A stretch of 64,000 nucleotides of DNA, taken from positions 62,001 to 126,000 of the forward strand of contig NZ_JAFKRH010000014.1 of NCBI RefSeq assembly GCF_019038465.1. The letters are read 5' to 3'. This stretch comes from Synechococcus sp. CCY 0621. GTDB taxonomy: Bacteria > Cyanobacteriota > Cyanobacteriia > PCC-6307 > Cyanobiaceae. The notes under the pieces are model-generated. The model ran no database searches, was not told where the DNA came from, and saw nothing but the letters and a program-made list of their open reading frames with translations. Shown here piece by piece: positions 1 through 64,000 of this stretch (its first letter is position 1; every line of letters begins with the position of its first letter). Both the position numbers and the translations under genes were made by a program.

Positions 1-667
1 AGCTCCAGGTGTTGCGGAACCAGAGGGTGGGCAGCAGGTGCAGGGTATGGGGCTCAGGGCCGCGGTTGGTGACGCTCAGGCGGATGAGGATGTCGTCCGG
101 GGCCGCCTTGGCGTAGGTCACCTCGATGTCGCAGAAGCGGTCGCCGGCGAAGATGCCGGTGTCGAGCAGTTCGTATTCGGGGGCGTCGCGGCCGCGGCGG
201 CCGTTCTCCGCCACCAGCTCCTCGTACGGGAAGCGCCCATGGGGGTAGCGGTACAGCCCCCGCATCCAGCTGTGGCTGGGGGTGCTGTCGCGGTGGACGT
301 AGATCTCCTTGACGTCCTCGCCATGGTTGCCCTGGGGGCCGCCGAGCCCGAACAGCCGTTCCTTGAGGAAGGGGTCGTGGCCGTTCCAGAGGGCGAGGGC
401 GAAACAGAGGCGCTGGTGGTTGTCGCAGAGGCCCAGCAGGCCGTCCTCCCCCCAGCGGTAGGCGCGGGAGCGGGCCTGCTCGAAAGGGAAATGCTCCCAG
501 GCGTTGCCGTCGGCGCTGTAGTCCTCCCGCACCGTGCCCCACTGGCGATCGCTCAGGTAGGGACCCCAGCGCCGCCAGCGGGCTTCGCGGCGATCGTCGG
601 CGGCGAGCCGTTCCCGCTCCGCCGCCGCCTCTGCCTGCGCCGCCTCCTCCGGCACTTCAGCCGCCAT
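1..667 (-). CDS. GH63/MGH1-type glucosidase, N-terminal part (continues past the left edge)
   Basis: The minus-strand frame opens at an ATG (667-665) and stays open to the window edge, giving about 222 residues of a protein that is normally near 900. Readable blocks include [51 protein letters not shown] and [11 protein letters not shown], which I recognise as the start of the glucosidase family annotated as MGH1-type or GH63 in cyanobacteria. Such enzymes act on alpha-glucosides. The substrate here is not evident, and the catalytic acids lie outside the window. The start overlaps the 3' end of the upstream molybdoenzyme gene by 11 bp on the same strand, so the two are probably cotranscribed. 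The family call is firm; the reaction is inferred. Confidence 0.8.
545..552. repeat. HIP1 octamer (GCGATCGC)
   Basis: One of several HIP1 sites. Others at 1801-1808, 7451-7458, 37142-37149 and 52483-52490. This palindrome is strongly over-represented in many cyanobacterial genomes and supports that assignment. Confidence 0.8.
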
Positions 668-2924
668 GGCCGGCGGCCACCGCCCCCCGCACCAGCACCG
701 GCACCCGCTTGAAGGCCGGGGTGCCGCAGCGGGGGTCGATGACGGCCTTCATCAGCACGTTCACCTCCGGGTAGAACATCAGCGCCGCGCCCTCGCGGAT
801 CTCGCCGGGGATGATCTCCACGTCCTCCAGGGCGCCCGCCTCCCCCTGCACCGTCACCCGCTGGTGGGCCGCCAGGCCGCAGCGGCGCAGGTCGGCCCGG
901 TTCATCAGGATCGTGTGGCGGTGGGGCATGCCCCGGTAGCTGTCGCCGGCCTTGTAGACGACGGTGTTGTGCTGGCCGTAGCTGCGGGCCGTGACCAGGG
1001 CCAGCACCAGGCCGGTTTCCCCGGGCCCCAGGCCACCGAAGTGCTCCGCTCCCGGCAGCGTCAGTTCGGGCAGGGGGGTGGGCGCCACCCGGGCCCGGCC
1101 GCTGGGGGTGGGGAAGTGGGGACTGTCGAACAGGCGCCCCTCGACGCTGAACTCCTGCCGGGTGGCATCGATGCGGGCGATCGGGCCGTAGCCGGGCACG
1201 GTGCGGCCGATCAGTTCCCGCACGTAGGACGGATCCTGCAGCCGCCCCCAGTCGATCGGATCCGTGCCCATCAGCCGCCGGGCCAGCTCGGCCAGGAACG
1301 CCACCTCGCTGATCAGGTCCGCCCGCTGCAGGTGGGTGGTGCCGGGTTCGTTGAGGCGCACGTAGTTGTTGCCCGATTCGGTGGTGGTGCGGTGCGGCGT
1401 CTCGAAGCGGTTGAACACCGGCAGCACCAGGGTCTGGCGGGCGGCCAGGCCGTGGAAATGGCCCTGGTTGGGCTTGGTGGCCAGGTACAGGATCGTGTCG
1501 ATCCGGCCCAGGGCCCGCTTCGCCTCGCCGCTGTCGGGGTTGGCGCCCCAGAGGTTGCCCCCCAGGCACAGCAGGCTGTCGACGTGGCCGGCATCGGCGG
1601 CCTCGATCAGGGCGCGGGTGTCATAGCCCGGCACCCGGCTCAGGGGCCGGCCCAGCAGCTGCTCGAGGGCCTGCTGCATCTCCGACCGCAGCTTGACGGT
1701 GACCCCCATCGAGCCGAAGCCCTGCACGTTGGAGTGGCCCCGGATCGGCATGGTGCCGGCCCCGGGCCGGCCCACGTTGCCGCTGAGCAGGGCGGTGTTG
1801 GCGATCGCCTGCACGTTGTCGATGCCGTTGGCGTGGTGGGTGATCCCCATCGCCCAGGCGAACACCACGCCGCGGGCGGCGGCGATCACGGCGGCGGCGT
1901 GCTCCAGCTCCTGACGGCTCAGGTCGCACCTGCCGGTGATCGCCTCCCAGGAGGTGTGCTCCAGCTGCTCCAGCAGTGCTTGCCAACCCTCGGCGTGGGC
2001 GGCCAGAAAGTCGCGCTTCACGGCGCCGGCCTCGAGCAGGGCCTTCTGCAGGCCCAGGAACACGGCCGTGTCGCTGCCCGGCACGGGCTGCAGGAACAGC
2101 GAAGCGATCTCCGCGCCCCCCTGCAGCGACGAGACCGGGAAGGCCGGCGAGCCGAACTTCAGCAGCCCCACCTCGATCACCGGGTTGATCACGATCACAG
2201 TGCCGCCCCGCCGCCGCAGCTTGATCAGCTCGTTCATCAGTCGCGGGTGGTTGGCCGGGGCGTTGGAGCCCACCAGCACCACACAATCCGCCTGCTGCAG
2301 GCTCTCCAGGCTCACCATCGAGGTGCCCGAGCCGAAGACGGCATTGAGCCCGACGGTGGAGGGGGCGTGGCAGAGGTCGGAGCAGTCGGCCAGGTTGTTG
2401 GAGCCCATGGCCCGCAGCAGCAGCTGCAGCAGGTAGGCGGCCTCGTTGGAGGAGCGGCCCGAGCTGTAGGAGGCCACCCGCTCCGGCGGGCGCCGGAAGG
2501 CGGCCTCGGCGATGGCGAACACGTCGTCCCAGCCGATGGGCTCGTAGTGGCTGCCGCCCTCGCGCAGCAGCAGGGGGTGGCTGAGGCGGCCGAGGCGGTC
2601 GGCCTGCATCGAGGAGAGCTGCTGGAGTTCAACCAGGCTGCGGGTGCCGAACACCCCATCGGGCACCGCCGGCTGCAGCTCGGCCATGATCGCCTCGACG
2701 CTCTTGAGGCAGCGCTGCAGCGGCTCCCCCAGCTCGTCGACGAAGCCGCCGTGCTGGCCGCCGGTGCCCCAGGCGCAGGAGAGGCAGGCGCTGCGGTGGT
2801 TGAGGGTCTGCCAGAGCTTCGGGCCCTGCGGGGTCAGGGTGGCGCGGGCCCAGCCCTCGATCAGGGGCCAGCCGCCGCCCTGGGCTGGCATGGCGGCATC
2901 GGCGGGGCTGGCGTCGTCGCTCAT
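657..2924 (-). CDS. FdhF/YdeP-family molybdopterin oxidoreductase
   Basis: This 755-residue protein has the length and architecture of the YdeP branch of formate-dehydrogenase-alpha-like molybdoenzymes. An N-terminal CLSC pair (C47, C50) sits in a segment typical of the family. A second pair in DCSDLCHAP (C181, C185) follows at the start of the molybdopterin domain. [22 protein letters not shown] and the C-terminal [20 protein letters not shown] block match the cofactor-binding and molydopterin dinucleotide-binding domains. No Tat signal is visible, so it should be cytoplasmic. Substrate is unknown; E. coli YdeP is linked to acid resistance and formate-like chemistry is only assumed from homology. 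It precedes and overlaps the GH63 glucosidase gene. It is divergent from the VOC gene across about 128 bp that should hold both promoters. Confidence 0.9.
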
Positions 2925-3052
2925 GGGGCCGGCCGGAGTTGGCCCTCACTCTGGCCGCTGGGCTCCATGGGTGGGGGGCTGGGGCCATGTCCGGATCCCA
3001 GTGGCGACGGGCACAGCGAGAATCGGGCCAGCGGCGGAGCGAGGCAGCGCCC

Positions 3053-3502
3053 ATGATTCGGCATATCGACCACGTCACGATCGTGGTGAGGGACCTGGCG
3101 GCGGCCCGGCGCTTCTTCGGCCTGCTGGGCTTCGTCGAGGACAAGGCCGTGCTGATCAGCGGGCCCCAGTTCGCCGACTACATGGGGGTGGAAGGCATTG
3201 AGGCGGACCACGTGACGCTCGTGCTGGCAGGGGCCACGCCGCGGCTGGAGGTGCAGCTGCTGCACTACCGCCACCCGGACCCCCTCCCCGAGCCGGCCAT
3301 GGACAACCTGGCCCGGGTGGGGTTCAACCACATCTGCTTCGCCGTCGACGACCTGGAGGCCACGGTGGCCCGGCTGCAGGCCGGTGGCGTCGCGCTCCGC
3401 AACGCGGTCATGGAGTTCCACCACCGCAAGCTGGTGTTTCTCCGCGGTCCGGAGGGCATCACCGTGGAGCTGGCGGAATGGAAGGGGGGCGCCGCCCCCT
3501 AG
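3053..3502 (+). CDS. VOC-family (glyoxalase/dioxygenase-like) protein
   Basis: A 149-residue protein starting at the ATG of MIRHIDHVTIVVRDL. An in-frame upstream extension exists but has no family character. Two beta-alpha-beta-beta-beta modules are readable: IDHVTIVVRDLAAARRFFGLLGF, then FNHICFAVDDLEATVARL with GPEGITVELAEW at the end. The pattern His near the start, Glu near residue 75 and His/Glu in the second module is the vicinal-oxygen-chelate metal site. VOC proteins include glyoxalase I, fosfomycin-resistance enzymes and extradiol dioxygenases. Nothing here chooses between them, so lactoylglutathione-lyase activity is only a guess. The gene overlaps the convergent glutaredoxin gene by 4 bp at the stops. 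Confidence 0.85.
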   Translation: MIRHIDHVTIVVRDLAAARRFFGLLGFVEDKAVLISGPQFADYMGVEGIEADHVTLVLAGATPRLEVQLLHYRHPDPLPEPAMDNLARVGFNHICFAVDDLEATVARLQAGGVALRNAVMEFHHRKLVFLRGPEGITVELAEWKGGAAP

Positions 3503-3765
3503 CTGGCGACGGCCAGCAGGGCATCCAGGCGGCCCTGGCGCTCCAGGGTGTAGAGGTCGTCGCACCCCCCCACATGGGCGTCGTCGATGAAGACCTGGGG
3601 CACGGAGCGCCGACCGTCGCTGCCCCGGGCCACCATCGCGTCGCGGGCTTCCTCGTCGCCGTCGATCACGTATTCCTCGTAGGCCACGCCCTTGCGGTCC
3701 AGCAGCTGCTTGGCCCGGATGCAGAACGGGCAGAAGCGCCAGGTGTAGATCTCGACCTTGGGCAT
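3499..3765 (-). CDS. grxC: Glutaredoxin 3 (GrxC-type)
   Basis: An 88-residue dithiol glutaredoxin. The active site WRFCPFCIRAKQLL has the classical C-P-x-C motif at C12-C15. The glutathione-binding elements VPQVFIDDAHVGGCDDLY (cis-proline and GG) are intact. The length matches GrxC. I start it at MPKVEIYTW; the frame continues upstream without family similarity. It would reduce protein disulfides and glutathione mixed disulfides in the cytoplasm. It converges on the VOC gene with a 4-bp overlap of stop codons, leaving no room for a separate terminator between them. Confidence 0.93.
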   Translation of the reverse strand: MPKVEIYTWRFCPFCIRAKQLLDRKGVAYEEYVIDGDEEARDAMVARGSDGRRSVPQVFIDDAHVGGCDDLYTLERQGRLDALLAVAS

Positions 3766-3887
3766 GGAGGGCACACGGGGTGGGGCGGAATGGATTGATT
3801 CTGTCGAAATGGCGGCCCGCCGTCCGTCATGGAGATGACGCAGGCCCTTCGGGAGTGTGTCCCCCACCAACCTATTGAGTCCCCACC

Positions 3888-4229
3888 ATGCAGTACGCCG
3901 TTCTGATCTACGAAAGCGAGCAGGACTTCGCCGACCGTCCCGGCCTGATGCCGGCCTATGCCGCCTACTCCCGGGCCCTGGCCGAGGCCGGCCACATGGC
4001 CGGTGGCGAGGCCCTGCAGCCCACCCACACCGCCACCACCGTGCGCCTGCGCCATGGGGAGCGGCAGGTGCAGGACGGGCCCTTCCCAGATAGCAAGGAG
4101 CAGCTGGGCGGCTTCTTCCTGATCGATGTGCCCGACCTCGACGCGGCCCTCACCTGGGCCGCCCGCTGCCCGGCGGCGGAGCGCTGCGCCGTGGAGGTCC
4201 GGCCCGTGCTCGCCATGGAAGCCCCCTGA
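3888..4229 (+). CDS. YciI/DGPF-family protein
   Basis: A 113-residue single-domain protein beginning MQYAVLIYESE and carrying the diagnostic DGPF tetrapeptide in VQDGPFPDSKEQLGGFFLID. The ferredoxin-like YCII fold is small and often annotated as an enzyme of unknown reaction. Its stop codon is one base before the start of the ECF sigma factor, so the two are one transcript. DGPF proteins are known genomic partners of ECF42 sigma factors, which fits exactly. Its biochemical role is unknown; it may be both target and functional partner of the sigma factor. Confidence 0.9.
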   Translation: MQYAVLIYESEQDFADRPGLMPAYAAYSRALAEAGHMAGGEALQPTHTATTVRLRHGERQVQDGPFPDSKEQLGGFFLIDVPDLDAALTWAARCPAAERCAVEVRPVLAMEAP

Positions 4230-4230
4230 G

Positions 4231-5466
4231 ATGGAGGGGCGGCGGGCGGCGGAGCTGGCGGCACGCCAGTCCTTCGGCAAGCTGGTGGCCTGGCTCACCG
4301 CCCGCTGCGGCGACGTGGCGGCGGCGGAGGACGCCCTCGGCGATGCCTTCCTCGCCGCCCTGCGGCGCTGGCCCAGCGAGGGGGTGCCCCGGGCCCCCGA
4401 AGCCTGGCTGCTGGTGGTGGCCCGGCGGCGTCTGATCGACCGGGCCCGCCGCGACCGGACCCTGGAGCAGCTGCTGCCCGAGCTGGACGCCGCGGCCCCC
4501 GGCCTGGATCCGGAAACGCCTGAGAACGCCATGGAGATTCCCGACGAGCGGCTGCGGCTGCTGTTTCTCTGCGCCCACCCGGCGATCGATCCGGGCCTCC
4601 AGGCCCCGCTGATGCTCCAGACCGTCCTGGGCCTCACCGCCAGCCGCATCGCGGCGGCCTTCCTGGTGGCGCCGGCCACCATGGGCCAGCGGCTGGTGCG
4701 GGCCAAGGCCAAGATCCGCGACGCCGGCATCCCCTTCGTGCTGCCGGACGTCGAGGCGCTGCCGGCCCGCTCGGCGGCGGTGCTGCAGGCGATCTACGCC
4801 GCCTACACCACCGGCTGGAATGGCGAGGGCGGCGACGCCCGTAACCGGGGGCTGGCGCAGGAGGCGGTGCTGCTGGCGCGGCTGTGCGCCGCCCTGCTGC
4901 CCGAGGAGCCGGAGGCCCGCGGCCTGCTCGCCCTGCTGCTCCACTGCGAGGCGCGCCACGGGGCCCGGCGGGCCGCCGACGGCAGTTACGTGCCGCTGCT
5001 GGAGCAGGAGCCGGAGCAGTGGGATGCCGCCCTGATCGCCGAAGCCGAGGCGGCCCTGACCGAGGCCTCGCAGGCGGGCCGGCCCGGGCGCTTCCAGCTG
5101 GAGGCGGCGATCCAGTCGCTCCATGCCCACCGCGCCGTCAGCGGCGCGGTCGACTGGCCGGCCCTGCTGGGGCTCTACGACGCCCTGCTGGCCTTGGCCC
5201 CGAGTGCGGGGGGCCGGGTGAGCCGGATCGCCGTGCTGGCCGAGCTGGCGGGCCAGGCCGTCGCCCTGGCCGAACTGGACGTTCTGGCGGCCGCCGAGCC
5301 GGCCCTGCGGGAGCACCAGCCCTGGTGGGCGCTGCGTGCCCACCTGCTGCAGTGCACCGGCCAGGCCGGCGCGGCCCGGCAGGCCTACCGGCGCGCCATC
5401 GCCCTGACGGACGATCCGGCCGTGCGAGCGTTCCTGCGGCTACGGGCAGACACCTATGCGCTCTGA
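4231..5466 (+). CDS. ECF42-type RNA polymerase sigma factor with long C-terminal extension
   Basis: I place the start at the ATG one base after the DGPF stop (MEGRRAAELAARQSF), giving 411 residues; a longer in-frame start would run through the DGPF gene. Sigma region 2 is seen in GDVAAAEDALGDAFLAALRRW and WLLVVARRRLIDRARRD. Region 4 is a helix-turn-helix around LTASRIAAAFLVAPATMGQRL. About 250 further residues are helical and TPR-like, including NGEGGDARNRGLAQEAVLLARL and LRAHLLQCTGQAGAARQAYRRAI. That layout and the DGPF neighbour define ECF42. The family has no dedicated anti-sigma factor and is thought to be controlled through the C-terminal extension. The final 11 bp overlap the DUF1971 gene. 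Confidence 0.9.
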   Translation: MEGRRAAELAARQSFGKLVAWLTARCGDVAAAEDALGDAFLAALRRWPSEGVPRAPEAWLLVVARRRLIDRARRDRTLEQLLPELDAAAPGLDPETPENAMEIPDERLRLLFLCAHPAIDPGLQAPLMLQTVLGLTASRIAAAFLVAPATMGQRLVRAKAKIRDAGIPFVLPDVEALPARSAAVLQAIYAAYTTGWNGEGGDARNRGLAQEAVLLARLCAALLPEEPEARGLLALLLHCEARHGARRAADGSYVPLLEQEPEQWDAALIAEAEAALTEASQAGRPGRFQLEAAIQSLHAHRAVSGAVDWPALLGLYDALLALAPSAGGRVSRIAVLAELAGQAVALAELDVLAAAEPALREHQPWWALRAHLLQCTGQAGAARQAYRRAIALTDDPAVRAFLRLRADTYAL

Positions 5467-5770
5467 TCTGCCCGGTGGCCTGACGCCCTACAAACGCACG
5501 CCCACCTTCGACGCCGAGACCGTGCCGGCGGGTCTGCGGGCGCAGCACAGCACCCGAGCGGGGGTGTGGGCCCGGGTCGTGGTGCTGGAGGGCTCGCTGC
5601 CGTTCCGGTTCCTGGAGCCCCACGAGGAACTGGTGCTGCTGACGCCCGAACGGCCCGGCATCGTGGCACCCACCCAGCGGCACCAGGCCGAGCCCGGCCC
5701 CGGCGTGCGGTTCTACGTGGAGTTCCACCGAGCGGAGCCGCCGCTCCCGTCGGCGCCTCAGACCGCCTGA
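5456..5770 (+). CDS. DUF1971 domain protein
   Basis: A 104-residue protein opening MRSDLPGGLTPYKRTPTF, with LRAQHSTRAGVWARVVVLEG, HEELVLLTPERPGIVAPTQR and FYVEFHR. I recognise this as DUF1971, a small cupin-like domain also found beside TehB tellurite-resistance methyltransferases. The function is unknown. The start lies inside the end of the ECF sigma gene (11-bp overlap), so it belongs to the DGPF-sigma transcript. Its last 13 bp overlap the convergent Coq4-like gene. Confidence 0.8.
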   Translation: MRSDLPGGLTPYKRTPTFDAETVPAGLRAQHSTRAGVWARVVVLEGSLPFRFLEPHEELVLLTPERPGIVAPTQRHQAEPGPGVRFYVEFHRAEPPLPSAPQTA

Positions 5771-6729
5771 CGCGGGCGGATGCCGTACTTACGACGCACC
5801 TCCTCCAGGGGCAGGGGGAAGTCGTCCCAGGGATCCCAGTCGCTGATCAGGTCGCGGGTAACGCCGAGGCCGTGCTCCAGGCCGCGGAAGATCACCTCCG
5901 GATCGGCCTGGCCGGTTTCGGCCGCCGTCACCGGGGTCGAGCCGATGCCCAGCTGGAACTGGGCCAGGGCGAACAGGATCGTGAAGAAGGGGTCGTTGCG
6001 GCCGAAGCCGGCCTGGAAGCCGAGCACACCGCACTCTTCGCTCGCCGAGGTGCCGTAGCCGCCGAGCACGTGGCAGCAGTCGTGGCGCACCACCGGCGGC
6101 GGCGGCCCGCCCAGCTCGCCGGGAACGCTGAAGCCGTTGGCATCGATGAAGGCCAGGTAGGCCCGGCCGAGGCTGCCGTGGGGCAAGTCCGCCAGGGCCC
6201 GGTACCGATGGGCGAGGGCGGGATCCTCCCGCTTCAGGATCGAGCGGGCGATCTGCAGGGCGCCGGCGGGGCCCTCATCGCGCAGGTAGGCCGCGGCGGC
6301 CCCCCGCTGGAAGCTGCGGCGGGCGATGTCGAGGCGTACCAGGTTGAACTGGTGCTCGAGCACGTGGCGGAACGCCTGCACCGGGGCAGCATCGATCTGC
6401 AGCGCCCGGGCCGTGGCCTCCAGCCGGGCAAGGCGGGCCTCACCGGGCTCGTCCTCGAGCAGGGCCAGCACGGTCATGCCGCGCAGGATCCGCTGACGCC
6501 ATTCGCTCTCGGGCACCGCCGCCGCCAGCTGCTCCGGCGTGAGAGGGGCCAGCGAATCGAGGGGGATGGGCAGCCGGATCAGGTGGTCCCGGATGGCGGT
6601 GATCGTGCGCAGGGCGATCGGGCTGGGAGGCCCGCCCTCGGCGGCGATGGCCAGCAGGCTGCCCAGGCCGGCCCGGCCGATGGCCTCGCGGCGTTCCGGG
6701 GGCGGTTGCGCGGAGAGGAGCGGGCCCAT
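5758..6729 (-). CDS. TerB-like/Coq4-like fusion protein
   Basis: A 323-residue protein with two regions. Residues about 15-115 form an alpha-helical block (GRAGLGSLLAIAAEG, WRQRILRGMTVLALLEDEP) that resembles the TerB tellurite-resistance fold. The rest resembles Coq4 and carries its signature exactly: H216-D217-x2-H220-x11-E232 in HDCCHVLGGYGTSASEE. That motif binds zinc in the Coq4 family. Coq4 organises ubiquinone synthesis, and cyanobacteria make plastoquinone instead, so the role here is open. The gene is convergent with the DUF1971 gene (13-bp overlap) and lies 51 bp downstream of the DUF6880 gene on the same strand. The Coq4 motif is seen directly; the TerB assignment is weaker. Confidence 0.75.
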   Translation of the reverse strand: MGPLLSAQPPPERREAIGRAGLGSLLAIAAEGGPPSPIALRTITAIRDHLIRLPIPLDSLAPLTPEQLAAAVPESEWRQRILRGMTVLALLEDEPGEARLARLEATARALQIDAAPVQAFRHVLEHQFNLVRLDIARRSFQRGAAAAYLRDEGPAGALQIARSILKREDPALAHRYRALADLPHGSLGRAYLAFIDANGFSVPGELGGPPPPVVRHDCCHVLGGYGTSASEECGVLGFQAGFGRNDPFFTILFALAQFQLGIGSTPVTAAETGQADPEVIFRGLEHGLGVTRDLISDWDPWDDFPLPLEEVRRKYGIRPRQAV

Positions 6730-6780
6730 GGCTGAAATGTAGGCGTTCCGCCTGAGGGAGGCCCGGACCGACGTCAGGCG

Positions 6781-8148
6781 CTAGTCGCTGGGGTCCTGAG
6801 GGTCCACGTCCTGCCAGAACCCCCACTTGCGTCCATGCCGCTCGCGCAGTTCCGCCACGTAGGCCCGGTGGGTCGGGTGCTCGCCGTAATCATCAATGGC
6901 GGCGTCGAGCAGGGCGCAGCTGTGCAGGTGCTGGGCGGCGTACCTGTAGCGCTTCACCCGGGCGTGGTCGAGGGCGAAATCGATCATCCGTCGCAGCAGC
7001 AGGCTGGCGGCCAGGGGATGGCGGCCGGCCAGCCGCTCGGCGCCGGCATTGAACAGCTCGAAGCTCTCCCCATCCCACTCGCTGTGGCGCCGCAGCACCA
7101 GGGCGGCGGCCTCGGAAACCGCGGGCCACTGCAGCAGGAAGGCCAGGGCCTGCAGGCCGCTGGGATGGTCGGCAGCAAGCGCTAGGGCCCGCTGCTCCGC
7201 CTCCACGTCCTCGAAATCCGGCAGTCGCCTGAGGTAGGCGCGCAGCTGGTCCAGCGAGAGCGAGCGCTCGAAATGGCTCCAGCGGCTGGCCTGGGCCTCC
7301 TCCGTCCTCCCCAGGGCCTCGAGCGCTTCGATGCGGGACTGCTCCCAGGCCTCGTCCACCCAGCGCCGGCCAGCGGTGTCCGCGTCATTCAGCAGCGCCA
7401 GGGCCTGCTCGGGCCGCCCCGCGGCCAACAGTCGCCGGGCCATCTCGGCCGCGATCGCCGGCTGCCGGCGGGCGCGGGCATCGAACGTGGCCAGGTAGGC
7501 ATCGACGTCGCCGCGGGCGTCAGCAATGGCCTGCAGGGCCAGAGTTGAGCTGCTGTAGCTCACGTCGGGGCCGATGGCGGCGAGCTGTTGCTGCAGGTAC
7601 GCCAGCCCCGCCTCGCCCAGGGCCGGCGCCAGCAGCGTGATGAGATTGTCGTACTGCCCGTAGCCGTTGTCATGCACTGCTTCGAGGCAGCGCTCGCCCA
7701 GGGCGATCGGATCCATCTGGCTGGCTCTGGCAAGTCGGGCCAGATCGTCGATGGCCCGTTCGAAGACGGCGCCCACCGTGCCACTGCTGTCGTCACAGCG
7801 CTCGTAGATCCCATCGGCAAGATCCAGGAAGCGCCAGAGCAGCTCCACCGCTTCGGCGGCGGAGGCTTCGGCGATCGGCCCGGTGATCGCGCAGCGCTGG
7901 CTGTCGAGGTCGGCCACGAGGGCCTTGCGCTTGCGCCAGTCCACGTAGGTGGTGGAGCGGGCGATGCTGGCCAACCGCTTGCGAACTTCCCTCGCGGCCT
8001 CCGCCGGGCTGCTGCCCGCCGCCAGCGCCAGTCGCAGCTGCCGTTTGGCCGCGGCATTGCCGCTGCTGAGCTCGATCAGCAGCTCCGCCAGGCGCCTGGC
8101 ACCGAGGGTTTCGAGGTTCTGGGCGTTGAGGGTCAGCTTGCTGGCCAA
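6781..8148 (-). CDS. DUF6880 family protein
   Basis: I favour the TTG start at 8148 (ASKLTLNAQNLETLGARRLA), giving 455 residues. An ATG 87 bp upstream would add a low-complexity Arg/Pro stretch without homology. LAELLIELSSGNAAAKRQLRL near the N-terminus followed by helical repeats matches the DUF6880 family as I know it. SWLKFERSL-like blocks and GEHPTHRAYVAELRERHGRK at the C-terminus look like TPR/SWIM-associated repeats. No catalytic motif or membrane segment is visible and the function is unknown. It could be cotranscribed with the TerB/Coq4-like gene downstream. Confidence 0.7.
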   Translation of the reverse strand: MASKLTLNAQNLETLGARRLAELLIELSSGNAAAKRQLRLALAAGSSPAEAAREVRKRLASIARSTTYVDWRKRKALVADLDSQRCAITGPIAEASAAEAVELLWRFLDLADGIYERCDDSSGTVGAVFERAIDDLARLARASQMDPIALGERCLEAVHDNGYGQYDNLITLLAPALGEAGLAYLQQQLAAIGPDVSYSSSTLALQAIADARGDVDAYLATFDARARRQPAIAAEMARRLLAAGRPEQALALLNDADTAGRRWVDEAWEQSRIEALEALGRTEEAQASRWSHFERSLSLDQLRAYLRRLPDFEDVEAEQRALALAADHPSGLQALAFLLQWPAVSEAAALVLRRHSEWDGESFELFNAGAERLAGRHPLAASLLLRRMIDFALDHARVKRYRYAAQHLHSCALLDAAIDDYGEHPTHRAYVAELRERHGRKWGFWQDVDPQDPSD

Positions 8149-8249
8149 AGCGCACCGCCGTCGGGGTAGTGGCGTTGCTCCATCGTGGCGCCCGGATGGG
8201 CCTCTGCTGCGGCAGGGAGCACCGGTCCACCTCACCTTGTCCCTGCCCA

Positions 8250-8525
8250 GGGTGGAGCCCGAGGCCCCTCTCCTTCACCCGCTCCTGTTCGACGTCACCG
8301 ACAACGACTCCCGCCTGGCCGCCATGGCTGAACGCGATGCCGCCCTCGCCGGCGCGCCCCAGGTGGGCCTCGTCAACAATGCCGGCTTCGCTGTCCAGGA
8401 TCCACTGGAGGAGGTCCCGCTTGATGCTCGGGTGCGGCAGTTCGAGGTCAACCGCCAATGTCGGAAGCATCGGCGGACGGCTCGCCCTCCTGTTCAACCG
8501 TGAGGGTGCCTGGTCGGCGACGCAC
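8250..8525 (+). pseudogene. Remnant of a short-chain dehydrogenase/reductase
   Basis: Two pieces of one SDR are readable in different frames. The first (about 8270-8457) gives LLFDVTDNDSRLAAMAER and VGLVNNAGFAVQDPLEEV, including the NNAG motif, and ends in RQFEVN. The second continues directly in another frame as NVGSIGGRLALLFN, the strand before the catalytic Ser region. About 25-30 residues that normally lie between RQFEVN and the GSIGGRLA motif are missing, so there was a deletion with a frame change. The Rossmann glycine motif and the YxxxK active site are not recognisable. Not functional. Confidence 0.65.
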
Positions 8526-8529
8526 GCCT

Positions 8530-8583
8530 GTTGGTCTCGCCCGCGCATCCGGAGTCGCGGCGGGTGCGCCGTATCACCACTTC
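8530..8583 (+). pseudogene. Possible remnant of a TetR-family helix-turn-helix
   Basis: One frame reads VGLARASGVAAGAPYHHF, which is very close to the TetR recognition-helix consensus (a glycine-valine turn then GAPYHHF). No start, no upstream helices and no ligand domain are present, and the frame then runs antisense into katG. It directly follows the SDR remnant, so this looks like the scar of a small regulator-dehydrogenase locus. The match is short, so chance cannot be excluded. Confidence 0.35.
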
Positions 8584-8606
8584 ATGGCTCCCACGGTCTC
8601 AGGGGG

Positions 8607-10835
<2,229 letters not shown>

Positions 10836-10954
10836 CTACTGCGTAGGTTCCGAATGTAGGAGTGGGATCGAGATCAAGAAACCGGACGTCCTGGAGACAC
10901 CCGGGTGGATCGGCTCACAATGAGACCAGCCCGTGCGTGCCATTCGGCGCCCCC

Positions 10955-11506
10955 ATGACAGCCCCTACCCGTGCCGCCGGATCGACGACCGGGTTTCTGG
11001 AGGAATCCCCAGGCAACCGGTCCGCCATGCGGTTGATGTGTCTGCTGGCCCTGCTGGCATCCATCGGCTTCGCCGCGGTCACCATGGTGCGCAGCGCGCC
11101 GATGCTGACCAGGGATTCGTCCGGCCAGGAGACGCTCACCTCCCCGCCCCGGGACGACACCGGGATCGTCATCAGCTTCGCCTTCCTGTTGGCGGCCTTC
11201 GCCCCCAAGGTGCTGCAGAAGTTCGCCGAGCAGCGCCTCGGTGACCTCAAGAGCTCCGGCCTGCGCGAGCTGGTGCTCGACGCTGTCTCCGGCTCCATGG
11301 ACCGCCAGCCCGCTGCGGCCGCCACTCTCACTCCCACTCCAACGGAAGATCCCCGCCTGCGTCCGTTGCTGGAGGAGGTGGAGCGGCTGCGGGCCGAGAT
11401 CGAGCGAAGCCGCACCCCGATCCAGGTCAGCGCAGCCACCCCCGTGCCTCCGCCGGCCCCGGCCCTGACGCCCCTGGAACGGATCCGGCTGGGGGGAAGC
11501 CTCTGA
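10955..11506 (+). CDS. Two-helix membrane protein with proline-rich/coiled tail
   Basis: Starting at MTAPTRAAGS, the 183-residue product has two hydrophobic helices: about residues 29-50 (MRLMCLLALLASIGFAAV) and 71-90 (GIVISFAFLLAAFAPKVL). A charged cytoplasmic or periplasmic tail follows, containing a short coiled coil (LLEEVERLRAEIERSR) and a proline-rich linker. I recognise no family. The stop TGA shares its A with the ATG of the lysozyme/L,D-transpeptidase gene (TGATG), so translation is coupled. That suggests it anchors, exports or regulates the cell-wall enzyme, but this is inference. The tail is rich in low-complexity TPTPTEDP-like sequence. Confidence 0.75.
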   Translation: MTAPTRAAGSTTGFLEESPGNRSAMRLMCLLALLASIGFAAVTMVRSAPMLTRDSSGQETLTSPPRDDTGIVISFAFLLAAFAPKVLQKFAEQRLGDLKSSGLRELVLDAVSGSMDRQPAAAATLTPTPTEDPRLRPLLEEVERLRAEIERSRTPIQVSAATPVPPPAPALTPLERIRLGGSL

Positions 11507-12921
11507 TGCCGTACATCACCGCCCGCCAGGACGCGGGGCTCAGCCCCAGCCCCGCCGCCGCCGATGCCGATTCCTATGTGGCGGCCGGCTCCCGCATCGC
11601 CGTGGCCTGGGTGCGGCCGGCCCCCGGCACAGACCTGGCGATCGTGCGATTGGCGGGGCCCTACACCTGTCCTGGGGGCACGGTGCCGCTGCCGGACGGC
11701 GAGCAGCGTTATCTCAACCCCGTGCGCTTCATCGTTCCCGATGACGCCTGGCTGCCGGCGTCCGGCGGGGGGGCGCTGCCCCCGGAGGTGGCGGAGCTCA
11801 ACCACTACTACGAAGGCTGCCGGCTCCAGGCCTACCCCGATCCCCGCACCGGCGGTGCCCCGATCACCATCGGCTGGGGCAGCACCTTCTACCAGGACGG
11901 CTCCCCGATCCGGCTGGGGGATGTGATCACCCAGGAGCAGGCCGACGCGCTCTACGGGCACAACTGCCGCGAGCGGTTCTGGAAGGTGCTCGAGGCCACG
12001 ATCCCCTTCTGGGCGGAGATGGGGGATCGGCAGCGGGCCGCCCTCTGCAGCTTCGCCTACAACAACGGCGCCCATTTCCACGGGGATGGGTACCACGACA
12101 CCCTGGATCGGCACCTGCGGGAGCGCCGCTGGGGGGCCGTTCCCGCGGCCCTGATGCTCTACCGCAATCCCGGCGAGACGGTGGAGGTGGGGCTGGGCCG
12201 GCGTCGCCGGGCCGAGGGGCTGGTGTGGGGCGGCATGGAGCCCCCCGCCGCCTGCGCCCAGGCGGAGCGGGAGATCCGCACCCCGGCCGACTGCGAAGCC
12301 TGGGAGCAGCGGCTGAAGCAGGAGGTTGATGCTCCGGCCGCTGCAGCGGCCCGAGCCATGCCGGTGCCAGAGCGGGCGGCCGCCCCCCCCTCCCTCACCC
12401 TGCCCGGTCTGGTGGGCCCGAAGAAGACCCCCCAGGACTTCGGCTTCAGCGGATCCGACAGCCATGTGGTGGTCAATGACGTCAGCGAGACGGCCCGGGC
12501 CTATGACGTGGAGGGCCGGCTGCTCTGGGAGATCCCGGCCCTGGCGCGCGGTCAGGGCCGGGAGGACCAGTACCGGGACACCTCCACCGACACGCCGCCG
12601 GGCGTCTACCGGATCGCCAAGAAGGTCTACCGGGACTACGAGCAGGATCCCAGCCCCACCTACTCCGCCGACCGCTGCAGCTATGGCTGGTACAGCTTCG
12701 ATCTGGAGGATCTGGAGATGCAGGAGCGGCGTTTCGGCCGGGCCGGGATCATGGTGCACGGCGGCGGCACCGCCTGCGGCTGGCCCGGGGCCTGGGCGCC
12801 GCGCCAGCCCCTCCACGCCACCCTGGGCTGCGTGCGGCTGCACAACGAGGATCTGCGCGACAGGCTGCTGCCGCTCGTGGAGAAGGGAACCGTCTACGTG
12901 TCGGTGTACCAGGAGGCCTGA
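11506..12921 (+). CDS. Fusion of GH24-type lysozyme and YkuD L,D-transpeptidase
   Basis: A 471-residue protein with two peptidoglycan enzymes. Residues about 92-245 are a phage-type lysozyme: EGCRLQAYPD supplies E103 and D112 (E-x8-D), with T121 in ITIGWGS and the helix RQRAALCSFAYNNGA. Residues about 300-470 are a YkuD catalytic domain: MVHGGG at 416-421 and the active-site C442 in TLGCVRLHNED. The first 90 residues are an unassigned beta-rich region, and a proline-rich linker lies near 275-310. The lysozyme would cut glycan strands and the transpeptidase would form or swap 3-3 crosslinks. No signal peptide is visible at this start, which is odd for enzymes acting outside. Translation is coupled to the membrane protein upstream. 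Confidence 0.85.
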   Translation: MPYITARQDAGLSPSPAAADADSYVAAGSRIAVAWVRPAPGTDLAIVRLAGPYTCPGGTVPLPDGEQRYLNPVRFIVPDDAWLPASGGGALPPEVAELNHYYEGCRLQAYPDPRTGGAPITIGWGSTFYQDGSPIRLGDVITQEQADALYGHNCRERFWKVLEATIPFWAEMGDRQRAALCSFAYNNGAHFHGDGYHDTLDRHLRERRWGAVPAALMLYRNPGETVEVGLGRRRRAEGLVWGGMEPPAACAQAEREIRTPADCEAWEQRLKQEVDAPAAAAARAMPVPERAAAPPSLTLPGLVGPKKTPQDFGFSGSDSHVVVNDVSETARAYDVEGRLLWEIPALARGQGREDQYRDTSTDTPPGVYRIAKKVYRDYEQDPSPTYSADRCSYGWYSFDLEDLEMQERRFGRAGIMVHGGGTACGWPGAWAPRQPLHATLGCVRLHNEDLRDRLLPLVEKGTVYVSVYQEA

Positions 12922-12962
12922 GCCAGCCGCCATACGCTCCCTGTCCAGCCATCGGAGTCCCC

Positions 12963-13907
12963 ATGGCGACCGCTGACCTTCTGTTCCTCGGGTCCGGCGT
13001 CCTGGCTGCCGGTGTGGGCGGGGAGCTTTTCGTGCGTGGCGCCGTGGGCCTGGCCCACTGGGCACGCCTCTCACCCGGGATCGTCGGGGCCACGGTGGCG
13101 GCCTTTGCCACATCCAGCCCGGAGTTGTCGGTGGCGACCATGGCGGCGCTCGAAGGCAAGCCCCAGATCGCGCTGGGGGATGCCCTCGGAAGCAACGTTG
13201 TCAATGTGGCCCTGATCCTGGGCCTCACGGTGGCGATCTCAGTCCAGCGCATGCCTGCGGAGAGCGCCCGTCGCGATCTGCCGGTGGCCTTGGCCGGCCC
13301 GCTGCTGACAGGGCTGTTGCTTCTCGACGGCAGCCTCTCGCGGCTGGATGGCGCCCTGCTTCTGGTTGTCTTCCTTCTTTGGATGACGGGCGTGGTGCTG
13401 GAGGTGCGTCGGCAACGCAGCGTCGCCGAAGTGGTTCGGGGGGAGCGGCGCGGGTGGACTGCCGTCCTGTTCTGTGTCGTCGGCCTGGGGCTTCTGCTGG
13501 TCGCCGGGAGGCTGGTGGTGCTGGGGGCCCGGGGTCTTGCCCAGTCCTTCGGCATCGATGCCTTCCTGGTTGGCGCCACCCTTGTGGCGATCGGCACCTC
13601 GATGCCGGAGCTGGCCACGTTGCTGATCGCGACGTGGCGGGGCCACGCTGAGGTCGGCCTGGGCACGATCCTCGGCAGCAACATCTTCAACGGGCTCTGG
13701 GTGGTGGGCGTCGCCGCCACCATCACCCCGATCGCCGTACCGGTCCAGGAGGTGCAGCTGGTCCTTGGCTTCGGCCTCGCGGCGCTGTTGCTGCTGATCC
13801 TCCCCAAAGGGTCTGACATCCTGCAACGCCGGCGCGGCTGGCTGCTGCTGACCTTGTACGGCGTTTATGTCCTGGCGATCGTGCGTGGCCGAGGGCTGAT
13901 CGGTTGA
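12963..13907 (+). CDS. CaCA-family sodium/calcium exchanger (YrbG-like)
   Basis: A 314-residue membrane protein of about ten helices. The two alpha-repeats of the calcium/cation antiporter family are clear: GATVAAFATSSPELSV with GDALGSNVVNVALILG, and GATLVAIGTSMPELATLL with GTILGSNIFNGLWVVG. Their Glu residues coordinate the cation. It should exchange Ca2+ for Na+ or H+ across the inner membrane; ion preference cannot be read. It starts 42 bp after the lysozyme/transpeptidase gene on the same strand, so readthrough is possible. Confidence 0.9.
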   Translation: MATADLLFLGSGVLAAGVGGELFVRGAVGLAHWARLSPGIVGATVAAFATSSPELSVATMAALEGKPQIALGDALGSNVVNVALILGLTVAISVQRMPAESARRDLPVALAGPLLTGLLLLDGSLSRLDGALLLVVFLLWMTGVVLEVRRQRSVAEVVRGERRGWTAVLFCVVGLGLLLVAGRLVVLGARGLAQSFGIDAFLVGATLVAIGTSMPELATLLIATWRGHAEVGLGTILGSNIFNGLWVVGVAATITPIAVPVQEVQLVLGFGLAALLLLILPKGSDILQRRRGWLLLTLYGVYVLAIVRGRGLIG

Positions 13908-13961
13908 GGTTTTGCGGACTGTGGTACGCCCCTACCCTGACGGCAAAGCCATGGCTCCGGC

Positions 13962-14297
13962 ATGCCCACCTCCTTCGCCCTGATGCTCCTGGCGCTCCTC
14001 GACACGACGCCGCGGCTCGCCGAGGCCCAGCCCCAGGGTGGGGAGCTCAGCCCCCGGGAGGAGTTCATGGTGATGGTGGGCGTGGGCTCCGGTTACATGA
14101 GTGCCCTCTGCAACCTGGAAAAGGACGGCTTCATCTCCACCGCCACCCGCGCCAAGCTGGCCCAGGCGCAGCTGGACATCATCAGCGGCGATCCCTCCAC
14201 CAAGGACGACCTGGAAGGGGTGCTCGCCGGCATGAAGGGCGTGGAGGAGGACAAGGACCTTTGCCCCAGCCAGGTGCTGCCGCTGCGCCGCAAATGA
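13962..14297 (+). CDS. Small secreted protein of unknown function
   Basis: A 111-residue protein. The first 22 residues (MPTSFALMLLALLDTTPRLAEAQ) look like a weak signal peptide ending at AEA-Q. The rest is acidic and helical with two cysteines (SALCNLEKDG and DLCPSQ) that could form a disulfide. I recognise no domain. It lies 54 bp after the exchanger and 19 bp before sulP, so it may head the sulP-selD transcript. Composition matches its neighbours, which argues for a real gene. Confidence 0.6.
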   Translation: MPTSFALMLLALLDTTPRLAEAQPQGGELSPREEFMVMVGVGSGYMSALCNLEKDGFISTATRAKLAQAQLDIISGDPSTKDDLEGVLAGMKGVEEDKDLCPSQVLPLRRK

Positions 14298-14316
14298 GCC
14301 GCCACGGGGGACGCTG

Positions 14317-16023
14317 ATGGAGCCGCGCGAACGCCTGGCCAAGGTGTTGCCGGGCCTGGCGCAGCTGCTGGGTTACCAGCGCAGCTGGCTGCGGCCCGAT
14401 CTGCTGGCCGGTGTCACGGTGGCCGCCTACCTGGTGCCCCAGTGCATGGCCTACGCCGAAGTGGCCGGTCTGGCCCCGGTGGCGGGGCTGTGGGCGATCC
14501 TGCCGCCGCTTCTTCTGTATGCCCTGCTGGGGTCATCGCCCCAGCTCTCGGTGGGGCCCGAGTCCACCACCGCCGTGATGACGGCCGCTGCGGTCGGGCC
14601 GCTGGTGGCGGGGGACCCGCTCGCCTACGCCGGCTTCTGCAGCCTGCTGGCCCTCCTGGTGGGACTGGTCTGCTGCGCCGGCGCCTGGGCCCGGCTGGGG
14701 TTCCTGGCCCATCTGCTCTCCCGGCCGATCCTGGTGGGCTACCTGGGCGGCGTGGCCCTGATCATGATCGGCGGCCAACTGGGCCGGATCAGCGGCATGA
14801 AGCTGCAGGCCGACTCCAGCCCCGCCCAGTTGCTGGAGCTGCTGGGCCGGCTGGGGGAGATCCACCGGCCCACCCTGCTGCTGGCCTTCGGGGTGCTGGT
14901 GTTCCTGTTGCTGGTGCAGCGCCGCTTCCCCCGGGCCCCGGGCCCCCTGCTGGCGGTGCTGCTGGCGATGGCGGTGGTGGCGGTGGGCCACCTTGATCAG
15001 CGCGGCGTGGCCGTGATCGGCGCCATTCCGGCCGGACTGCCCCAGCCGGCGCTGCCGCCTGGGGTGTCGCCGGCCCAGCTGCGCTATCTGCTGACGGCGG
15101 CGGTGGGCATTGCCCTGGTTGGCTATTCCGACAACGTGCTCACGGCCCGGGCCTTCGCCGCCCGCGGCGGGTACCGCATCGATGCCAACCAGGAACTGCT
15201 GGCTCTCGGCGCCAGCAACCTGGGCAATGGCCTGATGCAGGGCTTTCCGGTCAGCAGCAGCGGCAGCCGCACCGCCATCGGTGACTCCCTCGGCAGCCGC
15301 TCCCAGCTGTTCTCCCTGGTGGCGCTGGCCGTGGTGCTGGCGGTGCTGCTGTGGCTGCGGCCGGTGCTGGCTCTGTTCCCCACGGCGGCGCTGGGGGCGA
15401 TCGTCATCTATGCCGCCCTGCGCCTGATCGACATCCCCGAATTCCTGCGGCTCTACCGCTTCCGCCCCAGCGAATTCCGCCTCGCCCTGATCACCCTGGT
15501 GGGGGTTCTGGCCACCGACCTGCTCACCGGCGTGGCGCTGGCGGTGGGGCTGTCGGTGATCGATCTGTTCGCCCGCCTGGTGCGCCCCCACGACGCCGTC
15601 ATGGGGATCGTGCCCCGTCTGGCGGGCCTGCACGACGTGCGCGACTGGGAGGGGGCGCGCACCATCCCGGGGCTGGTGCTGTTCCGGTTCGATGCCCCGC
15701 TCTGCTTCGCCAACGCCGAGCATTTCCGCCAGCGGGTGCTGGAGACGATCGCCGCCGAGTCCCAGCCCGTGGCCTGGTTCGTGCTCAATGCCGAGGCCAT
15801 CGTGGAGATCGACATCACGGCGGCCGACGTGCTCCAGGAGCTGCAGCGGGAGCTGACCGCCCGGGGCATCACGTTCGCGCTGGTTCGGGTCAAGCAGGAC
15901 CTCTATTCGCAGCTCGAACGGGCCGGCCTGGTGGAGAAGATCGGGGCGCGCCTGTTCTTCCCCACCCTGCCCACGGCGATCGCGGCCTTCCAGGCCAGGG
16001 TGGTCCCGGCGCCCAGCCCATGA
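14317..16023 (+). CDS. SulP-family anion permease with STAS domain
   Basis: A 568-residue transporter. The N-terminal signature LLAGVTVAAYLVPQCMAYAEVAGL and QLSVGPESTTAVM mark the SulP transmembrane core (about 14 helices, residues 25-430). Residues about 440-560 are a STAS domain (WFVLNAEAIVEIDITAADVL) that regulates such carriers. SulP proteins move sulfate, bicarbonate or related oxyanions with Na+ or H+. Which anion is not readable. Its stop overlaps the start of the SelD fusion gene by 4 bp (ATGA), so the two are translationally coupled. This makes selenate or selenite a plausible substrate, though that is inference; bicarbonate (BicA-like) is the alternative. Confidence 0.88.
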   Translation: MEPRERLAKVLPGLAQLLGYQRSWLRPDLLAGVTVAAYLVPQCMAYAEVAGLAPVAGLWAILPPLLLYALLGSSPQLSVGPESTTAVMTAAAVGPLVAGDPLAYAGFCSLLALLVGLVCCAGAWARLGFLAHLLSRPILVGYLGGVALIMIGGQLGRISGMKLQADSSPAQLLELLGRLGEIHRPTLLLAFGVLVFLLLVQRRFPRAPGPLLAVLLAMAVVAVGHLDQRGVAVIGAIPAGLPQPALPPGVSPAQLRYLLTAAVGIALVGYSDNVLTARAFAARGGYRIDANQELLALGASNLGNGLMQGFPVSSSGSRTAIGDSLGSRSQLFSLVALAVVLAVLLWLRPVLALFPTAALGAIVIYAALRLIDIPEFLRLYRFRPSEFRLALITLVGVLATDLLTGVALAVGLSVIDLFARLVRPHDAVMGIVPRLAGLHDVRDWEGARTIPGLVLFRFDAPLCFANAEHFRQRVLETIAAESQPVAWFVLNAEAIVEIDITAADVLQELQRELTARGITFALVRVKQDLYSQLERAGLVEKIGARLFFPTLPTAIAAFQARVVPAPSP

Positions 16024-18101
16024 ACGCCGCTCCCGAGCGCCACCTCCTGATCCTGGCGGGGGGCGGCCACAGCCACGTGCTGGTGCTGCGGCGCTGGCTG
16101 ATGCGCCCGCGCACGCGGCCGCCCCACACCCGCATCACCCTGGTGAGTCGCCACGGCACCGCCCTCTATTCGGGCCTGCTGCCCGCCGTGGTGGCCGGGC
16201 TGGAACCCCTGCAGGCCGCCGCCATCGACCTGCGCCGCCTCTGCATCCTGGCCGGGGTCGTGTTCGTGCAGGCGGAGATCACCGGGCTGGATCCGACGGC
16301 CCGGGAGCTGCGGCTGGCGGGCCGTCCGCCCCTGCGCTTCGACCGGCTCAGCCTCGATCTGGGCGCCGTGACCGCCACCTCGGCAGGGTCGGCGGGGGAG
16401 GCGATGGCCGTCAAGCCGTTGGAGCCCTTCCTGGCCTGGGCGGAGCGGCGCAACGCCGGCGAACCCCTGGTGATCCGGGGGGGCGGGGCCGCCGCCGTGG
16501 AGCTGGCCCTGGCCTTCCGGGCCCGGGGGATCGCCTGCGAGCTGCTGCTCAAGGGGGAGTCCCTGCACCTGGGCTCGGGGGCGGCGAACCGGGCCGGCGA
16601 ACGGCTGCTGGCCCAGGCCGCCATCCCGATCCGACGGCGGGCCCCGGCGGAGGCCCCGGCCGATCTGGCCTGCACCGGCAGCCGCGCCCCCGCCTGGCTG
16701 GCGGCCGCCGGCCTGCCGGTGGACCCCGAAAGCGGCCGGGTGCTGACCCACCCCAGCCTGGCGGTGATCGGCCATCCGGCCCTGTTCGCCAGCGGCGACT
16801 GCGGCCTGATCGCCGCCGATCCCCGGCCCCCCTCGGGGGTGTGGGCCGTGCGGGCGGCCCCGGTGCTGGCGGAGAATCTGCGCCGCAGCCTGGCCGAGCC
16901 CGCCAGGTCGCTGCGGCCCTGGCGGCCCCAGGCGCGGGCCCTGCAGCTGCTGGGCGACGGCGGCTGGCAGGCCGATGGCCCCCGGGCCCTGGCCTTTTTC
17001 GGGCCCGTGGCCATGGGGCCTTCAGGCTGGATCTGGCGCTGGAAGCAGCGCATCGACCGGGCCTTCATGGCCCGCTTCGCCGCCCTCCAGCCGATGGCCG
17101 CGGCCGCCATGGTCTGCCGTGGCTGTGCCGCCAAGCTGGGGGCCGCCCCCCTGGCTTCTGCCCTGGCCAGGCTTGACCCTGGCGGCCGGGCGCCGGCGCC
17201 GGAAGACGCGGCCCTCGTGGCCACCTGTGTCGACGGCAGCCTGCTGCTGCAGAGCGTCGATGGTTTCCCCGCCCTGGTGGACGACCCCTGGCTGAACGGC
17301 CGGCTCACCACCCTGCATGCCTGCAGCGACCTCTGGGCCAGCGGCGCCGCCGTGGACAGCGTGCAGGCCCTGGTGACGGTGCCGGAGGCGGCGGCGTCCG
17401 TGCAGGAGGAGCTGCTGCTGCAGACCCTGGCCGGGGTGTGCTCGGTGCTGGAGCCCCTCGGGGCCGCCCTGGTCGGCGGCCACACCCTGGAGGGTCGCGA
17501 CGGGGCGGGGCTCGCCCTGGCCCTGACCGTGAACGGCCGCGTGGCGCCGGCGGCCCACTGGGGCAAGGGGCCGCTGCGCCCTGGCGATGTCCTGCTGCTG
17601 AGCCGGCCCCTGGGCAGCGGGGTGCTGTTCGCCGCCGCCATGGCCGGCGCCGCCGCGCCCGCCTGGATCGAGGCGCTGCTGGGGGCGATGCAGCGCAGCC
17701 AGGCGCCCCTGGTGCCGCTGCTGGCCGCCCACGGCTGCCGCGCCTGCACCGACATCACCGGCTTCGGCCTGCTGGGCCACCTCGGCGAGATGCTGGCGGC
17801 CAGCGGCGCGGGGGTGGCGGTGGAACTTGAGGCCGCCGCCATCCCCGCCTATGACGGCGCCCTGGAGCTGCTGGAGCGGGGTTACGCCAGCACCCTGGCC
17901 CCCGCCAACGCCGCCGCCCTGGCCCTGCTGGAGGGTCCCGTGCGGCTCGCGGCATCGGCCGCCCTGGCGGGGCTGCTGATCGATCCCCAGACCTGCGGAC
18001 CGCTGCTGGCGGCGCTGCCGGCGGCGGCGGCGCCCGCGGTCCTGGCGGCCTTGCCAGCCGCCGGCTTCGGGGCGGCGGCGGTGATCGGGCGGGTGGTCTA
18101 G
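16020..18101 (+). CDS. selD: FAD/NAD(P) oxidoreductase fused to selenide, water dikinase (SelD)
   Basis: A 693-residue fusion typical of cyanobacteria. Residues 1-355 are a pyridine nucleotide-disulfide-type oxidoreductase: ILAGGGHSHVLVLRR binds FAD, VIRGGGAAAVELALAFR is the second dinucleotide motif, and LFASGDCGLIA is the C-terminal FAD motif. Residues about 370-693 are SelD: CRGCAAKLG holds the catalytic Cys and Lys (C-x-x-K), with Cys rather than selenocysteine. ITGFGLLGHLGEM and LVGGHTLEG complete the ATP site. SelD makes selenophosphate from selenide and ATP; the oxidoreductase half may supply selenide. The gene is coupled to sulP upstream and convergent, by 4 bp, with mnmH, its likely only consumer here. 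Confidence 0.93.
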   Translation: MNAAPERHLLILAGGGHSHVLVLRRWLMRPRTRPPHTRITLVSRHGTALYSGLLPAVVAGLEPLQAAAIDLRRLCILAGVVFVQAEITGLDPTARELRLAGRPPLRFDRLSLDLGAVTATSAGSAGEAMAVKPLEPFLAWAERRNAGEPLVIRGGGAAAVELALAFRARGIACELLLKGESLHLGSGAANRAGERLLAQAAIPIRRRAPAEAPADLACTGSRAPAWLAAAGLPVDPESGRVLTHPSLAVIGHPALFASGDCGLIAADPRPPSGVWAVRAAPVLAENLRRSLAEPARSLRPWRPQARALQLLGDGGWQADGPRALAFFGPVAMGPSGWIWRWKQRIDRAFMARFAALQPMAAAAMVCRGCAAKLGAAPLASALARLDPGGRAPAPEDAALVATCVDGSLLLQSVDGFPALVDDPWLNGRLTTLHACSDLWASGAAVDSVQALVTVPEAAASVQEELLLQTLAGVCSVLEPLGAALVGGHTLEGRDGAGLALALTVNGRVAPAAHWGKGPLRPGDVLLLSRPLGSGVLFAAAMAGAAAPAWIEALLGAMQRSQAPLVPLLAAHGCRACTDITGFGLLGHLGEMLAASGAGVAVELEAAAIPAYDGALELLERGYASTLAPANAAALALLEGPVRLAASAALAGLLIDPQTCGPLLAALPAAAAPAVLAALPAAGFGAAAVIGRVV

Positions 18102-19138
18102 CTGGAGGGGGGCTGCTGCAACGTCACCAGCCCCCGGCTGATCAGTTCGCGGGCGGCCTCCGGCGCCGCCAGACCGCCGAGATCCACCGCCGAACAGACA
18201 TGGCCATCGAGGTCGTGGTCGTAGCAGCGGTCGTAGTAGTCGAGCATCTGCCGGCAGGCGGTGGCCCAGTCGCCCTGCTCGATCGCTTCGAGGGCCAGGG
18301 CGGTGCGCTGGGGTCCCAGCCGTTTGGCGATCCGCCGGGTGGCCTCCGCCAGGGCGAGGGGATCCTGGGCTCCGTAGATCGCCACCAGATGGGCCACCCG
18401 CTCCTGCAGGGGCCGCTCCACCGCCAGCACCGGCGCGGCCTTCATCTGGCGCCACAGGCCGGCGGGAATGCGGCAGCGGCCCACCATGGCGCTCTCGGCC
18501 TCCAGCCAGATCTGTTCCGCCCCGGCCAGGGGGGCCAGGGCGGCGGCCAGTCGGTTCTCGTAGTGCTCGCTGCTGGGCTGCTCCGGCAGCCCGAGCCCGC
18601 CGAAGCTGCTGCCGCGGTGGTGCGCCAGCCCCTCCAGATCCACCACCGCCGCCCCCAGCCCCTGCAGGGCCAGCAGCAGCTCGGTCTTGCCGCTGCCGGT
18701 GCGTCCCCCCAACAGCCGCACGGGCCAGGGCCGCTCGAACAGCTCCAGCACCCAGCGCCGGTAGCTCTTGTAGCCCCCCTCCAGCAGCAGCACCGGCAGC
18801 TCCAGCTGCTGGGCCAGCCAGGCGACACTGCCCGAACGCATGCCGCCGCGCCAGCAGTGCAGCCGCAGGGGCGCCCCGGCCGAGCGTTCTCTCCAGGCCA
18901 GCAGTTCGGCGGCCAGGGCTTCCATCCGTGGACCCACCAGGGCCAGGCCCCGCTGCACGGCGGCCTGGCGGCCCTGCTGCTTGTAGAGGGTGCCCACCTC
19001 GGCCCGTTCCGCGTCACTGAACAGGGGCAGGTTGGCGGCCCCGGGGATGTGGCCCTGGCGGAACTCGGCCGGCGTGCGCACGTCGAGCACCGCGCCGCCT
19101 GCCGTCAGGAAGGCATCGATGGGAAGGCAGGGCGCCAT
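18098..19138 (-). CDS. mnmH: tRNA 2-selenouridine synthase
   Basis: Starting at MAPCLPIDAFLTAGG the product has 346 residues, close to E. coli SelU (364). Residues 5-120 are a rhodanese domain with LDVRTPAEFRQGHIPGAANLP and the active-site Cys in RLHCWRGGMRSGS. Residues about 145-340 are a P-loop domain: LLGGRTGSGKTELL is the Walker A, followed by the family block HHRGSSFGGLG. The enzyme replaces sulfur by selenium in the wobble 2-thiouridine of some tRNAs, using selenophosphate and a geranylated intermediate. It converges on selD with overlapping stop codons. No selA or selB is in the window, so selenium use here appears to be tRNA modification. Confidence 0.95.
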   Translation of the reverse strand: MAPCLPIDAFLTAGGAVLDVRTPAEFRQGHIPGAANLPLFSDAERAEVGTLYKQQGRQAAVQRGLALVGPRMEALAAELLAWRERSAGAPLRLHCWRGGMRSGSVAWLAQQLELPVLLLEGGYKSYRRWVLELFERPWPVRLLGGRTGSGKTELLLALQGLGAAVVDLEGLAHHRGSSFGGLGLPEQPSSEHYENRLAAALAPLAGAEQIWLEAESAMVGRCRIPAGLWRQMKAAPVLAVERPLQERVAHLVAIYGAQDPLALAEATRRIAKRLGPQRTALALEAIEQGDWATACRQMLDYYDRCYDHDLDGHVCSAVDLGGLAAPEAARELISRGLVTLQQPPSS

Positions 19139-19244
19139 GGGGCTCGCGGCAGGGACGGGGGCGTCTGGCGATGACGAAGGCCGGGGGTCGGCACCCACCT
19201 GATGGCCATAGTGGAGCAACGGCCGACACCCCTAGCCCTTCCCG

Positions 19245-20192
19245 ATGCATCTCCGGATCCGCTCCACCGCCAGCGCCGCCCTGATGGGGGTGTCGCTGGC
19301 GCTGCTGCCGCTGCTGGCGCCCCCCGCCGCCCCCCTTCCCGGCCTGCTGGCTCCGGCGGCGGCCCAGCAGAGCCAGAAGGTGCTGCGCATCGGAGCCATC
19401 CCCGACCAGAAGCCCGAGACGCTCAACCGGCTCTACCCGCTGGTGGCCAATGAACTCAGCCGTCAGCTGGGGGTGAAGGTGGTCTACGTGCCGGTGGTCG
19501 ACTATGCCGCCGCCGTCACCGCGTTCCGCACCGGTGGCCTGGATCTGGTCTGGTTCGGCAGCCTCACCGGGGTGCAGGCGCGCCTGCAGAAGCCCGGCGC
19601 CGTGGTGATCGCCCAGCGCGACATCGACGCGTCGTTCCAGAGCGTCTTCATCGCCAACACCAGCAGCGGCCTCAAGCCGATCAGCAACGTCAAGGGGCTG
19701 GCGGAGCTGAAGGGCAAGCGCTTCACCTTCGGCTCGGAGAGTTCCACCTCCGGCCGCCTGATGCCCCAGTTCTATCTGAATCAGGCCGGGGTCAAGCTGA
19801 GCGACTTCGCCGGCGGTGCCCCCGGCTTCAGCAGCAGCCACGACGCCACGATCGCCCTGGTGCAGAGCGGCGCCTACCAGGCCGGCGCCGTCAGCGAAGA
19901 GGTCTGGCGCAGCAGCCTCAGCGAGGGCAAGGTCAACCGCGCCAAGGTGGTGCCGATCTGGAAAACCCCCGGCTATCCCAACTACCACTGGATTGCCCAG
20001 CCCGATCTCGACAAGCGCTTCGGCAAGGGCTTCACCGCCAAGATGAGGTCGGCGATCCTCAGCTGGCGCCCCACCAACCCCAGGCAGAAGGAGGTGCTGG
20101 CGTTGTTCGGCGCCCAGCGGTTCATCCCCGCCAATGCGGCGGCCTACAGCCCCATCGAGAAGGTGGGCCGTCAGATCGGCAAGATCCGCTGA
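19245..20192 (+). CDS. phnD: Phosphonate/phosphite-type ABC transporter substrate-binding protein (PhnD family)
   Basis: A 315-residue periplasmic binding protein. Residues 1-40 are a signal peptide ending AAAQQSQ. The mature part matches PhnD-like proteins: RIGAIPDQKPETLNRLYPLV, FRTGGLDLVWFGSLTG, KGKRFTFGSESSTSGRLMP and GAPGFSSSHDATIALVQSG. The Ser/Thr-rich SESSTSG loop is where the family binds phosphonate or phosphate. The exact ligand (phosphonate, phosphite, phosphate) is uncertain. Unlike a standard operon, the cognate ATPase and permease genes start 3.4 kb downstream. The stop overlaps the apparent beginning of the ChaN/PDZ frame. Confidence 0.9.
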   Translation: MHLRIRSTASAALMGVSLALLPLLAPPAAPLPGLLAPAAAQQSQKVLRIGAIPDQKPETLNRLYPLVANELSRQLGVKVVYVPVVDYAAAVTAFRTGGLDLVWFGSLTGVQARLQKPGAVVIAQRDIDASFQSVFIANTSSGLKPISNVKGLAELKGKRFTFGSESSTSGRLMPQFYLNQAGVKLSDFAGGAPGFSSSHDATIALVQSGAYQAGAVSEEVWRSSLSEGKVNRAKVVPIWKTPGYPNYHWIAQPDLDKRFGKGFTAKMRSAILSWRPTNPRQKEVLALFGAQRFIPANAAAYSPIEKVGRQIGKIR

Positions 20193-20296
20193 TCCCCCTC
20201 GGCCGCTGGCACCGCCGCAGCACCGGGGCCGCCGGGCTGGCCCTGGGCCTGGCCGCCCTGCTGGGGGCGCCTGGGGCCGCGGCCGCCAGCGCCTGT

Positions 20297-21376
20297 GTGC
20301 CCGCGGGCGCCTGGGTGGAGCCCAGCGCCGCCGGTCCCCGCACGGTGGCGGCGAGCGAGCTGCTCGATCGCCTGGCCCGGCGTCCGGTGGTGCTGCTGGG
20401 GGAGCGCCACGACAGCGCCGCCCACCACCGCTGGCAGCTGGCCACGCTCCAGGCGCTGCAGGAGCGCAGCCCCGGCCTCAGCCTCGGCCTGGAGATGGTG
20501 CCGCGCCGGCTGCAGCCGGTGCTCGACCGCTGGGTGGCCGGGACCCTGGAGGAGCGCGCCTTCCTCGACGCCCTCGACTGGCCGGCCATCTGGGGCTACG
20601 ACGCCGACCTCTACCTGCCGATCCTGCGCTTCGCCCGCGACCGGCGCGTGCCGCTGCTGGCCCTGAACGTGGAGCGCCGGCTGGTGCGGCGGGTGCGGGC
20701 CGAGGGGTTCGCGGCGGTGCCCGCCAGCGAGCGGGAGGGGGTGGGGCGACCGGCCCCGGCCAGTGCGGCCTACCGGGCCCAGCTGCACCGGCTCTGGCAA
20801 CACCATCCCTTCCTGCCCAGCAAGGGCCAGGGGATGCCGGGGCTGGAGGATCCCTCCTTCGGCCGCTTCGTGGAAAGCCAGCTGCTGTGGGACCGGGCCA
20901 TGGCCGAGGCCATCGCCGAGCAGCGCCGCCGGCGCCCCGGGGCCCCGGTGGTGGCCCTGATCGGCAACGGCCACCTGGCCGGCGGCCACGGCGTGCCCCA
21001 TCAGCTGCGGGCCCTGGGCCTGGTGGAGGCGGCCTGGCTGCTGCCCTGGGAGGACAACCTCGACTGCGCGGTGCTGCAGCCGGCTCTGGCGACGGCGGTG
21101 TACGGGGTGGTGACGCCACCGCCGGCGGGCCTGCGGCTGGGGGTGTACCTGGAAACCCACGCCGGCCGGGTGGAGATCCGCCAGGTGGCCCCCGGCTCGC
21201 TGGCGGAGCGCTCCGGCCTGCGGGTCGGCGATGGGATCACGGCGATCGACGGCCAGCCGGTGAGCAATGCCCGTCAGGTGATCGAGCGGGTGGCCGCGCA
21301 CCCCGTGGGCCGGCCCCTGGGCCTCACCCTGCGGCGGGCGGGGCAGCCCCTGCAGCTGCAGCTGGCCCTGCCGTAG
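20297..21376 (+). CDS. ChaN-like haem-binding-type protein with C-terminal PDZ domain
   Basis: From the GTG at 20297 the product has 359 residues. The N-terminal domain (about 20-240) is of the ChaN/Tiki type: RPVVLLGERHDSAAHHRWQ carries the Glu-x-His metal-site motif, and GLEMVPR plus ALIGNGHLAGGHGVP supply the rest. Residues 270-355 are a PDZ domain (VEIRQVAPGSLAERSGLRVGD). ChaN binds haem in Campylobacter; a protease-like role is proposed for Tiki. The open frame extends upstream to about 20189 and encodes a signal-peptide-like stretch (TGAAGLALGLAALLGAPGA) with no ATG, GTG or TTG, beginning at CTG-ATC on the phnD stop. The true start is probably there. Confidence 0.82.
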   Translation: MPAGAWVEPSAAGPRTVAASELLDRLARRPVVLLGERHDSAAHHRWQLATLQALQERSPGLSLGLEMVPRRLQPVLDRWVAGTLEERAFLDALDWPAIWGYDADLYLPILRFARDRRVPLLALNVERRLVRRVRAEGFAAVPASEREGVGRPAPASAAYRAQLHRLWQHHPFLPSKGQGMPGLEDPSFGRFVESQLLWDRAMAEAIAEQRRRRPGAPVVALIGNGHLAGGHGVPHQLRALGLVEAAWLLPWEDNLDCAVLQPALATAVYGVVTPPPAGLRLGVYLETHAGRVEIRQVAPGSLAERSGLRVGDGITAIDGQPVSNARQVIERVAAHPVGRPLGLTLRRAGQPLQLQLALP

Positions 21377-21380
21377 GGCC

Positions 21381-22046
21381 TCACCAGGGCAGCAGCTGGC
21401 CGTTGGCGTGCCAGAAGGTGCCGCTCGTCTCCAGGCTGAGGGCGTCGATGCGGGCCAGCAGGCCGCGCACGGACTCCTCGGGGGTGATGGCCTGCGTACT
21501 GAAGCCCGTCATGCGGGTGCGCACCAGGCCGGGGTGGAGCAGGGCCACCGCGATGCCGCGGGGGCGCAGGTCGATGGCCAGGGACTTGCCGGCCATGCAG
21601 AGCGCCACCTTCGACATCCGGTAGCCGTAGGCGCCGCCGGAACTGTTGTCGTCGATCGAGCCCATGCGGCTGGTCATCAGGATCACCTTGGAGCCCTGGC
21701 TCAGATGGCCCAGCAGGGCCTGGGTGAGCCGCAGGGGGGCGATGGCGTTCACCTCGAACTGGCGCCGCAGGCTCTCGACATCGAGGTTGTCCAGGCTGGT
21801 GCTCTCCAGCAGGCCGGCGTTGAGGATCAGCACGTCGATGGAAAGCGGGCCGAGCCGTTCCACCAGGGCGTCGATGGCGGCCTCGTCGGTGAGGTCGATC
21901 CCCGCCTCGATGCGGACCCCCAGGCTCTCCAGCTCCGGCGACGGGGTGCGGCAGACCGCCACCACCGTGTCGCCCCTGGCCTGGAGCTGGCGGCAGTACT
22001 CCAGGCCGATGCCGCGGTTGGTGCCGGTGATCAGAACGGTGGCCAT
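21381..22046 (-). CDS. Short-chain dehydrogenase/reductase (SDR) family protein
   Basis: A 221-residue classical SDR. TGTNRGIGLEYCRQL is the cofactor-binding glycine motif, LILNAGLLES is the NAG strand, and VILMTSRMGSIDDN with YGYRMSK gives the catalytic Ser and Tyr-x3-Lys. PGLVRTRMTG follows. It is of the compact, NADP(H)-type group often annotated as C-factor-like. Substrate is unknown. It lies 4 bp from the convergent ChaN/PDZ gene and 44 bp downstream of the CDF gene on the same strand. Confidence 0.9.
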   Translation of the reverse strand: MATVLITGTNRGIGLEYCRQLQARGDTVVAVCRTPSPELESLGVRIEAGIDLTDEAAIDALVERLGPLSIDVLILNAGLLESTSLDNLDVESLRRQFEVNAIAPLRLTQALLGHLSQGSKVILMTSRMGSIDDNSSGGAYGYRMSKVALCMAGKSLAIDLRPRGIAVALLHPGLVRTRMTGFSTQAITPEESVRGLLARIDALSLETSGTFWHANGQLLPW

Positions 22047-22090
22047 GGGGACGGGGTGGTGGTGCGACGGCTGGCTGGATCGTATGGGGC

Positions 22091-23041
22091 TCAGCCCTCC
22101 TCCCAGCGGAACCCCTGGTCCTCCCAGGCCCTGGGGTCCTCGATCGGCTCCAGGTGGGTCAGCACATCGCTGCGGGGCAAGGCGACGGCGATCTCCTCTT
22201 CCAGCCGCTCGCAGAGGTCATGGCCGGCCTGCACGGTCCAGCGGCCCGGCACCAGCACGTGCAGGGCGACGAAGCGGCGCGAACCCGCCACCCGGGTGCG
22301 CAGGGCATGGAAGCGGATCTCCTCCGATTCATGGGAGGCCAGCAGCGCCTCCAGCTTCTCCTGTTCGTCGATGGGCAGCGAGCGGTCGAGCAGGCCGGTG
22401 GCCGTCTCCCGCAGCAGATTCCAGCCGGTGAGGGTGATGTTGAGCGCCACGGCGATGGCGATCAGCGGGTCGAGGATCGTCAGGCCGGTGAGCTTCACCA
22501 GGCCGATGCCCAGCAGCACGCCGGCGGAGGTCCAGACGTCGGTGAACAGATGGTGGGCGTCGGCCCGCAGGGTGATCGAGTGGAAGTGGCGGGAGGCCCT
22601 CAGCAGCACCCAGGCCACCACGCCGTTGAGCAGGGTGGCCACCAGGGAGAGGGCCATGCCCAGCCCCAGCTGCTCCAGGGGCTCAGGAGCCTGCAGCCGC
22701 CCCACGGCGGCGTGGATGATCGCCAGGGCCGCCAGCACGATCAGCACACTCTCCAGGCCGCTGGAGAAGTACTCGGCCTTGAAGTGGCCGTAGTGGTGGG
22801 TGCGGTCGGCCGGCTTGGCCGCCAGGCTGAGGGCCCAGAAGGCCCCCAGGGCCGCCACCAGATTCACCCCGGATTCCATCGCATCCGAGAGCAGGCCCAC
22901 CGAGCCGGTGTAGCGCCAGGCGGCGGTCTTGAGCACGATGGTGGCCACCGCCGCCGCCACCGACAGAAGGATGTAGGCGCGGGCCGACGCGAAGATCATG
23001 GAAACGGACCGGGAGGCCGGAGCAGGATGCCGCCCGGCCAT
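22091..23041 (-). CDS. Cation diffusion facilitator (CDF) family metal transporter
   Basis: A 316-residue protein with six helices and a C-terminal cytoplasmic domain. The transport site is visible in helix 2 (LLSDAMESGVNLVAA) and in helix 5 (HHLFTDVWTS, H-x3-D). The second Asp of the YiiP helix-2 site is replaced by Ser, as in many CDF members. DLCERLEEEIAVALP and the HALRTRVAGSRRFVALHV block are the ferredoxin-like metal-sensing domain. It should export Zn2+, Fe2+, Mn2+ or a similar cation by proton exchange. A second Met, 42 bp downstream (MIFASARAY), is an equally good start. Confidence 0.9.
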   Translation of the reverse strand: MAGRHPAPASRSVSMIFASARAYILLSVAAAVATIVLKTAAWRYTGSVGLLSDAMESGVNLVAALGAFWALSLAAKPADRTHHYGHFKAEYFSSGLESVLIVLAALAIIHAAVGRLQAPEPLEQLGLGMALSLVATLLNGVVAWVLLRASRHFHSITLRADAHHLFTDVWTSAGVLLGIGLVKLTGLTILDPLIAIAVALNITLTGWNLLRETATGLLDRSLPIDEQEKLEALLASHESEEIRFHALRTRVAGSRRFVALHVLVPGRWTVQAGHDLCERLEEEIAVALPRSDVLTHLEPIEDPRAWEDQGFRWEEG

Positions 23042-23090
23042 GCTCGCCCAGGCTGGCCACGGCGTCGCGTGTGGTCGCGGTTTGGACCGT

Positions 23091-23462
23091 TCAGGGGCGC
23101 CGTTCGGCCACCAGCAGCAGGCCCCCCATGATCGAGAGGTTCTTCAACAGCGCGATCCGCTCCTGGGGGTCACTCACATCGTTGTGGAAGATCAAGGTGG
23201 TGGGCACCAGGAACAGCAGCAGCAGGATCGCCCCGAGCCGCACCCGGACGCCGCTGATCACCAGCACCGAACCCACGGCCATCAGCACCATGGCTGCCGC
23301 CAGCAGCACCGGCGCGATCGGCAGGCCCCGGCCGGCCATCATCCCGGCCACGCCGGCGAAGCCCGTCAGCTTGCCGATCACCGCGTGGAGAAACACCAGG
23401 CAGAGCAGCACCCGGGCGATGCCATCGAGGAGCGAGGGCCTGGATCCGCTGGAGGAGGTCAT
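23091..23462 (-). CDS. DoxX-family membrane protein
   Basis: Starting at MTSSSGSRPSLLDG the product has 123 residues and four hydrophobic helices. LLCLVFLHAVIGKLTGFAGV is the typical DoxX first helix, and LIFHNDVSDPQERIALLKNLSIMGGLL the last. DoxX proteins are thiosulfate:quinone oxidoreductase subunits in archaea but mostly uncharacterised in bacteria. It is divergent from phnC across 125 bp, and 49 bp upstream of the CDF gene on the same strand. Confidence 0.82.
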   Translation of the reverse strand: MTSSSGSRPSLLDGIARVLLCLVFLHAVIGKLTGFAGVAGMMAGRGLPIAPVLLAAAMVLMAVGSVLVISGVRVRLGAILLLLFLVPTTLIFHNDVSDPQERIALLKNLSIMGGLLLVAERRP

Positions 23463-23587
23463 CGGTGGCGGCGGGTGCGGGGGGGCGATGGGTTGATTCT
23501 GCTGGGGTTCCCCCGGGCCTGACGCACCAAGGGGCCAAGGCCTGACGACTGGCAATCTGGATCGAGCCTTTGCTGTTGACGTCTCCC

Positions 23588-24358
23588 ATGGCCGCCGGCC
23601 CCCCCACTGCCGTGCTCGCGCTGCGGGGCATTTGTGTCCGCGGCCGCGAGCGGCCCCGGCTGGAGGACGTCGATCTGAGCCTGGGCCCCGGGGAGCGGGT
23701 GGCGCTGCTGGGGGCCAGCGGCGCCGGCAAGAGCACCCTGCTGGCGGTGGCCAACGGCCTGCTGGCGCCGGCGGCGGGCACGGTGCTCTGGGAAGGGCAG
23801 GCCCCAGCCCGCTCCCGCCGCGGCCGGCGGCGCCAGCAGGCCCGCATCGGCACCCTCTGGCAGGACCTGCGCCTGATCGAGGAGCTGACCGTCCAGCAGA
23901 ACCTCAACGCCGCCCGCCTGGCCCGCTGGGGCTGGCCCCGGGCCCTGCTCAACCTGCTGCTGCCGCTGGATACCGACGCCTGCGCGGCGGCCCTGCGGGC
24001 CATGGATCTGGATCCGGCCCTGCTGGAGCAACCGGTGACGGCCCTCTCCGGCGGTCAGCGCCAGCGGGTGGCGATGGCCCGCCTGCTGCGCCAGGAGCCC
24101 ACCCTGCTGCTGGCCGATGAACCCCTGGCCAGCCTCGATCCGCGCCTGGCCGGCGAGTTGCTGGCCCTGCTGCTGGCTCAGGCGGCGGCCCCCCGGGCCC
24201 TGCTGCTGAGCCTGCACCGGCCCGACCTGCTCGACGGCTTCGATCGGGCCGTGGGCCTCAAGGACGGCCGGGTGCTGTTCGACGGGCCGGTGGGGCAGGT
24301 CAGCGAGGCCCTGCTGGCGGACCTCTACGGGGGTACCCCGCCTTGCGAGACACCTTGA
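23588..24358 (+). CDS. phnC: Phosphonate-type ABC transporter ATP-binding protein
   Basis: A 256-residue ABC ATPase starting at MAAGPPTAVLALRG. A TTG 18 bp upstream is also possible. Walker A is GASGAGKST (residues 42-50), the signature is LSGGQRQRVAMARLL (from about 153), Walker B is TLLLADEPLASLD. The spacing and the LWQDLRLIEELTVQQNL Q-loop are those of the PhnC subfamily. It energises uptake of the ligand bound by the PhnD-like protein. The gene overlaps the permease gene by 16 bp. The separate position of phnD is unusual. Confidence 0.88.
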   Translation: MAAGPPTAVLALRGICVRGRERPRLEDVDLSLGPGERVALLGASGAGKSTLLAVANGLLAPAAGTVLWEGQAPARSRRGRRRQQARIGTLWQDLRLIEELTVQQNLNAARLARWGWPRALLNLLLPLDTDACAAALRAMDLDPALLEQPVTALSGGQRQRVAMARLLRQEPTLLLADEPLASLDPRLAGELLALLLAQAAAPRALLLSLHRPDLLDGFDRAVGLKDGRVLFDGPVGQVSEALLADLYGGTPPCETP

Positions 24359-25899
24359 AACCGGCGGCGCCGTTGCTGATGCTGCTGCCGGCCCTGGTGC
24401 TGGTGCCCCTGGCCGTCCTGCTGCCGCCGCTGCTGCACGGGGGTGGCTGGGAGCTGATCGGCAGCTTCGCGCTGGCGGCGGTGACCCCCTCGCTGGATCC
24501 GGTGGTGCTCGCCTCGCTGCTGAAGGGGCTGGGGGTGACGGTCGGCATGGCCCTGCTGGGCTGGGCCGGCAGCCTGGTGCTCGGCCTGCTGCTGGGCGTG
24601 GCTAGCTCCCGCACCGTGTGGCGCACCCTGACGGGCAGCGGCGTGCCGGCGGAGCTGATCCGCCGCCTGCTGGCCCTGCCCCGGGCGATCCATGAGCTGA
24701 TCTGGGGGCTGCTGCTGCTCCAGCTGGTGGGGCTGCAGCCGGCGGTGGCGGTGCTGGCGATCGCCCTGCCCTTCGGCGCCCTGGTGGCCCGGGTGCTGTC
24801 CGACCTGCTCGATGCCTTGCCCACCACCGGCCTGGAGGCCCTGCGGGCGGCGGGCGCCCCGGCGCCGGCGGCCCTGCTCACGGCCCTGGGGCCCGCCCTG
24901 CTGCCGGGGGTGCTCAGCTACGGCGGCTACCGCCTGGAGTGCGCCCTGCGCAGCGCCACCCTGCTGGGGGTGTTTGGCCTTGGGGGCCTCGGCACCGACC
25001 TCAAGCTGACGCTGCAGTCGCTGCAGTTCCATGAACTCTGGAGCGGCCTGTGGCTGCTGCTGGCGGTGATGCTCGCCCTGGAGGCGGGCATCAGCCTGCT
25101 GCGGCGGCGCTGGCTGGTACCCGGCCGGTTCGTGCTGGCCCGGCGCGGGGTGGGCGAGCGCAGCCGCGAGATGCTGCTGGCCCTGGCGGCCCTGCTGCCC
25201 CTCTGCGCCCTGGTGGGCCGCGGCCTGGGGGTGGACCCGGCGGCCCTGCTCAACTGGCAGCCGCTGCCCGGCCTGGGCGGCGGCGACTGGGCCACCACCG
25301 CGGCCCTGCCCTGGCCGCGGCTGGTGGGGGGCACCCTGCTGCTCACCGTCCTGGCGGCCTGCCTAGCGGTGGGGCTGGCGCCGCTGCTGCTGCTCGTCGT
25401 GGCGCCGGTGGGCTGGGCCCGGCAGGGGCTGCGGCTGCTCTGGGCCCTGGGGCGCCTGTGGCCGCCGCCGCTGACGGCCCTGCTTCTGCTGTTCGTGCTG
25501 CAGCCAGGGGTGATCACCGCCGCCCTGGCCCTGGGCTTCCACAACCTGGGGGTGCTGGGGCGGCTGTTGCTGGAGAGTGTCGACGCCACCGACCCGGCCG
25601 CTGAGGAGGCCATGGCCTGCGGCGGCAGCGGGCCGCGGCTGGCCCTGCTCTACGGCCGCTTCAGCGCCCTGGCCCGGCCCTACCTGGCCTACGGCGCCTA
25701 CCGGGCCGATGTGATCCTGCGGGAATCGGTGGTGGTGGGGCTGGTGGGGGCGACCGGGCTGGGCAGCCAGCTGCTGGAGAGCCTCAGCTCCTTTGCCTGG
25801 GACCAGCTGCTGGCGCTGGTGGCGGTCTACGCCCTGCTCACCCTGGCCGGCGAGGACCTCAGCGACCGGGCCCGGCACCGCTGGTTGCGGGCGGCCTGA
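24343..25899 (+). CDS. phnE: ABC transporter permease with two fused PhnE-like domains
   Basis: A 518-residue protein from a TTG start inside the end of phnC. It holds two complete permease units, each with its own ATPase-contact (EAA) loop: TTGLEALRAAGAPAPAALL near residue 165 and TDPAAEEAMACGGSGPRLALL near 415. Ordinary PhnE is about 270 residues and works as a homodimer, so this is a natural in-frame dimer. The linker region around RRRWLVPGRFVLARRGVGER separates the halves. The two halves have clearly diverged. It forms the channel for the PhnC/PhnD system. Confidence 0.88.
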   Translation: MRDTLKPAAPLLMLLPALVLVPLAVLLPPLLHGGGWELIGSFALAAVTPSLDPVVLASLLKGLGVTVGMALLGWAGSLVLGLLLGVASSRTVWRTLTGSGVPAELIRRLLALPRAIHELIWGLLLLQLVGLQPAVAVLAIALPFGALVARVLSDLLDALPTTGLEALRAAGAPAPAALLTALGPALLPGVLSYGGYRLECALRSATLLGVFGLGGLGTDLKLTLQSLQFHELWSGLWLLLAVMLALEAGISLLRRRWLVPGRFVLARRGVGERSREMLLALAALLPLCALVGRGLGVDPAALLNWQPLPGLGGGDWATTAALPWPRLVGGTLLLTVLAACLAVGLAPLLLLVVAPVGWARQGLRLLWALGRLWPPPLTALLLLFVLQPGVITAALALGFHNLGVLGRLLLESVDATDPAAEEAMACGGSGPRLALLYGRFSALARPYLAYGAYRADVILRESVVVGLVGATGLGSQLLESLSSFAWDQLLALVAVYALLTLAGEDLSDRARHRWLRAA

Positions 25900-25968
25900 T
25901 GGGTCGCCCGCGGGCGTGGCACTCCCCCGGAGGATGCCCCAAGGTGAGCCGGCCCCGGTGCCGCTGCG

Positions 25969-26619
25969 ATGCCTCCGACGCGATCCAGTCCCGACCTGCC
26001 GGACCCACGCTTCCACTACCGGTTCCTGCATCGCGTCCCGCCGGCGGCCCGAACCGGCTTCCTGGAGCTGGAGGAACGGCTGCGGACCGCGGCCCGTGGC
26101 TACCCGGGCTTCGTTGAGGAAAGCCTGCCCACGTCCCTGGGCCAGGCCGACAACGGCGAGCTGCTCTACGAATCGGCGCTGACCTTCGCCAGCCTGGTCG
26201 ATTTCCTGGGCTGGATGGACAGCCCGGAGCGGCGGAACCTGCTCAGCCCGGCCGAGCGCGGCGGCTACCGCTACGCCGGGGACGGCGACTGGGACGGCTA
26301 TGCCCGCTGGCTGGGGGAAGCGGTGCGCCGCCGGGTGCCCGTGTGGAAGGTGAACCTGCTGGTGCTGCTCCGGCCCCTGCCGCTGGATGGTCCCAGCGGC
26401 CTGCTGCTGGCCAATGTCTGCAGCGTGGCCGTCACCGGCTGGTGGCTGGTGCCCTGGGTGAGCCGGCTGTGCCGGCCGTGGCTGGAGGGCACCAGCAGCC
26501 GGCGTGGCCAGCGGCTCACGCTGACGGCGATCCTGGCGAGCCTGGCTGATGCTGCTGCTGTTCCGCTCCCTGTCCGCCACCAGCACCTGAGCCCCCTCAT
26601 CCTCCCCCTTCCCCTCTGA
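25969..26619 (+). CDS. Membrane-anchored ABM-superfamily protein, apparently frameshifted near its C-terminus
   Basis: The 216-residue frame begins MPPTRSSPDLPDPRFHY. Residues 15-110 form an antibiotic-biosynthesis-monooxygenase-like domain (FLELEERLRTAARGYPGF, FLGWMDSPERRNLL). Two hydrophobic helices follow (VWKVNLLVLLRPLPL, LLLANVCSVAVTGWWLVPWV), as in the membrane-bound ABM proteins I know. After about 26540 the reading frame becomes polar, while the +1 frame reads RAWLMLLLFRSLSATST and stops at about 26590. That looks like the real C-terminal helix, so a one-base indel is likely. Enzymatic activity is unproven for this subgroup. Confidence 0.7.
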   Translation: MPPTRSSPDLPDPRFHYRFLHRVPPAARTGFLELEERLRTAARGYPGFVEESLPTSLGQADNGELLYESALTFASLVDFLGWMDSPERRNLLSPAERGGYRYAGDGDWDGYARWLGEAVRRRVPVWKVNLLVLLRPLPLDGPSGLLLANVCSVAVTGWWLVPWVSRLCRPWLEGTSSRRGQRLTLTAILASLADAAAVPLPVRHQHLSPLILPLPL

Positions 26620-26631
26620 GCCGCGGGGGTC

Positions 26632-27123
26632 TCAGTAGCGGACCCGGTCGGGCTTGGCCTGGTACTCCTTCCACACCTCCACCGCCTCCTCCCTGAGGAT
26701 CTGGGTGAGCCGGATCGAGCGCTGCTCCTTCGGCAGGGCCAGCTGCTCGTAGATCGGACGATCGTCGAAATCCCCGTATTCGAAGGCGTCCTCCACCGTG
26801 GCGGCGTAGTACACCGCCTCGATGCCCGCCCAGTAGCAGGTGGCCATGCACATCGGACAGGGTTCGGCGGAGGTGTAGAGGATGCAGCCGGGCAGCTTGA
26901 AGCTCTGCAGGGTGATGCAGGCCAGCCGGATCGCCTCCATCTCGCCGTGCCAGGTGGGATCGTGGCTCGCCACGACGCGGTTCATCCCCTGGGAGATGAC
27001 CACGCCATCCCGGACGATCACCGCTCCGAAGGCCCCGCCGGTGCCGTACTCCAGGGCAGCTTTGCGAGAGAGTTCGATGGCCTGGCGGATGAAAGTCTCA
27101 TGCTTCGCTATCGATGAAGCCAT
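26632..27123 (-). CDS. Nucleoside/nucleobase deaminase (CMP/dCMP deaminase superfamily)
   Basis: A 163-residue zinc deaminase. The start at MASSIAKHETFIRQ is supported by an upstream GAGGAAA ribosome-binding sequence at good spacing; a longer upstream frame has no homology. The zinc site is complete: H and E in WHGEMEAIRLA and the two cysteines in EPCPMCMATCYWAG. ALEYGTGGAFGAVIV is the substrate loop. Length and sequence fit guanine deaminase or tRNA-adenosine-deaminase-like proteins; the C-terminal RSIRLTQILREEAVEVWKEY favours the guanine deaminase group. It is divergent from the DUF6970 gene with only 39 bp between starts. Confidence 0.88.
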   Translation of the reverse strand: MASSIAKHETFIRQAIELSRKAALEYGTGGAFGAVIVRDGVVISQGMNRVVASHDPTWHGEMEAIRLACITLQSFKLPGCILYTSAEPCPMCMATCYWAGIEAVYYAATVEDAFEYGDFDDRPIYEQLALPKEQRSIRLTQILREEAVEVWKEYQAKPDRVRY

Positions 27124-27162
27124 GAACTTTTCCTCGGCTGGTTCAGCGTAGCCTTGGCAGCA

Positions 27163-27621
27163 ATGCCAAACCCCAGCCTTAGAAGGAGCCCAGCGGCGTC
27201 GCCACGGCTGGCTCGGGGGCGGGCGCTGCTTGGGGCGGCCTGTGCAGCGGTTGTTGCCGCCACCGCCCTGATCGGATCCGACACACTGGCGGAACCCCAC
27301 ACCCCTGCCGCCCCCACCGCCTCGGCCCCGGCGCCCCGGCCGCCGTGGCTCCAGCGGCTGATCCGGCAGTTGAAGACCCAGCCGATGGGCAACCCCCCGC
27401 AGACGGTGTGGCGCTACCTGTACCGGGGCCGGTTGGTCTACTACCTGCCCCCCCAGTGCTGTGATCAGTACAGCGTGCTCTTCGATGAAGATGGCACGGT
27501 GATCGCTGCGCCAGACGGGGGCCTCACCGGCCGGGGGGATGGCCGGGCGAGCGATTTTCACACCGTCCGCACCCAGGGTCTGCTGCTGTGGCGCGATCCG
27601 CGCGGCCAGGCGCGACCCTGA
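27163..27621 (+). CDS. Exported DUF6970 domain protein
   Basis: A 152-residue protein. An N-terminal hydrophobic segment (GAACAAVVAATALIG) after an Arg-rich head is a signal peptide or anchor. A proline/alanine linker is followed by the conserved block WLQRLIRQLKTQPMGNPP, VWRYLYRGRLVYYLPPQCC and DQYSVLFDEDGTVIAAPDG, which I recognise as DUF6970. The paired Cys in QCCDQY are a family feature. The function is unknown; it probably acts in the periplasm. It ends immediately before the convergent MscS gene. Confidence 0.78.
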   Translation: MPNPSLRRSPAASPRLARGRALLGAACAAVVAATALIGSDTLAEPHTPAAPTASAPAPRPPWLQRLIRQLKTQPMGNPPQTVWRYLYRGRLVYYLPPQCCDQYSVLFDEDGTVIAAPDGGLTGRGDGRASDFHTVRTQGLLLWRDPRGQARP

Positions 27622-29322
27622 TCAGGACCTGCCGGCCAGTTCGAGGCCATCGGCCAGGGGAATCCCCTCCTGCTGAAAGCGGGCCACCAGCCGCCTTCTC
27701 AGCTCGCGGGAGCAGGCCCACTGCTCGCCGGCGACGGTGGTCAGCAGGATGCTCACGGTGATGCCGAGCGGACCGGTGGCACTGACGCCCCGCAGCAGGG
27801 GCGGCGCCAGCAGGCGCGGCCCCCAGTTGGCATCGACGCGAAAGGCTTCGAGCTCCTCGGCCACCACCGCCAGCGCCCGATCGATGGCGGTGCAGCGGTG
27901 CGAGACCAGCAGCGTCACCTCCATGCCGGAATGCAGTTTGGTGTGGTTCACCACCCGGTCGAAGGCGCTGTTCTGGATCACCGCCACCCGCTGATCCAGG
28001 CAGCGCAGCTGGGTGCTGAGGACGCCCACGTCCACCACGTCGCCGGCGAGACCGCCGATCTCTACCCAGTCGCCGATGGCGTAGCGATCTTCGATGAGCA
28101 CGGCGAGGCCGGCGGCGAAGTCCCGCAGGAGCCCCTGGAACACGATCGCCAGGCCGCCCAGCAGGGCGCCACCGGCCAGCAGCAGGGACGCCGAGGCCTG
28201 CCGCACCCCGGGGATGTCGATCAGGATCCAGAGCCCCGCCAGGATCAGGCTGGCCAGATCGATCAGGCGGTGGGTCACCCGCACCAGGCTGCGGTGGCGC
28301 TGCTCCCGCCGGGCCTGCTCCTCCACTGCCACCCTGGCGCCGTCGGCCCACTGGTTGAGCAGGAAGGTGGCCAGCGAGCGGCCCAGCAGGGCCACCGCAC
28401 CGAGGATCAGGAACTTGAGGCCCCCCAGCAACGGCTGGAAGAGAAGCTCCAGGCCCAGGGGCACCTTCCCGGGCACGGCCATCACCCCCAGGGCCACCAA
28501 CGCCGTGAGCTCGACCAGCACCAGCACCAGCAGCAGCTGACCGAGCAGGTGCCGGTGATGGCGGGAGGGTGCGCTGGAAAGCCGCCGGCGGTTGCGCCGC
28601 CAGAGCCAGAAGGTGAGAACCGTGAAAGCGAGCACCACCAGCTGGAGCGCCACAAGGGTGCGCCAGCGCCGGGTGATGGCTTCCGGCCCCGTCGCCTGGC
28701 GCGCATAGAGCAGGCGGCTCTCAAGACGCCGCCGCCAGCGTTCCGCCAGATCCCAGGCGTTGGTGCCGTTGAGGGCCGCATCGGCGTAGGTCACCGTGAG
28801 CAGCGGCAGCGGCTCGCTGCGCTCCGGTACCACCGCCTCCAGCACCACCTCGCCGCCGGGCAGGCGGCGGCGGTTCACCGCCACGGCGGGATTGCGCTGG
28901 CGACGTTCCTGGAGGGGGGAATTCACGCAGGCCCGGTCCTGGGGAGCGCCAAGCACCTGCAGCAGGATTCCCTCCGCGATCCACTCGCCGTCGCTGCACA
29001 GGGTGGTGGGGTCGTAGAGGAGGTCGAGATTGCCCTCGATCACCAAGGCACGCCGGCTGGCATCGGGCGCGTCGCCCTGATCACCCACCACCGGCGCCGC
29101 CACCGTGAGGGCGGGGATCCCCAGGATCCGCACCTTGGCCTGCTCGTAGCTGCCCGCGGAAAACCGCTGGCCGGTGCCTTCCCGGGCGGCAGGCGCCGCC
29201 GCGGAACCGGCGGCAGGAACAGGGCTGATGCCTGACCAGGCCGGCAACCCCAGCAGGGCGCTCAGCAGAAGGGCCAGGCCCCCCAGCAGCCAGGGCCGCC
29301 GCCGCCGCAGGCAGGCCCGCAT
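27622..29322 (-). CDS. MscS-family mechanosensitive channel with long periplasmic N-terminal region
   Basis: A 566-residue protein. The start ([15 protein letters not shown]) overlaps the moaB stop as TGATG and is followed by a signal peptide. Residues about 40-190 form a periplasmic domain ([35 protein letters not shown]). Five or so helices follow, and the MscS pore helix is [20 protein letters not shown] with beta domain [19 protein letters not shown] and [17 protein letters not shown]. These channels open on osmotic downshock. It is the last gene of a five-gene minus-strand run. Confidence 0.9.
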
Positions 29323-29822
29323 CAGGTTTCCGTCAGCCGCGGCAGCAGTTGCACCAGGTTGCAGGGGCGGGTGGTCGCGTCGAGCTGGGCGCGGATCAGC
29401 CGGTCCCAGGCGGTGCAGACCGCATCGAGGGAGCCGGGCAACACGAATACCACCGTGCCGTTGGCCACCCCGGCCAGGGCCCGGCTCTGCAGGGTGCTGG
29501 TGCCGATCGTCTCGAAGGAGAGCACCCGGAACAGCTCGCCGAAGCCCTCGATGGTCTTGTCGAGCAGGGGCGCAACGGCCTCGGGGGTGCCGTCGCGGCC
29601 GGTGAGGCCGGTGCCGCCGGAGCTGATCACCACCTGGACGGCGGGGTCGGCGATCCAGCGGCTCAGTTCGGCCCGGATGCGGTAGCGGTCGTCGGGCACC
29701 AGGCTGCGCTCCGCCAGCCGGTGGCCGGCCGCCTCCAGCCGCTGCTGCAGGGCATCGCCGGAGGGGTCGTCGGCGAGGCTGCGGCTGTCGGAGACCGTGA
29801 GCAGGGCGATGGAGAGGCTCAA
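29322..29822 (-). CDS. moaB: Molybdenum cofactor biosynthesis protein B
   Basis: A 166-residue MoaB/MogA-fold protein. The molybdopterin site is seen in [40 protein letters not shown] and [19 protein letters not shown]. Length and sequence fit MoaB, which adenylates molybdopterin in organisms lacking MogA. Its product would serve the two molybdoenzymes in this window (YdeP-like and the SuoX-like lipoprotein). It is translationally coupled to the MscS gene and lies 30 bp downstream of the methyltransferase gene. Confidence 0.92.
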
Positions 29823-29852
29823 GGCCGGAGCGCAGCAGGTCCCCCATTGTGA

Positions 29853-30872
29853 TCAGGCCGCCACCGCCTCCACCACCGTGACCGGTGACGGCGTCGGGTG
29901 GATCCCCGCCAGCCGTAGGCCGGCACGCTCCAGCAGTTCGGCGTACGCCGCGGGAGTGCGTTCCCGGCCGCCCTCGGTCATCACGAGCATGTTCAGATCG
30001 AGCAGCTTGCCCGGGGCCGGATCGTTCCCCGGGGGGATCACTTGCTCGAGGATCAGCAGCCGCCCGCCGGGGGCCAGGCCGGCGCGGATGTGGCCCAGGA
30101 TCGTCAGGCAGGCGTCATCGCCCCAGTCGTGGAGGATGTGCTTGAGCAGGTAGGTGTCGCCGCCGGCCGGCACCTGGGCGAAGAAATCGCCGCCGGCGAC
30201 GCTGAAGCGCCCCTCCAGCTCCGGCGGCACCGTCACCGGCGCCACCACCGCCGGCTGGTCGAAGAGGGTGCCGCGCAGGTGGCCGTGGTGGCGCAGCAGC
30301 GTCTGCAGCAGTCCACCGCGGCCGCCGCCTACGTCGATCAGGTGGCTGGAGGCGCTGAAATCCCAGGTCGCCAGCAGTGCCTCGGTCTCGACACGGGAGA
30401 AGTCGGTCATGGCGCCGTCGAAGATGGCGCCGCGCCCGGGGTTGTGGCCGTACCAGGCGAAGACGGGTTCGCCGAAACGGTGGTGGAAGGCGCTTTCGCC
30501 GCTGCGGACGCTGTGGAGCAGGTCGGACCAGGCGTCGTAGTGCTCACCACCGAGCATGCGTACGAACTGGCGCAGGGAGCCGGGGTGGTCGCTGCGCAGC
30601 AGCTCCGCCAGGGGGGTGAGCACGAAGCGGCGCGGCTGGCTCTCGCTCTCGGCGAACACACCCAGGCTCGCCAGGCCCCGCAGCAGCCGGAACAGGGACT
30701 CGCCATCGGCGCCGCAGCGGTCGGCGAGCTCCTCCGCCGCCAGACCCTCTGGCCCGGCAGCCGCCAGATGGTCGGCGACGGCCAGTTCGGCGGCCACATG
30801 CAGCATCTGGGTGACCCAGTTGCCGCAGGCGAGCTGGAGGAAATGGCCGGAGAGATCCGCGCTGGGGTCCAT
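29853..30872 (-). CDS. O-methyltransferase (COMT/HIOMT-like)
   Basis: A 339-residue SAM-dependent methyltransferase starting at MDPSADLSGHFLQLACGNWV. The N-terminal 110 residues are the winged-helix dimerisation domain (LAAEELADRCGADGESLFRLL). The catalytic domain has LIDVGGGRGGLLQTLLRHH for SAM, TLFDQPAVV, GGDFFAQVPAGGDTYLL and LKHILHDWGDDACLTIL, with the HDW catalytic His. This family methylates hydroxyl groups of secondary metabolites or quinone-like compounds; the substrate is not readable. It follows the metallophosphatase gene by 25 bp. Confidence 0.88.
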   Translation of the reverse strand: MDPSADLSGHFLQLACGNWVTQMLHVAAELAVADHLAAAGPEGLAAEELADRCGADGESLFRLLRGLASLGVFAESESQPRRFVLTPLAELLRSDHPGSLRQFVRMLGGEHYDAWSDLLHSVRSGESAFHHRFGEPVFAWYGHNPGRGAIFDGAMTDFSRVETEALLATWDFSASSHLIDVGGGRGGLLQTLLRHHGHLRGTLFDQPAVVAPVTVPPELEGRFSVAGGDFFAQVPAGGDTYLLKHILHDWGDDACLTILGHIRAGLAPGGRLLILEQVIPPGNDPAPGKLLDLNMLVMTEGGRERTPAAYAELLERAGLRLAGIHPTPSPVTVVEAVAA

Positions 30873-30897
30873 GGGGGCGGGGCAAGCGTGAGCCGTT

Positions 30898-32445
30898 CTA
30901 CAGCGTGATGCCGGCCCCGCAGTAGGGCCGCCATTCCCCCTCCGCCTTCTCCGCCACCAGCGGTACAAGCGTGAGCTGCAGGGGGGTGCCGGCCGCCACC
31001 TCCACCCGCAGTGCGGAGTAAGCGCGACGCAGCCTGGAACCCCGGCCGCTGCGGCCGAGGAAGAGGCGTGAGCGGGCCACGACACGCTGGGCACCGGGTG
31101 GACCCTCCAGCAGCTCGGGCCCCTCAGGCCTCTGGCGGCGCAGGCTGTAGCCGCTGCCCCCGCAGATCGCCCAGGGGATATGGGCGTCGCCGTGGCCGGT
31201 GTCACCGGTGTCGAGCACCTCCAGGCAGTGGGCATGGCCGCTCAAGGCCAGATCAAGCAGGGGCCGGCCGGCCGGCAGATCGCCGAGGGCGGCGGCGACC
31301 CGATCGAGTACGCGGCGCAGTTGGGTGCGGACGGCCCTGGTCTGGCCCTGGTCCCACTTGCTGACTTCGGTGACGTAGGGGGGATGGTGCAGCATCAGCA
31401 TCCGCCCCCGCACCTCAGGGTTGCGCCAGGAGGCGATCAGGGCTTCGGTCAGCCAGTCGAGCTGGGCTTCGTCGACCGGGGTTGTCCGTCCGGCACGGGC
31501 GGAGGCGCTGCTGGCGAGCTGCTTGTCGATGTCACGGATCTGTTCATCGATCTGCTCGGCCAGGGTGGCCCGATCCGTGCGGGCGTCCTCGTCGTTGCTC
31601 AAGGGGCTGAGGGAGCGCAGCAGATCCGAATGTTCGGCGTCGAGTTGCTCGCGGCGCCGTTGCAGCTCCCCGTCGTCGGTGCCGGCCGGCAACGGGTGGT
31701 TGAAGGTGTTGGAGTCGAGGGCGAAGACGTCGACCCCGGCCCAACGGAAGGTGTAATAGCGGTGGGGCAGACGGGTGAAACGGCCGGGCCGGTAGAGCAG
31801 GCAGCTGGCCCCATCGACCGTCGCTGTGCGGGTGCAGCTCAGATGCTCGCCCAGGTCGGACTCCGGCACGGCGCTGAGCACGTCGAGGAAAGCACGTGCC
31901 CAGGCCTGACCCACGAAGGAGCCGTGCCAGCCCACATCCAGATCCAGCCAGGCACGCAGCAGTCGCCGTGGCGGCCCCGTCAGGCCGGCGAGCAGCCCAA
32001 GCGGCACAGGGAGGTCGTAGTAGTCGTGGTTGCCGGCCACCGGCAGGAAGGGCACCCGAAAGACCAGCTGGTCGTAGCGCAGCCGGCGCCAGTCCTCACC
32101 GCCCACGATCCATTCGCGGTAAGGACGGATGAAGTTATCCGGGTACTGCTCGCTGGAGCCCACCTGGTAGACGACGTCGCCGGTGTGGAGCAGGAAACGG
32201 GCGTCCGTGCCATGGGCGAGCAGTTGCTCCGCCACCCGCCGCTGGGGACTGTGGCGACGATGCAGCCCGGTGCCGCTGTCGCCCAGCACGAGGAAAGAAA
32301 AGGCTTCGGGTGTCATCGGATCCCCCTCGATGGCCAGGCGGCAGGGATCGATGCGGCGGCGGATGAGCTCCGGATGGCCCCAGCGCACCCGTTCAGCCAT
32401 GCGCTGGATCTTGGTGGTGATCCCCGCTTCGGAGGCCAGGTTCAT
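30898..32445 (-). CDS. Calcineurin-like metallophosphoesterase
   Basis: A 515-residue protein with all blocks of the metallophosphatase fold: FLVLGDSGTGLHR, LLHTGDVVYQVGS, PVAGNHDYYDLPV, MLMLHHPPYVTE and LALSGHAHCLEVLD. These bind a dinuclear metal centre. A helical insert (about residues 265-320) contains a charged coiled segment (QLDAEHSDLLRSLSPLSN). No signal peptide is clear. The substrate is unknown. Ten bp separate it from the MGS/lipid kinase gene upstream, so it is cotranscribed. Confidence 0.87.
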   Translation of the reverse strand: MNLASEAGITTKIQRMAERVRWGHPELIRRRIDPCRLAIEGDPMTPEAFSFLVLGDSGTGLHRRHSPQRRVAEQLLAHGTDARFLLHTGDVVYQVGSSEQYPDNFIRPYREWIVGGEDWRRLRYDQLVFRVPFLPVAGNHDYYDLPVPLGLLAGLTGPPRRLLRAWLDLDVGWHGSFVGQAWARAFLDVLSAVPESDLGEHLSCTRTATVDGASCLLYRPGRFTRLPHRYYTFRWAGVDVFALDSNTFNHPLPAGTDDGELQRRREQLDAEHSDLLRSLSPLSNDEDARTDRATLAEQIDEQIRDIDKQLASSASARAGRTTPVDEAQLDWLTEALIASWRNPEVRGRMLMLHHPPYVTEVSKWDQGQTRAVRTQLRRVLDRVAAALGDLPAGRPLLDLALSGHAHCLEVLDTGDTGHGDAHIPWAICGGSGYSLRRQRPEGPELLEGPPGAQRVVARSRLFLGRSGRGSRLRRAYSALRVEVAAGTPLQLTLVPLVAEKAEGEWRPYCGAGITL

Positions 32446-32455
32446 GGGGCCCCGT

Positions 32456-33760
32456 TCACGGTGGCGGCATCGGCGCGAACACCGTGAGGGAACCTGGCAC
32501 GCAGGTGAAGGTCACGGTTTCAGCCTCGAGCATCTCTCCATCGATCACCAGCTTCTGGGGCGGATCGGTGGTGATCGTGATCTCTCTGGCCCGCAGGCAG
32601 ATCAGATCAGGGTGGTTGGCAGGCGATTGCACCACGGCGGATGTCAGCAGAGAGGCGAGGGCATTGAGTCCCTGCAGCCGCGTGGTGGGCGAGGCGATGG
32701 TGATCTCCAGCAGGCCGTCGTCGGGGATCACCCGCCCGAAGCCCTGGGCCAAAACGGAGGTGGGTGGGGCCACGTTGGCCACGGTGATGGCGGCCGCCTG
32801 CACCTCGGTGACGAGGCCGTCGATCTCGAAGCGGGCCTGGAACGGCTGTTGGGTCGCGAGCTGCTGCGCTCCGGCGAGCACGTAGGCGAGCGGACCGAGC
32901 ATCGTCTTGAGCTCGCGTGTGGCCCGGTCCACCATTCCGGCCTCGAAGCCCAGCCCCGCCAGCAGGGTCATGGGCACATCGTTGCAAAGGGCTGTGTCCA
33001 CGACGAGGGTGTGGCCGGCCAGGATGGTGTCGCAGGCGCCGAGCAGGTCGGTGGGGATGCCGAGCGCCGAAGCGAAGGCGTTGGCCGTGCCACGGGGGAT
33101 CACGCCCAGGGGAATGCCGGTCCCTGCCACCGCCCCTGCCACCGCCGAGACGGTGCCATCTCCCCCCGAAGCCACGATCATCACGTTGTCGGCATCGGAG
33201 GCGGGGCGAGACTGCAGCAGATCAACCAGTTCCCGGGTCTGCTCGGCTGGGTCAACGCCTTCTCGGGTGAGCAGCACCGTGACGAGGAACTGGGGTTCGA
33301 GGATCGAACGGATCAGGGCCAGGTCGGCATTCGGATCCCCTTGGCCGGCCACGGGATTGAAGATCAGGTAGGCCGCCCGGCCGTGGGCCAGGCCTCGCAT
33401 CAGCAGATCGGCCGTCGCGGAACTGAGCGCCAGGGGGACCGAGGCCAGATCACAGGCGCGCAGCAGCAGCCGGGCGTCGGGCGGTGTGCCCGGCGGCGCC
33501 TCCGGATCGAGGAAGGCCAGCACCAGATCCACGCCACCGGCGAGCACGCGGGCGGCCAGACGGATGTCGCCTCCCTCGGCGAGCGGCTCAAATGCCGTGA
33601 CCGTTAGGTGAGATGTGCGCGGATCGCCCTGGAGCCGCCCGGCCAGTTCGGTGGTGGCGATCAGGGGAAAGCCGGCGACAGCGAGGGCCTGTCGATCAAG
33701 CCACTCGAGCAGCGCCTCGTGGCGCGACTCACTCGCCAGCAATACCAGAGATTGGGTCAT
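32456..33760 (-). CDS. Methylglyoxal-synthase-like domain fused to YegS/diacylglycerol kinase-family domain
   Basis: A 434-residue fusion. Residues 1-125 resemble methylglyoxal synthase: H14, GGDIRLAARVL with D65, and LAFLDPEAPP align with MgsA. The His that lies in the MgsA segment after that (AVPHDPD in E. coli) is Thr92 here (PGTPPDA), and the triose-binding ATGTTG loop reads IATTELAG. Residues 130-430 are a lipid-kinase domain: YLIFNPVAGQGDPNADL, VASGGDGTVSAVAG (GGDGT at 199-203) and IPRGTANAFASAL. Activity of the first half as a true synthase is doubtful. It heads a minus-strand operon with a phosphatase, methyltransferase, moaB and MscS. Confidence 0.85.
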   Translation of the reverse strand: MTQSLVLLASESRHEALLEWLDRQALAVAGFPLIATTELAGRLQGDPRTSHLTVTAFEPLAEGGDIRLAARVLAGGVDLVLAFLDPEAPPGTPPDARLLLRACDLASVPLALSSATADLLMRGLAHGRAAYLIFNPVAGQGDPNADLALIRSILEPQFLVTVLLTREGVDPAEQTRELVDLLQSRPASDADNVMIVASGGDGTVSAVAGAVAGTGIPLGVIPRGTANAFASALGIPTDLLGACDTILAGHTLVVDTALCNDVPMTLLAGLGFEAGMVDRATRELKTMLGPLAYVLAGAQQLATQQPFQARFEIDGLVTEVQAAAITVANVAPPTSVLAQGFGRVIPDDGLLEITIASPTTRLQGLNALASLLTSAVVQSPANHPDLICLRAREITITTDPPQKLVIDGEMLEAETVTFTCVPGSLTVFAPMPPP

Positions 33761-34070
33761 GGCCTCTCACGCTAGGCGGGTATGGCTCCCTGCCCTTCCA
33801 GAGCACGCGGGGGAAGCCAGACGGTGGCCTTGCCCATGGAGCCGCTGGGATCAACGTATGGGTAGCCTTAGAGGACGAAGAACCAGTCTCTTAAAGAGGT
33901 GAATGGGCTGGCTGAGGATTTGCAGATGGGCTGCAATCAAGAGTCGGATCTTGCAGGCCACGATCGGCCTGAATGGTTGGCACTGTCCCACGGTGTCAAC
34001 AATGCACTACGTGGTCGACACCAGCAGTGGATGCTAGTCATTCATGATGTTGTTGCACAACGATCGCTTG
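33761..34070 (+). other. Intergenic stretch without a convincing gene
   Basis: About 310 bp between the lipid-kinase start and the HAD remnant. Short open frames exist on both strands but show no family sequence and no good ribosome-binding site. From about 33900 the base composition becomes visibly poorer in G and C than the flanks, and this continues through the two pseudogenes downstream. It must hold the promoter of the minus-strand operon starting at 33760. Confidence 0.6.
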
Positions 34071-35008
34071 ATGGCCACTTCAGCGGCTGATCCCCTGCCT
34101 TCCTGGAACAACGGCCCCACCAAGCAACGGCTGCTGGCGTTCATCGCCAAGGTGACAGAGGAGGGCTCTGGCAGCTTCGTTCCAAGGGCTGAACGCATCG
34201 CAGTCCATGACAACGATGGCACGCTCTGGCCGGAGAATCCGATGCCGTTCCAAGCTGCTTTTCCATCGACCAATTAAGTCGTCGCGTTCTGAAAGAACCC
34301 GCACTTGGCTTGGATCCCATGGTCCAGGCCGCGTTGGCCGGCGATGTTGAAACACTCCTGAAAGGGCGTCGCTTTGAAGGTCTGATGCAGGTCCTGGCAC
34401 TCACCCATGCCGGGATGACGATCGGTGAGTTCCACGCTGCTGTCGAAGCCTGGTTCACCTCGGCCACCCACCCGCGCTACGGCAGGCCCTATGTGGATCT
34501 CACCTATCTGCCGATGCAGGAGCTGCTGCGCCATCTACGGGCCAATGGTTTCAAGAACTTCATTGTTTCTGGTGGTGGCACGGATTTCATGCGCGTCTGG
34601 GCGGAGCGTGTTTACGGCATCCCCCCGGAGCAGGTGCTGGGTTCAACGGCACGGACGACGTTTGAGCTCCGTGATGGCGGGCCAGTGCTGACAAAAACCC
34701 TCGATCAGTTGTTCGTGAACGACAAGGAAGGCAAGCCAGTGATGATTCACCAGTTCATCGGCAGGCGGCCGATTCTTTGTTGCGGCAATAGCGATGGCGA
34801 CCTTGCGATGTTGCAATACACCACGATCAACAATCCGCGACCGAGCTTCGGTCTGCTTGTCCACCACACCGATGGTGAGCGCGAATATGCCTACGACGCC
34901 GTGACGAAAAGCACTGGCAGGCTGGTCAATGCCCTCAAGGAGGCTCCAGGTTGCGGCTGGCTGGTTGTGGACATGAAGCGTGACTGGACTGCCGTTTTTC
35001 ATGACTAG
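34071..35008 (+). pseudogene. HAD-superfamily phosphatase, broken by a frameshift
   Basis: The first frame (from ATG 34071) reads SWNNGPTKQRLLAFIAKV and IAVHDNDGTLWPENPMPFQ, which is HAD motif I with the nucleophile in DNDGT, then stops at 34277. The second frame resumes exactly where the protein should continue (SIDQLSRRVLKEPALGLDPM) and carries FIVSGGGTDFMRVW (motif II), the lysine region and CCGNSDGDLAMLQY (motif III and IV). The switch lies in the short T run at about 34257-34260; adding one base restores one frame of about 310 residues. Either a recent inactivation or a sequencing error. The region is lower in GC than its surroundings. Confidence 0.8.
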
Positions 35009-35627
35009 GAGCCAGCCAAGACCGGGCTGCAGGCAGGACTATGGGCGCAATTTCTGCTCGCTAGCGCCGCCACGGTCAAGGAGGCACTGGCGTTGCTCGG
35101 CACGGTGCAGGTGGTGATGGTGGAGGCCCATGGGTCAAGGACAACGGGTGGTGCACCACGGCCGTGACGACCCAATCCTGACGAACGATCCCACCGACGA
35201 GCAGCAGATCGCGCTCGTGAAGCAGCAGGACTTTCCCAAACCCAGCAGCGACACTCCCCTGCCTGGCAATGTGAAGCCATCGGATCGCTTCCAGCGGGCA
35301 GCCTATTTTGCAGCGTTGCTGCCTGAACCAAAAAGCGAGCGGGAAGCTGTTGCAGGACTATTGGCCATCATCCGCCATGTGTCCGTTCCCTTTGGTGCGC
35401 CCTGCAAGGGCTTTGGTCGTGACAAAACGGAGTACCGCACGGTGATGAATCTCGTCGACAAGTGCTACTTCTTTGAGCTCACAACCAGCCCCAATGTGCT
35501 TTGGGTGAGCCTTGAGTGGTTTGACCTGACACCCTGTGCGCCGGTGCTGATTCTTGACCCCGATGCCAAGGCGTTATCCGGTGACGGGACTGGAACGTTC
35601 AAGAAGGCTTTGACGGCGCCCTTCTGA
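35009..35627 (+). pseudogene. Linear amide C-N hydrolase (penicillin V acylase/choloylglycine hydrolase family), truncated
   Basis: The 3' part (from about 35150) reads ILTNDPTDEQQIALVKQQ, SDRFQRAAYFAALLPEP, REAVAGLLAIIRHVSVPFG and TSPNVLWVSLEWFDL, the second half of an Ntn hydrolase of the PVA family. An upstream piece in another frame (GLWAQFLLASAATVKEALALL) belongs to the same protein. The stretch between them is short by roughly 15-20 residues and out of frame. The N-terminal third with the catalytic Cys is absent. The gene is dead. It follows the broken HAD gene directly and shares its lower GC content. Confidence 0.7.
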
Positions 35628-35770
35628 GTGTTGCTGACGTGCTTCACCGTCTGCCGTGGCGGGTCGTTCAGGGGGCGGCAAGCACGCTGTTACCTCTTCC
35701 GCGGAGAGCGATGGCCCCCGCGAGCTCCTAGCGTCAGGCATTCTCAGCCCACCAGCGTCTCACGACCGCC

Positions 35771-36325
35771 ATGACGACGCAGTACTACACCGCCTCCAGC
35801 CTGGATGGCTTCGTCGCCACCGAAGACGACTCCTTGGAGTGGCTGTTCCCTCTGGGCGATGTCAAGGAAGCGGGCTATCCGGCCTTCATTGCCCAGGTTG
35901 GTGCGATTGCCATGGGAGCCTCAACGTATGAATGGATGCTGCACCATTCCGACAAAGTTGTGGAGGATTCGGGTTCCGCCTGGCCCTTCACCCAGCCCAC
36001 CTGGGTGTTCACCCATCGCGACCTGCCACCGATCGAGGGCGCCGATCTTCGTTTCGTTCAGGGCAGCGTCCAGGACGTCCACCGAACGATGGTGGAGGTG
36101 GCGGCTGGGAAGAACATCTGGATTGCCGGCGGCGGGGCACTGGCCGTCCAGTTTCATGATGCCGGGTTGCTGGATGAGGCCATCATCCAGATTGGTTCGG
36201 TCACCCTTGGCCAGGGCAAGCCGCTCTTCCCCCGTCGGGTGACCAACCCACCCTGGCGGTTGCTGTCGGTGCGCCAGATCGGTTCGGGTCTGGCCGAGCT
36301 GCATTACGCGCTGCCAGGTCGTTGA
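35771..36325 (+). CDS. Dihydrofolate reductase-like (RibD C-terminal domain) protein
   Basis: A 184-residue protein: MTTQYYTASSLDGFVATEDD is the N-terminal strand of the RibD-C/DHFR fold, GAIAMGASTYEWMLHH the NADPH-binding segment, and IWIAGGGALAVQFHDAGLLD the glycine loop. LGQGKPLFPRRV is typical. Such stand-alone proteins are annotated as DHFR family or YyaP/YwjB-like reductases; activity on folate is not expected. Codon use returns to the high-GC norm here, marking the end of the degraded island. Confidence 0.88.
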   Translation: MTTQYYTASSLDGFVATEDDSLEWLFPLGDVKEAGYPAFIAQVGAIAMGASTYEWMLHHSDKVVEDSGSAWPFTQPTWVFTHRDLPPIEGADLRFVQGSVQDVHRTMVEVAAGKNIWIAGGGALAVQFHDAGLLDEAIIQIGSVTLGQGKPLFPRRVTNPPWRLLSVRQIGSGLAELHYALPGR

Positions 36326-36406
36326 TGCAGCCGATCCTGGCGCCGTGCCCCGCTGGGTGCGGGTGAGAATCATGGCGACGGTGATTCAGGCCATGGCTAG
36401 CCGCTG

Positions 36407-37282
36407 ATGCAGAGCAGCGTTTTCACGGTGGTCCTGCTGCCTCTGGCGTTGGCCATCGTCATGCTCGGCATGGGCCTCAGCCTGCAGCCCGAAGACTTCC
36501 AGCGCATCACGCGCTACCCCAGGGCGGTCGCGGTGGGCACCGTCTGCCAGACCCTTGGGTTACCGCTGCTGGGGGGCCTGATCGCCCTGGTGGTGCCCAT
36601 GGAGCCGGCGATGGCGGTGGGACTGGTGGTCGTGGCCGTCTGCCCGGGCGGGCCGTCTTCGAACCTGATGACCTACCTGGCCCGGGGGGATGTGGCCCTG
36701 TCGGTGACCCTGACGGCCGCGAGCAGCATCGTCACGGTGGTCACGATTCCGCTGTTCACCAACCTGGCCCTCCAGCATTTCCTGGGGGAAGGGGCCGCGA
36801 TCACCCTGCCGATCGGCACCACCATGCTGCAGATCGTGCTGATCACCCTGCTGCCGACGGCCATCGGCATGGCCATCCGCCATCGCTTCCCCGGGCCAGC
36901 CCGACGCCTGGAGAAGCAGATGGGCCGGCTGGCCGGGGGCCTGCTGGCGCTGATCATCCTGCTGCTGTTCATCCGCGAAGCCCCCAAGTTGCCGGGGTTT
37001 CTGGCGCAGATGGGACTGGCCATCGCCCTGCTCAACGTGCTGGCCATGCTGGGGGGCTTCCTGGCTGGAAAGCTGTTCCGGCTGCCGCTGGCCCAGCAAG
37101 TGTGCATCGCGATCGAAGTGGGGATTCAGAACGGAACCCTGGCGATCGCCATCACCGCCGGCCTGCTCAACAACCCCGACATGGCGGTGCCGGCGGCGGT
37201 CTACAGCCTGCTGATGTATTTGTTCGGCTTTGGCGCTGTCCTCTGCGGCAGGCGCCTGATCCCTGCGGTCCGCCGGGCGTGA
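36407..37282 (+). CDS. BASS-family (bile acid:sodium symporter-like) transporter
   Basis: A 291-residue membrane protein of nine to ten helices. LALAIVMLGMGLSLQPEDF, VAVCPGGPSSNLMTYLARGD and AIEVGIQNGTLAIAITA are the family signatures; the last two form the crossed-helix Na+ and substrate site. Bacterial and plastid members move pyruvate, pantothenate, glucosinolate precursors or other organic anions with sodium. Substrate is not readable. The gene stands alone on the plus strand. Confidence 0.9.
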   Translation: MQSSVFTVVLLPLALAIVMLGMGLSLQPEDFQRITRYPRAVAVGTVCQTLGLPLLGGLIALVVPMEPAMAVGLVVVAVCPGGPSSNLMTYLARGDVALSVTLTAASSIVTVVTIPLFTNLALQHFLGEGAAITLPIGTTMLQIVLITLLPTAIGMAIRHRFPGPARRLEKQMGRLAGGLLALIILLLFIREAPKLPGFLAQMGLAIALLNVLAMLGGFLAGKLFRLPLAQQVCIAIEVGIQNGTLAIAITAGLLNNPDMAVPAAVYSLLMYLFGFGAVLCGRRLIPAVRRA

Positions 37283-37288
37283 ACTCCC

Positions 37289-37399
37289 TTGGACCATGTG
37301 CTGATCATCCACGCTGTGCGGGACTACGGGGCCTGGAAACCGGCCACCGGCGCCAGGGAAGCGGCAACCCGCCCCCTGAGATCAGCACTGCCAGAATGA
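37289..37399 (+). pseudogene. Possible N-terminal remnant of a small ABM-like protein
   Basis: A TTG-initiated 36-codon frame reads LDHVLIIHAVRDYGAWKPA and then degenerates. This is very like the opening strand and helix (VLI-H-V-DY--WKP) of small stand-alone antibiotic-monooxygenase-like proteins, which are about 95 residues long. The remainder is missing. The match is short and might be chance. Confidence 0.3.
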
Positions 37400-37419
37400 T
37401 TGTCGTTTCAGGAGCCGCC

Positions 37420-37671
37420 GTGTCGCGCCTTCGGCCGCCCCTCGTCCACCTGGCCGCCGCCGGCCTCCTGGCCGCCCTCGGCAGCGCCCCCGCCCTGGCC
37501 CAGCAGCCCGCCCCTGGCGCCCAGAAGGCGGTGTTCGCCACCAAGGCTGAAGCCGAGGCTGCCGCCAAGCACTTCAACTGCACCGGGGCCCACAAGATGG
37601 GCAACCAGTGGATGCCCTGTGCCACCCATGGCGAAACCCAAGGCGGGACGTCCGGCCACGGCTCCCACTGA
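37420..37671 (+). CDS. Small secreted DUF3721 protein
   Basis: I favour the GTG at 37420 because CAGGAG ends five bases before it; an ATG 24 bp upstream is possible. The 83-residue product has a signal peptide (LVHLAAAGLLAALGSAPALAQ) and a C-terminal DUF3721 domain: FATKAEAEAAAKHFNC then TGAHKMGNQWMPCATH. The spaced Cys, His, Met, Cys and His suggest a metal site, possibly copper, but that is inference. It would be periplasmic or outside. TGATG links it to the next gene, which carries the same domain. Confidence 0.85.
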   Translation: MSRLRPPLVHLAAAGLLAALGSAPALAQQPAPGAQKAVFATKAEAEAAAKHFNCTGAHKMGNQWMPCATHGETQGGTSGHGSH

Positions 37672-38159
37672 TGCCTGACCCAGTCGCGCCGGAAACCCCT
37701 CCCTCCGGCGGCACCCCTCCTGCGATGAGCCCCTCAGCCTGCGGTGGCCGGCCGAAGATCGTGGCCATCGGCATCGCCCCTTTGGGCATCATCTCGATCG
37801 GCATCGTCCCCATGGGGGTGATCAGCATCGGCGTCGTGCCGATGGGGGTGCTGAGCCTGGGGGCGGTGGCGATGGGGGTGATCAATGCCTCCGTCGTCGG
37901 CATGGGCATCCTGATCGCCGGGGTGAACGTGATGGGCGTCTGGTGGGTGGGGATGGAGGGGATGGGCCCCTACCGGCTGGGGAGCCCGAGCGGCCAGGTG
38001 CACCATCACCACAACCACAGCTCAGGCCAGGGCCAGCCGAACCTCTACGCCTACCCCAGCCGCGAGGAGGCCCTGAGGAAGGCGAAGGAACTCGGCTGCG
38101 AAGGGGCCCACGCCATGGGCTCCCTCTGGATGCCCTGCGCGGAGCACCCGTCCCCCTGA
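37671..38159 (+). CDS. DUF3721 protein with a five-residue solenoid repeat
   Basis: A 162-residue protein coupled to the preceding DUF3721 gene (TGATG). Residues 31-100 consist of 14 consecutive five-residue units, mostly x-x-hydrophobic-Gly-hydrophobic (VAIGI, APLGI, ISIGI, VPMGV and so on). This resembles the pentapeptide-repeat beta-helix but with Gly where that family has other residues. A histidine cluster (VHHHHNHSS, 110-118) follows. The C-terminal DUF3721 domain (YPSREEALRKAKELGC, EGAHAMGSLWMPCAEH) keeps the Cys, His, Met, Cys, His spacing of its neighbour. No signal peptide is visible. Function unknown; metal handling is a guess. Confidence 0.85.
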   Translation: MPDPVAPETPPSGGTPPAMSPSACGGRPKIVAIGIAPLGIISIGIVPMGVISIGVVPMGVLSLGAVAMGVINASVVGMGILIAGVNVMGVWWVGMEGMGPYRLGSPSGQVHHHHNHSSGQGQPNLYAYPSREEALRKAKELGCEGAHAMGSLWMPCAEHPSP

Positions 38160-38161
38160 GC

Positions 38162-38647
38162 TCAGGCCAGCGTCTTGAACATCACCAGGGCATCCACCTC
38201 CCCCAGGCGGGGATGGCGGAAGGCCCCGGGCAGCCGGCCGATGGTGCGGAAGCCGTTGCGGCTCCAGGCCGCCACGCCGGCGGTGTTGGTGCTCACCACC
38301 AGATTGAACTGCATCGCCGTGAAGCCCCGCCGCCGGGCCTCCTCCTGGGAGTGGCGGCAGAGGGTATGGCCCACCCCCCGGCCCCGGGCGGCCTCGGCCA
38401 CCACATAGCCGGCATTGGCCACGTGGGCGCCCAGGCACGGCTGGTTGGGGCGCAGGTAGTAGGTGCCCAGGATGGCGCCGTCCGCATCGGTGGCCACGAA
38501 GGTGGCGGCGACGGCCCCCACCCAGGCCTGACGGGCGGCGTCGCTGTCGATGGCCGGGTCGTGGGGGAAGGTCTCGCCGGCCCGGAACACCGGCTCCAGC
38601 ACCGCCCACACCCCTGGCCAGTCGGCCGGCTCGTAAGCCCGGATCAT
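38162..38647 (-). CDS. GNAT-family N-acetyltransferase
   Basis: A 161-residue acetyltransferase with MIRAYEPADWPGVWAVLEPV at the start, acetyl-CoA loop VVAEAARGRGVGHTLCRHSQ (R-G-x-G motif) and VSTNTAGVAAWSRNGFRTIG. Length and order are standard. The acceptor is unknown. Its start overlaps the OsmC stop by 4 bp, so it is the last gene of the persulfide operon, perhaps as a passenger. Its stop is 2 bp from the convergent DUF3721 stop. Confidence 0.9.
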   Translation of the reverse strand: MIRAYEPADWPGVWAVLEPVFRAGETFPHDPAIDSDAARQAWVGAVAATFVATDADGAILGTYYLRPNQPCLGAHVANAGYVVAEAARGRGVGHTLCRHSQEEARRRGFTAMQFNLVVSTNTAGVAAWSRNGFRTIGRLPGAFRHPRLGEVDALVMFKTLA

Positions 38648-39081
38648 CGCGCCGCTTGCACCACGATCGATTTGGTCACCGTACCGGGCAGATTCCGCGA
38701 CACCGGACAGACCTTCATGCGCCGCTCCAGAAAGGCCAGGGTGGGCGCATCCAGCTCGGGCGTCACCGCGCCTTCGGCCGCCTCCAGCCGCACCTCGAAC
38801 GTGCCACTCACCGACTCGACCATCCAGCCGGCGGAGGCGGTCACGTTGAGCCGTCCGTCCACCGCCGCCAGGGGCAGGTGCCGCTCCTGGGCGTTGGCCA
38901 CCAGGTAGTGGTGCTGGCAGAGCAGCAGCGACAGCAGGTACAGCCGAAAGCCGGGGGTCTGCAGGCTGGGCTCCAGCGGCTGCCAGGGCTCAAGCTCGCC
39001 ATCGCGGAAGTCGACGCTGAGGGCATCGCCGACGGCCCCGTGGCGGCTCTGCAGGCGGAACTGGAACAGGAGCTTGGTCAT
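38644..39081 (-). CDS. OsmC/Ohr-like protein
   Basis: A 145-residue protein whose C-terminal ERRMKVCPVSRNLPGTV block is the OsmC signature. Two cysteines, C55 (LLLCQHHYLV) and C125, occupy the positions of the peroxidatic and resolving pair. OsmC proteins reduce organic hydroperoxides and, in sulfur contexts, polysulfides. Four-bp overlaps on both sides tie it to TauE and GNAT. The first strand (LLFQFRLQSRHGAVGDA) is somewhat unlike classical OsmC. Confidence 0.8.
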   Translation of the reverse strand: MTKLLFQFRLQSRHGAVGDALSVDFRDGELEPWQPLEPSLQTPGFRLYLLSLLLCQHHYLVANAQERHLPLAAVDGRLNVTASAGWMVESVSGTFEVRLEAAEGAVTPELDAPTLAFLERRMKVCPVSRNLPGTVTKSIVVQAAR

Positions 39082-39893
39082 CGCTGCTGCGGGACGGTGT
39101 GGGGGGAGGAGATGGAGTTGTTTTGACGTTGGAGGGCTTCAGCGCCCGTGAGCAGGGCCGAACCGACCAGCAGGGCGGCGAAGCCCTGGCGCAGGTGACG
39201 ATCCGACAGGTGCGGGGCCAGGGCCTGGCCGCCGATCGCCCCCGCCAGCCCACCCACCACCAGGGGGCCGAGCAGCGGCAGGCCTGCCGTGGGCCAGTGC
39301 CCCAGGGCGGCCAGGGCCACGAGGCTGTTGGTGGCAATCAGCACCAGGCTGGTGCCGCTGGCCAGGGGCATCGGCAGCCCGGCCAGCAGCACCAGGGAGG
39401 GCACGATGGCGAAGCCGCCGCCGACGCCGGCGATGCCGGTCAGCAGGCCCACCAGCACCCCCTGGCCCGCCAGGGCCAGCGGCGATCCCCCCGACCGGGG
39501 CGCCCGGGCGGTCGGCGTGCCGGTGGGGCGCCGCGAGAGCAGCCAGGCCGCCACCAGGGCGGCGGCGGCGAACACCGCCAGCTGCACAGACTCGGGGATC
39601 AGGCCGTGCTTCACCAACGTGCCTCCGAGCCAGCTGCCCGCCAGGGCCGGCACCCCCAGGAGCAGGGCGGGCCGGGGCGCCACCTGGCGCCGCCGAAGAT
39701 AAGGGCCGGCGTTGGCCACCGCCAGCAGGGTCACCGCCAGCAGCGAGAGCGGCACCGCTTCCCGGGTGGGCAGCCCGGCGCCGCTGATCAGCAGGGGCAG
39801 CAGCAGGATCGAGCCGCCGGCCCCGAGCACCGCCAGCAGGAAGCCGATCAGGGCACCCCCACCGGCCATCAGCAGCAGAACGGCGGCACTCAA
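39078..39893 (-). CDS. TauE/SafE-family sulfite exporter
   Basis: A 271-residue membrane protein with eight helices. GALIGFLLAVLGAGGSILLLP and GLLTGIAGVGGGFAIVPSL are the two signature glycine-rich repeats. The TTG start overlaps the stop of the rhodanese-DUF2892 gene. TauE/SafE proteins export sulfite or sulfoacetate, which fits the sulfite made by the persulfide dioxygenase upstream in this operon. The exported anion is inferred from context. Confidence 0.87.
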   Translation of the reverse strand: MSAAVLLLMAGGGALIGFLLAVLGAGGSILLLPLLISGAGLPTREAVPLSLLAVTLLAVANAGPYLRRRQVAPRPALLLGVPALAGSWLGGTLVKHGLIPESVQLAVFAAAALVAAWLLSRRPTGTPTARAPRSGGSPLALAGQGVLVGLLTGIAGVGGGFAIVPSLVLLAGLPMPLASGTSLVLIATNSLVALAALGHWPTAGLPLLGPLVVGGLAGAIGGQALAPHLSDRHLRQGFAALLVGSALLTGAEALQRQNNSISSPHTVPQQR

Positions 39894-40417
39894 GGATGCA
39901 CCCGGTTCCAGGGCATCACGGCCAGCAGGCGGGCCATGCCGCAGAAGCCGCTGATCCCGGCGAAGCTGAGGCCGGCTCCCACCAAGCCGCTCAGCCAGAT
40001 CCAGCCCGGCGCCACGGTCTGGCTGAGCAGCACTCCCACCAGCACCAGGCCGCCGGCGACGATCTGCACCTGGCGCATCAGCGGCAGTGGCGCCCTGGCG
40101 TGCCGTTGCACGGGCAGGCCGGCTTCCTGCCAGGCCCCGAAGCCCCCTTCCAGTTCCGCCAGGGGTTGGGGATGGCCGCGGCGCAGCAGGTTGGTCAGTC
40201 CCTGGCTGCTGCGGCTGCCGCTCTGGCACAGCAGCACCAGCGGGCCCTCCGGCAGGGTCTCACTGCCCAGCCGTGACAGGGGGATGTTGTGGCTGCCGGC
40301 GATGTGCCCGGAGGCGTATTCCATCGGTTCGCGAACGTCGATCAGCGTCAGCGGCACGGCCTGCCGGTGGTCGGCGAGGTCGCGGGGGGAAAAGCGTCGC
40401 GGGGTGGTGGTGGTCAT
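39890..40417 (-). CDS. Rhodanese domain fused to DUF2892 (YgaP-like) membrane protein
   Basis: A 175-residue protein. Residues 8-105 are a rhodanese domain (LIDVREPMEYASGHIAGSHN) with active-site Cys64 in LLCQSGSRSSQGL. Residues 110-165 hold two membrane helices (IVAGGLVLVGVLLSQ, LSGLVGAGLSFAGISGF) of the DUF2892 type, as in E. coli YgaP. It would pass sulfane sulfur at the membrane. It lies 45 bp downstream of the persulfide dioxygenase gene and overlaps the TauE gene. Confidence 0.9.
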   Translation of the reverse strand: MTTTTPRRFSPRDLADHRQAVPLTLIDVREPMEYASGHIAGSHNIPLSRLGSETLPEGPLVLLCQSGSRSSQGLTNLLRRGHPQPLAELEGGFGAWQEAGLPVQRHARAPLPLMRQVQIVAGGLVLVGVLLSQTVAPGWIWLSGLVGAGLSFAGISGFCGMARLLAVMPWNRVHP

Positions 40418-40462
40418 GCTTCTGACGGTGGGGGAGTGAATGGGGAAGGGGGTGTTGCGGGC

Positions 40463-41590
40463 TCAGGTGGGGGTCGGGGTCGGCACCTCCAGCGGCAGGC
40501 CCTCGGCCTGCCAGCCCCGCAGGCCGCCGCGCAGGTTGGCTACGGGGTTGTGGCCCCGCTTCAGCAGCTCCTGGGTGGCCAGGGCCGAGCGGCTGCCGGA
40601 ATGGCACAGCACCACCACGGGCTTGCCTGTAGGGATCTCGGCGGCGCGGGCTGCCAGCTCCGGCAGGGGGATGGCCAGGCAGCCCGGCACCTGCCCATCG
40701 GGCCCGAGCACCTCGGCCTCGGAGCGCACATCCACCAGGGTCAGCTGGTCGCGGTGCGCGGCCACCCAGGCGGCTGCCACCTCCGGCAGGCCCGCGTAAC
40801 TGCGTTCGACCGGTCCCCAGTCGTCCTCTTGGCTGTGGTCAGCGTCGCTGGGCCTGCCCGAGCGCAGGTTGGCCGGCAGGGCCTCGGCGATCCGATGGGG
40901 ATGGGGCAGGTGCAGGTTCTCCATGTAGCCCACGAAGTCCCGCTCGTCGGCACCACCGCCGAGCCTGGCGTTGTAGGCCTTCTCTTCGGCGACCGAGCTC
41001 ACCTGGCGACCGCTGTAATCGTGCGCTGGGTAGAGCTGACACCGGTCCGGCAGCGAGAGGATCTGCTCGGTGATCGAGCGGAAGAGGGTGTGGGCATTGC
41101 CCTGCTGGAAATCGCAGCGGCCGCAGCCCCGCACCAGCAGGGCGTCGCCGGTGAAGGCCAGGCTCCGGTCGTCGAGCACGAACGTGAGGCAGCTATCGGT
41201 GTGCCCCGGGGTGGCGCGCACTTCCAGATGGCGGCCGCCGAAGCGCACCCGCTCGCCATGGGCCAGGGGCAGGGTCACGTTCCTGGCGCGGGCCGCGGCG
41301 GCCAGGCCGATGGCGCAGCTGGTGGCCTGGTGCATCCGCCAGCTGCCGGTCACGTGGTCGGCATGGGCGTGGGTGTCGAGACAGGCCACCAGATCGATGC
41401 CCAGTTCCCGCGCCAGGGAGAGATCGCGGGGGTGTTGTTCGTACACCGGATCGATCAGCACCCCTTCGCCGGAGGGCACATCGGCCAGAAGGTAGGTGAA
41501 GGTGCCGGTTTCGGCGTCGAAGAGCTGGCGGAACAGCAGTTGTGCCCCGCCGGCGGCGGCGTCAAGCGGAAACGGAGGGACGGACGCCAT
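40463..41590 (-). CDS. Persulfide dioxygenase-rhodanese fusion (ETHE1/Blh-like)
   Basis: A 375-residue protein. Residues 15-245 are a metallo-beta-lactamase-fold persulfide dioxygenase: LDTHAHADHVTGS (H74, H76, D78, H79), H130 in ATPGHTDSC, D149 in FTGDALLVRGCGRCDF and H190 in YPAHDY. The GRCDFQ block is diagnostic of the ETHE1 branch. Residues 270-370 are a rhodanese domain with Cys329 in VVLCHSGSRSA. It oxidises glutathione persulfide to sulfite and the rhodanese can make thiosulfate. It heads the operon and is divergent from the ArsR regulator. Confidence 0.92.
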   Translation of the reverse strand: MASVPPFPLDAAAGGAQLLFRQLFDAETGTFTYLLADVPSGEGVLIDPVYEQHPRDLSLARELGIDLVACLDTHAHADHVTGSWRMHQATSCAIGLAAAARARNVTLPLAHGERVRFGGRHLEVRATPGHTDSCLTFVLDDRSLAFTGDALLVRGCGRCDFQQGNAHTLFRSITEQILSLPDRCQLYPAHDYSGRQVSSVAEEKAYNARLGGGADERDFVGYMENLHLPHPHRIAEALPANLRSGRPSDADHSQEDDWGPVERSYAGLPEVAAAWVAAHRDQLTLVDVRSEAEVLGPDGQVPGCLAIPLPELAARAAEIPTGKPVVVLCHSGSRSALATQELLKRGHNPVANLRGGLRGWQAEGLPLEVPTPTPT

Positions 41591-41760
41591 CGAAACAAGC
41601 TGGGCTGGCTGCTATGACCATACACGCATACAACGACTAAAGAGTGGATGCGGCTGCGATGCAGCGTCCCGCAGCGGCCAGCTCCGTTGCGGAACCGATC
41701 TGGCTTGGGCCACGGCTCGGGAAACCCTGCATAATTCCTCTAGCGACATACCCTTCTGCC
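41591..41760. promoter_or_regulatory. Divergent promoter region of the persulfide operon and its ArsR regulator
   Basis: This 170-bp gap holds both promoters. For arsR a CATAAT -10-like hexamer lies at 41730-41735, about 26 bp before the ATG. Near the operon start, TATGACCATA (41613-41622) has TATG and CATA arms around a two-base centre and sits in a locally AT-rich patch, a plausible operator half or -10 on the minus strand. Positions are read from sequence; regulator binding here is inference. Confidence 0.4.
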
Positions 41761-42105
41761 ATGGTCGTTGCCGGCCCCGGTTCCATTCCCAGTCCCGAAC
41801 TGCTGGAGGAGTTCAGCCAGTTCTTCCGCCTGCTGAGTGAACCGGCCCGGCTCCAGCTGCTCTGCCATCTGCGCCAGGGTTCGGCCGATGTCGCCTATCT
41901 GATCGAGGCCACCGGCTTCAGCCAGTCCCACATCAGCCGCCAGCTGTCCCAGCTGCAGCGGGCTGGCCTGGTGACCTGCGACCGGGACGGGGTCCGGCTC
42001 ATCTACCGGGCCGACACCGAGCTGGTGGAGGAGCTCTGCAACCTGGTGCAGCACCGCATGAAGCAACGCCTCCAGCAGCAGCTGGATCAGCTTCAGACCG
42101 CCTGA
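41761..42105 (+). CDS. ArsR-family regulator, BigR/SqrR-like persulfide sensor
   Basis: A 114-residue winged-helix repressor. FRLLSEPARLQLLCHLRQG is the N-terminal ArsR signature and FSQSHISRQLSQLQRAGLV the recognition helix. Cysteines occur at C35 (helix 2), C73 and C93 (C-terminal helix). C35 and C93 are close to the positions of the two sensing cysteines of BigR and SqrR, which form a di- to tetrasulfide bridge and release DNA. The metal-binding motif of ArsR (CxC) is absent. It should repress the divergent persulfide operon and itself. Confidence 0.87.
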   Translation: MVVAGPGSIPSPELLEEFSQFFRLLSEPARLQLLCHLRQGSADVAYLIEATGFSQSHISRQLSQLQRAGLVTCDRDGVRLIYRADTELVEELCNLVQHRMKQRLQQQLDQLQTA

Positions 42106-42135
42106 GGCTTGTCCGCTGCGGCGCTGTTGCCGCCT

Positions 42136-42151
42136 CCATGGTTAACCATGG
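42136..42151. repeat. 16-bp perfect palindrome
   Basis: CCATGGTTAACCATGG reads identically on both strands. It sits in the 61-bp gap between the convergent arsR and HPP genes. It has no loop and no T run, so it is a poor intrinsic terminator. It could be a protein-binding site or a chance palindrome. Confidence 0.6.
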
Positions 42152-42166
42152 CCTTGACCCCCCTGC

Positions 42167-42718
42167 TCAGAGCCAGTGCACCGGGTAGGTGGAGGCGCCT
42201 TTCACCCCTCGGCTGAACAGCCAGGCCAGCAGCACCAGCAGCACGGATCCGGACAGCACCGGGAACAGGACGAATCCCATGCCCGCCTTGAGGAACACCC
42301 CGAGGAAGGCCACGCCGCCGGCGGGCGGATGCAGGCAGCGGCACCGCTGTCCCACCACGATCGTGAGTCCCACCGCCAGGGCCACCCCCCAGACGCCGTC
42401 CCAGCCGCCGCTCACCACCAGCCAGGCGATCACCCCCGCCACTCCGTTGCCCAGCACGATGTTGCGGGGCTGGGCCAGGGGACTGCGGGGATGGCCGAAC
42501 AGCAGCACTGAGGAGGCCCCCAGCGGAGCGGCCATCAGCAGGTAGCCGCTCCAGGCGCTGAGGCCACCGAGGAGGCCGAGCGAGAGCAGGGCCCCCAGCC
42601 AGGAGAAGGTCAGGTGGTGGCGGGTAAACGTCGGCTGGTAGGCCCTGCCGCGCTCCCGCTCGCCCTGCAGCGAGGCCCGCAGTTGCCCCAGCCAGCGCCG
42701 AGCAGCAGGCGAATCCAT
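42167..42718 (-). CDS. HPP-family membrane protein
   Basis: Starting at MDSPAARRWLGQLR the product has 183 residues and four helices. The name-giving motif is in RCLHPPAGGVAFLGVF, and SGYLLMAAPLGASSVLLFGH is the family's second helix region. HPP proteins of cyanobacteria and plastids have been implicated in nitrite transport; that role is known for relatives and not shown here. It converges on arsR. Confidence 0.85.
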   Translation of the reverse strand: MDSPAARRWLGQLRASLQGERERGRAYQPTFTRHHLTFSWLGALLSLGLLGGLSAWSGYLLMAAPLGASSVLLFGHPRSPLAQPRNIVLGNGVAGVIAWLVVSGGWDGVWGVALAVGLTIVVGQRCRCLHPPAGGVAFLGVFLKAGMGFVLFPVLSGSVLLVLLAWLFSRGVKGASTYPVHWL

Positions 42719-42893
42719 CCTGGTTACAGGAGGGGGTCGGCCTTCGGCTGTCGACGGATTGGCCCGGAGGGTCATCTCAGGCCACCGGGGCATAGACGTC
42801 TGGATCATTGTCGCGATCCGCCTCTGCCAACCGTGTGGCAGCGGTCACCAAGACATCCATCACACTGGCGATGGATCCTGCACCTGTCCGTCA

Positions 42894-43505
42894 GTGATCG
42901 CCACGACCCCCTCCCCTGCCCGAGGCCCCAGCCCCCTGTGGACGCGGGCCTTCCATGGCTTCAACCTGCTGCTGCTCCTGCTGATGGCCACCAGCGGGCT
43001 GGAGATCTACAACGCCAATCCGGTCTTCGGCGGTCGGGAGGGAGCCACCGTACCGGAACTGTTCACCCTTGGCGGCTGGCTGGCCGGTGGCCGCGACTGG
43101 CACTTCGCTGTCATGGGTCTGTATGCCGCCAACGTGGGGCTCTGGATCGGCCTGTTGCTGCGCCGGCGCCATCGGCGCCTCGCCGGCAGAGGCGATCTGG
43201 TCACCCTGCGCGCCAGCGTCAGCCCCCCCAGGCGGCGCCTGGCCAGCCACCGGATCACCTACACCCTGATGCTGATCGTGCTGGCCTTCAGCCTGATCAC
43301 AGGACTGGCCATGTACAAACCGGCCCAGTTGGGGTGGCTGGTGTCACTGTTCGCCTTCGCCGAGCCGGTAGGTCACTCCAGTTGGCAGACGCTGCGGGTG
43401 TGCCACCTGGCCACCATCCCCGCCATCGCCCTGCTGCTGGTGGCGCACGTGGTGCTCTCCTGGCGGGTGGGAGGCCTGCGGCTGCTGCGGGCGATGTTCC
43501 TCTGA
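42894..43505 (+). CDS. Cytochrome b561-type membrane subunit
   Basis: I take the GTG at 42894 (IATTPSPARGPSPLWTRAFH), giving 203 residues and four helices. Haem-ligand candidates are the His in TRAFHGFNLLLLLL, HFAVMGLYAANVGLW, HRITYTLMLIV and LRVCHLATIPAIALLLVAHV. This is the family of thiosulfate-reductase or YedZ-like cytochrome b partners of molybdoenzymes. It lies 30 bp before the SuoX-like lipoprotein gene and should carry electrons between quinone and that enzyme. Confidence 0.87.
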   Translation: MIATTPSPARGPSPLWTRAFHGFNLLLLLLMATSGLEIYNANPVFGGREGATVPELFTLGGWLAGGRDWHFAVMGLYAANVGLWIGLLLRRRHRRLAGRGDLVTLRASVSPPRRRLASHRITYTLMLIVLAFSLITGLAMYKPAQLGWLVSLFAFAEPVGHSSWQTLRVCHLATIPAIALLLVAHVVLSWRVGGLRLLRAMFL

Positions 43506-43535
43506 CGCGGCTCCTCTGAAGAATGTTCCACTGAG

Positions 43536-44246
43536 ATGGCTGATCCCTCCGACCCCCTGAGTCGCCGCCGGTCCCTGGGCCTGCTGCTCGGCGGCGGTTC
43601 CTCCCTGCTGCTCGGGGGCTGTGCCCTCAACGGCTGGAGCGAGACGGTGGGGGAGGCCACCCAGCCACTGAACGAACGGATCGAGGCGCTGCTGCAGGGG
43701 AAGCGCAGATTGCCCGAGTTCCGTCGCAGCCAGGTGGAGCCCGCTGCCCTGCTGATCAATAGCTTCAACGGCACGCCCGAAATGGCGCCTGGCAGCTACC
43801 GGCTGGCCGTGAACGGGGTGGTGAGCCGTCCGTTACAGCTGGATCTGGCGGCCCTGGCCGCGCTGCCCCAGCAGGAGTGCGTCATCCGCCACGTCTGCGT
43901 GGAGGGCTGGGCGGCGATCGTGGCCTGGTCCGGACCGCGGCTGGCCGATGTGCTGGCCCTGGCCGGCCCCTCTCCCCTGGGTGCCTATCTGGCGATTCGA
44001 TCGGCCGATCAGTACTTTGAAACCTGGGATCTGGCCTCCGCGCTGCACCCCCAGACCCTGCTCGCCACCCACATGAACGGAGCACCGCTGCCGGTGGCCA
44101 ACGGCGCTCCTGTGCGCCTCGCCAGCCCCATCAAGCTCGGCTACAAGCAGAGCAAGTGGGTCACCGGCCTCGAACTGATGACCAGCCTGGGTGAACGGCT
44201 GGGCACCTGGGAGGACAAGGGTTATGAGTGGTTCGCAGGGCTCTGA
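43536..44246 (+). CDS. Molybdopterin-dependent oxidoreductase (sulfite oxidase/YedY fold), Tat-exported lipoprotein
   Basis: A 236-residue protein. The twin-arginine signal (SRRRSLGLLLGGGS) ends in a lipobox LLLGGC with C29. The catalytic domain holds the molybdenum-ligating Cys121 in CVIRHVCVEGWAAIVAW, and IKLGYKQSKWVTGLELM closes the cofactor pocket. The second sulfite-oxidase dimer domain is absent, as in YedY/MsrP. It probably acts on the outer face of the inner membrane with the cytochrome b encoded upstream. Sulfite, sulfoxide or protein methionine sulfoxide are candidate substrates. Confidence 0.9.
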   Translation: MADPSDPLSRRRSLGLLLGGGSSLLLGGCALNGWSETVGEATQPLNERIEALLQGKRRLPEFRRSQVEPAALLINSFNGTPEMAPGSYRLAVNGVVSRPLQLDLAALAALPQQECVIRHVCVEGWAAIVAWSGPRLADVLALAGPSPLGAYLAIRSADQYFETWDLASALHPQTLLATHMNGAPLPVANGAPVRLASPIKLGYKQSKWVTGLELMTSLGERLGTWEDKGYEWFAGL

Positions 44247-44261
44247 GCACGAGCCTGGCCC

Positions 44262-45509
44262 TCAGGGCCGCACCAGTCCGGTGGGCACGTCCTTCTGGCC
44301 GGCTTCGCGCAGCAGCTCCTGGATGGTGCGTTCGGAGGTGTCGTAGGCGCCTTCGCCGAAATGCGTATGCCGGATGCGGCCCTGGCCATCGATGAAATAA
44401 AACGAAGGCCAGTAGGTGTTCCGGAAGGACTTCCAGATGGCGAAATCGTTATCGATCACCACCGGATAGGTGAGGCCCAACCGGCGGACGGCCGCGCGTA
44501 CGTTGCCGAGGTCACGCTCGAAGGCGAACTCCGGCGTGTGAACGCCGATCACCACCAGGCCATGGTTCCTGTACTTGCTGGCCCAGGCCCGCACGTGGGG
44601 CAGGGTGCGCAGGCAGTTGATGCAGGAGTAGGTCCAGATGTCCACCAGCACCACCTTCCCCCAGAGCTGGTCGCGGCTGAGGGGCGGCGAATTCAGCCAG
44701 GTGGCCCGCTTCGGAAAGGGCGGCAGCGTGCCCAGCACCGGCAGGCGGCTGATGGCTGGAGCGCTCGCCACGCCGGGATCAGCGGCCGGGATCCGGGTGA
44801 GCAGGGCCTGCTCGAGCCGGTTGGTGTCGGCCAGGGTCCAGCCGGCGAAGGAGGCCTGCTCCAGACCCAGGGCGCTCACCCCCACCGCCGCCAACGCGGC
44901 GGCCCCCAGCCCGCGCCGCATCCAGAGGCTGGCCCCGCGTGTGCGCTTCAGGGCCGCGGCCAGTCGATCGCCGGCCAGGAGGGCGACCGCCAGGGAGGTG
45001 GCAGCACCCAGGCCGTAGGTCAGCAACAGCAGGGCGGTGCCGGCGCTGCCAGCCTGCAGGACCGCTCCGGTGAGGATCAGCCCCAGGATGGGCCCTGCGC
45101 ACGGGGCCCAGAGCAGCCCCACCGCCACCCCCAGCAGGGCCGAGGCGCCGACGGCCTCGCCCCGCTGTTGGGCCTGATCGGAGCGCCGGGACAGCCCGGC
45201 GCCCAGCTTCACGAGCGGCTGGCTGAGGACATCCGCCAGGGCTGGCCACAGCAGCGCGAGCCCGAACAGGGCCAGCGCGGCCAGGGCTGCCATCCGCCCC
45301 CACTGGTGGGCCTGCACCACCCAGCCGCCGCCCACGGCCGCCAGGCTTGCCGTGGCGGCGAAGGTCAGTGCCATGCCGGCCAGAAGGGGCAGAGCGCTGC
45401 GCCGGAAGGAATGCCCCACCCGGCTGAACAGGAAGGGCAGCACCGGCATGATGCAGGGGCTGAGGATGGTCAGCAGGCCCGCGAGATAGGCCAGAAGGGG
45501 CAGGACCAT
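44262..45509 (-). CDS. CcdA-like membrane thiol transporter fused to TlpA-like thioredoxin (DipZ type)
   Basis: A 415-residue protein. Residues 1-215 form a CcdA core with its two redox cysteines, C19 in LSPCIMPVLPFLF and C136 in LLWAPCAGPILGL. Residues 260-405 are a periplasmic thioredoxin-like domain with the C295-x-x-C298 site in WTYSCINCLRTLP and HTPEFAFERDLGNVRAAV. The combination moves reducing power across the membrane, as in DipZ, for cytochrome c maturation or periplasmic thiol repair. It lies downstream of a DM13 gene and a broken DUF4079 gene on the same strand. Confidence 0.9.
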   Translation of the reverse strand: MVLPLLAYLAGLLTILSPCIMPVLPFLFSRVGHSFRRSALPLLAGMALTFAATASLAAVGGGWVVQAHQWGRMAALAALALFGLALLWPALADVLSQPLVKLGAGLSRRSDQAQQRGEAVGASALLGVAVGLLWAPCAGPILGLILTGAVLQAGSAGTALLLLTYGLGAATSLAVALLAGDRLAAALKRTRGASLWMRRGLGAAALAAVGVSALGLEQASFAGWTLADTNRLEQALLTRIPAADPGVASAPAISRLPVLGTLPPFPKRATWLNSPPLSRDQLWGKVVLVDIWTYSCINCLRTLPHVRAWASKYRNHGLVVIGVHTPEFAFERDLGNVRAAVRRLGLTYPVVIDNDFAIWKSFRNTYWPSFYFIDGQGRIRHTHFGEGAYDTSERTIQELLREAGQKDVPTGLVRP

Positions 45510-45561
45510 GGTGGGAGGGGAAAAGGAATGACCGTGGCCCGTGGGGTCAGTCGCGATGCCC

Positions 45562-46036
45562 TCAAGGGGCAGCGGGAGCCACCGCTGGAGCGAGGGCCGA
45601 GCCGAGCATCGCCCTGGCGTCACAGGCGTGGACGGTGGGTTTCCGCCAGCTCAGCGGCATCTCCAGCAGATCCCTGGGCCGGGTGAGTCCCTGGGCAAGG
45701 AACACAAGCGCCGTCAGGGCGATGGCGCTGATGTGCAGCCGCCGCCAGCGCAGGTGCCGGTGGATCTCGGGCCGGTAGCCACCGAGAACAGGATCAGGCC
45801 GACCAGACCGATGCCACCCCAGAAGTGCGACTGCCAGGAGACCGGATCGAGGGGGTTGTCGCTGGCCCACCAAAGAGGATGAAGCTGACTCGGTAGAGGG
45901 GCCGCTTCACCCGCCAAAGCGTGGCCAGCGCCACCACCGTGCCGACCAGCACATGCAGCAATCGTCCCAGCCGGGGGACTCCCCCTTCGAAGGCCGCCAG
46001 GGGGTGCTTGGCCTGGGTGAGACGGCGTCCATCCGC
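45562..46036 (-). pseudogene. DUF4079-like membrane protein broken by two frameshifts
   Basis: Three frames must be joined. From high to low coordinates they read HPLAAFEGGVPRLGRLLHVL with VVALATLWRVKRPLYRVSF, then HFWGGIGLVGLILFSVA, then YRPEIHRHLRWRRLHISAI with FLAQGLTRPRDLLEMPLSW. The order and the RPRDLLEMPLSW ending match cyanobacterial DUF4079 proteins. Each switch needs a small indel. Neighbouring genes are intact, so inactivation is probably real unless sequence quality is locally poor. In this setting the protein may once have been a haem or electron-transfer partner of DM13. Confidence 0.65.
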
Positions 46037-46039
46037 TGC

Positions 46040-46552
46040 TCAGGGCTTCAGGGGAGACCAGGCCATCGTGGCGTTGAACTTCTGGCACCAGATCAGCACC
46101 GATTTCTGCGCCTTGAGATCGATCGAAGCGGGGATCACGTAGCTCTGGGCCCCCTTGCTGGATTTCAGCTTCGAGAGCAGCGTGTAGCTGCCGGGCTTGA
46201 GGGGAAAGGCTGGGGCCTTGCTCATGGCCAGGGGCGCGGCGGAGGGGCTGAAGGCCACCCAGAGATCAGGCGCCATGTCGTTGGTCTTGAAGTCGCCGCT
46301 GAGGGTGAGCACCTTCTTGCCGCCTTCCTCGCTGATGGTGAAGCCACCGCTCACGGGTGCCTCTGCCTTGCGGAAGCTGCCTTTGGCCATGGCCATCCCC
46401 ATTCCCTTGGATGGTCCGCCCATGGTGGGGGACATCTGGGCGAGCAGGGGGCTCTGGAGCGGTGCAGCGTGGAGGGCAACACCGAAGAGCGCTGCGGCCG
46501 CGACCACGGTGAGGGCGCCGGTGCGGAGGAGTGCCCTGGAGGAGCGTGACAT
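46040..46552 (-). CDS. Secreted DM13-domain protein
   Basis: A 170-residue protein with a signal peptide (GALTVVAAAALFGVALHAAP) and a DM13 domain over residues about 58-165: KGSFRKAEAPVSGGFTISEE, LTLSGDFKTNDMAPDLWVAF and KSVLIWCQKFNATMAWSPL. The single conserved Cys in IWCQKF is the proposed redox residue of DM13. A Met/Gly-rich linker (GGPSKGMGMAMAKG) precedes the domain. DM13 is predicted to act in electron transfer. It stands at the head of the DUF4079-CcdA/TlpA stretch. Confidence 0.85.
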   Translation of the reverse strand: MSRSSRALLRTGALTVVAAAALFGVALHAAPLQSPLLAQMSPTMGGPSKGMGMAMAKGSFRKAEAPVSGGFTISEEGGKKVLTLSGDFKTNDMAPDLWVAFSPSAAPLAMSKAPAFPLKPGSYTLLSKLKSSKGAQSYVIPASIDLKAQKSVLIWCQKFNATMAWSPLKP

Positions 46553-46663
46553 CGGGGGTGTGGCGAGAGTGGCGAGTCAGGGGACCGGGCAGCGAAGCGG
46601 CACGGCCCCCGTTCACCACGAGTTACCCGTGAGCCGCTGGATCGGATTGGACTGGGGGTTCTC

Positions 46664-47581
46664 TCAGCCGATCGGCACGGTGCGGTCAAGGGCCCCGAAA
46701 TCCACCCGGCGCCGCCCCTGGCTGTCCGCGGAAACCAGATCGGCGAAGGTACGGCCCCGGAGAATGTCCTCCAACCGGTAGTGGTGAACCTGGAGAAGGG
46801 ACGATCCGGTCACCTCGTCGGAGCCCTCCACCAGCACCATCACGGCCCCACTGGCCCTGGCGATGGCGTCGAGCCCAAGTTGGAGCAGGGGGCTGTCCGG
46901 CGTCAGCCGGTGGCTCAGCACGGCCGTCAGATGCAGCTGGGGTGTGGCGGCGTTGAGCAGGGGCAGCGGATGGATGCGTCGCTGGCACACCCCGGGCTCG
47001 ATCTCCTCATCCACGAACAGGACCATGGCGTAGGTCACCTTCAGCCAGTAGCTGGGGTCGGCGGTGACGAAGCGACAACTGAGGTGACCATCGGGCCAGC
47101 CGCTGAGGCACAGCTGCCGACTGAATCGCAGGGGCGAATCGACCTGGGTGAAGCGCAGGAAGAACAGTCCCGTGACCATGGCGGTGGTCAGGATGGCGAC
47201 CATTCGCTGGCCCGCCGCCAGGCCCAGGGTGTAAGGGGAGCTGACCATGGCGGACTGGAAGCTGGCGCTGAACAGGTTCTGCAGCGCGAAGATGCCGCCA
47301 TCCGGCACCCCCACCACGCCGTCGGCCTGCACATGGCCGGGATCCAGCTGAAACGCCAGGGCGAAGACCAGCACCTCCGCCAGGTAGATCAGCGTCATCG
47401 CCAGAAAGAACACCGGCCAGGGCATCCGCATCGCCATCGACACCGGCTGGCGCCAGAGGCTGGTCCAGGGGCTGCGCTGGTGGTCGAGCGTTCTGTGCGC
47501 CGGCCGCGACAGCTGGCTCAGGACGGTGGGGAGGCGCAAAACAACCCGATGCCGACGCCCAGAACAGTAGGAGCGCTCCAT
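46664..47581 (-). CDS. Inward-rectifier (Kir)-like protein lacking the potassium selectivity filter
   Basis: A 305-residue protein with Kir architecture. The slide helix and first helix (MPWPVFFLAMTLIYLAEVLVF) are followed by a pore loop, a second helix (ILTTAMVTGLFFLRFTQVDS) and the Kir cytoplasmic beta domain. That domain includes SHRLTPDSPLLQLGLDAI and HHYRLEDILRGRTFADLV. The loop that should hold T-V-G-Y-G reads SAMVSSPYTLGLA (about 111-121), so K+ selectivity is not expected. It may be a non-selective channel or a sensor. Nine bp separate its start from the divergent EamA gene; a downstream Met is possible. Confidence 0.75.
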   Translation of the reverse strand: MERSYCSGRRHRVVLRLPTVLSQLSRPAHRTLDHQRSPWTSLWRQPVSMAMRMPWPVFFLAMTLIYLAEVLVFALAFQLDPGHVQADGVVGVPDGGIFALQNLFSASFQSAMVSSPYTLGLAAGQRMVAILTTAMVTGLFFLRFTQVDSPLRFSRQLCLSGWPDGHLSCRFVTADPSYWLKVTYAMVLFVDEEIEPGVCQRRIHPLPLLNAATPQLHLTAVLSHRLTPDSPLLQLGLDAIARASGAVMVLVEGSDEVTGSSLLQVHHYRLEDILRGRTFADLVSADSQGRRRVDFGALDRTVPIG

Positions 47582-47590
47582 CCTGGGCAG

Positions 47591-48607
47591 ATGACGGTGC
47601 CGATTCCGATGGGCAGGACACTGTGGCCAATCCCGGGTCAGCTGCCGCTGTTGCTCTATGTGCTGCTGCGGGGGCTGGATGCCACCGTGCTCAAGGGGCT
47701 GCAGGACCATGGCCTGGCGAATCCGGTGCAGGGCGAGAACCCGATCAGTTTCTGCAACGTGTTCTTCCTGGCCCAGCTCACGGTCGCCCTGGCGTCCCTG
47801 CTGCCTGGACGGCGCACCCTGATCGCCGATCTGGCTCGGCTGGGCCCCGCCGACCGGCGCCTGCTGGCCCTCCATGGCGGCCTGGGCCTGTTCCTCGGGC
47901 CCGTGGCCTATTACTTCGCCCTGGAATCCCTGTCGGTGATCAGTCAGACCCTGCTGTTTGCCCTGGTGCTGCCCGTCTCGGCCCTGCTGGCACGCTGGCT
48001 GCTGGGGGAGGCCCTGCCCCCTGGCTTCTGGCTCAGCCTGGCCTTGATCGGCGCCGGTCTGCTGCTGCCGCAGGCGGCCATGGCGATGGCCAGCGGCCGG
48101 ATGGATGACGCCACCGGCATCGCCTGGGCCCTGGTGGGGGTGCTGGCCTTCGCCGGCTCGGCCGTCAGCGGCCGCAGCGTTGCCCGCCACCGCTGGCCGG
48201 CGGCGGTGGCCGTCGGGGCCCCCACCCTGCTGAGCGCCCTGGTGTTCGGCGCCATCGCGCTGGTGCTGTTCGGCCCGCACCACTTCCTGCTGTTGCGTCT
48301 CTGGTGGGTGGTGGGTGTGATCGGGCTCTATGCCATCACCCTGTCCCTGGGCCGGGAACTGGCCCTGCGCCAGGCCTACCGCCGCTGCAGCGTGGCGGTC
48401 GTCTCCCTCTGGGGCTCCCTGGCCCTGGTGGTGGCGGTCCTCAGCGCCGCCCTGCTGCTGGGGGAGCCCCTGGGCGGCCCGGTGCTGGGCGGCGCGGCCC
48501 TGGTGCTGGCCGGTGTGGGCGTCAGTCGCTGGCCCCGCCCCATCCGATCGGATCCCTCGCCGGTATCCGAAGAACGGCAACCCCGCCGAATGCCCCCCCG
48601 GTCGTGA
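47591..48607 (+). CDS. EamA/DMT-superfamily transporter
   Basis: A 338-residue protein with ten hydrophobic helices in two EamA halves (GLGLFLGPVAYYFALESLSV; SVAVVSLWGSLALVVAVLSA). The ATG at 47591 is only nine bp from the Kir-like start; a Met at 47609 is an alternative. The DMT superfamily exports amino acids, metabolites or drugs; the substrate is not readable. Its stop overlaps the GTG start of the ECF sigma gene (GTGA), putting it first in a four-gene transcript with the sigma, anti-sigma and bicupin genes. Confidence 0.87.
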   Translation: MTVPIPMGRTLWPIPGQLPLLLYVLLRGLDATVLKGLQDHGLANPVQGENPISFCNVFFLAQLTVALASLLPGRRTLIADLARLGPADRRLLALHGGLGLFLGPVAYYFALESLSVISQTLLFALVLPVSALLARWLLGEALPPGFWLSLALIGAGLLLPQAAMAMASGRMDDATGIAWALVGVLAFAGSAVSGRSVARHRWPAAVAVGAPTLLSALVFGAIALVLFGPHHFLLLRLWWVVGVIGLYAITLSLGRELALRQAYRRCSVAVVSLWGSLALVVAVLSAALLLGEPLGGPVLGGAALVLAGVGVSRWPRPIRSDPSPVSEERQPRRMPPRS

Positions 48608-49185
48608 CACCCTCCGACGCCGACGCTCCCCCCCGCCGTTCGCCCCAGCGGGGGGCCCTCCAGGGCCCGTCCGACGATGGCGGCGATCTGGCGGAGCTGT
48701 ACGACACCTGCAGCGCTCCGGTGTACCGCCTGGCCCTGCGCCTGTGCCGCTCCAGCCACGAAGCCGAAGACCTCACCCATGACGTCTTCCTGCGCTATTG
48801 GCAGCAGGGGCGTTACGACCCGGCCCGGGGGCCGGTGCTCGCCTACCTGCTGCTGCTGACGCGCTCGATGGCCATCAACCGCCTCAACCAGCGCGCCAAC
48901 CGCTGGCAGCTGGTGCAACGCTGGTCACAGCACCTGTTCCCAGCGGCCGTGGCCACGCCCCATGACAGCGCTGAGGCCGAGGATCTGGCGGAGAGGGTGC
49001 GGGGCGCCCTCGCGGCCATCCCCGCCAACCAGCGCCAGGTGCTGGAGATGGCCTACTACGAAGGCCTGAGCCAGTCCGCGATCGGTGCCCTGCTGAAACT
49101 GCCCCTCGGCACCGTCAAGACCCGCGCCCGCCAGGGGCTGATCCGCCTGCGCGCCCTGCTCCACGACTCGCCCGACCAGCCATGA
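48604..49185 (+). CDS. ECF-family RNA polymerase sigma factor
   Basis: A 193-residue sigma factor from a GTG start that overlaps the EamA stop. Region 2 is LYDTCSAPVYRLALRLC and HEAEDLTHDVFLRYWQQGRY, with AYLLLLTRSMAINRLNQRAN. Region 4 is IPANQRQVLEMAYYEGLSQS with the helix-turn-helix GLSQSAIGALLKLPLGTVKT. It overlaps the anti-sigma gene by 4 bp. With an anti-sigma and ChrR-type cupins downstream, it resembles the SigK/RpoE-ChrR stress sigma systems that respond to singlet oxygen or peroxide; the signal here is inferred. Confidence 0.92.
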   Translation: MTPSDADAPPRRSPQRGALQGPSDDGGDLAELYDTCSAPVYRLALRLCRSSHEAEDLTHDVFLRYWQQGRYDPARGPVLAYLLLLTRSMAINRLNQRANRWQLVQRWSQHLFPAAVATPHDSAEAEDLAERVRGALAAIPANQRQVLEMAYYEGLSQSAIGALLKLPLGTVKTRARQGLIRLRALLHDSPDQP

Positions 49186-49883
49186 CACCCGACACCATCC
49201 CCGCCGACGCCGACCGCATCGACGCCCTCCTGGCAGGCCATGCCCTGGGAGACCTGGAAGAAGCCGAGCGGGAGCAGCTGGCCGTGCTGCTGCGGCAGCG
49301 GCCCGAGCTACGCCTGCGCCTGGAGGAGTTCAGCACCACCCTGGAATTGCTGCCGCTGGCGCTGCCGGCCACGGCGGAGCCTCCCGCCGCCCTGCGCCGG
49401 CGACTGCTGCAACCCCGCCCCCAGCTGGGTCAGTGGCGGCGTTGGCTGGGCCCCTCCCTGCTGGCCGTCGGCTTGCTGCTGCTGGGCGGTGAGCTCTACC
49501 AGACCCGCCAGCAACTGGCAGACCTGCAGCGGCAGTTGCCGCCACCCGGCCTGCCCGGTGAACGCCGGATGTTGCCCCTGCAGGCGGTGCAGCCTGGCCA
49601 GACGGCCTCGGGGGAGGTGCTGGTCACCGGCAACCGCACCCACAACCTGCTCAAGCTCACCGACCTGCCGGCGTTGCCGCCCCATCACACCTACCGGCTC
49701 TGGGCCACCGTGAAGGGACAGACCGTGGGATGCGTCCATTTCGTGCCCAACGCCCGCGGCCAGGTGGCCATGCCCATCCCCCTGTCGCCCACCAGCGAGG
49801 CCAGCGGTGTCAGCATCAGCGTCGAGGGCGACCCCACCGGCACGGTCCCCAGGGGACCCATGGTGCTCACCAGTTCGATCTGA
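49182..49883 (+). CDS. Membrane anti-sigma factor (RskA-like)
   Basis: A 233-residue protein. The N-terminal 80 residues (DRIDALLAGHALGDLEEAER) are an anti-sigma domain without the CxxC of zinc-binding members. One membrane helix follows (GPSLLAVGLLLLGGELY). The C-terminal part is the RskA-type extracytoplasmic domain (HTYRLWATVKGQTVGCVHF, VSISVEGDPTGTVP). It would hold the cognate ECF sigma factor at the membrane until a signal causes release. Overlaps with the sigma gene by 4 bp. Confidence 0.9.
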   Translation: MTPDTIPADADRIDALLAGHALGDLEEAEREQLAVLLRQRPELRLRLEEFSTTLELLPLALPATAEPPAALRRRLLQPRPQLGQWRRWLGPSLLAVGLLLLGGELYQTRQQLADLQRQLPPPGLPGERRMLPLQAVQPGQTASGEVLVTGNRTHNLLKLTDLPALPPHHTYRLWATVKGQTVGCVHFVPNARGQVAMPIPLSPTSEASGVSISVEGDPTGTVPRGPMVLTSSI

Positions 49884-49886
49884 TCC

Positions 49887-50597
49887 ATGGCCGTCTTTCC
49901 CTTCTCTACGGACGTGCATGCCGATCTGGGCCAACGGGCCGTCGTCGACAGCAACATGCTGCCCTGGCTCCCCTCCCCCCTGGCCGGGGTGGAGCGGCGC
50001 CTGCTGGATCGCGACGGCGGCGAGGTCGCCCGGGCCACCTCGCTGGTCCGCTACGCCCCCGCCAGCAGCTTTTCCCCCCATCACCACGGCGGCGGCGAAG
50101 AGTTCCTTGTGCTTGAAGGTGTCTTTTCCGATGAGCACGGCGACTACGGCCCGGGCACCTACGTGCGCAACCCGGTCGGCTCCGCCCATGCCCCCTTCAG
50201 TGCGGCCGGATGCACCATCCTGGTGAAACTGCGGCAGATGGATCCGGCCGACCAGACACGGGTCGTGATCGACACCCGGCGCTCTGTCTTCGTGCCTGGC
50301 CTGGTCGCTGGACTGACCGTGCTGCCCCTGCACGGCTTCGGGACCGAACAGGTGGCCCTGGTGCGCTGGCAGCCGGACACCCGCTTCCCTCTCCACGCCC
50401 ATTCCGGGGGCGAGGAGATCTTCGTGCTCGACGGGGTGTTCGAAGACGAGCAGGGTGCCTATCCGGCGGGCACCTGGCTACGCAACCCGCCCGGCAGCCG
50501 CCATGCCCCCTTCAGCCACAGCGGTTGCCTGATCTGGGTCAAGACCGGCCACCTGGCGCCGCCATTCCCCGCCATGGAGCCAGCGCCAGGGCGGTAA
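49887..50597 (+). CDS. Soluble bicupin of the ChrR-cupin type
   Basis: A 236-residue protein made of two ChrR-like cupin units. Unit 1 has HHHGGGEEFLVLEGVFSDEH with H65-H67 and E71, then GTYVRNPVGSAHAP with H101. Unit 2 has HAHSGGEEIFVLDGVFEDEQ with H170, H172 and E176, then GTWLRNPPGSRHAP with H206. Both metal sites look intact. In ChrR the cupin is fused to the anti-sigma domain; here it is a separate gene three bp after the anti-sigma gene. It may sense or consume the oxidant. The last 59 bp overlap the znuB-like gene on the other strand. Confidence 0.88.
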   Translation: MAVFPFSTDVHADLGQRAVVDSNMLPWLPSPLAGVERRLLDRDGGEVARATSLVRYAPASSFSPHHHGGGEEFLVLEGVFSDEHGDYGPGTYVRNPVGSAHAPFSAAGCTILVKLRQMDPADQTRVVIDTRRSVFVPGLVAGLTVLPLHGFGTEQVALVRWQPDTRFPLHAHSGGEEIFVLDGVFEDEQGAYPAGTWLRNPPGSRHAPFSHSGCLIWVKTGHLAPPFPAMEPAPGR

Positions 50598-51396
50598 GGA
50601 AGCCCACCAGCTGGGCGATCACCACGCTCGGGCCCGACGGCAGGGCGAAGGCGGCCGAGAGCAGCAGGCCCAGCACGGCGCAGGCGGCCCCCAGCCCGGC
50701 GGCCAGCACCACATAGGTGTCGAAGCGGCGGCTCACCAGCCGCGAGGCGCAGGCGGGGATGACCACGAAGGCGCTGATCAGCAGCACCCCCACGGCCTTG
50801 ACGGAGATGGCCACCACCACGGCCAGCAGGATCAGGAACAGCAGCCGGTGCACGGAGACCGCGACCCCTCGGGAACGGGCCAGGGGTTCGTCGAGGGTGA
50901 GCAGCACCTGGTCGCGCCGGGTGAGGGTGAGGTAGCCGGTGGTGACGACAAGCAGGAGCCCGATCAGGCCGAGGTCGAGCCAGGTGACCCCCAGGATGTC
51001 GCCGAAGAGCAGCTGCTGGATGCCGCCCTTGTAGACCCGCAGCAGGCTCAGGGCCACCACGGCCATGGCCAGCGATGAGGAGTAGACGATGTTCAGCAGG
51101 GCATCCGCCGGCAGGCGGCTGCGTTGCACCAGCTGGTTCGTCATCAGGGCGAAGAGCACCGCAAAGGGGATCAGCACCAGGGTGGGATCGATGCCCAGCA
51201 GGATTCCCAGCGTGATGCCGAGCAGGGCGGAATGGCCCAGGGCGTCACTGAAGAAGGAGAGCTGGCGCAGCACAGCAAAACTTCCCAGCACCCCGCCGAG
51301 GGCGCCGCTCAACAGCCCGCCGAGAAGCGCCCGCTGCATGAACGGCAGCTGCAGCAGGTCCACCAGGGTCGATCCCTCCGTCATGTCCACGGCCAT
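50539..51396 (-). CDS. znuB: Zinc/manganese-type ABC transporter permease (ZnuB family)
   Basis: A 285-residue permease with about eight helices. LGSFAVLRQLSFFSDALGHSALLGI is the diagnostic N-terminal motif of metal-type ABC-3 permeases, and AISVKAVGVLLISAFVVIPACASRL the C-terminal one. It should import Zn2+, Mn2+ or Fe2+. No ATPase or binding-protein gene lies nearby, so the partners must be elsewhere. The last 59 bp overlap the bicupin gene in antisense. Confidence 0.9.
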   Translation of the reverse strand: MAVDMTEGSTLVDLLQLPFMQRALLGGLLSGALGGVLGSFAVLRQLSFFSDALGHSALLGITLGILLGIDPTLVLIPFAVLFALMTNQLVQRSRLPADALLNIVYSSSLAMAVVALSLLRVYKGGIQQLLFGDILGVTWLDLGLIGLLLVVTTGYLTLTRRDQVLLTLDEPLARSRGVAVSVHRLLFLILLAVVVAISVKAVGVLLISAFVVIPACASRLVSRRFDTYVVLAAGLGAACAVLGLLLSAAFALPSGPSVVIAQLVGFLTALALAPWRGMAAPGGRS

Positions 51397-51434
51397 CGGC
51401 CCAGGGTACCCAGGCTGCCCGGGCTCCCCTGCCG

Positions 51435-51551
51435 TCAGGAGGCAGCGTGGGCCAGGGCCTCGCCGACCAGAGCCAGGGAAGCCGCCAGCAGCACCAGGCG
51501 ACCGGCCCGACAGAACAGGCGTGAGGTGACGACGAAACCCATCGGGATCAT
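51435..51551 (-). CDS. Possible 38-residue single-helix membrane protein
   Basis: ATG at 51551, stop at 51437-51435. The product (MIPMGFVVTSRLFCRAGRLV then LLAASLALVGEALAHAAS) has a short basic head and one hydrophobic helix. A GGAG lies about eight bases upstream of the ATG. I do not recognise it. Size and shape resemble small photosynthetic or transporter-associated peptides, but no family match is claimed. Confidence 0.35.
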   Translation of the reverse strand: MIPMGFVVTSRLFCRAGRLVLLAASLALVGEALAHAAS

Positions 51552-51585
51552 GGGAGTGCTCCGTTTCAGGGCAAGGGGAAAAGGT

Positions 51586-51798
51586 TCAGCGGCCCGTCGT
51601 CTGCAGGGGGCGGAGGTCCGGCAGGGCCACGGAGAAGGCGGGGGATCCGTGACGGGTCAGGGGCCAGCGCCGCACCCAGCAGCTGTCGGTTTCTTCGTCG
51701 ATGCTGATGACCTGGTAGGTGCCGCCCTGGCGACTGCTCAGCTGTACGAAGCCGCCAGGGTGGGGAGCTGCGGAGGAATGGGGGGTGGGGTAAGGCAT
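51586..51798 (-). CDS. Small conserved-looking hypothetical protein
   Basis: A 70-residue protein. The core (FVQLSSRQGGTYQVISIDE, SCWVRRWPL) has the character of small picocyanobacterial proteins of unknown function, with a beta-rich strand pattern and a single Cys. There is no signal peptide or membrane segment, and the ribosome-binding site is weak. Retained because codon use matches neighbours and the frame is unbroken. Confidence 0.45.
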   Translation of the reverse strand: MPYPTPHSSAAPHPGGFVQLSSRQGGTYQVISIDEETDSCWVRRWPLTRHGSPAFSVALPDLRPLQTTGR

Positions 51799-51911
51799 GG
51801 GTCAGACCACGCATCAGCCCTAAACGTAACAGAAAGTTGCAGAATGATTGACGAGAACCCCCTTGGTGTGCATTCCAAGTCACATGGCGGTCGTTCTGTC
51901 CCTACAAATGC

Positions 51912-51944
51912 GTAACCCCCTCGGGGCGGGCCCAAGGGGGTTAC
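51912..51944. terminator. Stem-loop with a 10-bp perfect stem
   Basis: GTAACCCCCT (51912-51921) pairs with AGGGGGTTAC (51935-51944) around a 13-base G/C-rich loop. No U run follows on either strand, so it is a factor-independent terminator only in a weak sense. It lies in the gap between the small hypothetical gene and the cyAbrB stop and could end cyAbrB transcription on the minus strand. Confidence 0.45.
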
Positions 51945-52067
51945 ATTGCGAAAGCAGTGGGGAGTTGATCGGTCTCCCTGCTCCACAAGATCGTTCTAGA
52001 TCAGCAGTAACGGCTACAGCGCAGGTCTGAACATTCCTTCACAGGCCAGCTGCCGTTCACGATCGGT

Positions 52068-52436
52068 TCACTCGTCGTCGTCGGAGCCGCCCACCGGCAC
52101 CAGGCGAATCGCCTTGCGACCCAGCTTGATCTCGAACTCGTCGCCCGGCTCGAGGCCCAGCATGGCGGTGTAGGCCTTGCCCACCAGCAGGTTGCCGTTG
52201 AACTGAACCTTGGCGGTATAGCCGAGTTTGCGGCCGGCCTTGGTGGCGGCCTTGCCTACGCCGTCGCCGAGGTTGATCCCCTTGGCATCGAGAAGCGCTT
52301 CGTAGAAAGCCGTGAAGTTCAGCCTTTCATTGCCGTCCTTCTTGGTGCTCACGTAGCCGCAGCTGCGCACCAGATCCGATTTTGAAGCGTCTCCGAGCTC
52401 TTTCACCTTGGCGAGCAGATCGGCACCTTTGAGCAT
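52068..52436 (-). CDS. cyAbrB-type transcriptional regulator
   Basis: A 122-residue protein beginning MLKGADLLAKVKELGDASKS. It has the cyanobacterial arrangement: an N-terminal block (DLVRSCGYVSTKKDGNERL) and a C-terminal AbrB-like swapped-hairpin DNA-binding domain (GYTAKVQFNGNLLVGKAYTA, LEPGDEFEIKLGRKAIRLV). cyAbrB proteins are conserved global regulators of nitrogen and carbon metabolism in cyanobacteria. The domain order is typical, with an acidic C-terminal tail. This gene is strong evidence for a cyanobacterial host. Confidence 0.95.
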   Translation of the reverse strand: MLKGADLLAKVKELGDASKSDLVRSCGYVSTKKDGNERLNFTAFYEALLDAKGINLGDGVGKAATKAGRKLGYTAKVQFNGNLLVGKAYTAMLGLEPGDEFEIKLGRKAIRLVPVGGSDDDE

Positions 52437-52641
52437 GATGCAATGGCGGTTGGTATTGGGTGAAATTGTACAACTTGGGCCTGCGATCGCCAGTTGGCCC
52501 AGGTGCGGCTCTCCGCGCCCTCCGTCCCTATGCATTGCCGCCGCTCTCGTGTCGGCGGCTGTACTCTCCCCACCGATCGGTGGCCATGGCCGTAGGGACG
52601 CAATCCGGCCGCGCGGGCTAACCTTGAGTCCGCCATCCCCG

Positions 52642-53874
52642 TCAGCTCTTCGGTGGACCCTCCACCCGATACTGCACCTGCTGGGGAAAGGGGATCTCGA
52701 TGTCCCGGTCCCGGAAGGCCCGCCAGATGCCGGCCTGGACTTCGCTGCAGATGGAGACGTTATCCATCGGATTGGCGATCCAGAAGCGCAGGGCGTAGTC
52801 GATGGAGGAATCGCCGTAGCGGAGCAACAGGCCCTTGGGCGCCGGGTTGGGAAGAATGCGTTTCTGGCTGCGGGCCGTCGCCTCCAGCAGGGCGATCACC
52901 TCCTCCGGATCATGGTGGTAGGCCGCGCTCACCAGCACCTGGCTGCGCCGCAGCGTGTCGCTGCCCGTGTAGGTCACGGTGGTGCTGGTGAAGAACGTCT
53001 GGTTCGGGATCACCAGCTCGGCATTATCACGGTCGCGCCAGAGCACGGCGGCGCGCAGGCCGAGGCTGCGCACTTCGCACGGATCACCATCGATGAACAG
53101 CACCTCACCGGGCCGCACCGATCCCTCGAACAGCAGCCACAAACCACTGACGAAATTGGAGAAGACTTCCTTGATGCCGAAGCCCAGGCCCACCGAGAGG
53201 CCGCCGGCCACCGCCAGGATCGCCGTGCGGTTGAATCCCACGTGATCGAGGGCCCAGACGATTCCGAAAGCCACTGCCGCATAACGAATCATCAGGGCCA
53301 GGGCGCGGCGGCTGCCGTTGCTGATGCCCACGCTGCGCTGCACCAGCCAGGCCATCCCCTGGGCCGGCGGTCCCGTCCCCATGGCCAGCACATACAGGAT
53401 CACCACCGCCAGCAAAAAGCTGCCCAGGGTCACTTCCGAGCCGAACCATTCGCCGATGGGGATCAGGGCCAGATCCTGGGGGTTGTCGAACACCCGGATC
53501 ACCAGCAGTACGGCGACCAGGAGATACGCCGGGCGGATCAGCCGGGTTTCGAGCAGTTGCATCTGCTGGGGCTGGATGAAGCGGCCCAGCAGCAGGCGCA
53601 CCCCTCCCAGGCCCAGCCAGCCGAGGTACAGCAACAGCCCCAGCAACAGCAGCCCGTAAGGCTGGCCGCCCAGCCCAAGGGCCAGCGACAGCAGGCCCAG
53701 CAGGCTGGGGATCATCACCTTCGGACGCCCTGCCGGGGGAAACCGGCGGGCCAGCCGCCGGCCCAGGGGGCCCTGGCCGAGGAACACGAGCAGCAGCAGG
53801 ATCACCTGGACGCGCACCTCGATGCGCTGCAGGTAGCCGAACCAGCCGACGATCTCCAGGAGCAGCAGGTTCAT
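52642..53874 (-). CDS. MscS-family mechanosensitive channel
   Basis: A 410-residue channel. About six helices are followed by the pore helix ILAVAGGLSVGLGFGIKEVF, the beta domain RPGEVLFIDGDPCEVRSLGL and NAELVIPNQTFFTSTTVTY, and the C-terminal alpha/beta part ending in EIPFPQQVQYRVEG. Its start overlaps by 4 bp the stop of a solute-binding lipoprotein gene, a partnership not expected for an osmotic safety valve. Confidence 0.92.
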   Translation of the reverse strand: MNLLLLEIVGWFGYLQRIEVRVQVILLLLVFLGQGPLGRRLARRFPPAGRPKVMIPSLLGLLSLALGLGGQPYGLLLLGLLLYLGWLGLGGVRLLLGRFIQPQQMQLLETRLIRPAYLLVAVLLVIRVFDNPQDLALIPIGEWFGSEVTLGSFLLAVVILYVLAMGTGPPAQGMAWLVQRSVGISNGSRRALALMIRYAAVAFGIVWALDHVGFNRTAILAVAGGLSVGLGFGIKEVFSNFVSGLWLLFEGSVRPGEVLFIDGDPCEVRSLGLRAAVLWRDRDNAELVIPNQTFFTSTTVTYTGSDTLRRSQVLVSAAYHHDPEEVIALLEATARSQKRILPNPAPKGLLLRYGDSSIDYALRFWIANPMDNVSICSEVQAGIWRAFRDRDIEIPFPQQVQYRVEGPPKS

Positions 53875-55193
53875 CTGGACCTCTCGCTTCCCAGCAGCTG
53901 GATCAGGCCCTTGAGGGCGTCCTGCTGGCTCAGGTCATCAAACAGGAAGCGGGTGAGCAGCGCCTGCCAGGCGTCCCTCTGGCTTTTGCTGGTCTTCCCC
54001 TCCAGGCGAAGTGTCGAGCTCTGAATCGATTGTTGTCGCCCCTCCACCATCGCGGCCACCACGGAGGAACTGCTCACCGGAGGAGCCACGTTCCGGTTCA
54101 CCGGCAGCACGTACTGATTGCGCAGGACCATGTCTCGCTGGTGCAGCGGACTGATGGCGAATCGGGCCAGGGCCAGGGCCAGCTGGCGCTGGTCCGGACT
54201 GGAGTTGACCCCGAAGGCGAGCACCCGCTCCCGGGTGATCGGGCTGGCGGCGCCGAAGGGGCCGGAGGGCAGGGGGGACACGCCCAGGTTCCTGCCCAGG
54301 CGCGACCGGAGCCGGGTGATGTTGATGCTGCGGCAGGGAATCCAGTCGAGGGTCCCCACCATCAGCTCCTTCAGCAGTTCCGTCTCGGTGGGGTAAACGG
54401 TGACGTGTTGTTGCAGGTCCGCCGCGCGCAACCACTGCAGCCAGCCATTCAGGCTGGTCCGCATCGCCGGGGTCGCCGGTGCGCCGGCCAGCAGGTTTCC
54501 CACGGCGTCGATCGCCCCAAGCGGGCCCAGGGTCCAGACCAGGCTCACCGCATCGAGAGATAGCCCCACCTCCATTCCCTTGGCACTGAACGCCAATAGC
54601 TCGCTGAGGGTGGCGGGGCTGCGCTTGACGCTGCGCCGATCGAAGCAGGCCACCAGGGGCTGCAGCTCCAGGGGGAGGCCCGTCAGGGTTCCATCCGAGC
54701 GCCGCACCCGCCTCACGGAGCCTGCATCCAGCTGATCCAGAACCGTGGCCGGGAAGGACACGGTGCTGATCAGCCGTTCCCGGGCCAGCTCCTGGGCCGT
54801 GGACTCGTTCACCAGCAGCAGGTCGGGGCTCAGGCCCGTCCGGTTGCGGACAAGGAGTTCATTGCGCAGCCTTTCCTCGTTAAAGGTTTCCACCTGGAGC
54901 CGAACCCGCGGCTGCAGGGTGCGGAACGAGGCCTGCAGCAGGGCCGTGCGTTCCCGTACTTCCTTCTGCAGTTCGGTGTCCAGGGCCTCCTGGCTGACCC
55001 CGACGGCGATGTACAGCGTGCCCTCAAGGGGGCGGAGCATGGGCTGCAGGCGCTGGCCCCGGCACCCCCCCAGGACGGTCACCAACGGGAGGAGAAGCCC
55101 TGCGGCGATCACTTGGATGGCCACCGGCCAACGCCCCTGACCGGACGGGGCCTGAGCAGGTGGGGAGGAGGAGCGGCGGCAGAAGGGAATCAC
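53871..55193 (-). CDS. Extracellular solute-binding-protein-like lipoprotein
   Basis: A 440-residue protein with a lipoprotein signal (VIAAGLLLPLVTVLGGC) and the fold pattern of periplasmic binding proteins of the ABC-sugar type: FNEERLRNELLVRNR, PDLLLVNESTAQELARERL, GLPLELQPLVACFDRRSV. The mature part begins TLYIAVGVSQEALDTELQKE. No transporter genes are adjacent; the next gene, overlapping by 4 bp, encodes an MscS channel. The ligand is unknown. It might act as a sensor for the channel. Confidence 0.82.
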   Translation of the reverse strand: MIPFCRRSSSPPAQAPSGQGRWPVAIQVIAAGLLLPLVTVLGGCRGQRLQPMLRPLEGTLYIAVGVSQEALDTELQKEVRERTALLQASFRTLQPRVRLQVETFNEERLRNELLVRNRTGLSPDLLLVNESTAQELARERLISTVSFPATVLDQLDAGSVRRVRRSDGTLTGLPLELQPLVACFDRRSVKRSPATLSELLAFSAKGMEVGLSLDAVSLVWTLGPLGAIDAVGNLLAGAPATPAMRTSLNGWLQWLRAADLQQHVTVYPTETELLKELMVGTLDWIPCRSINITRLRSRLGRNLGVSPLPSGPFGAASPITRERVLAFGVNSSPDQRQLALALARFAISPLHQRDMVLRNQYVLPVNRNVAPPVSSSSVVAAMVEGRQQSIQSSTLRLEGKTSKSQRDAWQALLTRFLFDDLSQQDALKGLIQLLGSERSR

Positions 55194-55243
55194 ACCGGGA
55201 GGCTAGGGGTGTTCGCTGCGGCGGGCACCCCTGCCGTTATGGA

Positions 55244-55498
55244 TCAGTCCTCCGGGTAGAGCAGCTCGGCGAGTTCGTCGGGGTCCACGTCGTAGACCCG
55301 CGCCAGGGTCGTCTCGATCGCGCTGGTCACCACATCCGGCAGGAAACGCATCGCGTTCAGGGCGTCGTCGGCGATGTCGTCGGTGAGGAGTTTCTCGCCC
55401 CCCAGCTTCTCGTCGTTGATCACGGCCATCACCCAGCTCTGGTAGGCGGTGACGAGATCGGCGAACTCGAGCTCAGGATCATTCAGATCGAGGGCCAT
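55244..55498 (-). CDS. Small acidic hypothetical protein
   Basis: From MALDLNDPELEFADLVTAYQ the product is 84 residues, helical and acidic (YDVDPDELAELLYPED at the end). There is no signal or membrane segment. The sequence has the feel of conserved picocyanobacterial orphans, but I know no function. It is divergent from the plus-strand hypothetical gene at 55561 across about 60 bp. Confidence 0.65.
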   Translation of the reverse strand: MALDLNDPELEFADLVTAYQSWVMAVINDEKLGGEKLLTDDIADDALNAMRFLPDVVTSAIETTLARVYDVDPDELAELLYPED

Positions 55499-55560
55499 CG
55501 GGCGTCTCCAGGGACGGACGTTGCTTGTGCAGTTTGCCGCCTGGCCGTCAGGATGGAGGG

Positions 55561-56046
55561 ATGGATCAGGAACCCCTGCCATCGGTGGCCTCCCTGCAGG
55601 GCACCCTGTTCGACTTCGCCATCGCCGAGCTGGTGCGCGGCCATCGCGAGAGCTTCCCGCCCCTGTGGACGGCCGAGAGCTGGGCCAAGCTGATGATCTG
55701 GCTGGCCCTCAGTTGTGGCTGCTCCGGCGAGGCCCGGGCCCTGGAGGCCTTCGCGGCTGCCCTGGGTCCGGCGCTCACGGCCCGGATGCGGCGGCTGTTC
55801 TTCGAGCGGGAGCTGCCCGAGCTGAACCTGCGGGTGATGGCCGATCCGGCCGAGCAGCAGGTGCTGCTGCTGCCGTTGGACGCCGGTCGCGACGTCGACT
55901 TCGGTCCGGCGGGGTCCATCGCTCCGGAGCGGGGGGCCGCCGCCCTCCAGGCCGTCGGCCTCAGTGCACGGGTGACGCCTGATCGTCGTCTGTGGCAGTC
56001 GCTGGAGGCGCTGCTGGCGGTGCCATGGCAGTCAGGGAACGGCTGA
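55561..56046 (+). CDS. Hypothetical protein
   Basis: Starting at MDQEPLPSVASLQGTLFDF, this 161-residue protein is mostly helical (AKLMIWLALSCGCSGEARAL, LTARMRRLFFERELPELNL). I recognise no domain or catalytic motif. Codon use is normal for the window. Its 3' 86 bp overlap, on the opposite strand, the extended C-terminal tail of the ScyD-like gene. That tail is likely to be the abnormal partner. Confidence 0.6.
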   Translation: MDQEPLPSVASLQGTLFDFAIAELVRGHRESFPPLWTAESWAKLMIWLALSCGCSGEARALEAFAAALGPALTARMRRLFFERELPELNLRVMADPAEQQVLLLPLDAGRDVDFGPAGSIAPERGAAALQAVGLSARVTPDRRLWQSLEALLAVPWQSGNG

Positions 56047-57247
56047 AGACTCCGCAGCGACGCCGCAGGCGGCGGGACTGGGCAAAGGCGACGCCGAGGC
56101 CGAGCAGGGGCAGGGGGCCGGGCGTCGGCACCGGGGTGAGGGCGAGCAGCTGGCCGTTCACCCCGTCGCCATCGTTGGCCACGTAGATCGTGCCGTCGCG
56201 TCCGACCGCCAGCCCCGTGGGGCTGACCAGGTCGTCGAAGATCGTGCGGATGCTGCCATCAAGGCCCAGCTTCAGGATGCTGCCCGACGGGGGGCCAAAA
56301 AAGTCATCGCTGTACTGGAGCAGGTAAAGCGAATCATCCGGTCCGGCGGCGATGTCGATCAGGTTGCTGAAGCCCCCGGCGAACGTCGTCACCGGGTTGA
56401 TGAAGTCGTAGCGGAAGACATCGGCGCTCCCGGGGGCGAAGGGAAAGCCGGACAGCTGGGTGATGTACAGCGCCCCGTCGGGGCCGATGGTCATGCCGGT
56501 GGGCACGGCCTGGGCGGAGGTGACGAGCTCCTCCGGGAACACGTTCACCAGCGACACCTGGTTGGCGCCGTCGGCCTTCACCAGGCTGTTGCCGCCGGAA
56601 TCGGTGACGTAGGTGTCGTCCCCGCGCACCACCAGGGCGAAGGGGTTGCTGTTGAGATCCTTGCCGTCGGGGTTCTGGGCCGCTTCGAAACCGGCGATGT
56701 CGGCCAGGGGCGTCAGGCTGCCGGTGGCCAGGTCGATGGCGACCGTCTTTCCGAAGAGGGAGCTGCCCGCGCCAGAGATCAGGGTGGGGTTGGCACCGAA
56801 GCCGAAGACGCCGAAGAGCTGGCCGGATCCGTTGAAGGCGAGGTCCGCCAGGCCCGTTCCCTCGGGGAACAGGGGGGAGGACTGGACCGCCAGGGATGGC
56901 AGGTTGGTGAGCGCCCTGGAATAGATGTTGGTGGAGCGGTCGAACAGGCCCACGGCCCCGGTGGTGCCGTAGCAGAGGGTGTTGCGGCTCCCGGCGACGA
57001 GGCAGGGGCCGCTGCCGCCCCGGCCCGCTTCGCTGAGCACGAGGTTGCCGTTCGGCGCGATCGTCAGCCCCCGCGGATTCTCCAGCCCCGTCGCCAGGGT
57101 CCGGACCCGGTACGGAGCTGCGTCGGAGGGGGCGCCCGCGGCCAGCAGGACGGCGCCGGCCCAGGCCCCCAGGGCCAGGCCCAGAAGCCCATGGCCAGGT
57201 TGGAGCTGGCGCTGGGGGGATTGGGGTTTCCGCGGCGACGGCGTCAT
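55961..57247 (-). CDS. ScyD/ScyE-family beta-propeller protein with PEP-CTERM-like signal and abnormal tail
   Basis: A 428-residue exported protein. The signal region is LLGLALGAWAGAVLLAAGAP. The propeller shows repeated blades: YRVRTLATGLENPRGLTIAP, PTGMTIGPDGALYITQLSGF, PTGLAVGRDGTIYVANDGDG. Near residues 373-397 the cyanobacterial PEP-CTERM variant appears: VPTPGPLPLLGLGVAFAQSR then RLRRR. The protein should end there. About 31 more residues (CGVFSRSLTAMAPPAAPPAT and on) run antisense into the neighbouring gene. ScyD/ScyE relatives occur in scytonemin clusters, but no scytonemin genes are seen here; the role is unknown. Confidence 0.85.
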   Translation of the reverse strand: MTPSPRKPQSPQRQLQPGHGLLGLALGAWAGAVLLAAGAPSDAAPYRVRTLATGLENPRGLTIAPNGNLVLSEAGRGGSGPCLVAGSRNTLCYGTTGAVGLFDRSTNIYSRALTNLPSLAVQSSPLFPEGTGLADLAFNGSGQLFGVFGFGANPTLISGAGSSLFGKTVAIDLATGSLTPLADIAGFEAAQNPDGKDLNSNPFALVVRGDDTYVTDSGGNSLVKADGANQVSLVNVFPEELVTSAQAVPTGMTIGPDGALYITQLSGFPFAPGSADVFRYDFINPVTTFAGGFSNLIDIAAGPDDSLYLLQYSDDFFGPPSGSILKLGLDGSIRTIFDDLVSPTGLAVGRDGTIYVANDGDGVNGQLLALTPVPTPGPLPLLGLGVAFAQSRRLRRRCGVFSRSLTAMAPPAAPPATATDDDQASPVH

Positions 57248-57356
57248 GGGCAGGACGGTCTGGGGGAGGCGTCTGGCGGCACTCTGCCGATCCCGCGGGC
57301 CCCGTCAAGACACCGAGGACACCTCCGGTGGTCTTCGGGCCTCCGTTCTAGGTTCC

Positions 57357-58025
57357 ATGTCCCTGTGGTCCCGGGCGCGGATGCGGCTGATCGGCAGCTT
57401 CGAGGATCCCGGCTACGTGGCCCTGGCCGATGCGGCGATGGCCTTCTTCGACCGCCGCACCGACCTGCAGCGGCGCGGGGTCGCCTTCTCCTTCGGTGCC
57501 GAACCGGGCGGCGACGCCGAGGGCGATCCCGGCAAGATCTCCACCGACATCAGCCTGGTGTGGCTCGACCGCTCCGACCCCGAGGCCCAGGGCCTGGCGG
57601 ACGTGATCATGCGGGGTGTGTCCGCTGGCCTGAAGCGCTACCTGGCCGAGCGCCCCCTGTTCCTCTCCTGCTGTCCGGAGCGTTCCCTGTTCGTCAATCC
57701 GATCTTCAACCTGCAGCGCTACGCGCCAGGGGAGGGGTTCTACAGCTGGCACTGCGACTGGAACACCAGCGACGAGGCCACCGAGCCCATCCGCAGGGTG
57801 CTGGCCTGGATTCTCTACCTCAACACGGTGCCGGACGGCGGCACCGAATTCCACTGGCAGGACCACCACGTCGAGGCGGTCAAGGGGAAGCTGGCGATCT
57901 TTCCCGCCAGCCTGTCCCACCTGCATCGGGGCCGCATCAGCCAGAGCCACACCAAGACCATCGCCACCGGCTGGATCAATGTCGGTTCGCTGGATGCCTA
58001 CGTGGCCCGTCTTGCCGCCGCTTGA
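57357..58025 (+). CDS. 2-oxoglutarate/Fe(II)-dependent oxygenase
   Basis: A 222-residue double-stranded beta-helix oxygenase. The iron ligands are H132 and D134 in YSWHCDWNTSD and H190 in LSHLHRGRIS; K200 in TKTIATGWI is the likely 2-oxoglutarate anchor. GGTEFHWQDHHVEAVKGKLA links the two halves. Such proteins hydroxylate proline or small molecules; the substrate is unknown. A 41-bp piece of a second copy, with only synonymous differences, lies at 61972-62012. Confidence 0.88.
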   Translation: MSLWSRARMRLIGSFEDPGYVALADAAMAFFDRRTDLQRRGVAFSFGAEPGGDAEGDPGKISTDISLVWLDRSDPEAQGLADVIMRGVSAGLKRYLAERPLFLSCCPERSLFVNPIFNLQRYAPGEGFYSWHCDWNTSDEATEPIRRVLAWILYLNTVPDGGTEFHWQDHHVEAVKGKLAIFPASLSHLHRGRISQSHTKTIATGWINVGSLDAYVARLAAA

Positions 58026-58028
58026 GGC

Positions 58029-59399
58029 TTACCCCAGCGCCGAGGGCACGATCAGCCGCTGCAGCCGGAGGGCCAGCTCCTCGGTGAGCGCCTGCACCGC
58101 CTGGCGGCGATCACGGCGGTAGTCCGCCATGCGATCGTCCACCACGATCGGTGCGTCGATGCTGATCCGCGCCCGCAGCCGGCCCAGCCGTGGGCGCTGG
58201 TTGGCGGTCTGGCCCTGGATCCGGCACTGGGTGTCCCAGAGCAGCAGCAGCGTGTCGGCGAAGCGCTCCTGGCTGGGCCGCTCGCCCACATAGCTGCCGC
58301 TCACGGCAACAAACGACTCCACCACGCGCATGTGCCACAGCTGCGCCTCGGTTTCCGCCGCCAGCCGGTCGGCCAGGCCCTGGGCCAGGGGGCTCAGGGG
58401 CGCTGCGTTGGCTGGCTGGGGAGGGTAGAGCCGATCCCAGCCCGCCTGCTCCAGGCGCCGGCAGCGGTCGGTGAGGCTGCCGCTGGGTTGCAGCCCGAAG
58501 GACAGCTCCACCCGCCGCAGGGCCAGATCCATCAACCGCTGCAGCCGGGGCCCGAAGGGGGTGGTGGCGGCCTCCGCCCCCGGGACGTCCCCGTCCGGCA
58601 GGCAGAGGTGCACCTTGTCGCGGTAGAAGGCCTCCATCTGCTCGAGCATGCGCTCCCCGAGCCGCACCAGCCGCTCCAGCAGCCGGGCGGCGGCCAGGTC
58701 GTGGCTGGGATCGGGAGCCAGTCCTGCCCCCTCCTCCAGGCGACACAGCAGCGCCTCGATCGCCCCCCAGATCGGTGTGTTGTAGCTGTACTGCAGCCCG
58801 ATCGGCAGCAGGTCCATGCGTTCGTGACGGCCGGCGTCGGCGAGGTCGGCCGCCGTCCAGAAGGCGAGCTGGGCGGTGCCGGGCTCCAGGGGGCTGAGCA
58901 ACTCGTTGTGGCCATTGGTGGCCCCTTCCGGCGCCAGGGCGAAGGGGTGGGGGCCGTCCAGCAGCAGGCGCCTGGCCGTGCGCAGGGCCGGCAGATCCAG
59001 CTTGCTCCGCTGGATCGAGGCGCCCCCCAGGTGGGTGAACAGCCAGCCCATCGCCGGCCCGGCCCAGAGGGGGATGCCGCGGTCGAACAGGAACTGGCCG
59101 GTGGGGGCCGGATCGAAGTTCAGGCCCTGCCGCAGCCCGGCCCTCGCCAGCTCCACCCACAGCAGCTGGGCCATGCTGAGGGGGTCATCGAGGCTGGGGT
59201 GCCGGAAGGCGAGCAGCAGCCGGCTCTCCCTGGCCTGGAAGGAGCGCATCGCCTCCACGAGCGACGCCATGCCCTCGACCTCCACCGCATCGATCCGGCA
59301 GCGCCACCGCAGCCAGAGCGGCAGCACCAGCCTCCCCACCGCCAGCACCCGGCCATCGAGCTGGGGAGGCAGGAATTCCAGCGGCGGGGCGGTGGCCAT
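58029..59399 (-). CDS. 1-acyl-glycerol-3-phosphate acyltransferase-like protein
   Basis: A 456-residue protein. LLAFRHPSLDDPLSMAQLLW has the H-x4-D-like acyltransferase box, FLFDRGIPLWAGPAMGWLF the second region, and ALAPEGATNGHNELLSPLEP the P-E-G box. The long C-terminal half (about residues 220-456) is helical and has no clear assignment. It should transfer an acyl chain to a glycerolipid precursor at the membrane. The start is divergent from the Coq4-like gene with 67 bp between. Stops are nearly shared with the 2OG oxygenase gene. Confidence 0.82.
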   Translation of the reverse strand: MATAPPLEFLPPQLDGRVLAVGRLVLPLWLRWRCRIDAVEVEGMASLVEAMRSFQARESRLLLAFRHPSLDDPLSMAQLLWVELARAGLRQGLNFDPAPTGQFLFDRGIPLWAGPAMGWLFTHLGGASIQRSKLDLPALRTARRLLLDGPHPFALAPEGATNGHNELLSPLEPGTAQLAFWTAADLADAGRHERMDLLPIGLQYSYNTPIWGAIEALLCRLEEGAGLAPDPSHDLAAARLLERLVRLGERMLEQMEAFYRDKVHLCLPDGDVPGAEAATTPFGPRLQRLMDLALRRVELSFGLQPSGSLTDRCRRLEQAGWDRLYPPQPANAAPLSPLAQGLADRLAAETEAQLWHMRVVESFVAVSGSYVGERPSQERFADTLLLLWDTQCRIQGQTANQRPRLGRLRARISIDAPIVVDDRMADYRRDRRQAVQALTEELALRLQRLIVPSALG

Positions 59400-59466
59400 G
59401 GCCGGAGGTTAGGCGGGCAGAAATGGGGAGAATGGCCCCACGTCCAGCTGTTGGCCCGTCTCTGCG

Positions 59467-60168
59467 ATGAAGATCGATCCCGCCCTGCGTCACCGGGCCC
59501 TGCGCACGGCCGTGGGGGTTCTGGAGACGGCTCGCGATCCGCAGCACACCCTCACCCACGCCCTGCCGATGCTGGATCTGCTGACGGCTTCGCCCCTCGG
59601 CGAACTGGGCAGGGAGCAACTGCTGAAGGACACCGAGCTTCGGGCCCTGGCGGAGGAGCAGTACTGGGGTCCCTGGCCAGGGGGCGAGGAGCTGCGGCAA
59701 CTGCCTGCCGGCAGCCTGGGCCGGCTCCACCAGGAGCGCTTCGATCGCCTGGGTCTGCACGCTGTCCCGCCGCCGGACACCAGCCAGATGGACGGCCCGG
59801 GGAGCTACCTGCAGCTGCGGTTGCGGGCCACCCATGATCTCCACCACGTGGTTCTGGCGATTCCGTCCGATGTGGCCGGCGAGGCCAGCGGCTCGGCCTA
59901 CTACGCCTCCGCCCTGCGCCAGCCGGGGTCGGTCGCCGTGCTCTCGGCCTGGATGGTCCATGGCTTCCTGGCGCCCGAGGAGGACGCCCTGATCTGGGAT
60001 GGCATCCGCTTCGGCCTGGAGGTGGCCCGACGCCTCGGCCCCCGGTTGCTGGCGATGCGCTGGGAGGAGGGCTGGTCGACACCCATTGCCACCTGGCGCG
60101 AGCAGCTCGGCCTCGATGCGCTGCTGCGCCACACCCCCTTCCCTGGGGAGCTGGCTCTGATGCGCTGA
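59467..60168 (+). CDS. Coq4-like protein
   Basis: A 233-residue protein of the size and pattern of Coq4. The zinc signature is exact: H123-D124-x2-H127-x11-E139 in ATHDLHHVVLAIPSDVAGEA. The flanking GSLGRLHQERFDRLGLHAV and FGLEVARRLGPRLLAMRWEE match the family. Coq4 participates in ubiquinone synthesis in eukaryotes and proteobacteria; cyanobacteria lack ubiquinone. It is the second Coq4-type protein in the window. Confidence 0.85.
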   Translation: MKIDPALRHRALRTAVGVLETARDPQHTLTHALPMLDLLTASPLGELGREQLLKDTELRALAEEQYWGPWPGGEELRQLPAGSLGRLHQERFDRLGLHAVPPPDTSQMDGPGSYLQLRLRATHDLHHVVLAIPSDVAGEASGSAYYASALRQPGSVAVLSAWMVHGFLAPEEDALIWDGIRFGLEVARRLGPRLLAMRWEEGWSTPIATWREQLGLDALLRHTPFPGELALMR

Positions 60169-60198
60169 AGCGGCAGACGGCCTGGGTCGCTTCAGCGC
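60162..60198. terminator. Inverted repeat at a convergent gene junction
   Basis: GCGCTGAAGCG (60162-60172) and CGCTTCAGCGC (60188-60198) form an 11-bp perfect stem with a 15-base loop. The arms contain the last codons and stops of the Coq4-like and GDYXXLXY genes. There is no U run. It is a likely bidirectional transcription end. Confidence 0.55.
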
Positions 60199-60701
60199 GG
60201 CACCAGGGGGGTGATGGGTCCGTCGCCCCGCTTCACCCCCAGCCGGATCGGCCGGGGAGGACCCTGCGCCGGCAGGGTCACCTCCACCCACAGTTGCTCG
60301 CTCGGCGGGCGGCGGGAGGGATCCGCCACCCCGGGCGGAATGAAGAAGGCCACCGATGGCCCCAGCCGCCAGCGTTCGCCCTGCGGTGACGCCGCAAGGC
60401 TCCGGGAGCGGGGGGTGGCATCCGTGGTCAGGGTCGCCCGCACCTGCCCCGCCTCGGAGGACAGCACCACCCGTTCGCCCGACCAGGGCCTGGCCTGGCC
60501 GGCCGGCACCTCGGGGGCAGGCACCAGCAGGCCCAGGTTCACGTAACGCCCCCGGATCGGCAGATGGGGATCCACCGGTTCGGTAAGGATCCAGCCCCGG
60601 GGCCGGGTGGCCCGATCCAGCAGCAGCTGGCCCCCCAGGATCAGCAGCAGGCCGCCCTGCAGCAGGCCCACCAGCAGGCCCCGCCCCGGCCCGGGGATCA
60701 T
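60192..60701 (-). CDS. GDYXXLXY-family membrane-anchored protein
   Basis: A 169-residue protein with one N-terminal helix (GLLVGLLQGGLLLILGGQLL) and the family block PHLPIRGRYVNLGLLVPAP, the GDYxxLxY segment in variant form. The rest is a beta domain outside the cytoplasm (VWVEVTLPAQGPP-type strands). It partners the DUF2157 gene by a 4-bp overlap, the usual arrangement of the family. Function unknown. Confidence 0.8.
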   Translation of the reverse strand: MIPGPGRGLLVGLLQGGLLLILGGQLLLDRATRPRGWILTEPVDPHLPIRGRYVNLGLLVPAPEVPAGQARPWSGERVVLSSEAGQVRATLTTDATPRSRSLAASPQGERWRLGPSVAFFIPPGVADPSRRPPSEQLWVEVTLPAQGPPRPIRLGVKRGDGPITPLVPR

Positions 60702-61867
60702 GGGGTCCCCCTGCCCAGGGCGCGGGCCACGAACCGGCGGCGCAGCAGCTCCAGTCCCCAGCCGCCGCCGAGGAACAGCACCCCCAGGCCGATCAGGCTG
60801 GCGGAGCGGCCCAGGCTGTCCATCACCTGGGAGACGTAGAAGGTCAGCACGTCAATGGCGATCAGGGCAGCGCCGAAGTTGACCCGCTCGGAGCGGCCAT
60901 CCATCACTCCCCAGGCCACGAGCAACAGGCCGCCGACGGCCCACCAGAGGTAGGTGAACACACCGGCGTCCTGATGGCTCCCCCAGGCCATCGCCAACCC
61001 CGGCAGCAGCCAGCCGATCGCCACCCCCAGCGGCCAGGCGCGCCGCCCCCGCAGGCGCAGGCCCAGCAGCAGGGGGGTGCCCAGGGCCACGGCCCAGCCG
61101 CAGAGCGACAGCAGCAGGGGCAGGGGCGGGGGCGGCGTGCCCGGAGCCCAGTGGGTGAACAGGTGCCAGAGCAGGCCCGCCGGCAGCAGGCCCAGCCCAC
61201 CCAGCCAGAGCAGCACCCGTCGCGCCGGCGCGGTGGGACCTGGTCCTGTCGGCGCCCCCAGATAGGAGAGGCTGAGCAGCAGCAGGCCCGCCACCGGCGC
61301 CGCCACAGCCGTTGGATCCCCGGATCCCCCCTGGAGTCCCTGGGTGGTTCCATTAACGGCCATCAGCCATTCGCTGATCAGCCAGGCCGGCCCCACCAGG
61401 GCCAGCAGCGCCAGCTGGGGCCACTGGCGCAGCAATCCCCAGCCCAGGCCAGCGCCCAGGCCCCAAAGCAGCAGCCCCAGGGGCCAGTGGGCTTCCAGGT
61501 GGAACAGTTGGCCGGCCAGGAAGATGCCGGCCCCCAGGGTGACGGTGCCCACCCCGTGCAGGGTCACGGCCAGGGGCGGGAAGCGTTCCTCCACAGCGGC
61601 GGCGCCCCCGTGCAGTCCCACCACCAGGGCCAGAAGCAGCGCGAAACGCTGCGCCGGCGCAAGGGCCTCCCAGTGGGTGGAGACGAACAGCAGCAGACCG
61701 GCGGCCACCAGCACGCCCCCCAGGGCGACGGCCACCAGTACAGGGACCCGCAGCCGTTGGGGGCTGGGTTGGGCCCGTTCCCAGGCCCGGATGGCCTCGG
61801 CGCCTGCGGGGTCGATCAGGCCCGCCTGCCGCCAGCGCTCCAGCCGTGATTCCCAGCCATCGCCCAT
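60698..61867 (-). CDS. DUF2157 multi-helix membrane protein
   Basis: A 389-residue protein. The cytoplasmic head (RLERWRQAGLIDPAGAEAI) is the DUF2157 N-terminal domain, followed by VPVLVAVALGGVLVAAGLLL and about ten further helices. VNFGAALIAIDVLTFYVSQV and SLIGLGVLFLGGGWGLELLR form the end. It is coupled to the GDYXXLXY gene, and the pair is thought to form one membrane assembly of unknown role. Confidence 0.87.
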   Translation of the reverse strand: MGDGWESRLERWRQAGLIDPAGAEAIRAWERAQPSPQRLRVPVLVAVALGGVLVAAGLLLFVSTHWEALAPAQRFALLLALVVGLHGGAAAVEERFPPLAVTLHGVGTVTLGAGIFLAGQLFHLEAHWPLGLLLWGLGAGLGWGLLRQWPQLALLALVGPAWLISEWLMAVNGTTQGLQGGSGDPTAVAAPVAGLLLLSLSYLGAPTGPGPTAPARRVLLWLGGLGLLPAGLLWHLFTHWAPGTPPPPLPLLLSLCGWAVALGTPLLLGLRLRGRRAWPLGVAIGWLLPGLAMAWGSHQDAGVFTYLWWAVGGLLLVAWGVMDGRSERVNFGAALIAIDVLTFYVSQVMDSLGRSASLIGLGVLFLGGGWGLELLRRRFVARALGRGTP

Positions 61868-62320
61868 GGCTGGAGGCTAGGGGGAGCGGCGTTTTGCGAC
61901 CACGGGCCCACGACCCGCGCCTCCCCCCTGCGCCTGCCGAGAACCTCGCCCACATTCATGACCCGGCTGGCCCGAATTCCACTGGCAGGACCACCATGTG
62001 GAGGCGGTGAAGTTCGCAGCAAGAGGTTCAGATCATTCCAGGCCCGAATCCTTGTGCGGGCCACGAAATACTCGCCATCGGATCCGCATTCTGATCGCCA
62101 ACACCAGGGTCAACCTGGCGATGACCACAACATCGATCCGAAGGCTTCTTGCTGTGCCATTCGCATGCCGCACGCCCCCCTTCCGACGAGGTGACGAGAC
62201 ACGTGGCCGGCTGAGATGGCAGCTCGGGAGGACGTTTACAACGATTTCGCGGGCCATGGGCTAGCCCAGAAGGCTCTGATTAGCGTTCTCAACAAGACCA
62301 CTGCCGCTGCGACGTCCCCG
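61868..62320 (+). other. Decayed intergenic stretch before the arylsulfatase gene
   Basis: About 450 bp with no intact gene. It holds a fragment of a second 2OG-oxygenase gene (61972-62012) and then sequence that is visibly less GC-rich. Short frames on both strands lack family sequence. One of them (ATG 62216) runs in frame into the arylsulfatase and could be a longer start, but homologues begin at MPLNEYKPG. Confidence 0.55.
61972..62012 (+). pseudogene. Fragment of a second 2OG-Fe(II) oxygenase gene
   Basis: These 41 bases match 57844-57884 inside the intact oxygenase gene with three mismatches. The encoded residues (EFHWQDHHVEAVK) are identical because all three changes are at third codon positions. 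Flanking bases do not match. So it is a relic of a diverged functional paralogue or homologue, not a recent copy of the intact gene. Confidence 0.75.
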
Positions 62321-64000
62321 ATGCCCCTCAACGAATACAAGCCCGGCACCGCCTTCCCCGGTGTGATCGGCCGCACCGCCGATGTGTCGACCCCGGCCTG
62401 GCCCGAGCCCAACCGGGCGAAGGAGGGTGCGCCGAACGTGCTGTACATCGTTCTGGACGACACGGGCTTCGGGCAGCTCGGCTGCTACGGCAGTCCGATC
62501 GCCACGCCGCATCTGGATGCCCTGGCGGCCGATGGGCTGCGCTACAGCAACATGCACACCACGGCGCTCTGCTCGCCGTCACGCTCCTGCATGCTCACGG
62601 GGCGCAACCACCATTCCAACGGGCTGGCCTGCATCACCGAGGGGTCAATGGGCTACCCAGGCTCCAACGGCTACATCCCGTTCGAGAACGGCTTCCTCTC
62701 CGAGATTCTGCTGCAGAAGGGCTACAACACCTATGCCGTGGGTAAGTGGCACCTCACGCCTGCGGAGGCCACCTCCGCCGCCGGACCCTACGACCGCTGG
62801 CCCCTGGGAAGGGGTTTTGAGCGCTTCTACGGCTTCCTCGGCGGTGACACGCACCAGTACTACCCCGAGCTGGTGCGCGACAACACCCAGGTGGAACCTG
62901 AGACAACTCCTGAGCAGGGCTATCACCTCACGCCGGATCTGGTGGAGAAGGCGAAGGCGATGATCGCCGATGCCAAGCAGGTGGCGCCGAACAAGCCCTT
63001 CTTCATGTACTTCTGCACCGGCGCCATGCATGCGCCCCACCATGTGCCGAAGCAATGGGCCGACAAATACAAGGGTCAATTCGACGACGGCTGGGACGCC
63101 TACCGCGAGCAGACGTTCGCCCGCCAGAAGGCGCTGGGTCTCATTCCCCCGAACACCACTCTCTCCCGCCACGATCCCGACGTGCAGGACTGGGCCTCTC
63201 TCTCGGACGATGAGCGCCGGTTGTATGCCCGCATGATGGAGGTGTTCGCCGGCTTTCTGGAGCACACCGACCACTACATCGGCGAGCTGATCGCGTTCCT
63301 CAAGGAGTTGGGCGAATACGAGAACACCCTGATCATGGTGATCTCCGACAACGGCGCCAGCTCCGAGGGCGGACCCACCGGATCGGTGAACGAGGGCAAG
63401 TTCTTCAACAACGTGCCGGAAAACCTGGAGCAGAACCTGGCCGCCATCGACGACATCGGCGGACCGAAGTACTTCAACCACTACCCCTGGGGCTGGACCC
63501 ATGCCGGCAACACCCCCTTCCGCCGCTGGAAGCGCGAGACCTACCGGGGCGGCACCAGCGATCCCTTCATCGTGAGCTGGCCGAAAGGCATCAACGCCAG
63601 GGGGGAGATCCGCAGCCAGTACGCCCATGCGATCGACATGGTGCCCACCGTGCTCGATGCCCTGGGGATCGAGGCGCCCACCACCATCCGGGGGGTGACC
63701 CAGAGCCCGATCGAGGGCTTCAGCCTGGTCTCCTCGTTCGACGAGGCCACTGCGGCGAGCAAGCACATCACCCAGTACTTCGAGATGTTCGGCCATCGCT
63801 CCCTGTATCACCAGGGCTGGCGTGCGGTCTGCCCCTGGCCGGGCACTTCCTTCAGCGAATCGGGCCGCAGGTTCGGCGATCCCATCTCCTACGACCAGCT
63901 GATCCAGCTCGACGCCCACGGCTGGGAGCTCTACAACCTCGAGGAGGATTTCGCTGAAACCAACGACCTGGCCGCCAGCGAGCGCGACCGCCTCATCGCC
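62321..64000 (+). CDS. Arylsulfatase (type I, cysteine-type), continues past the right edge
   Basis: At least 560 residues of a sulfatase that is typically near 780. From MPLNEYKPGTAFPGVIGRT the metal residues appear in VLYIVLDDTGFGQLGCYG (D46, D47). C84 in CSPSRSCMLTGR is the residue converted to formylglycine by a maturase. GKWHLTP, MHAPHHVPKQW and SDNGASSEGGPTGSVN complete the active site. No signal peptide is visible. It hydrolyses sulfate esters. A GTGCGG-like upstream in-frame ATG (62216) is a weaker start. Confidence 0.93.
   Translation, partial: MPLNEYKPGTAFPGVIGRTADVSTPAWPEPNRAKEGAPNVLYIVLDDTGFGQLGCYGSPIATPHLDALAADGLRYSNMHTTALCSPSRSCMLTGRNHHSNGLACITEGSMGYPGSNGYIPFENGFLSEILLQKGYNTYAVGKWHLTPAEATSAAGPYDRWPLGRGFERFYGFLGGDTHQYYPELVRDNTQVEPETTPEQGYHLTPDLVEKAKAMIADAKQVAPNKPFFMYFCTGAMHAPHHVPKQWADKYKGQFDDGWDAYREQTFARQKALGLIPPNTTLSRHDPDVQDWASLSDDERRLYARMMEVFAGFLEHTDHYIGELIAFLKELGEYENTLIMVISDNGASSEGGPTGSVNEGKFFNNVPENLEQNLAAIDDIGGPKYFNHYPWGWTHAGNTPFRRWKRETYRGGTSDPFIVSWPKGINARGEIRSQYAHAIDMVPTVLDALGIEAPTTIRGVTQSPIEGFSLVSSFDEATAASKHITQYFEMFGHRSLYHQGWRAVCPWPGTSFSESGRRFGDPISYDQLIQLDAHGWELYNLEEDFAETNDLAASERDRLIA

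Follow-up and report, generated by a model that had tools for sequence, protein, structure and literature searches.

DUF3721 proteins form a near-core pair in picocyanobacteria, with a decapeptide repeat in one partner and a possible role in metal handling

Two adjacent genes for DUF3721 proteins, here called A and B, are found in most sampled picocyanobacteria and constitute a near-core pair. In the 64-kb stretch of Synechococcus sp. CCY 0621 DNA that we analysed (the window), A encodes a small, exported-looking protein, with a signal peptide judged by eye, and B encodes a hydrophobic Gly/Met decapeptide repeat, a His stretch, and a DUF3721 domain of its own. Because the two genes often lie beside metal-uptake genes, their products probably help to handle zinc or a similar metal, and we tentatively read them as a picocyanobacterial accessory module for the handling of transition metals, with zinc as the most likely metal. 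The coordinates of the features are given in Table 1.

Table 1. Features of the A-B locus, in window coordinates.
Feature	Coordinates	Strand	Details
Zur-box-like site AATGATTGTCGTT	37395..37407	+	12 bp before the GTG of A; two mismatches to AATGATNATCATT
Gene A, DUF3721 protein	37420..37671	+	83 aa; GTG start, TGA stop 37669-37671
DUF3721 domain of A	37534..37629	+	residues 39-70; C-x3-H-x8-C-x2-H; PF12518 62.2 bits
Gene B, repeat + His stretch + DUF3721	37671..38159	+	162 aa; ATG start
Gly/Met decapeptide repeat of B, hydrophobic	37758..37982	+	residues 30-104; PF01744 54.8 bits; lag-10 periodicity
HHHHNH stretch of B	38001..38018	+	residues 111-116; read from sequence; not universal among orthologues
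DUF3721 domain of B	38052..38150	+	residues 128-160; PF12518 58 bits
Key residues of the B DUF3721 domain			C143, H147, M149, C156, H159

The stop codon of A and the ATG of B overlap by one base, and an ATG at 37396 was recognized by eye as an alternative in-frame start of A. Both proteins passed the 27-bit cut-off of PF12518 (DUF3721), a family without assigned function, and their two domains were the only DUF3721 domains in the genome of the window. Neither protein matched NCBIfam at E 0.1, no promoter or terminator consensus was found at 37200-38300, and Rfam gave no match near the pair (36000-39000). A phage or plasmid origin of the pair was rejected, since no relative of A or B was found in phages and a search with B found no relative in plasmids.

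DUF3721 was present in 35 of 60 relatives (35/37 within the family and 0/23 outside it) and in 56 of 386 genomes across the phylum (56/57 Cyanobiaceae and 0/329 other cyanobacteria), and it was absent from all 14 control genomes. Relatives of B were detected at E 1e-5 in 338 of 400 Cyanobiaceae genomes and 54 of 59 genera, the 338 including some weak matches (E ~1e-6) that are possibly to DUF3721 alone; among the better of these genomes, the count was 230 of 251. Relatives of B are encoded by 344 stretches of GTDB contigs, of which the best 80 were kept for locus analysis. These best 80 carry names of picocyanobacteria or uncultured cyanobacteria, except for L078, a bin labelled Gammaproteobacteria.

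The two DUF3721 genes had been described as coupled from the sequence of the window, and the coupling extends to its relatives. A small DUF3721 ORF lay on the strand of B in 69 of the best 80 of 344 loci and ended within ~125 bp of the start of B in 68 of the 69, the exception being L101, in which it lay downstream; starts were chosen by rule, and overlaps beyond a few bases are artefacts of that choice. The other 11 loci had no adjoining small DUF3721 ORF, and seven of them were marine Synechococcus-type (L075, L077, L078, L079, L081, L095, and L105).

The C/H/M/C/H pattern common to the two proteins (C/H/M..W-M-P-C..H; CTGAHKMGNQWMPCATH in A and CEGAHAMGSLWMPCAEH in B) is conserved. Among 70 small DUF3721 ORFs on the plus strand, its residues were kept in 69 (C), 70 (H), 68 (M), 70 (C), and 70 (H), a count that omits a diverged DUF3721 protein on the minus strand of L084 (from 9735), in which WMPF replaces WMPC; in the B domains of the best 80 of 344 loci, the corresponding counts were 80, 80, 80, 80, and 79. 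In an alignment of 54 B proteins, C24, G25, P28, M48, M58, M68, M78, and M88 were invariant, as were C143, H147, M149, W153, and C156, and H159 was kept in at least 90% of the sequences.

The repeat of B carries Gly at 14 of 15 positions spaced five residues apart (residues 34-104), with Ser at position 74, and each B protein of the best 80 of 344 loci has 11 to 15 Gly at this spacing. Self-identity of the repeat was 0.48 at lag 10, 0.43 at lag 20, and 0.26 at lag 5, compared with ~0.12 in shuffles; the lag-10 value was reached by 0 and the lag-5 value by 1 of 2000 shuffles. The sequence-only reading had counted 14 five-residue Gly units; the spacing of Gly agrees with this, but the repeating unit is in fact a decamer ([IL]GIVPMGVVS) in which the Met is almost invariant, since the lag-10 signal exceeds that at lag 5. 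Across 486 decamers of 81 proteins, the second Gly was present in all 486 and was preceded by Met in 405, Leu in 79, and Gln in 2; because Leu and Gln are residues of the first decamer, the other five decamers always have Met at this position.

That reading had also set the repeat apart from standard pentapeptide repeats. These (PF00805 and kin) resemble B as short periodic repeats, with a possible beta-solenoid in B, but usually have Asp or Asn where B has Gly, and B matched none of these Pfam families at E 0.1. One correction to that reading is that the repeat is a catalogued one: B matched the GLTT repeat (PF01744, cut-off 21 bits) in three stretches. The GLTT repeat, which has been described in nematodes, likewise has Gly every five residues, whereas the unit in B is a decamer in which Met and Pro/Ser alternate, and the repeat of B is fused to DUF3721. 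Both DUF3721 and the GLTT repeat are catalogued yet uncharacterised families.

The repeat of B is followed, as originally noted, by VHHHHNHSS (residues 110-118), and 21 of the orthologues in the best 80 of 344 loci have at most one His in this linker. A lipobox-like start of A was found in 19 of 69 loci, 18 of which are among the 21 whose B linker is poor in His, and the tail of A had a median of 6 His in His-poor-linker loci (20 loci) versus 2 in the others (49 loci); linkers, tails, and lipoboxes were delimited by simple patterns. This association is a clade-level covariation and not a series of many independent events.

We then considered the genes surrounding B. Of 34 single-contig genomes, 24, representing 8 of 14 genera, have a FUR or ABC-3 gene no more than 5 kb from B, against an expectation of 0.59 and at most 4 in 5000 random placements; an ABC-3 gene alone was this close in 7 of 34 (0.28 expected), and 10 of 34 had neither gene within 5 kb. 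The 34 genomes remained from 46, chosen by hand from those with a listed B position, after 12 multi-contig genomes were dropped, and the placement test used the first listed B per genome and some rounded genome sizes. One genus (g57) accounted for 15 of the 24 positive genomes, and its neighbour is of the highest-scoring Fur-type (iron-like, below the NCBIfam cut-off), not Zur-type. Among the dropped genomes, G278 and G285 had a Fur-type gene within 1 kb of B; an ABC-3 gene lay at 5.4 kb in G025, at 9-10 kb in G018, G013, G008, and G006, at 11.5 kb in G004, and at 12.9 kb in G000; and no such gene was found near B in G164, G176, and G075. A Pfam scan of 136 of the 298 neighbouring ORFs, which rest on rough gene calls in GC-rich DNA, identified FUR (7), HupE_UreJ (6), Radical_SAM (6), DUF3641 (5), TauE (4), adh_short (4), and ABC-3 (2).

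In L096, L103, L110, L202, and L207, A-B lies within an island of znuB, a Fur-family gene, znuC, znuA, and a COG0523 GTPase gene; the families were checked on L103, L096, and L202 and extended to the other loci through sequence clusters. Genes for cobW, znuA, an ATPase, FUR, ABC-3, and an M23 peptidase are next to B-A in L203, and A, B, ABC-3, an ATPase gene, and znuA occur together in L088. Putative zinc ABC importer genes accompany A-B in all of these loci, but neither in the window nor in most loci. In L200, a lone DUF3721 gene follows an ABC-3 gene by ~120 bp on the same strand as an ArsP-like permease gene, znuC, znuB, and znuA, the neighbour being a Mn-type ABC; NCBIfam left both Mn and Zn possible for these transporters, with every match below cut-off. 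All 7 marine-type (g57) genomes common to both lists also carry a lone DUF3721 gene at a distance of 0.3-2.4 kb from an ABC-3 gene. In the 10 genomes of g28, the zinc-type znuA does not adjoin B and lies at least 7 kb from every listed DUF3721 gene, as determined by hand.

The pair's own neighbours in the window are sulfur genes. A sulfur/persulfide-type cluster at 38644-42105 encodes an OsmC-like protein (below cut-off), TauE, a rhodanese with a YgaP-like segment, a metallo-beta-lactamase plus rhodanese, and an ArsR/SmtB-type regulator, and the TauE gene after the pair is also present in close relatives of the window. An ABC-3 metal-permease gene lies on the minus strand at 50539-51396, 12-13 kb from the pair, and no P-loop ATPase was seen by motif around it at 44-58 kb. 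Elsewhere, a MerR-like regulator gene (by eye; L206:7001-7408, plus strand) adjoins B of G020, and genes for the arsenosugar radical SAM protein ArsS (L105:4697-5677, plus strand) and a SepF-like protein lie upstream of B in L105 and its relatives among marine Synechococcus.

A Zur-box-like site precedes A in the window. Compared with the cyanobacterial Zur box consensus quoted in PMC9337993, it was the sole match with at most two mismatches in the 64 kb, where 0.22 were expected and 20 of 100 shuffles had at least one. Of 7 aligned loci, all but L035 have exactly this site, although the preceding DNA had diverged in L037 and L038; this alignment leaves out L034, L039, L042, L019, and L021, which the search pattern did not catch, and the best sites before A had 2, 3, and 4 mismatches in L034, L039, and L042, respectively. 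The site overlaps the ATG at 37396 and may be coding, because this ATG is in frame with A and is followed by a three-base insertion in L037 and L038; the lack of silent changes weakly favours a DNA element. A Zur box before A in general was rejected: only 7 of the best 80 of 344 loci reached two mismatches, six at the window position in close relatives and L099 elsewhere, and the best upstream site had 3 mismatches in 14 loci, 4 in 33, 5 in 22, and 6 in 4.

The same consensus was matched with one mismatch between znuC and znuA in L202, L207, L096, L103, and L110, with an additional one-mismatch site inside znuA of L103, and without mismatch before znuA of L200, and no box was found before A in the Prochlorococcus islands. 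A relaxed box pattern gave 47 matches in the window's genome versus 5 for a reversed control; the other match inspected (L161) lies in coding-looking sequence, and the three FUR and two ZnuA loci of this genome had no site with at most three mismatches. In strain WH8102, synw0972/0973, which could conceivably correspond to this pair, are described as responding to Zur (PMC9337993).

In the metal-handling reading that we prefer, A, which has a lipobox-like start in many Prochlorococcus, would be exported and bind a metal ion through its C-x3-H-x8-C-x2-H motif. B would add a second C/H/C/H motif and a His-rich stretch, the latter being richer in the A tail in one Prochlorococcus-type group, and its decapeptide repeat with a Met/His ladder would let B dock at the membrane or on a partner. 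Together, the two proteins would capture metal at the envelope, buffer it, and hand it over to ABC-3-type importers. The conserved C/H/C/H residues and the neighbouring genes for Fur-family proteins, ABC-3, znuA, COG0523, and HupE/UreJ lend partial support to the undescribed metal-handling pair suggested by the sequence-only reading. The metal-handling reading is further favoured by the Zur-box-like site of the window and by the His-rich tails and Met/His ladders of homologues that have only the repeat (see below); against it speak the sulfur genes around the pair in the window, the Fur-type neighbour in most of the positive genomes, the 10 of 34 genomes without a FUR or ABC-3 gene close to B, the position of znuA in g28, and the missing boxes before A in the Prochlorococcus islands and at the two ZnuA genes of the window's genome.

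Zinc is not singled out by these neighbours, because a HupE/UreJ cluster (Ni/Co-type) adjoins B in 10 loci and the ABC in L200 is Mn-type. It is conceivable, if rather doubtful, that A and B act on a metal other than zinc (Cu+, Ni2+, Co2+, Fe, or Mn). The ladder Met/His and the DUF3721 Met would be copper-type ligands, with Met in 405/405 later decamers and His for Met at three decamers in five homologues; alternatively, the HupE/UreJ genes (Pfam-confirmed in 6/136 neighbours) and the Fur-type gene beside B in 16/34 genomes would point to nickel, cobalt, or iron. The zur-znuABC islands across several lineages argue against another metal. Copper, for which the sequence-only reading had proposed tests, is supported by no identified neighbour, no copper gene having been identified near the pair, and zinc is the better guess.

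We also predicted the fold of B by AlphaFold2. With the 54-sequence alignment, the model of full B had a mean pLDDT of 58.7, with the repeat as strands only (pLDDT ~50) and DUF3721 as a helix (131-141) and two short strands (pLDDT ~84-94). This confident helix-strand-strand domain, the two conserved Cys per domain, and the persulfide/sulfur neighbours in the window would also suit a small fold that is held by a disulfide or structural zinc and binds protein partners. The pair would then serve as an adaptor, structural or stress-related, and its proximity to the metal genes would have another cause. We regard this as unlikely, given that His is conserved as strongly as Cys and that metal genes occur near B in 8/14 genera. 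Foldseek gave no match at E 0.001 for the full model or for the repeat alone, and the best VIA Z for the full model was 4.9. A sequence search of B against solved structures gave 300 matches up to E 10, the strongest of them at E 0.023, and most of the matches listed cover the His stretch.

AlphaFold applied to the repeat alone, without an alignment, gave a best model (pLDDT 80.5) in which B 29-57 form strands and B 58-96 a helix, and four other models at pLDDT 56-71. The two predictions therefore disagree, one having strands and the other a long helix over half of the repeat, also as regards the right-handed four-sided beta-helix of pentapeptide repeat proteins. The five-residue solenoid of the sequence-only reading is accordingly partly right, with the unit corrected to ten residues and the solenoid fold a possibility; the ordinary transmembrane structure that this reading had named as counting against it would be another, given the long helix in one of the two predictions. 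An ordinary hydrophobic transmembrane segment, making B a membrane-anchored DUF3721 protein, would fit this helix and the composition of the repeat (93% hydrophobic or small; peak Kyte-Doolittle 2.35 over 19 residues) but is improbable, as the strict ten-residue register is kept in other cyanobacterial families and suits no single helix face, the alignment-based model has strands only, albeit at pLDDT ~50, and the other four repeat-alone models score lower.

A query with a homologue that has the repeat and no DUF3721 found relatives at E 1e-6 in 89 of 386 genomes (55/57 Cyanobiaceae and 34/329 others), and the GLTT profile matched in 26 of 146 genomes. This homologue is 53% identical to B (51/96 columns), from a CGGR-like start through the His tail. 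Among 17 distinct repeat-only proteins, five have the ladder His, His, His, Met, Met, Met, and the others have Met at most ladder positions, the first decamer having T, A, or I wherever the pattern caught it. At least two His were present among the last 16 residues in 16 of the 17, and at least three among the last 15 residues in 12 of 15 tails, which were entered by hand, versus 19 of 411 other genes. Since the repeat with a His tail occurs outside Cyanobiaceae, DUF3721 looks as though it was joined, in Cyanobiaceae, to a more ancient protein made of the repeat and a His tail. Reading 12 loci of 3 kb by eye revealed no metal genes near most repeat-only genes, and L182 has an apparent efflux adaptor gene, also judged by eye. 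Prochlorococcus-like genomes carry repeat-only paralogues in L183 (G068), L185 (G087), G122, and G268, which lie within ~1 kb of B in G068, G122, and G268.

A bolder picture, which we consider highly improbable as a whole, would make the repeat a new kind of metal relay, built as a beta-repeat embedded in or apposed to the membrane, along whose Met/His ladder zinc or copper would pass from one compartment to another; DUF3721 domains would load and unload it, and picocyanobacteria would have fused this loader to the repeat while other cyanobacteria kept the repeat and a His-rich tail.

Zinc chaperones that pass metal to importers, such as AztD and ZinT, are known elsewhere. They would work similarly to A-B, being small proteins of the envelope whose genes lie in or beside znu/azt-type operons, but the domains of A-B differ and matched neither in Pfam and NCBIfam scans. 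The metallothioneins BmtA/SmtA are also small Cys/His proteins and are tied to Zur in Synechococcus (PMC9337993), whereas A-B have one C/H/C/H motif only, A is exported-looking, and no metallothionein match was obtained in Pfam or NCBIfam. The accessible literature searched contained no mention of DUF3721, PF12518, or the GLTT repeat, and neither the A-B pairing, the repeat fusion in B, nor the metal-gene link was found in it.

The combination of A and B is close to being a core feature of a group of major ecological importance, and its link to metal genes rests on gene neighbourhood. Marine Synechococcus and Prochlorococcus grow well where zinc is very scarce (PMC9337993). If the metal-handling reading is true, the pair would be a missing part of the picocyanobacterial metal economy, lying in several lineages inside zinc-uptake islands, and its repeat, bearing a Met/His ladder, would represent a new way of arraying metal ligands.
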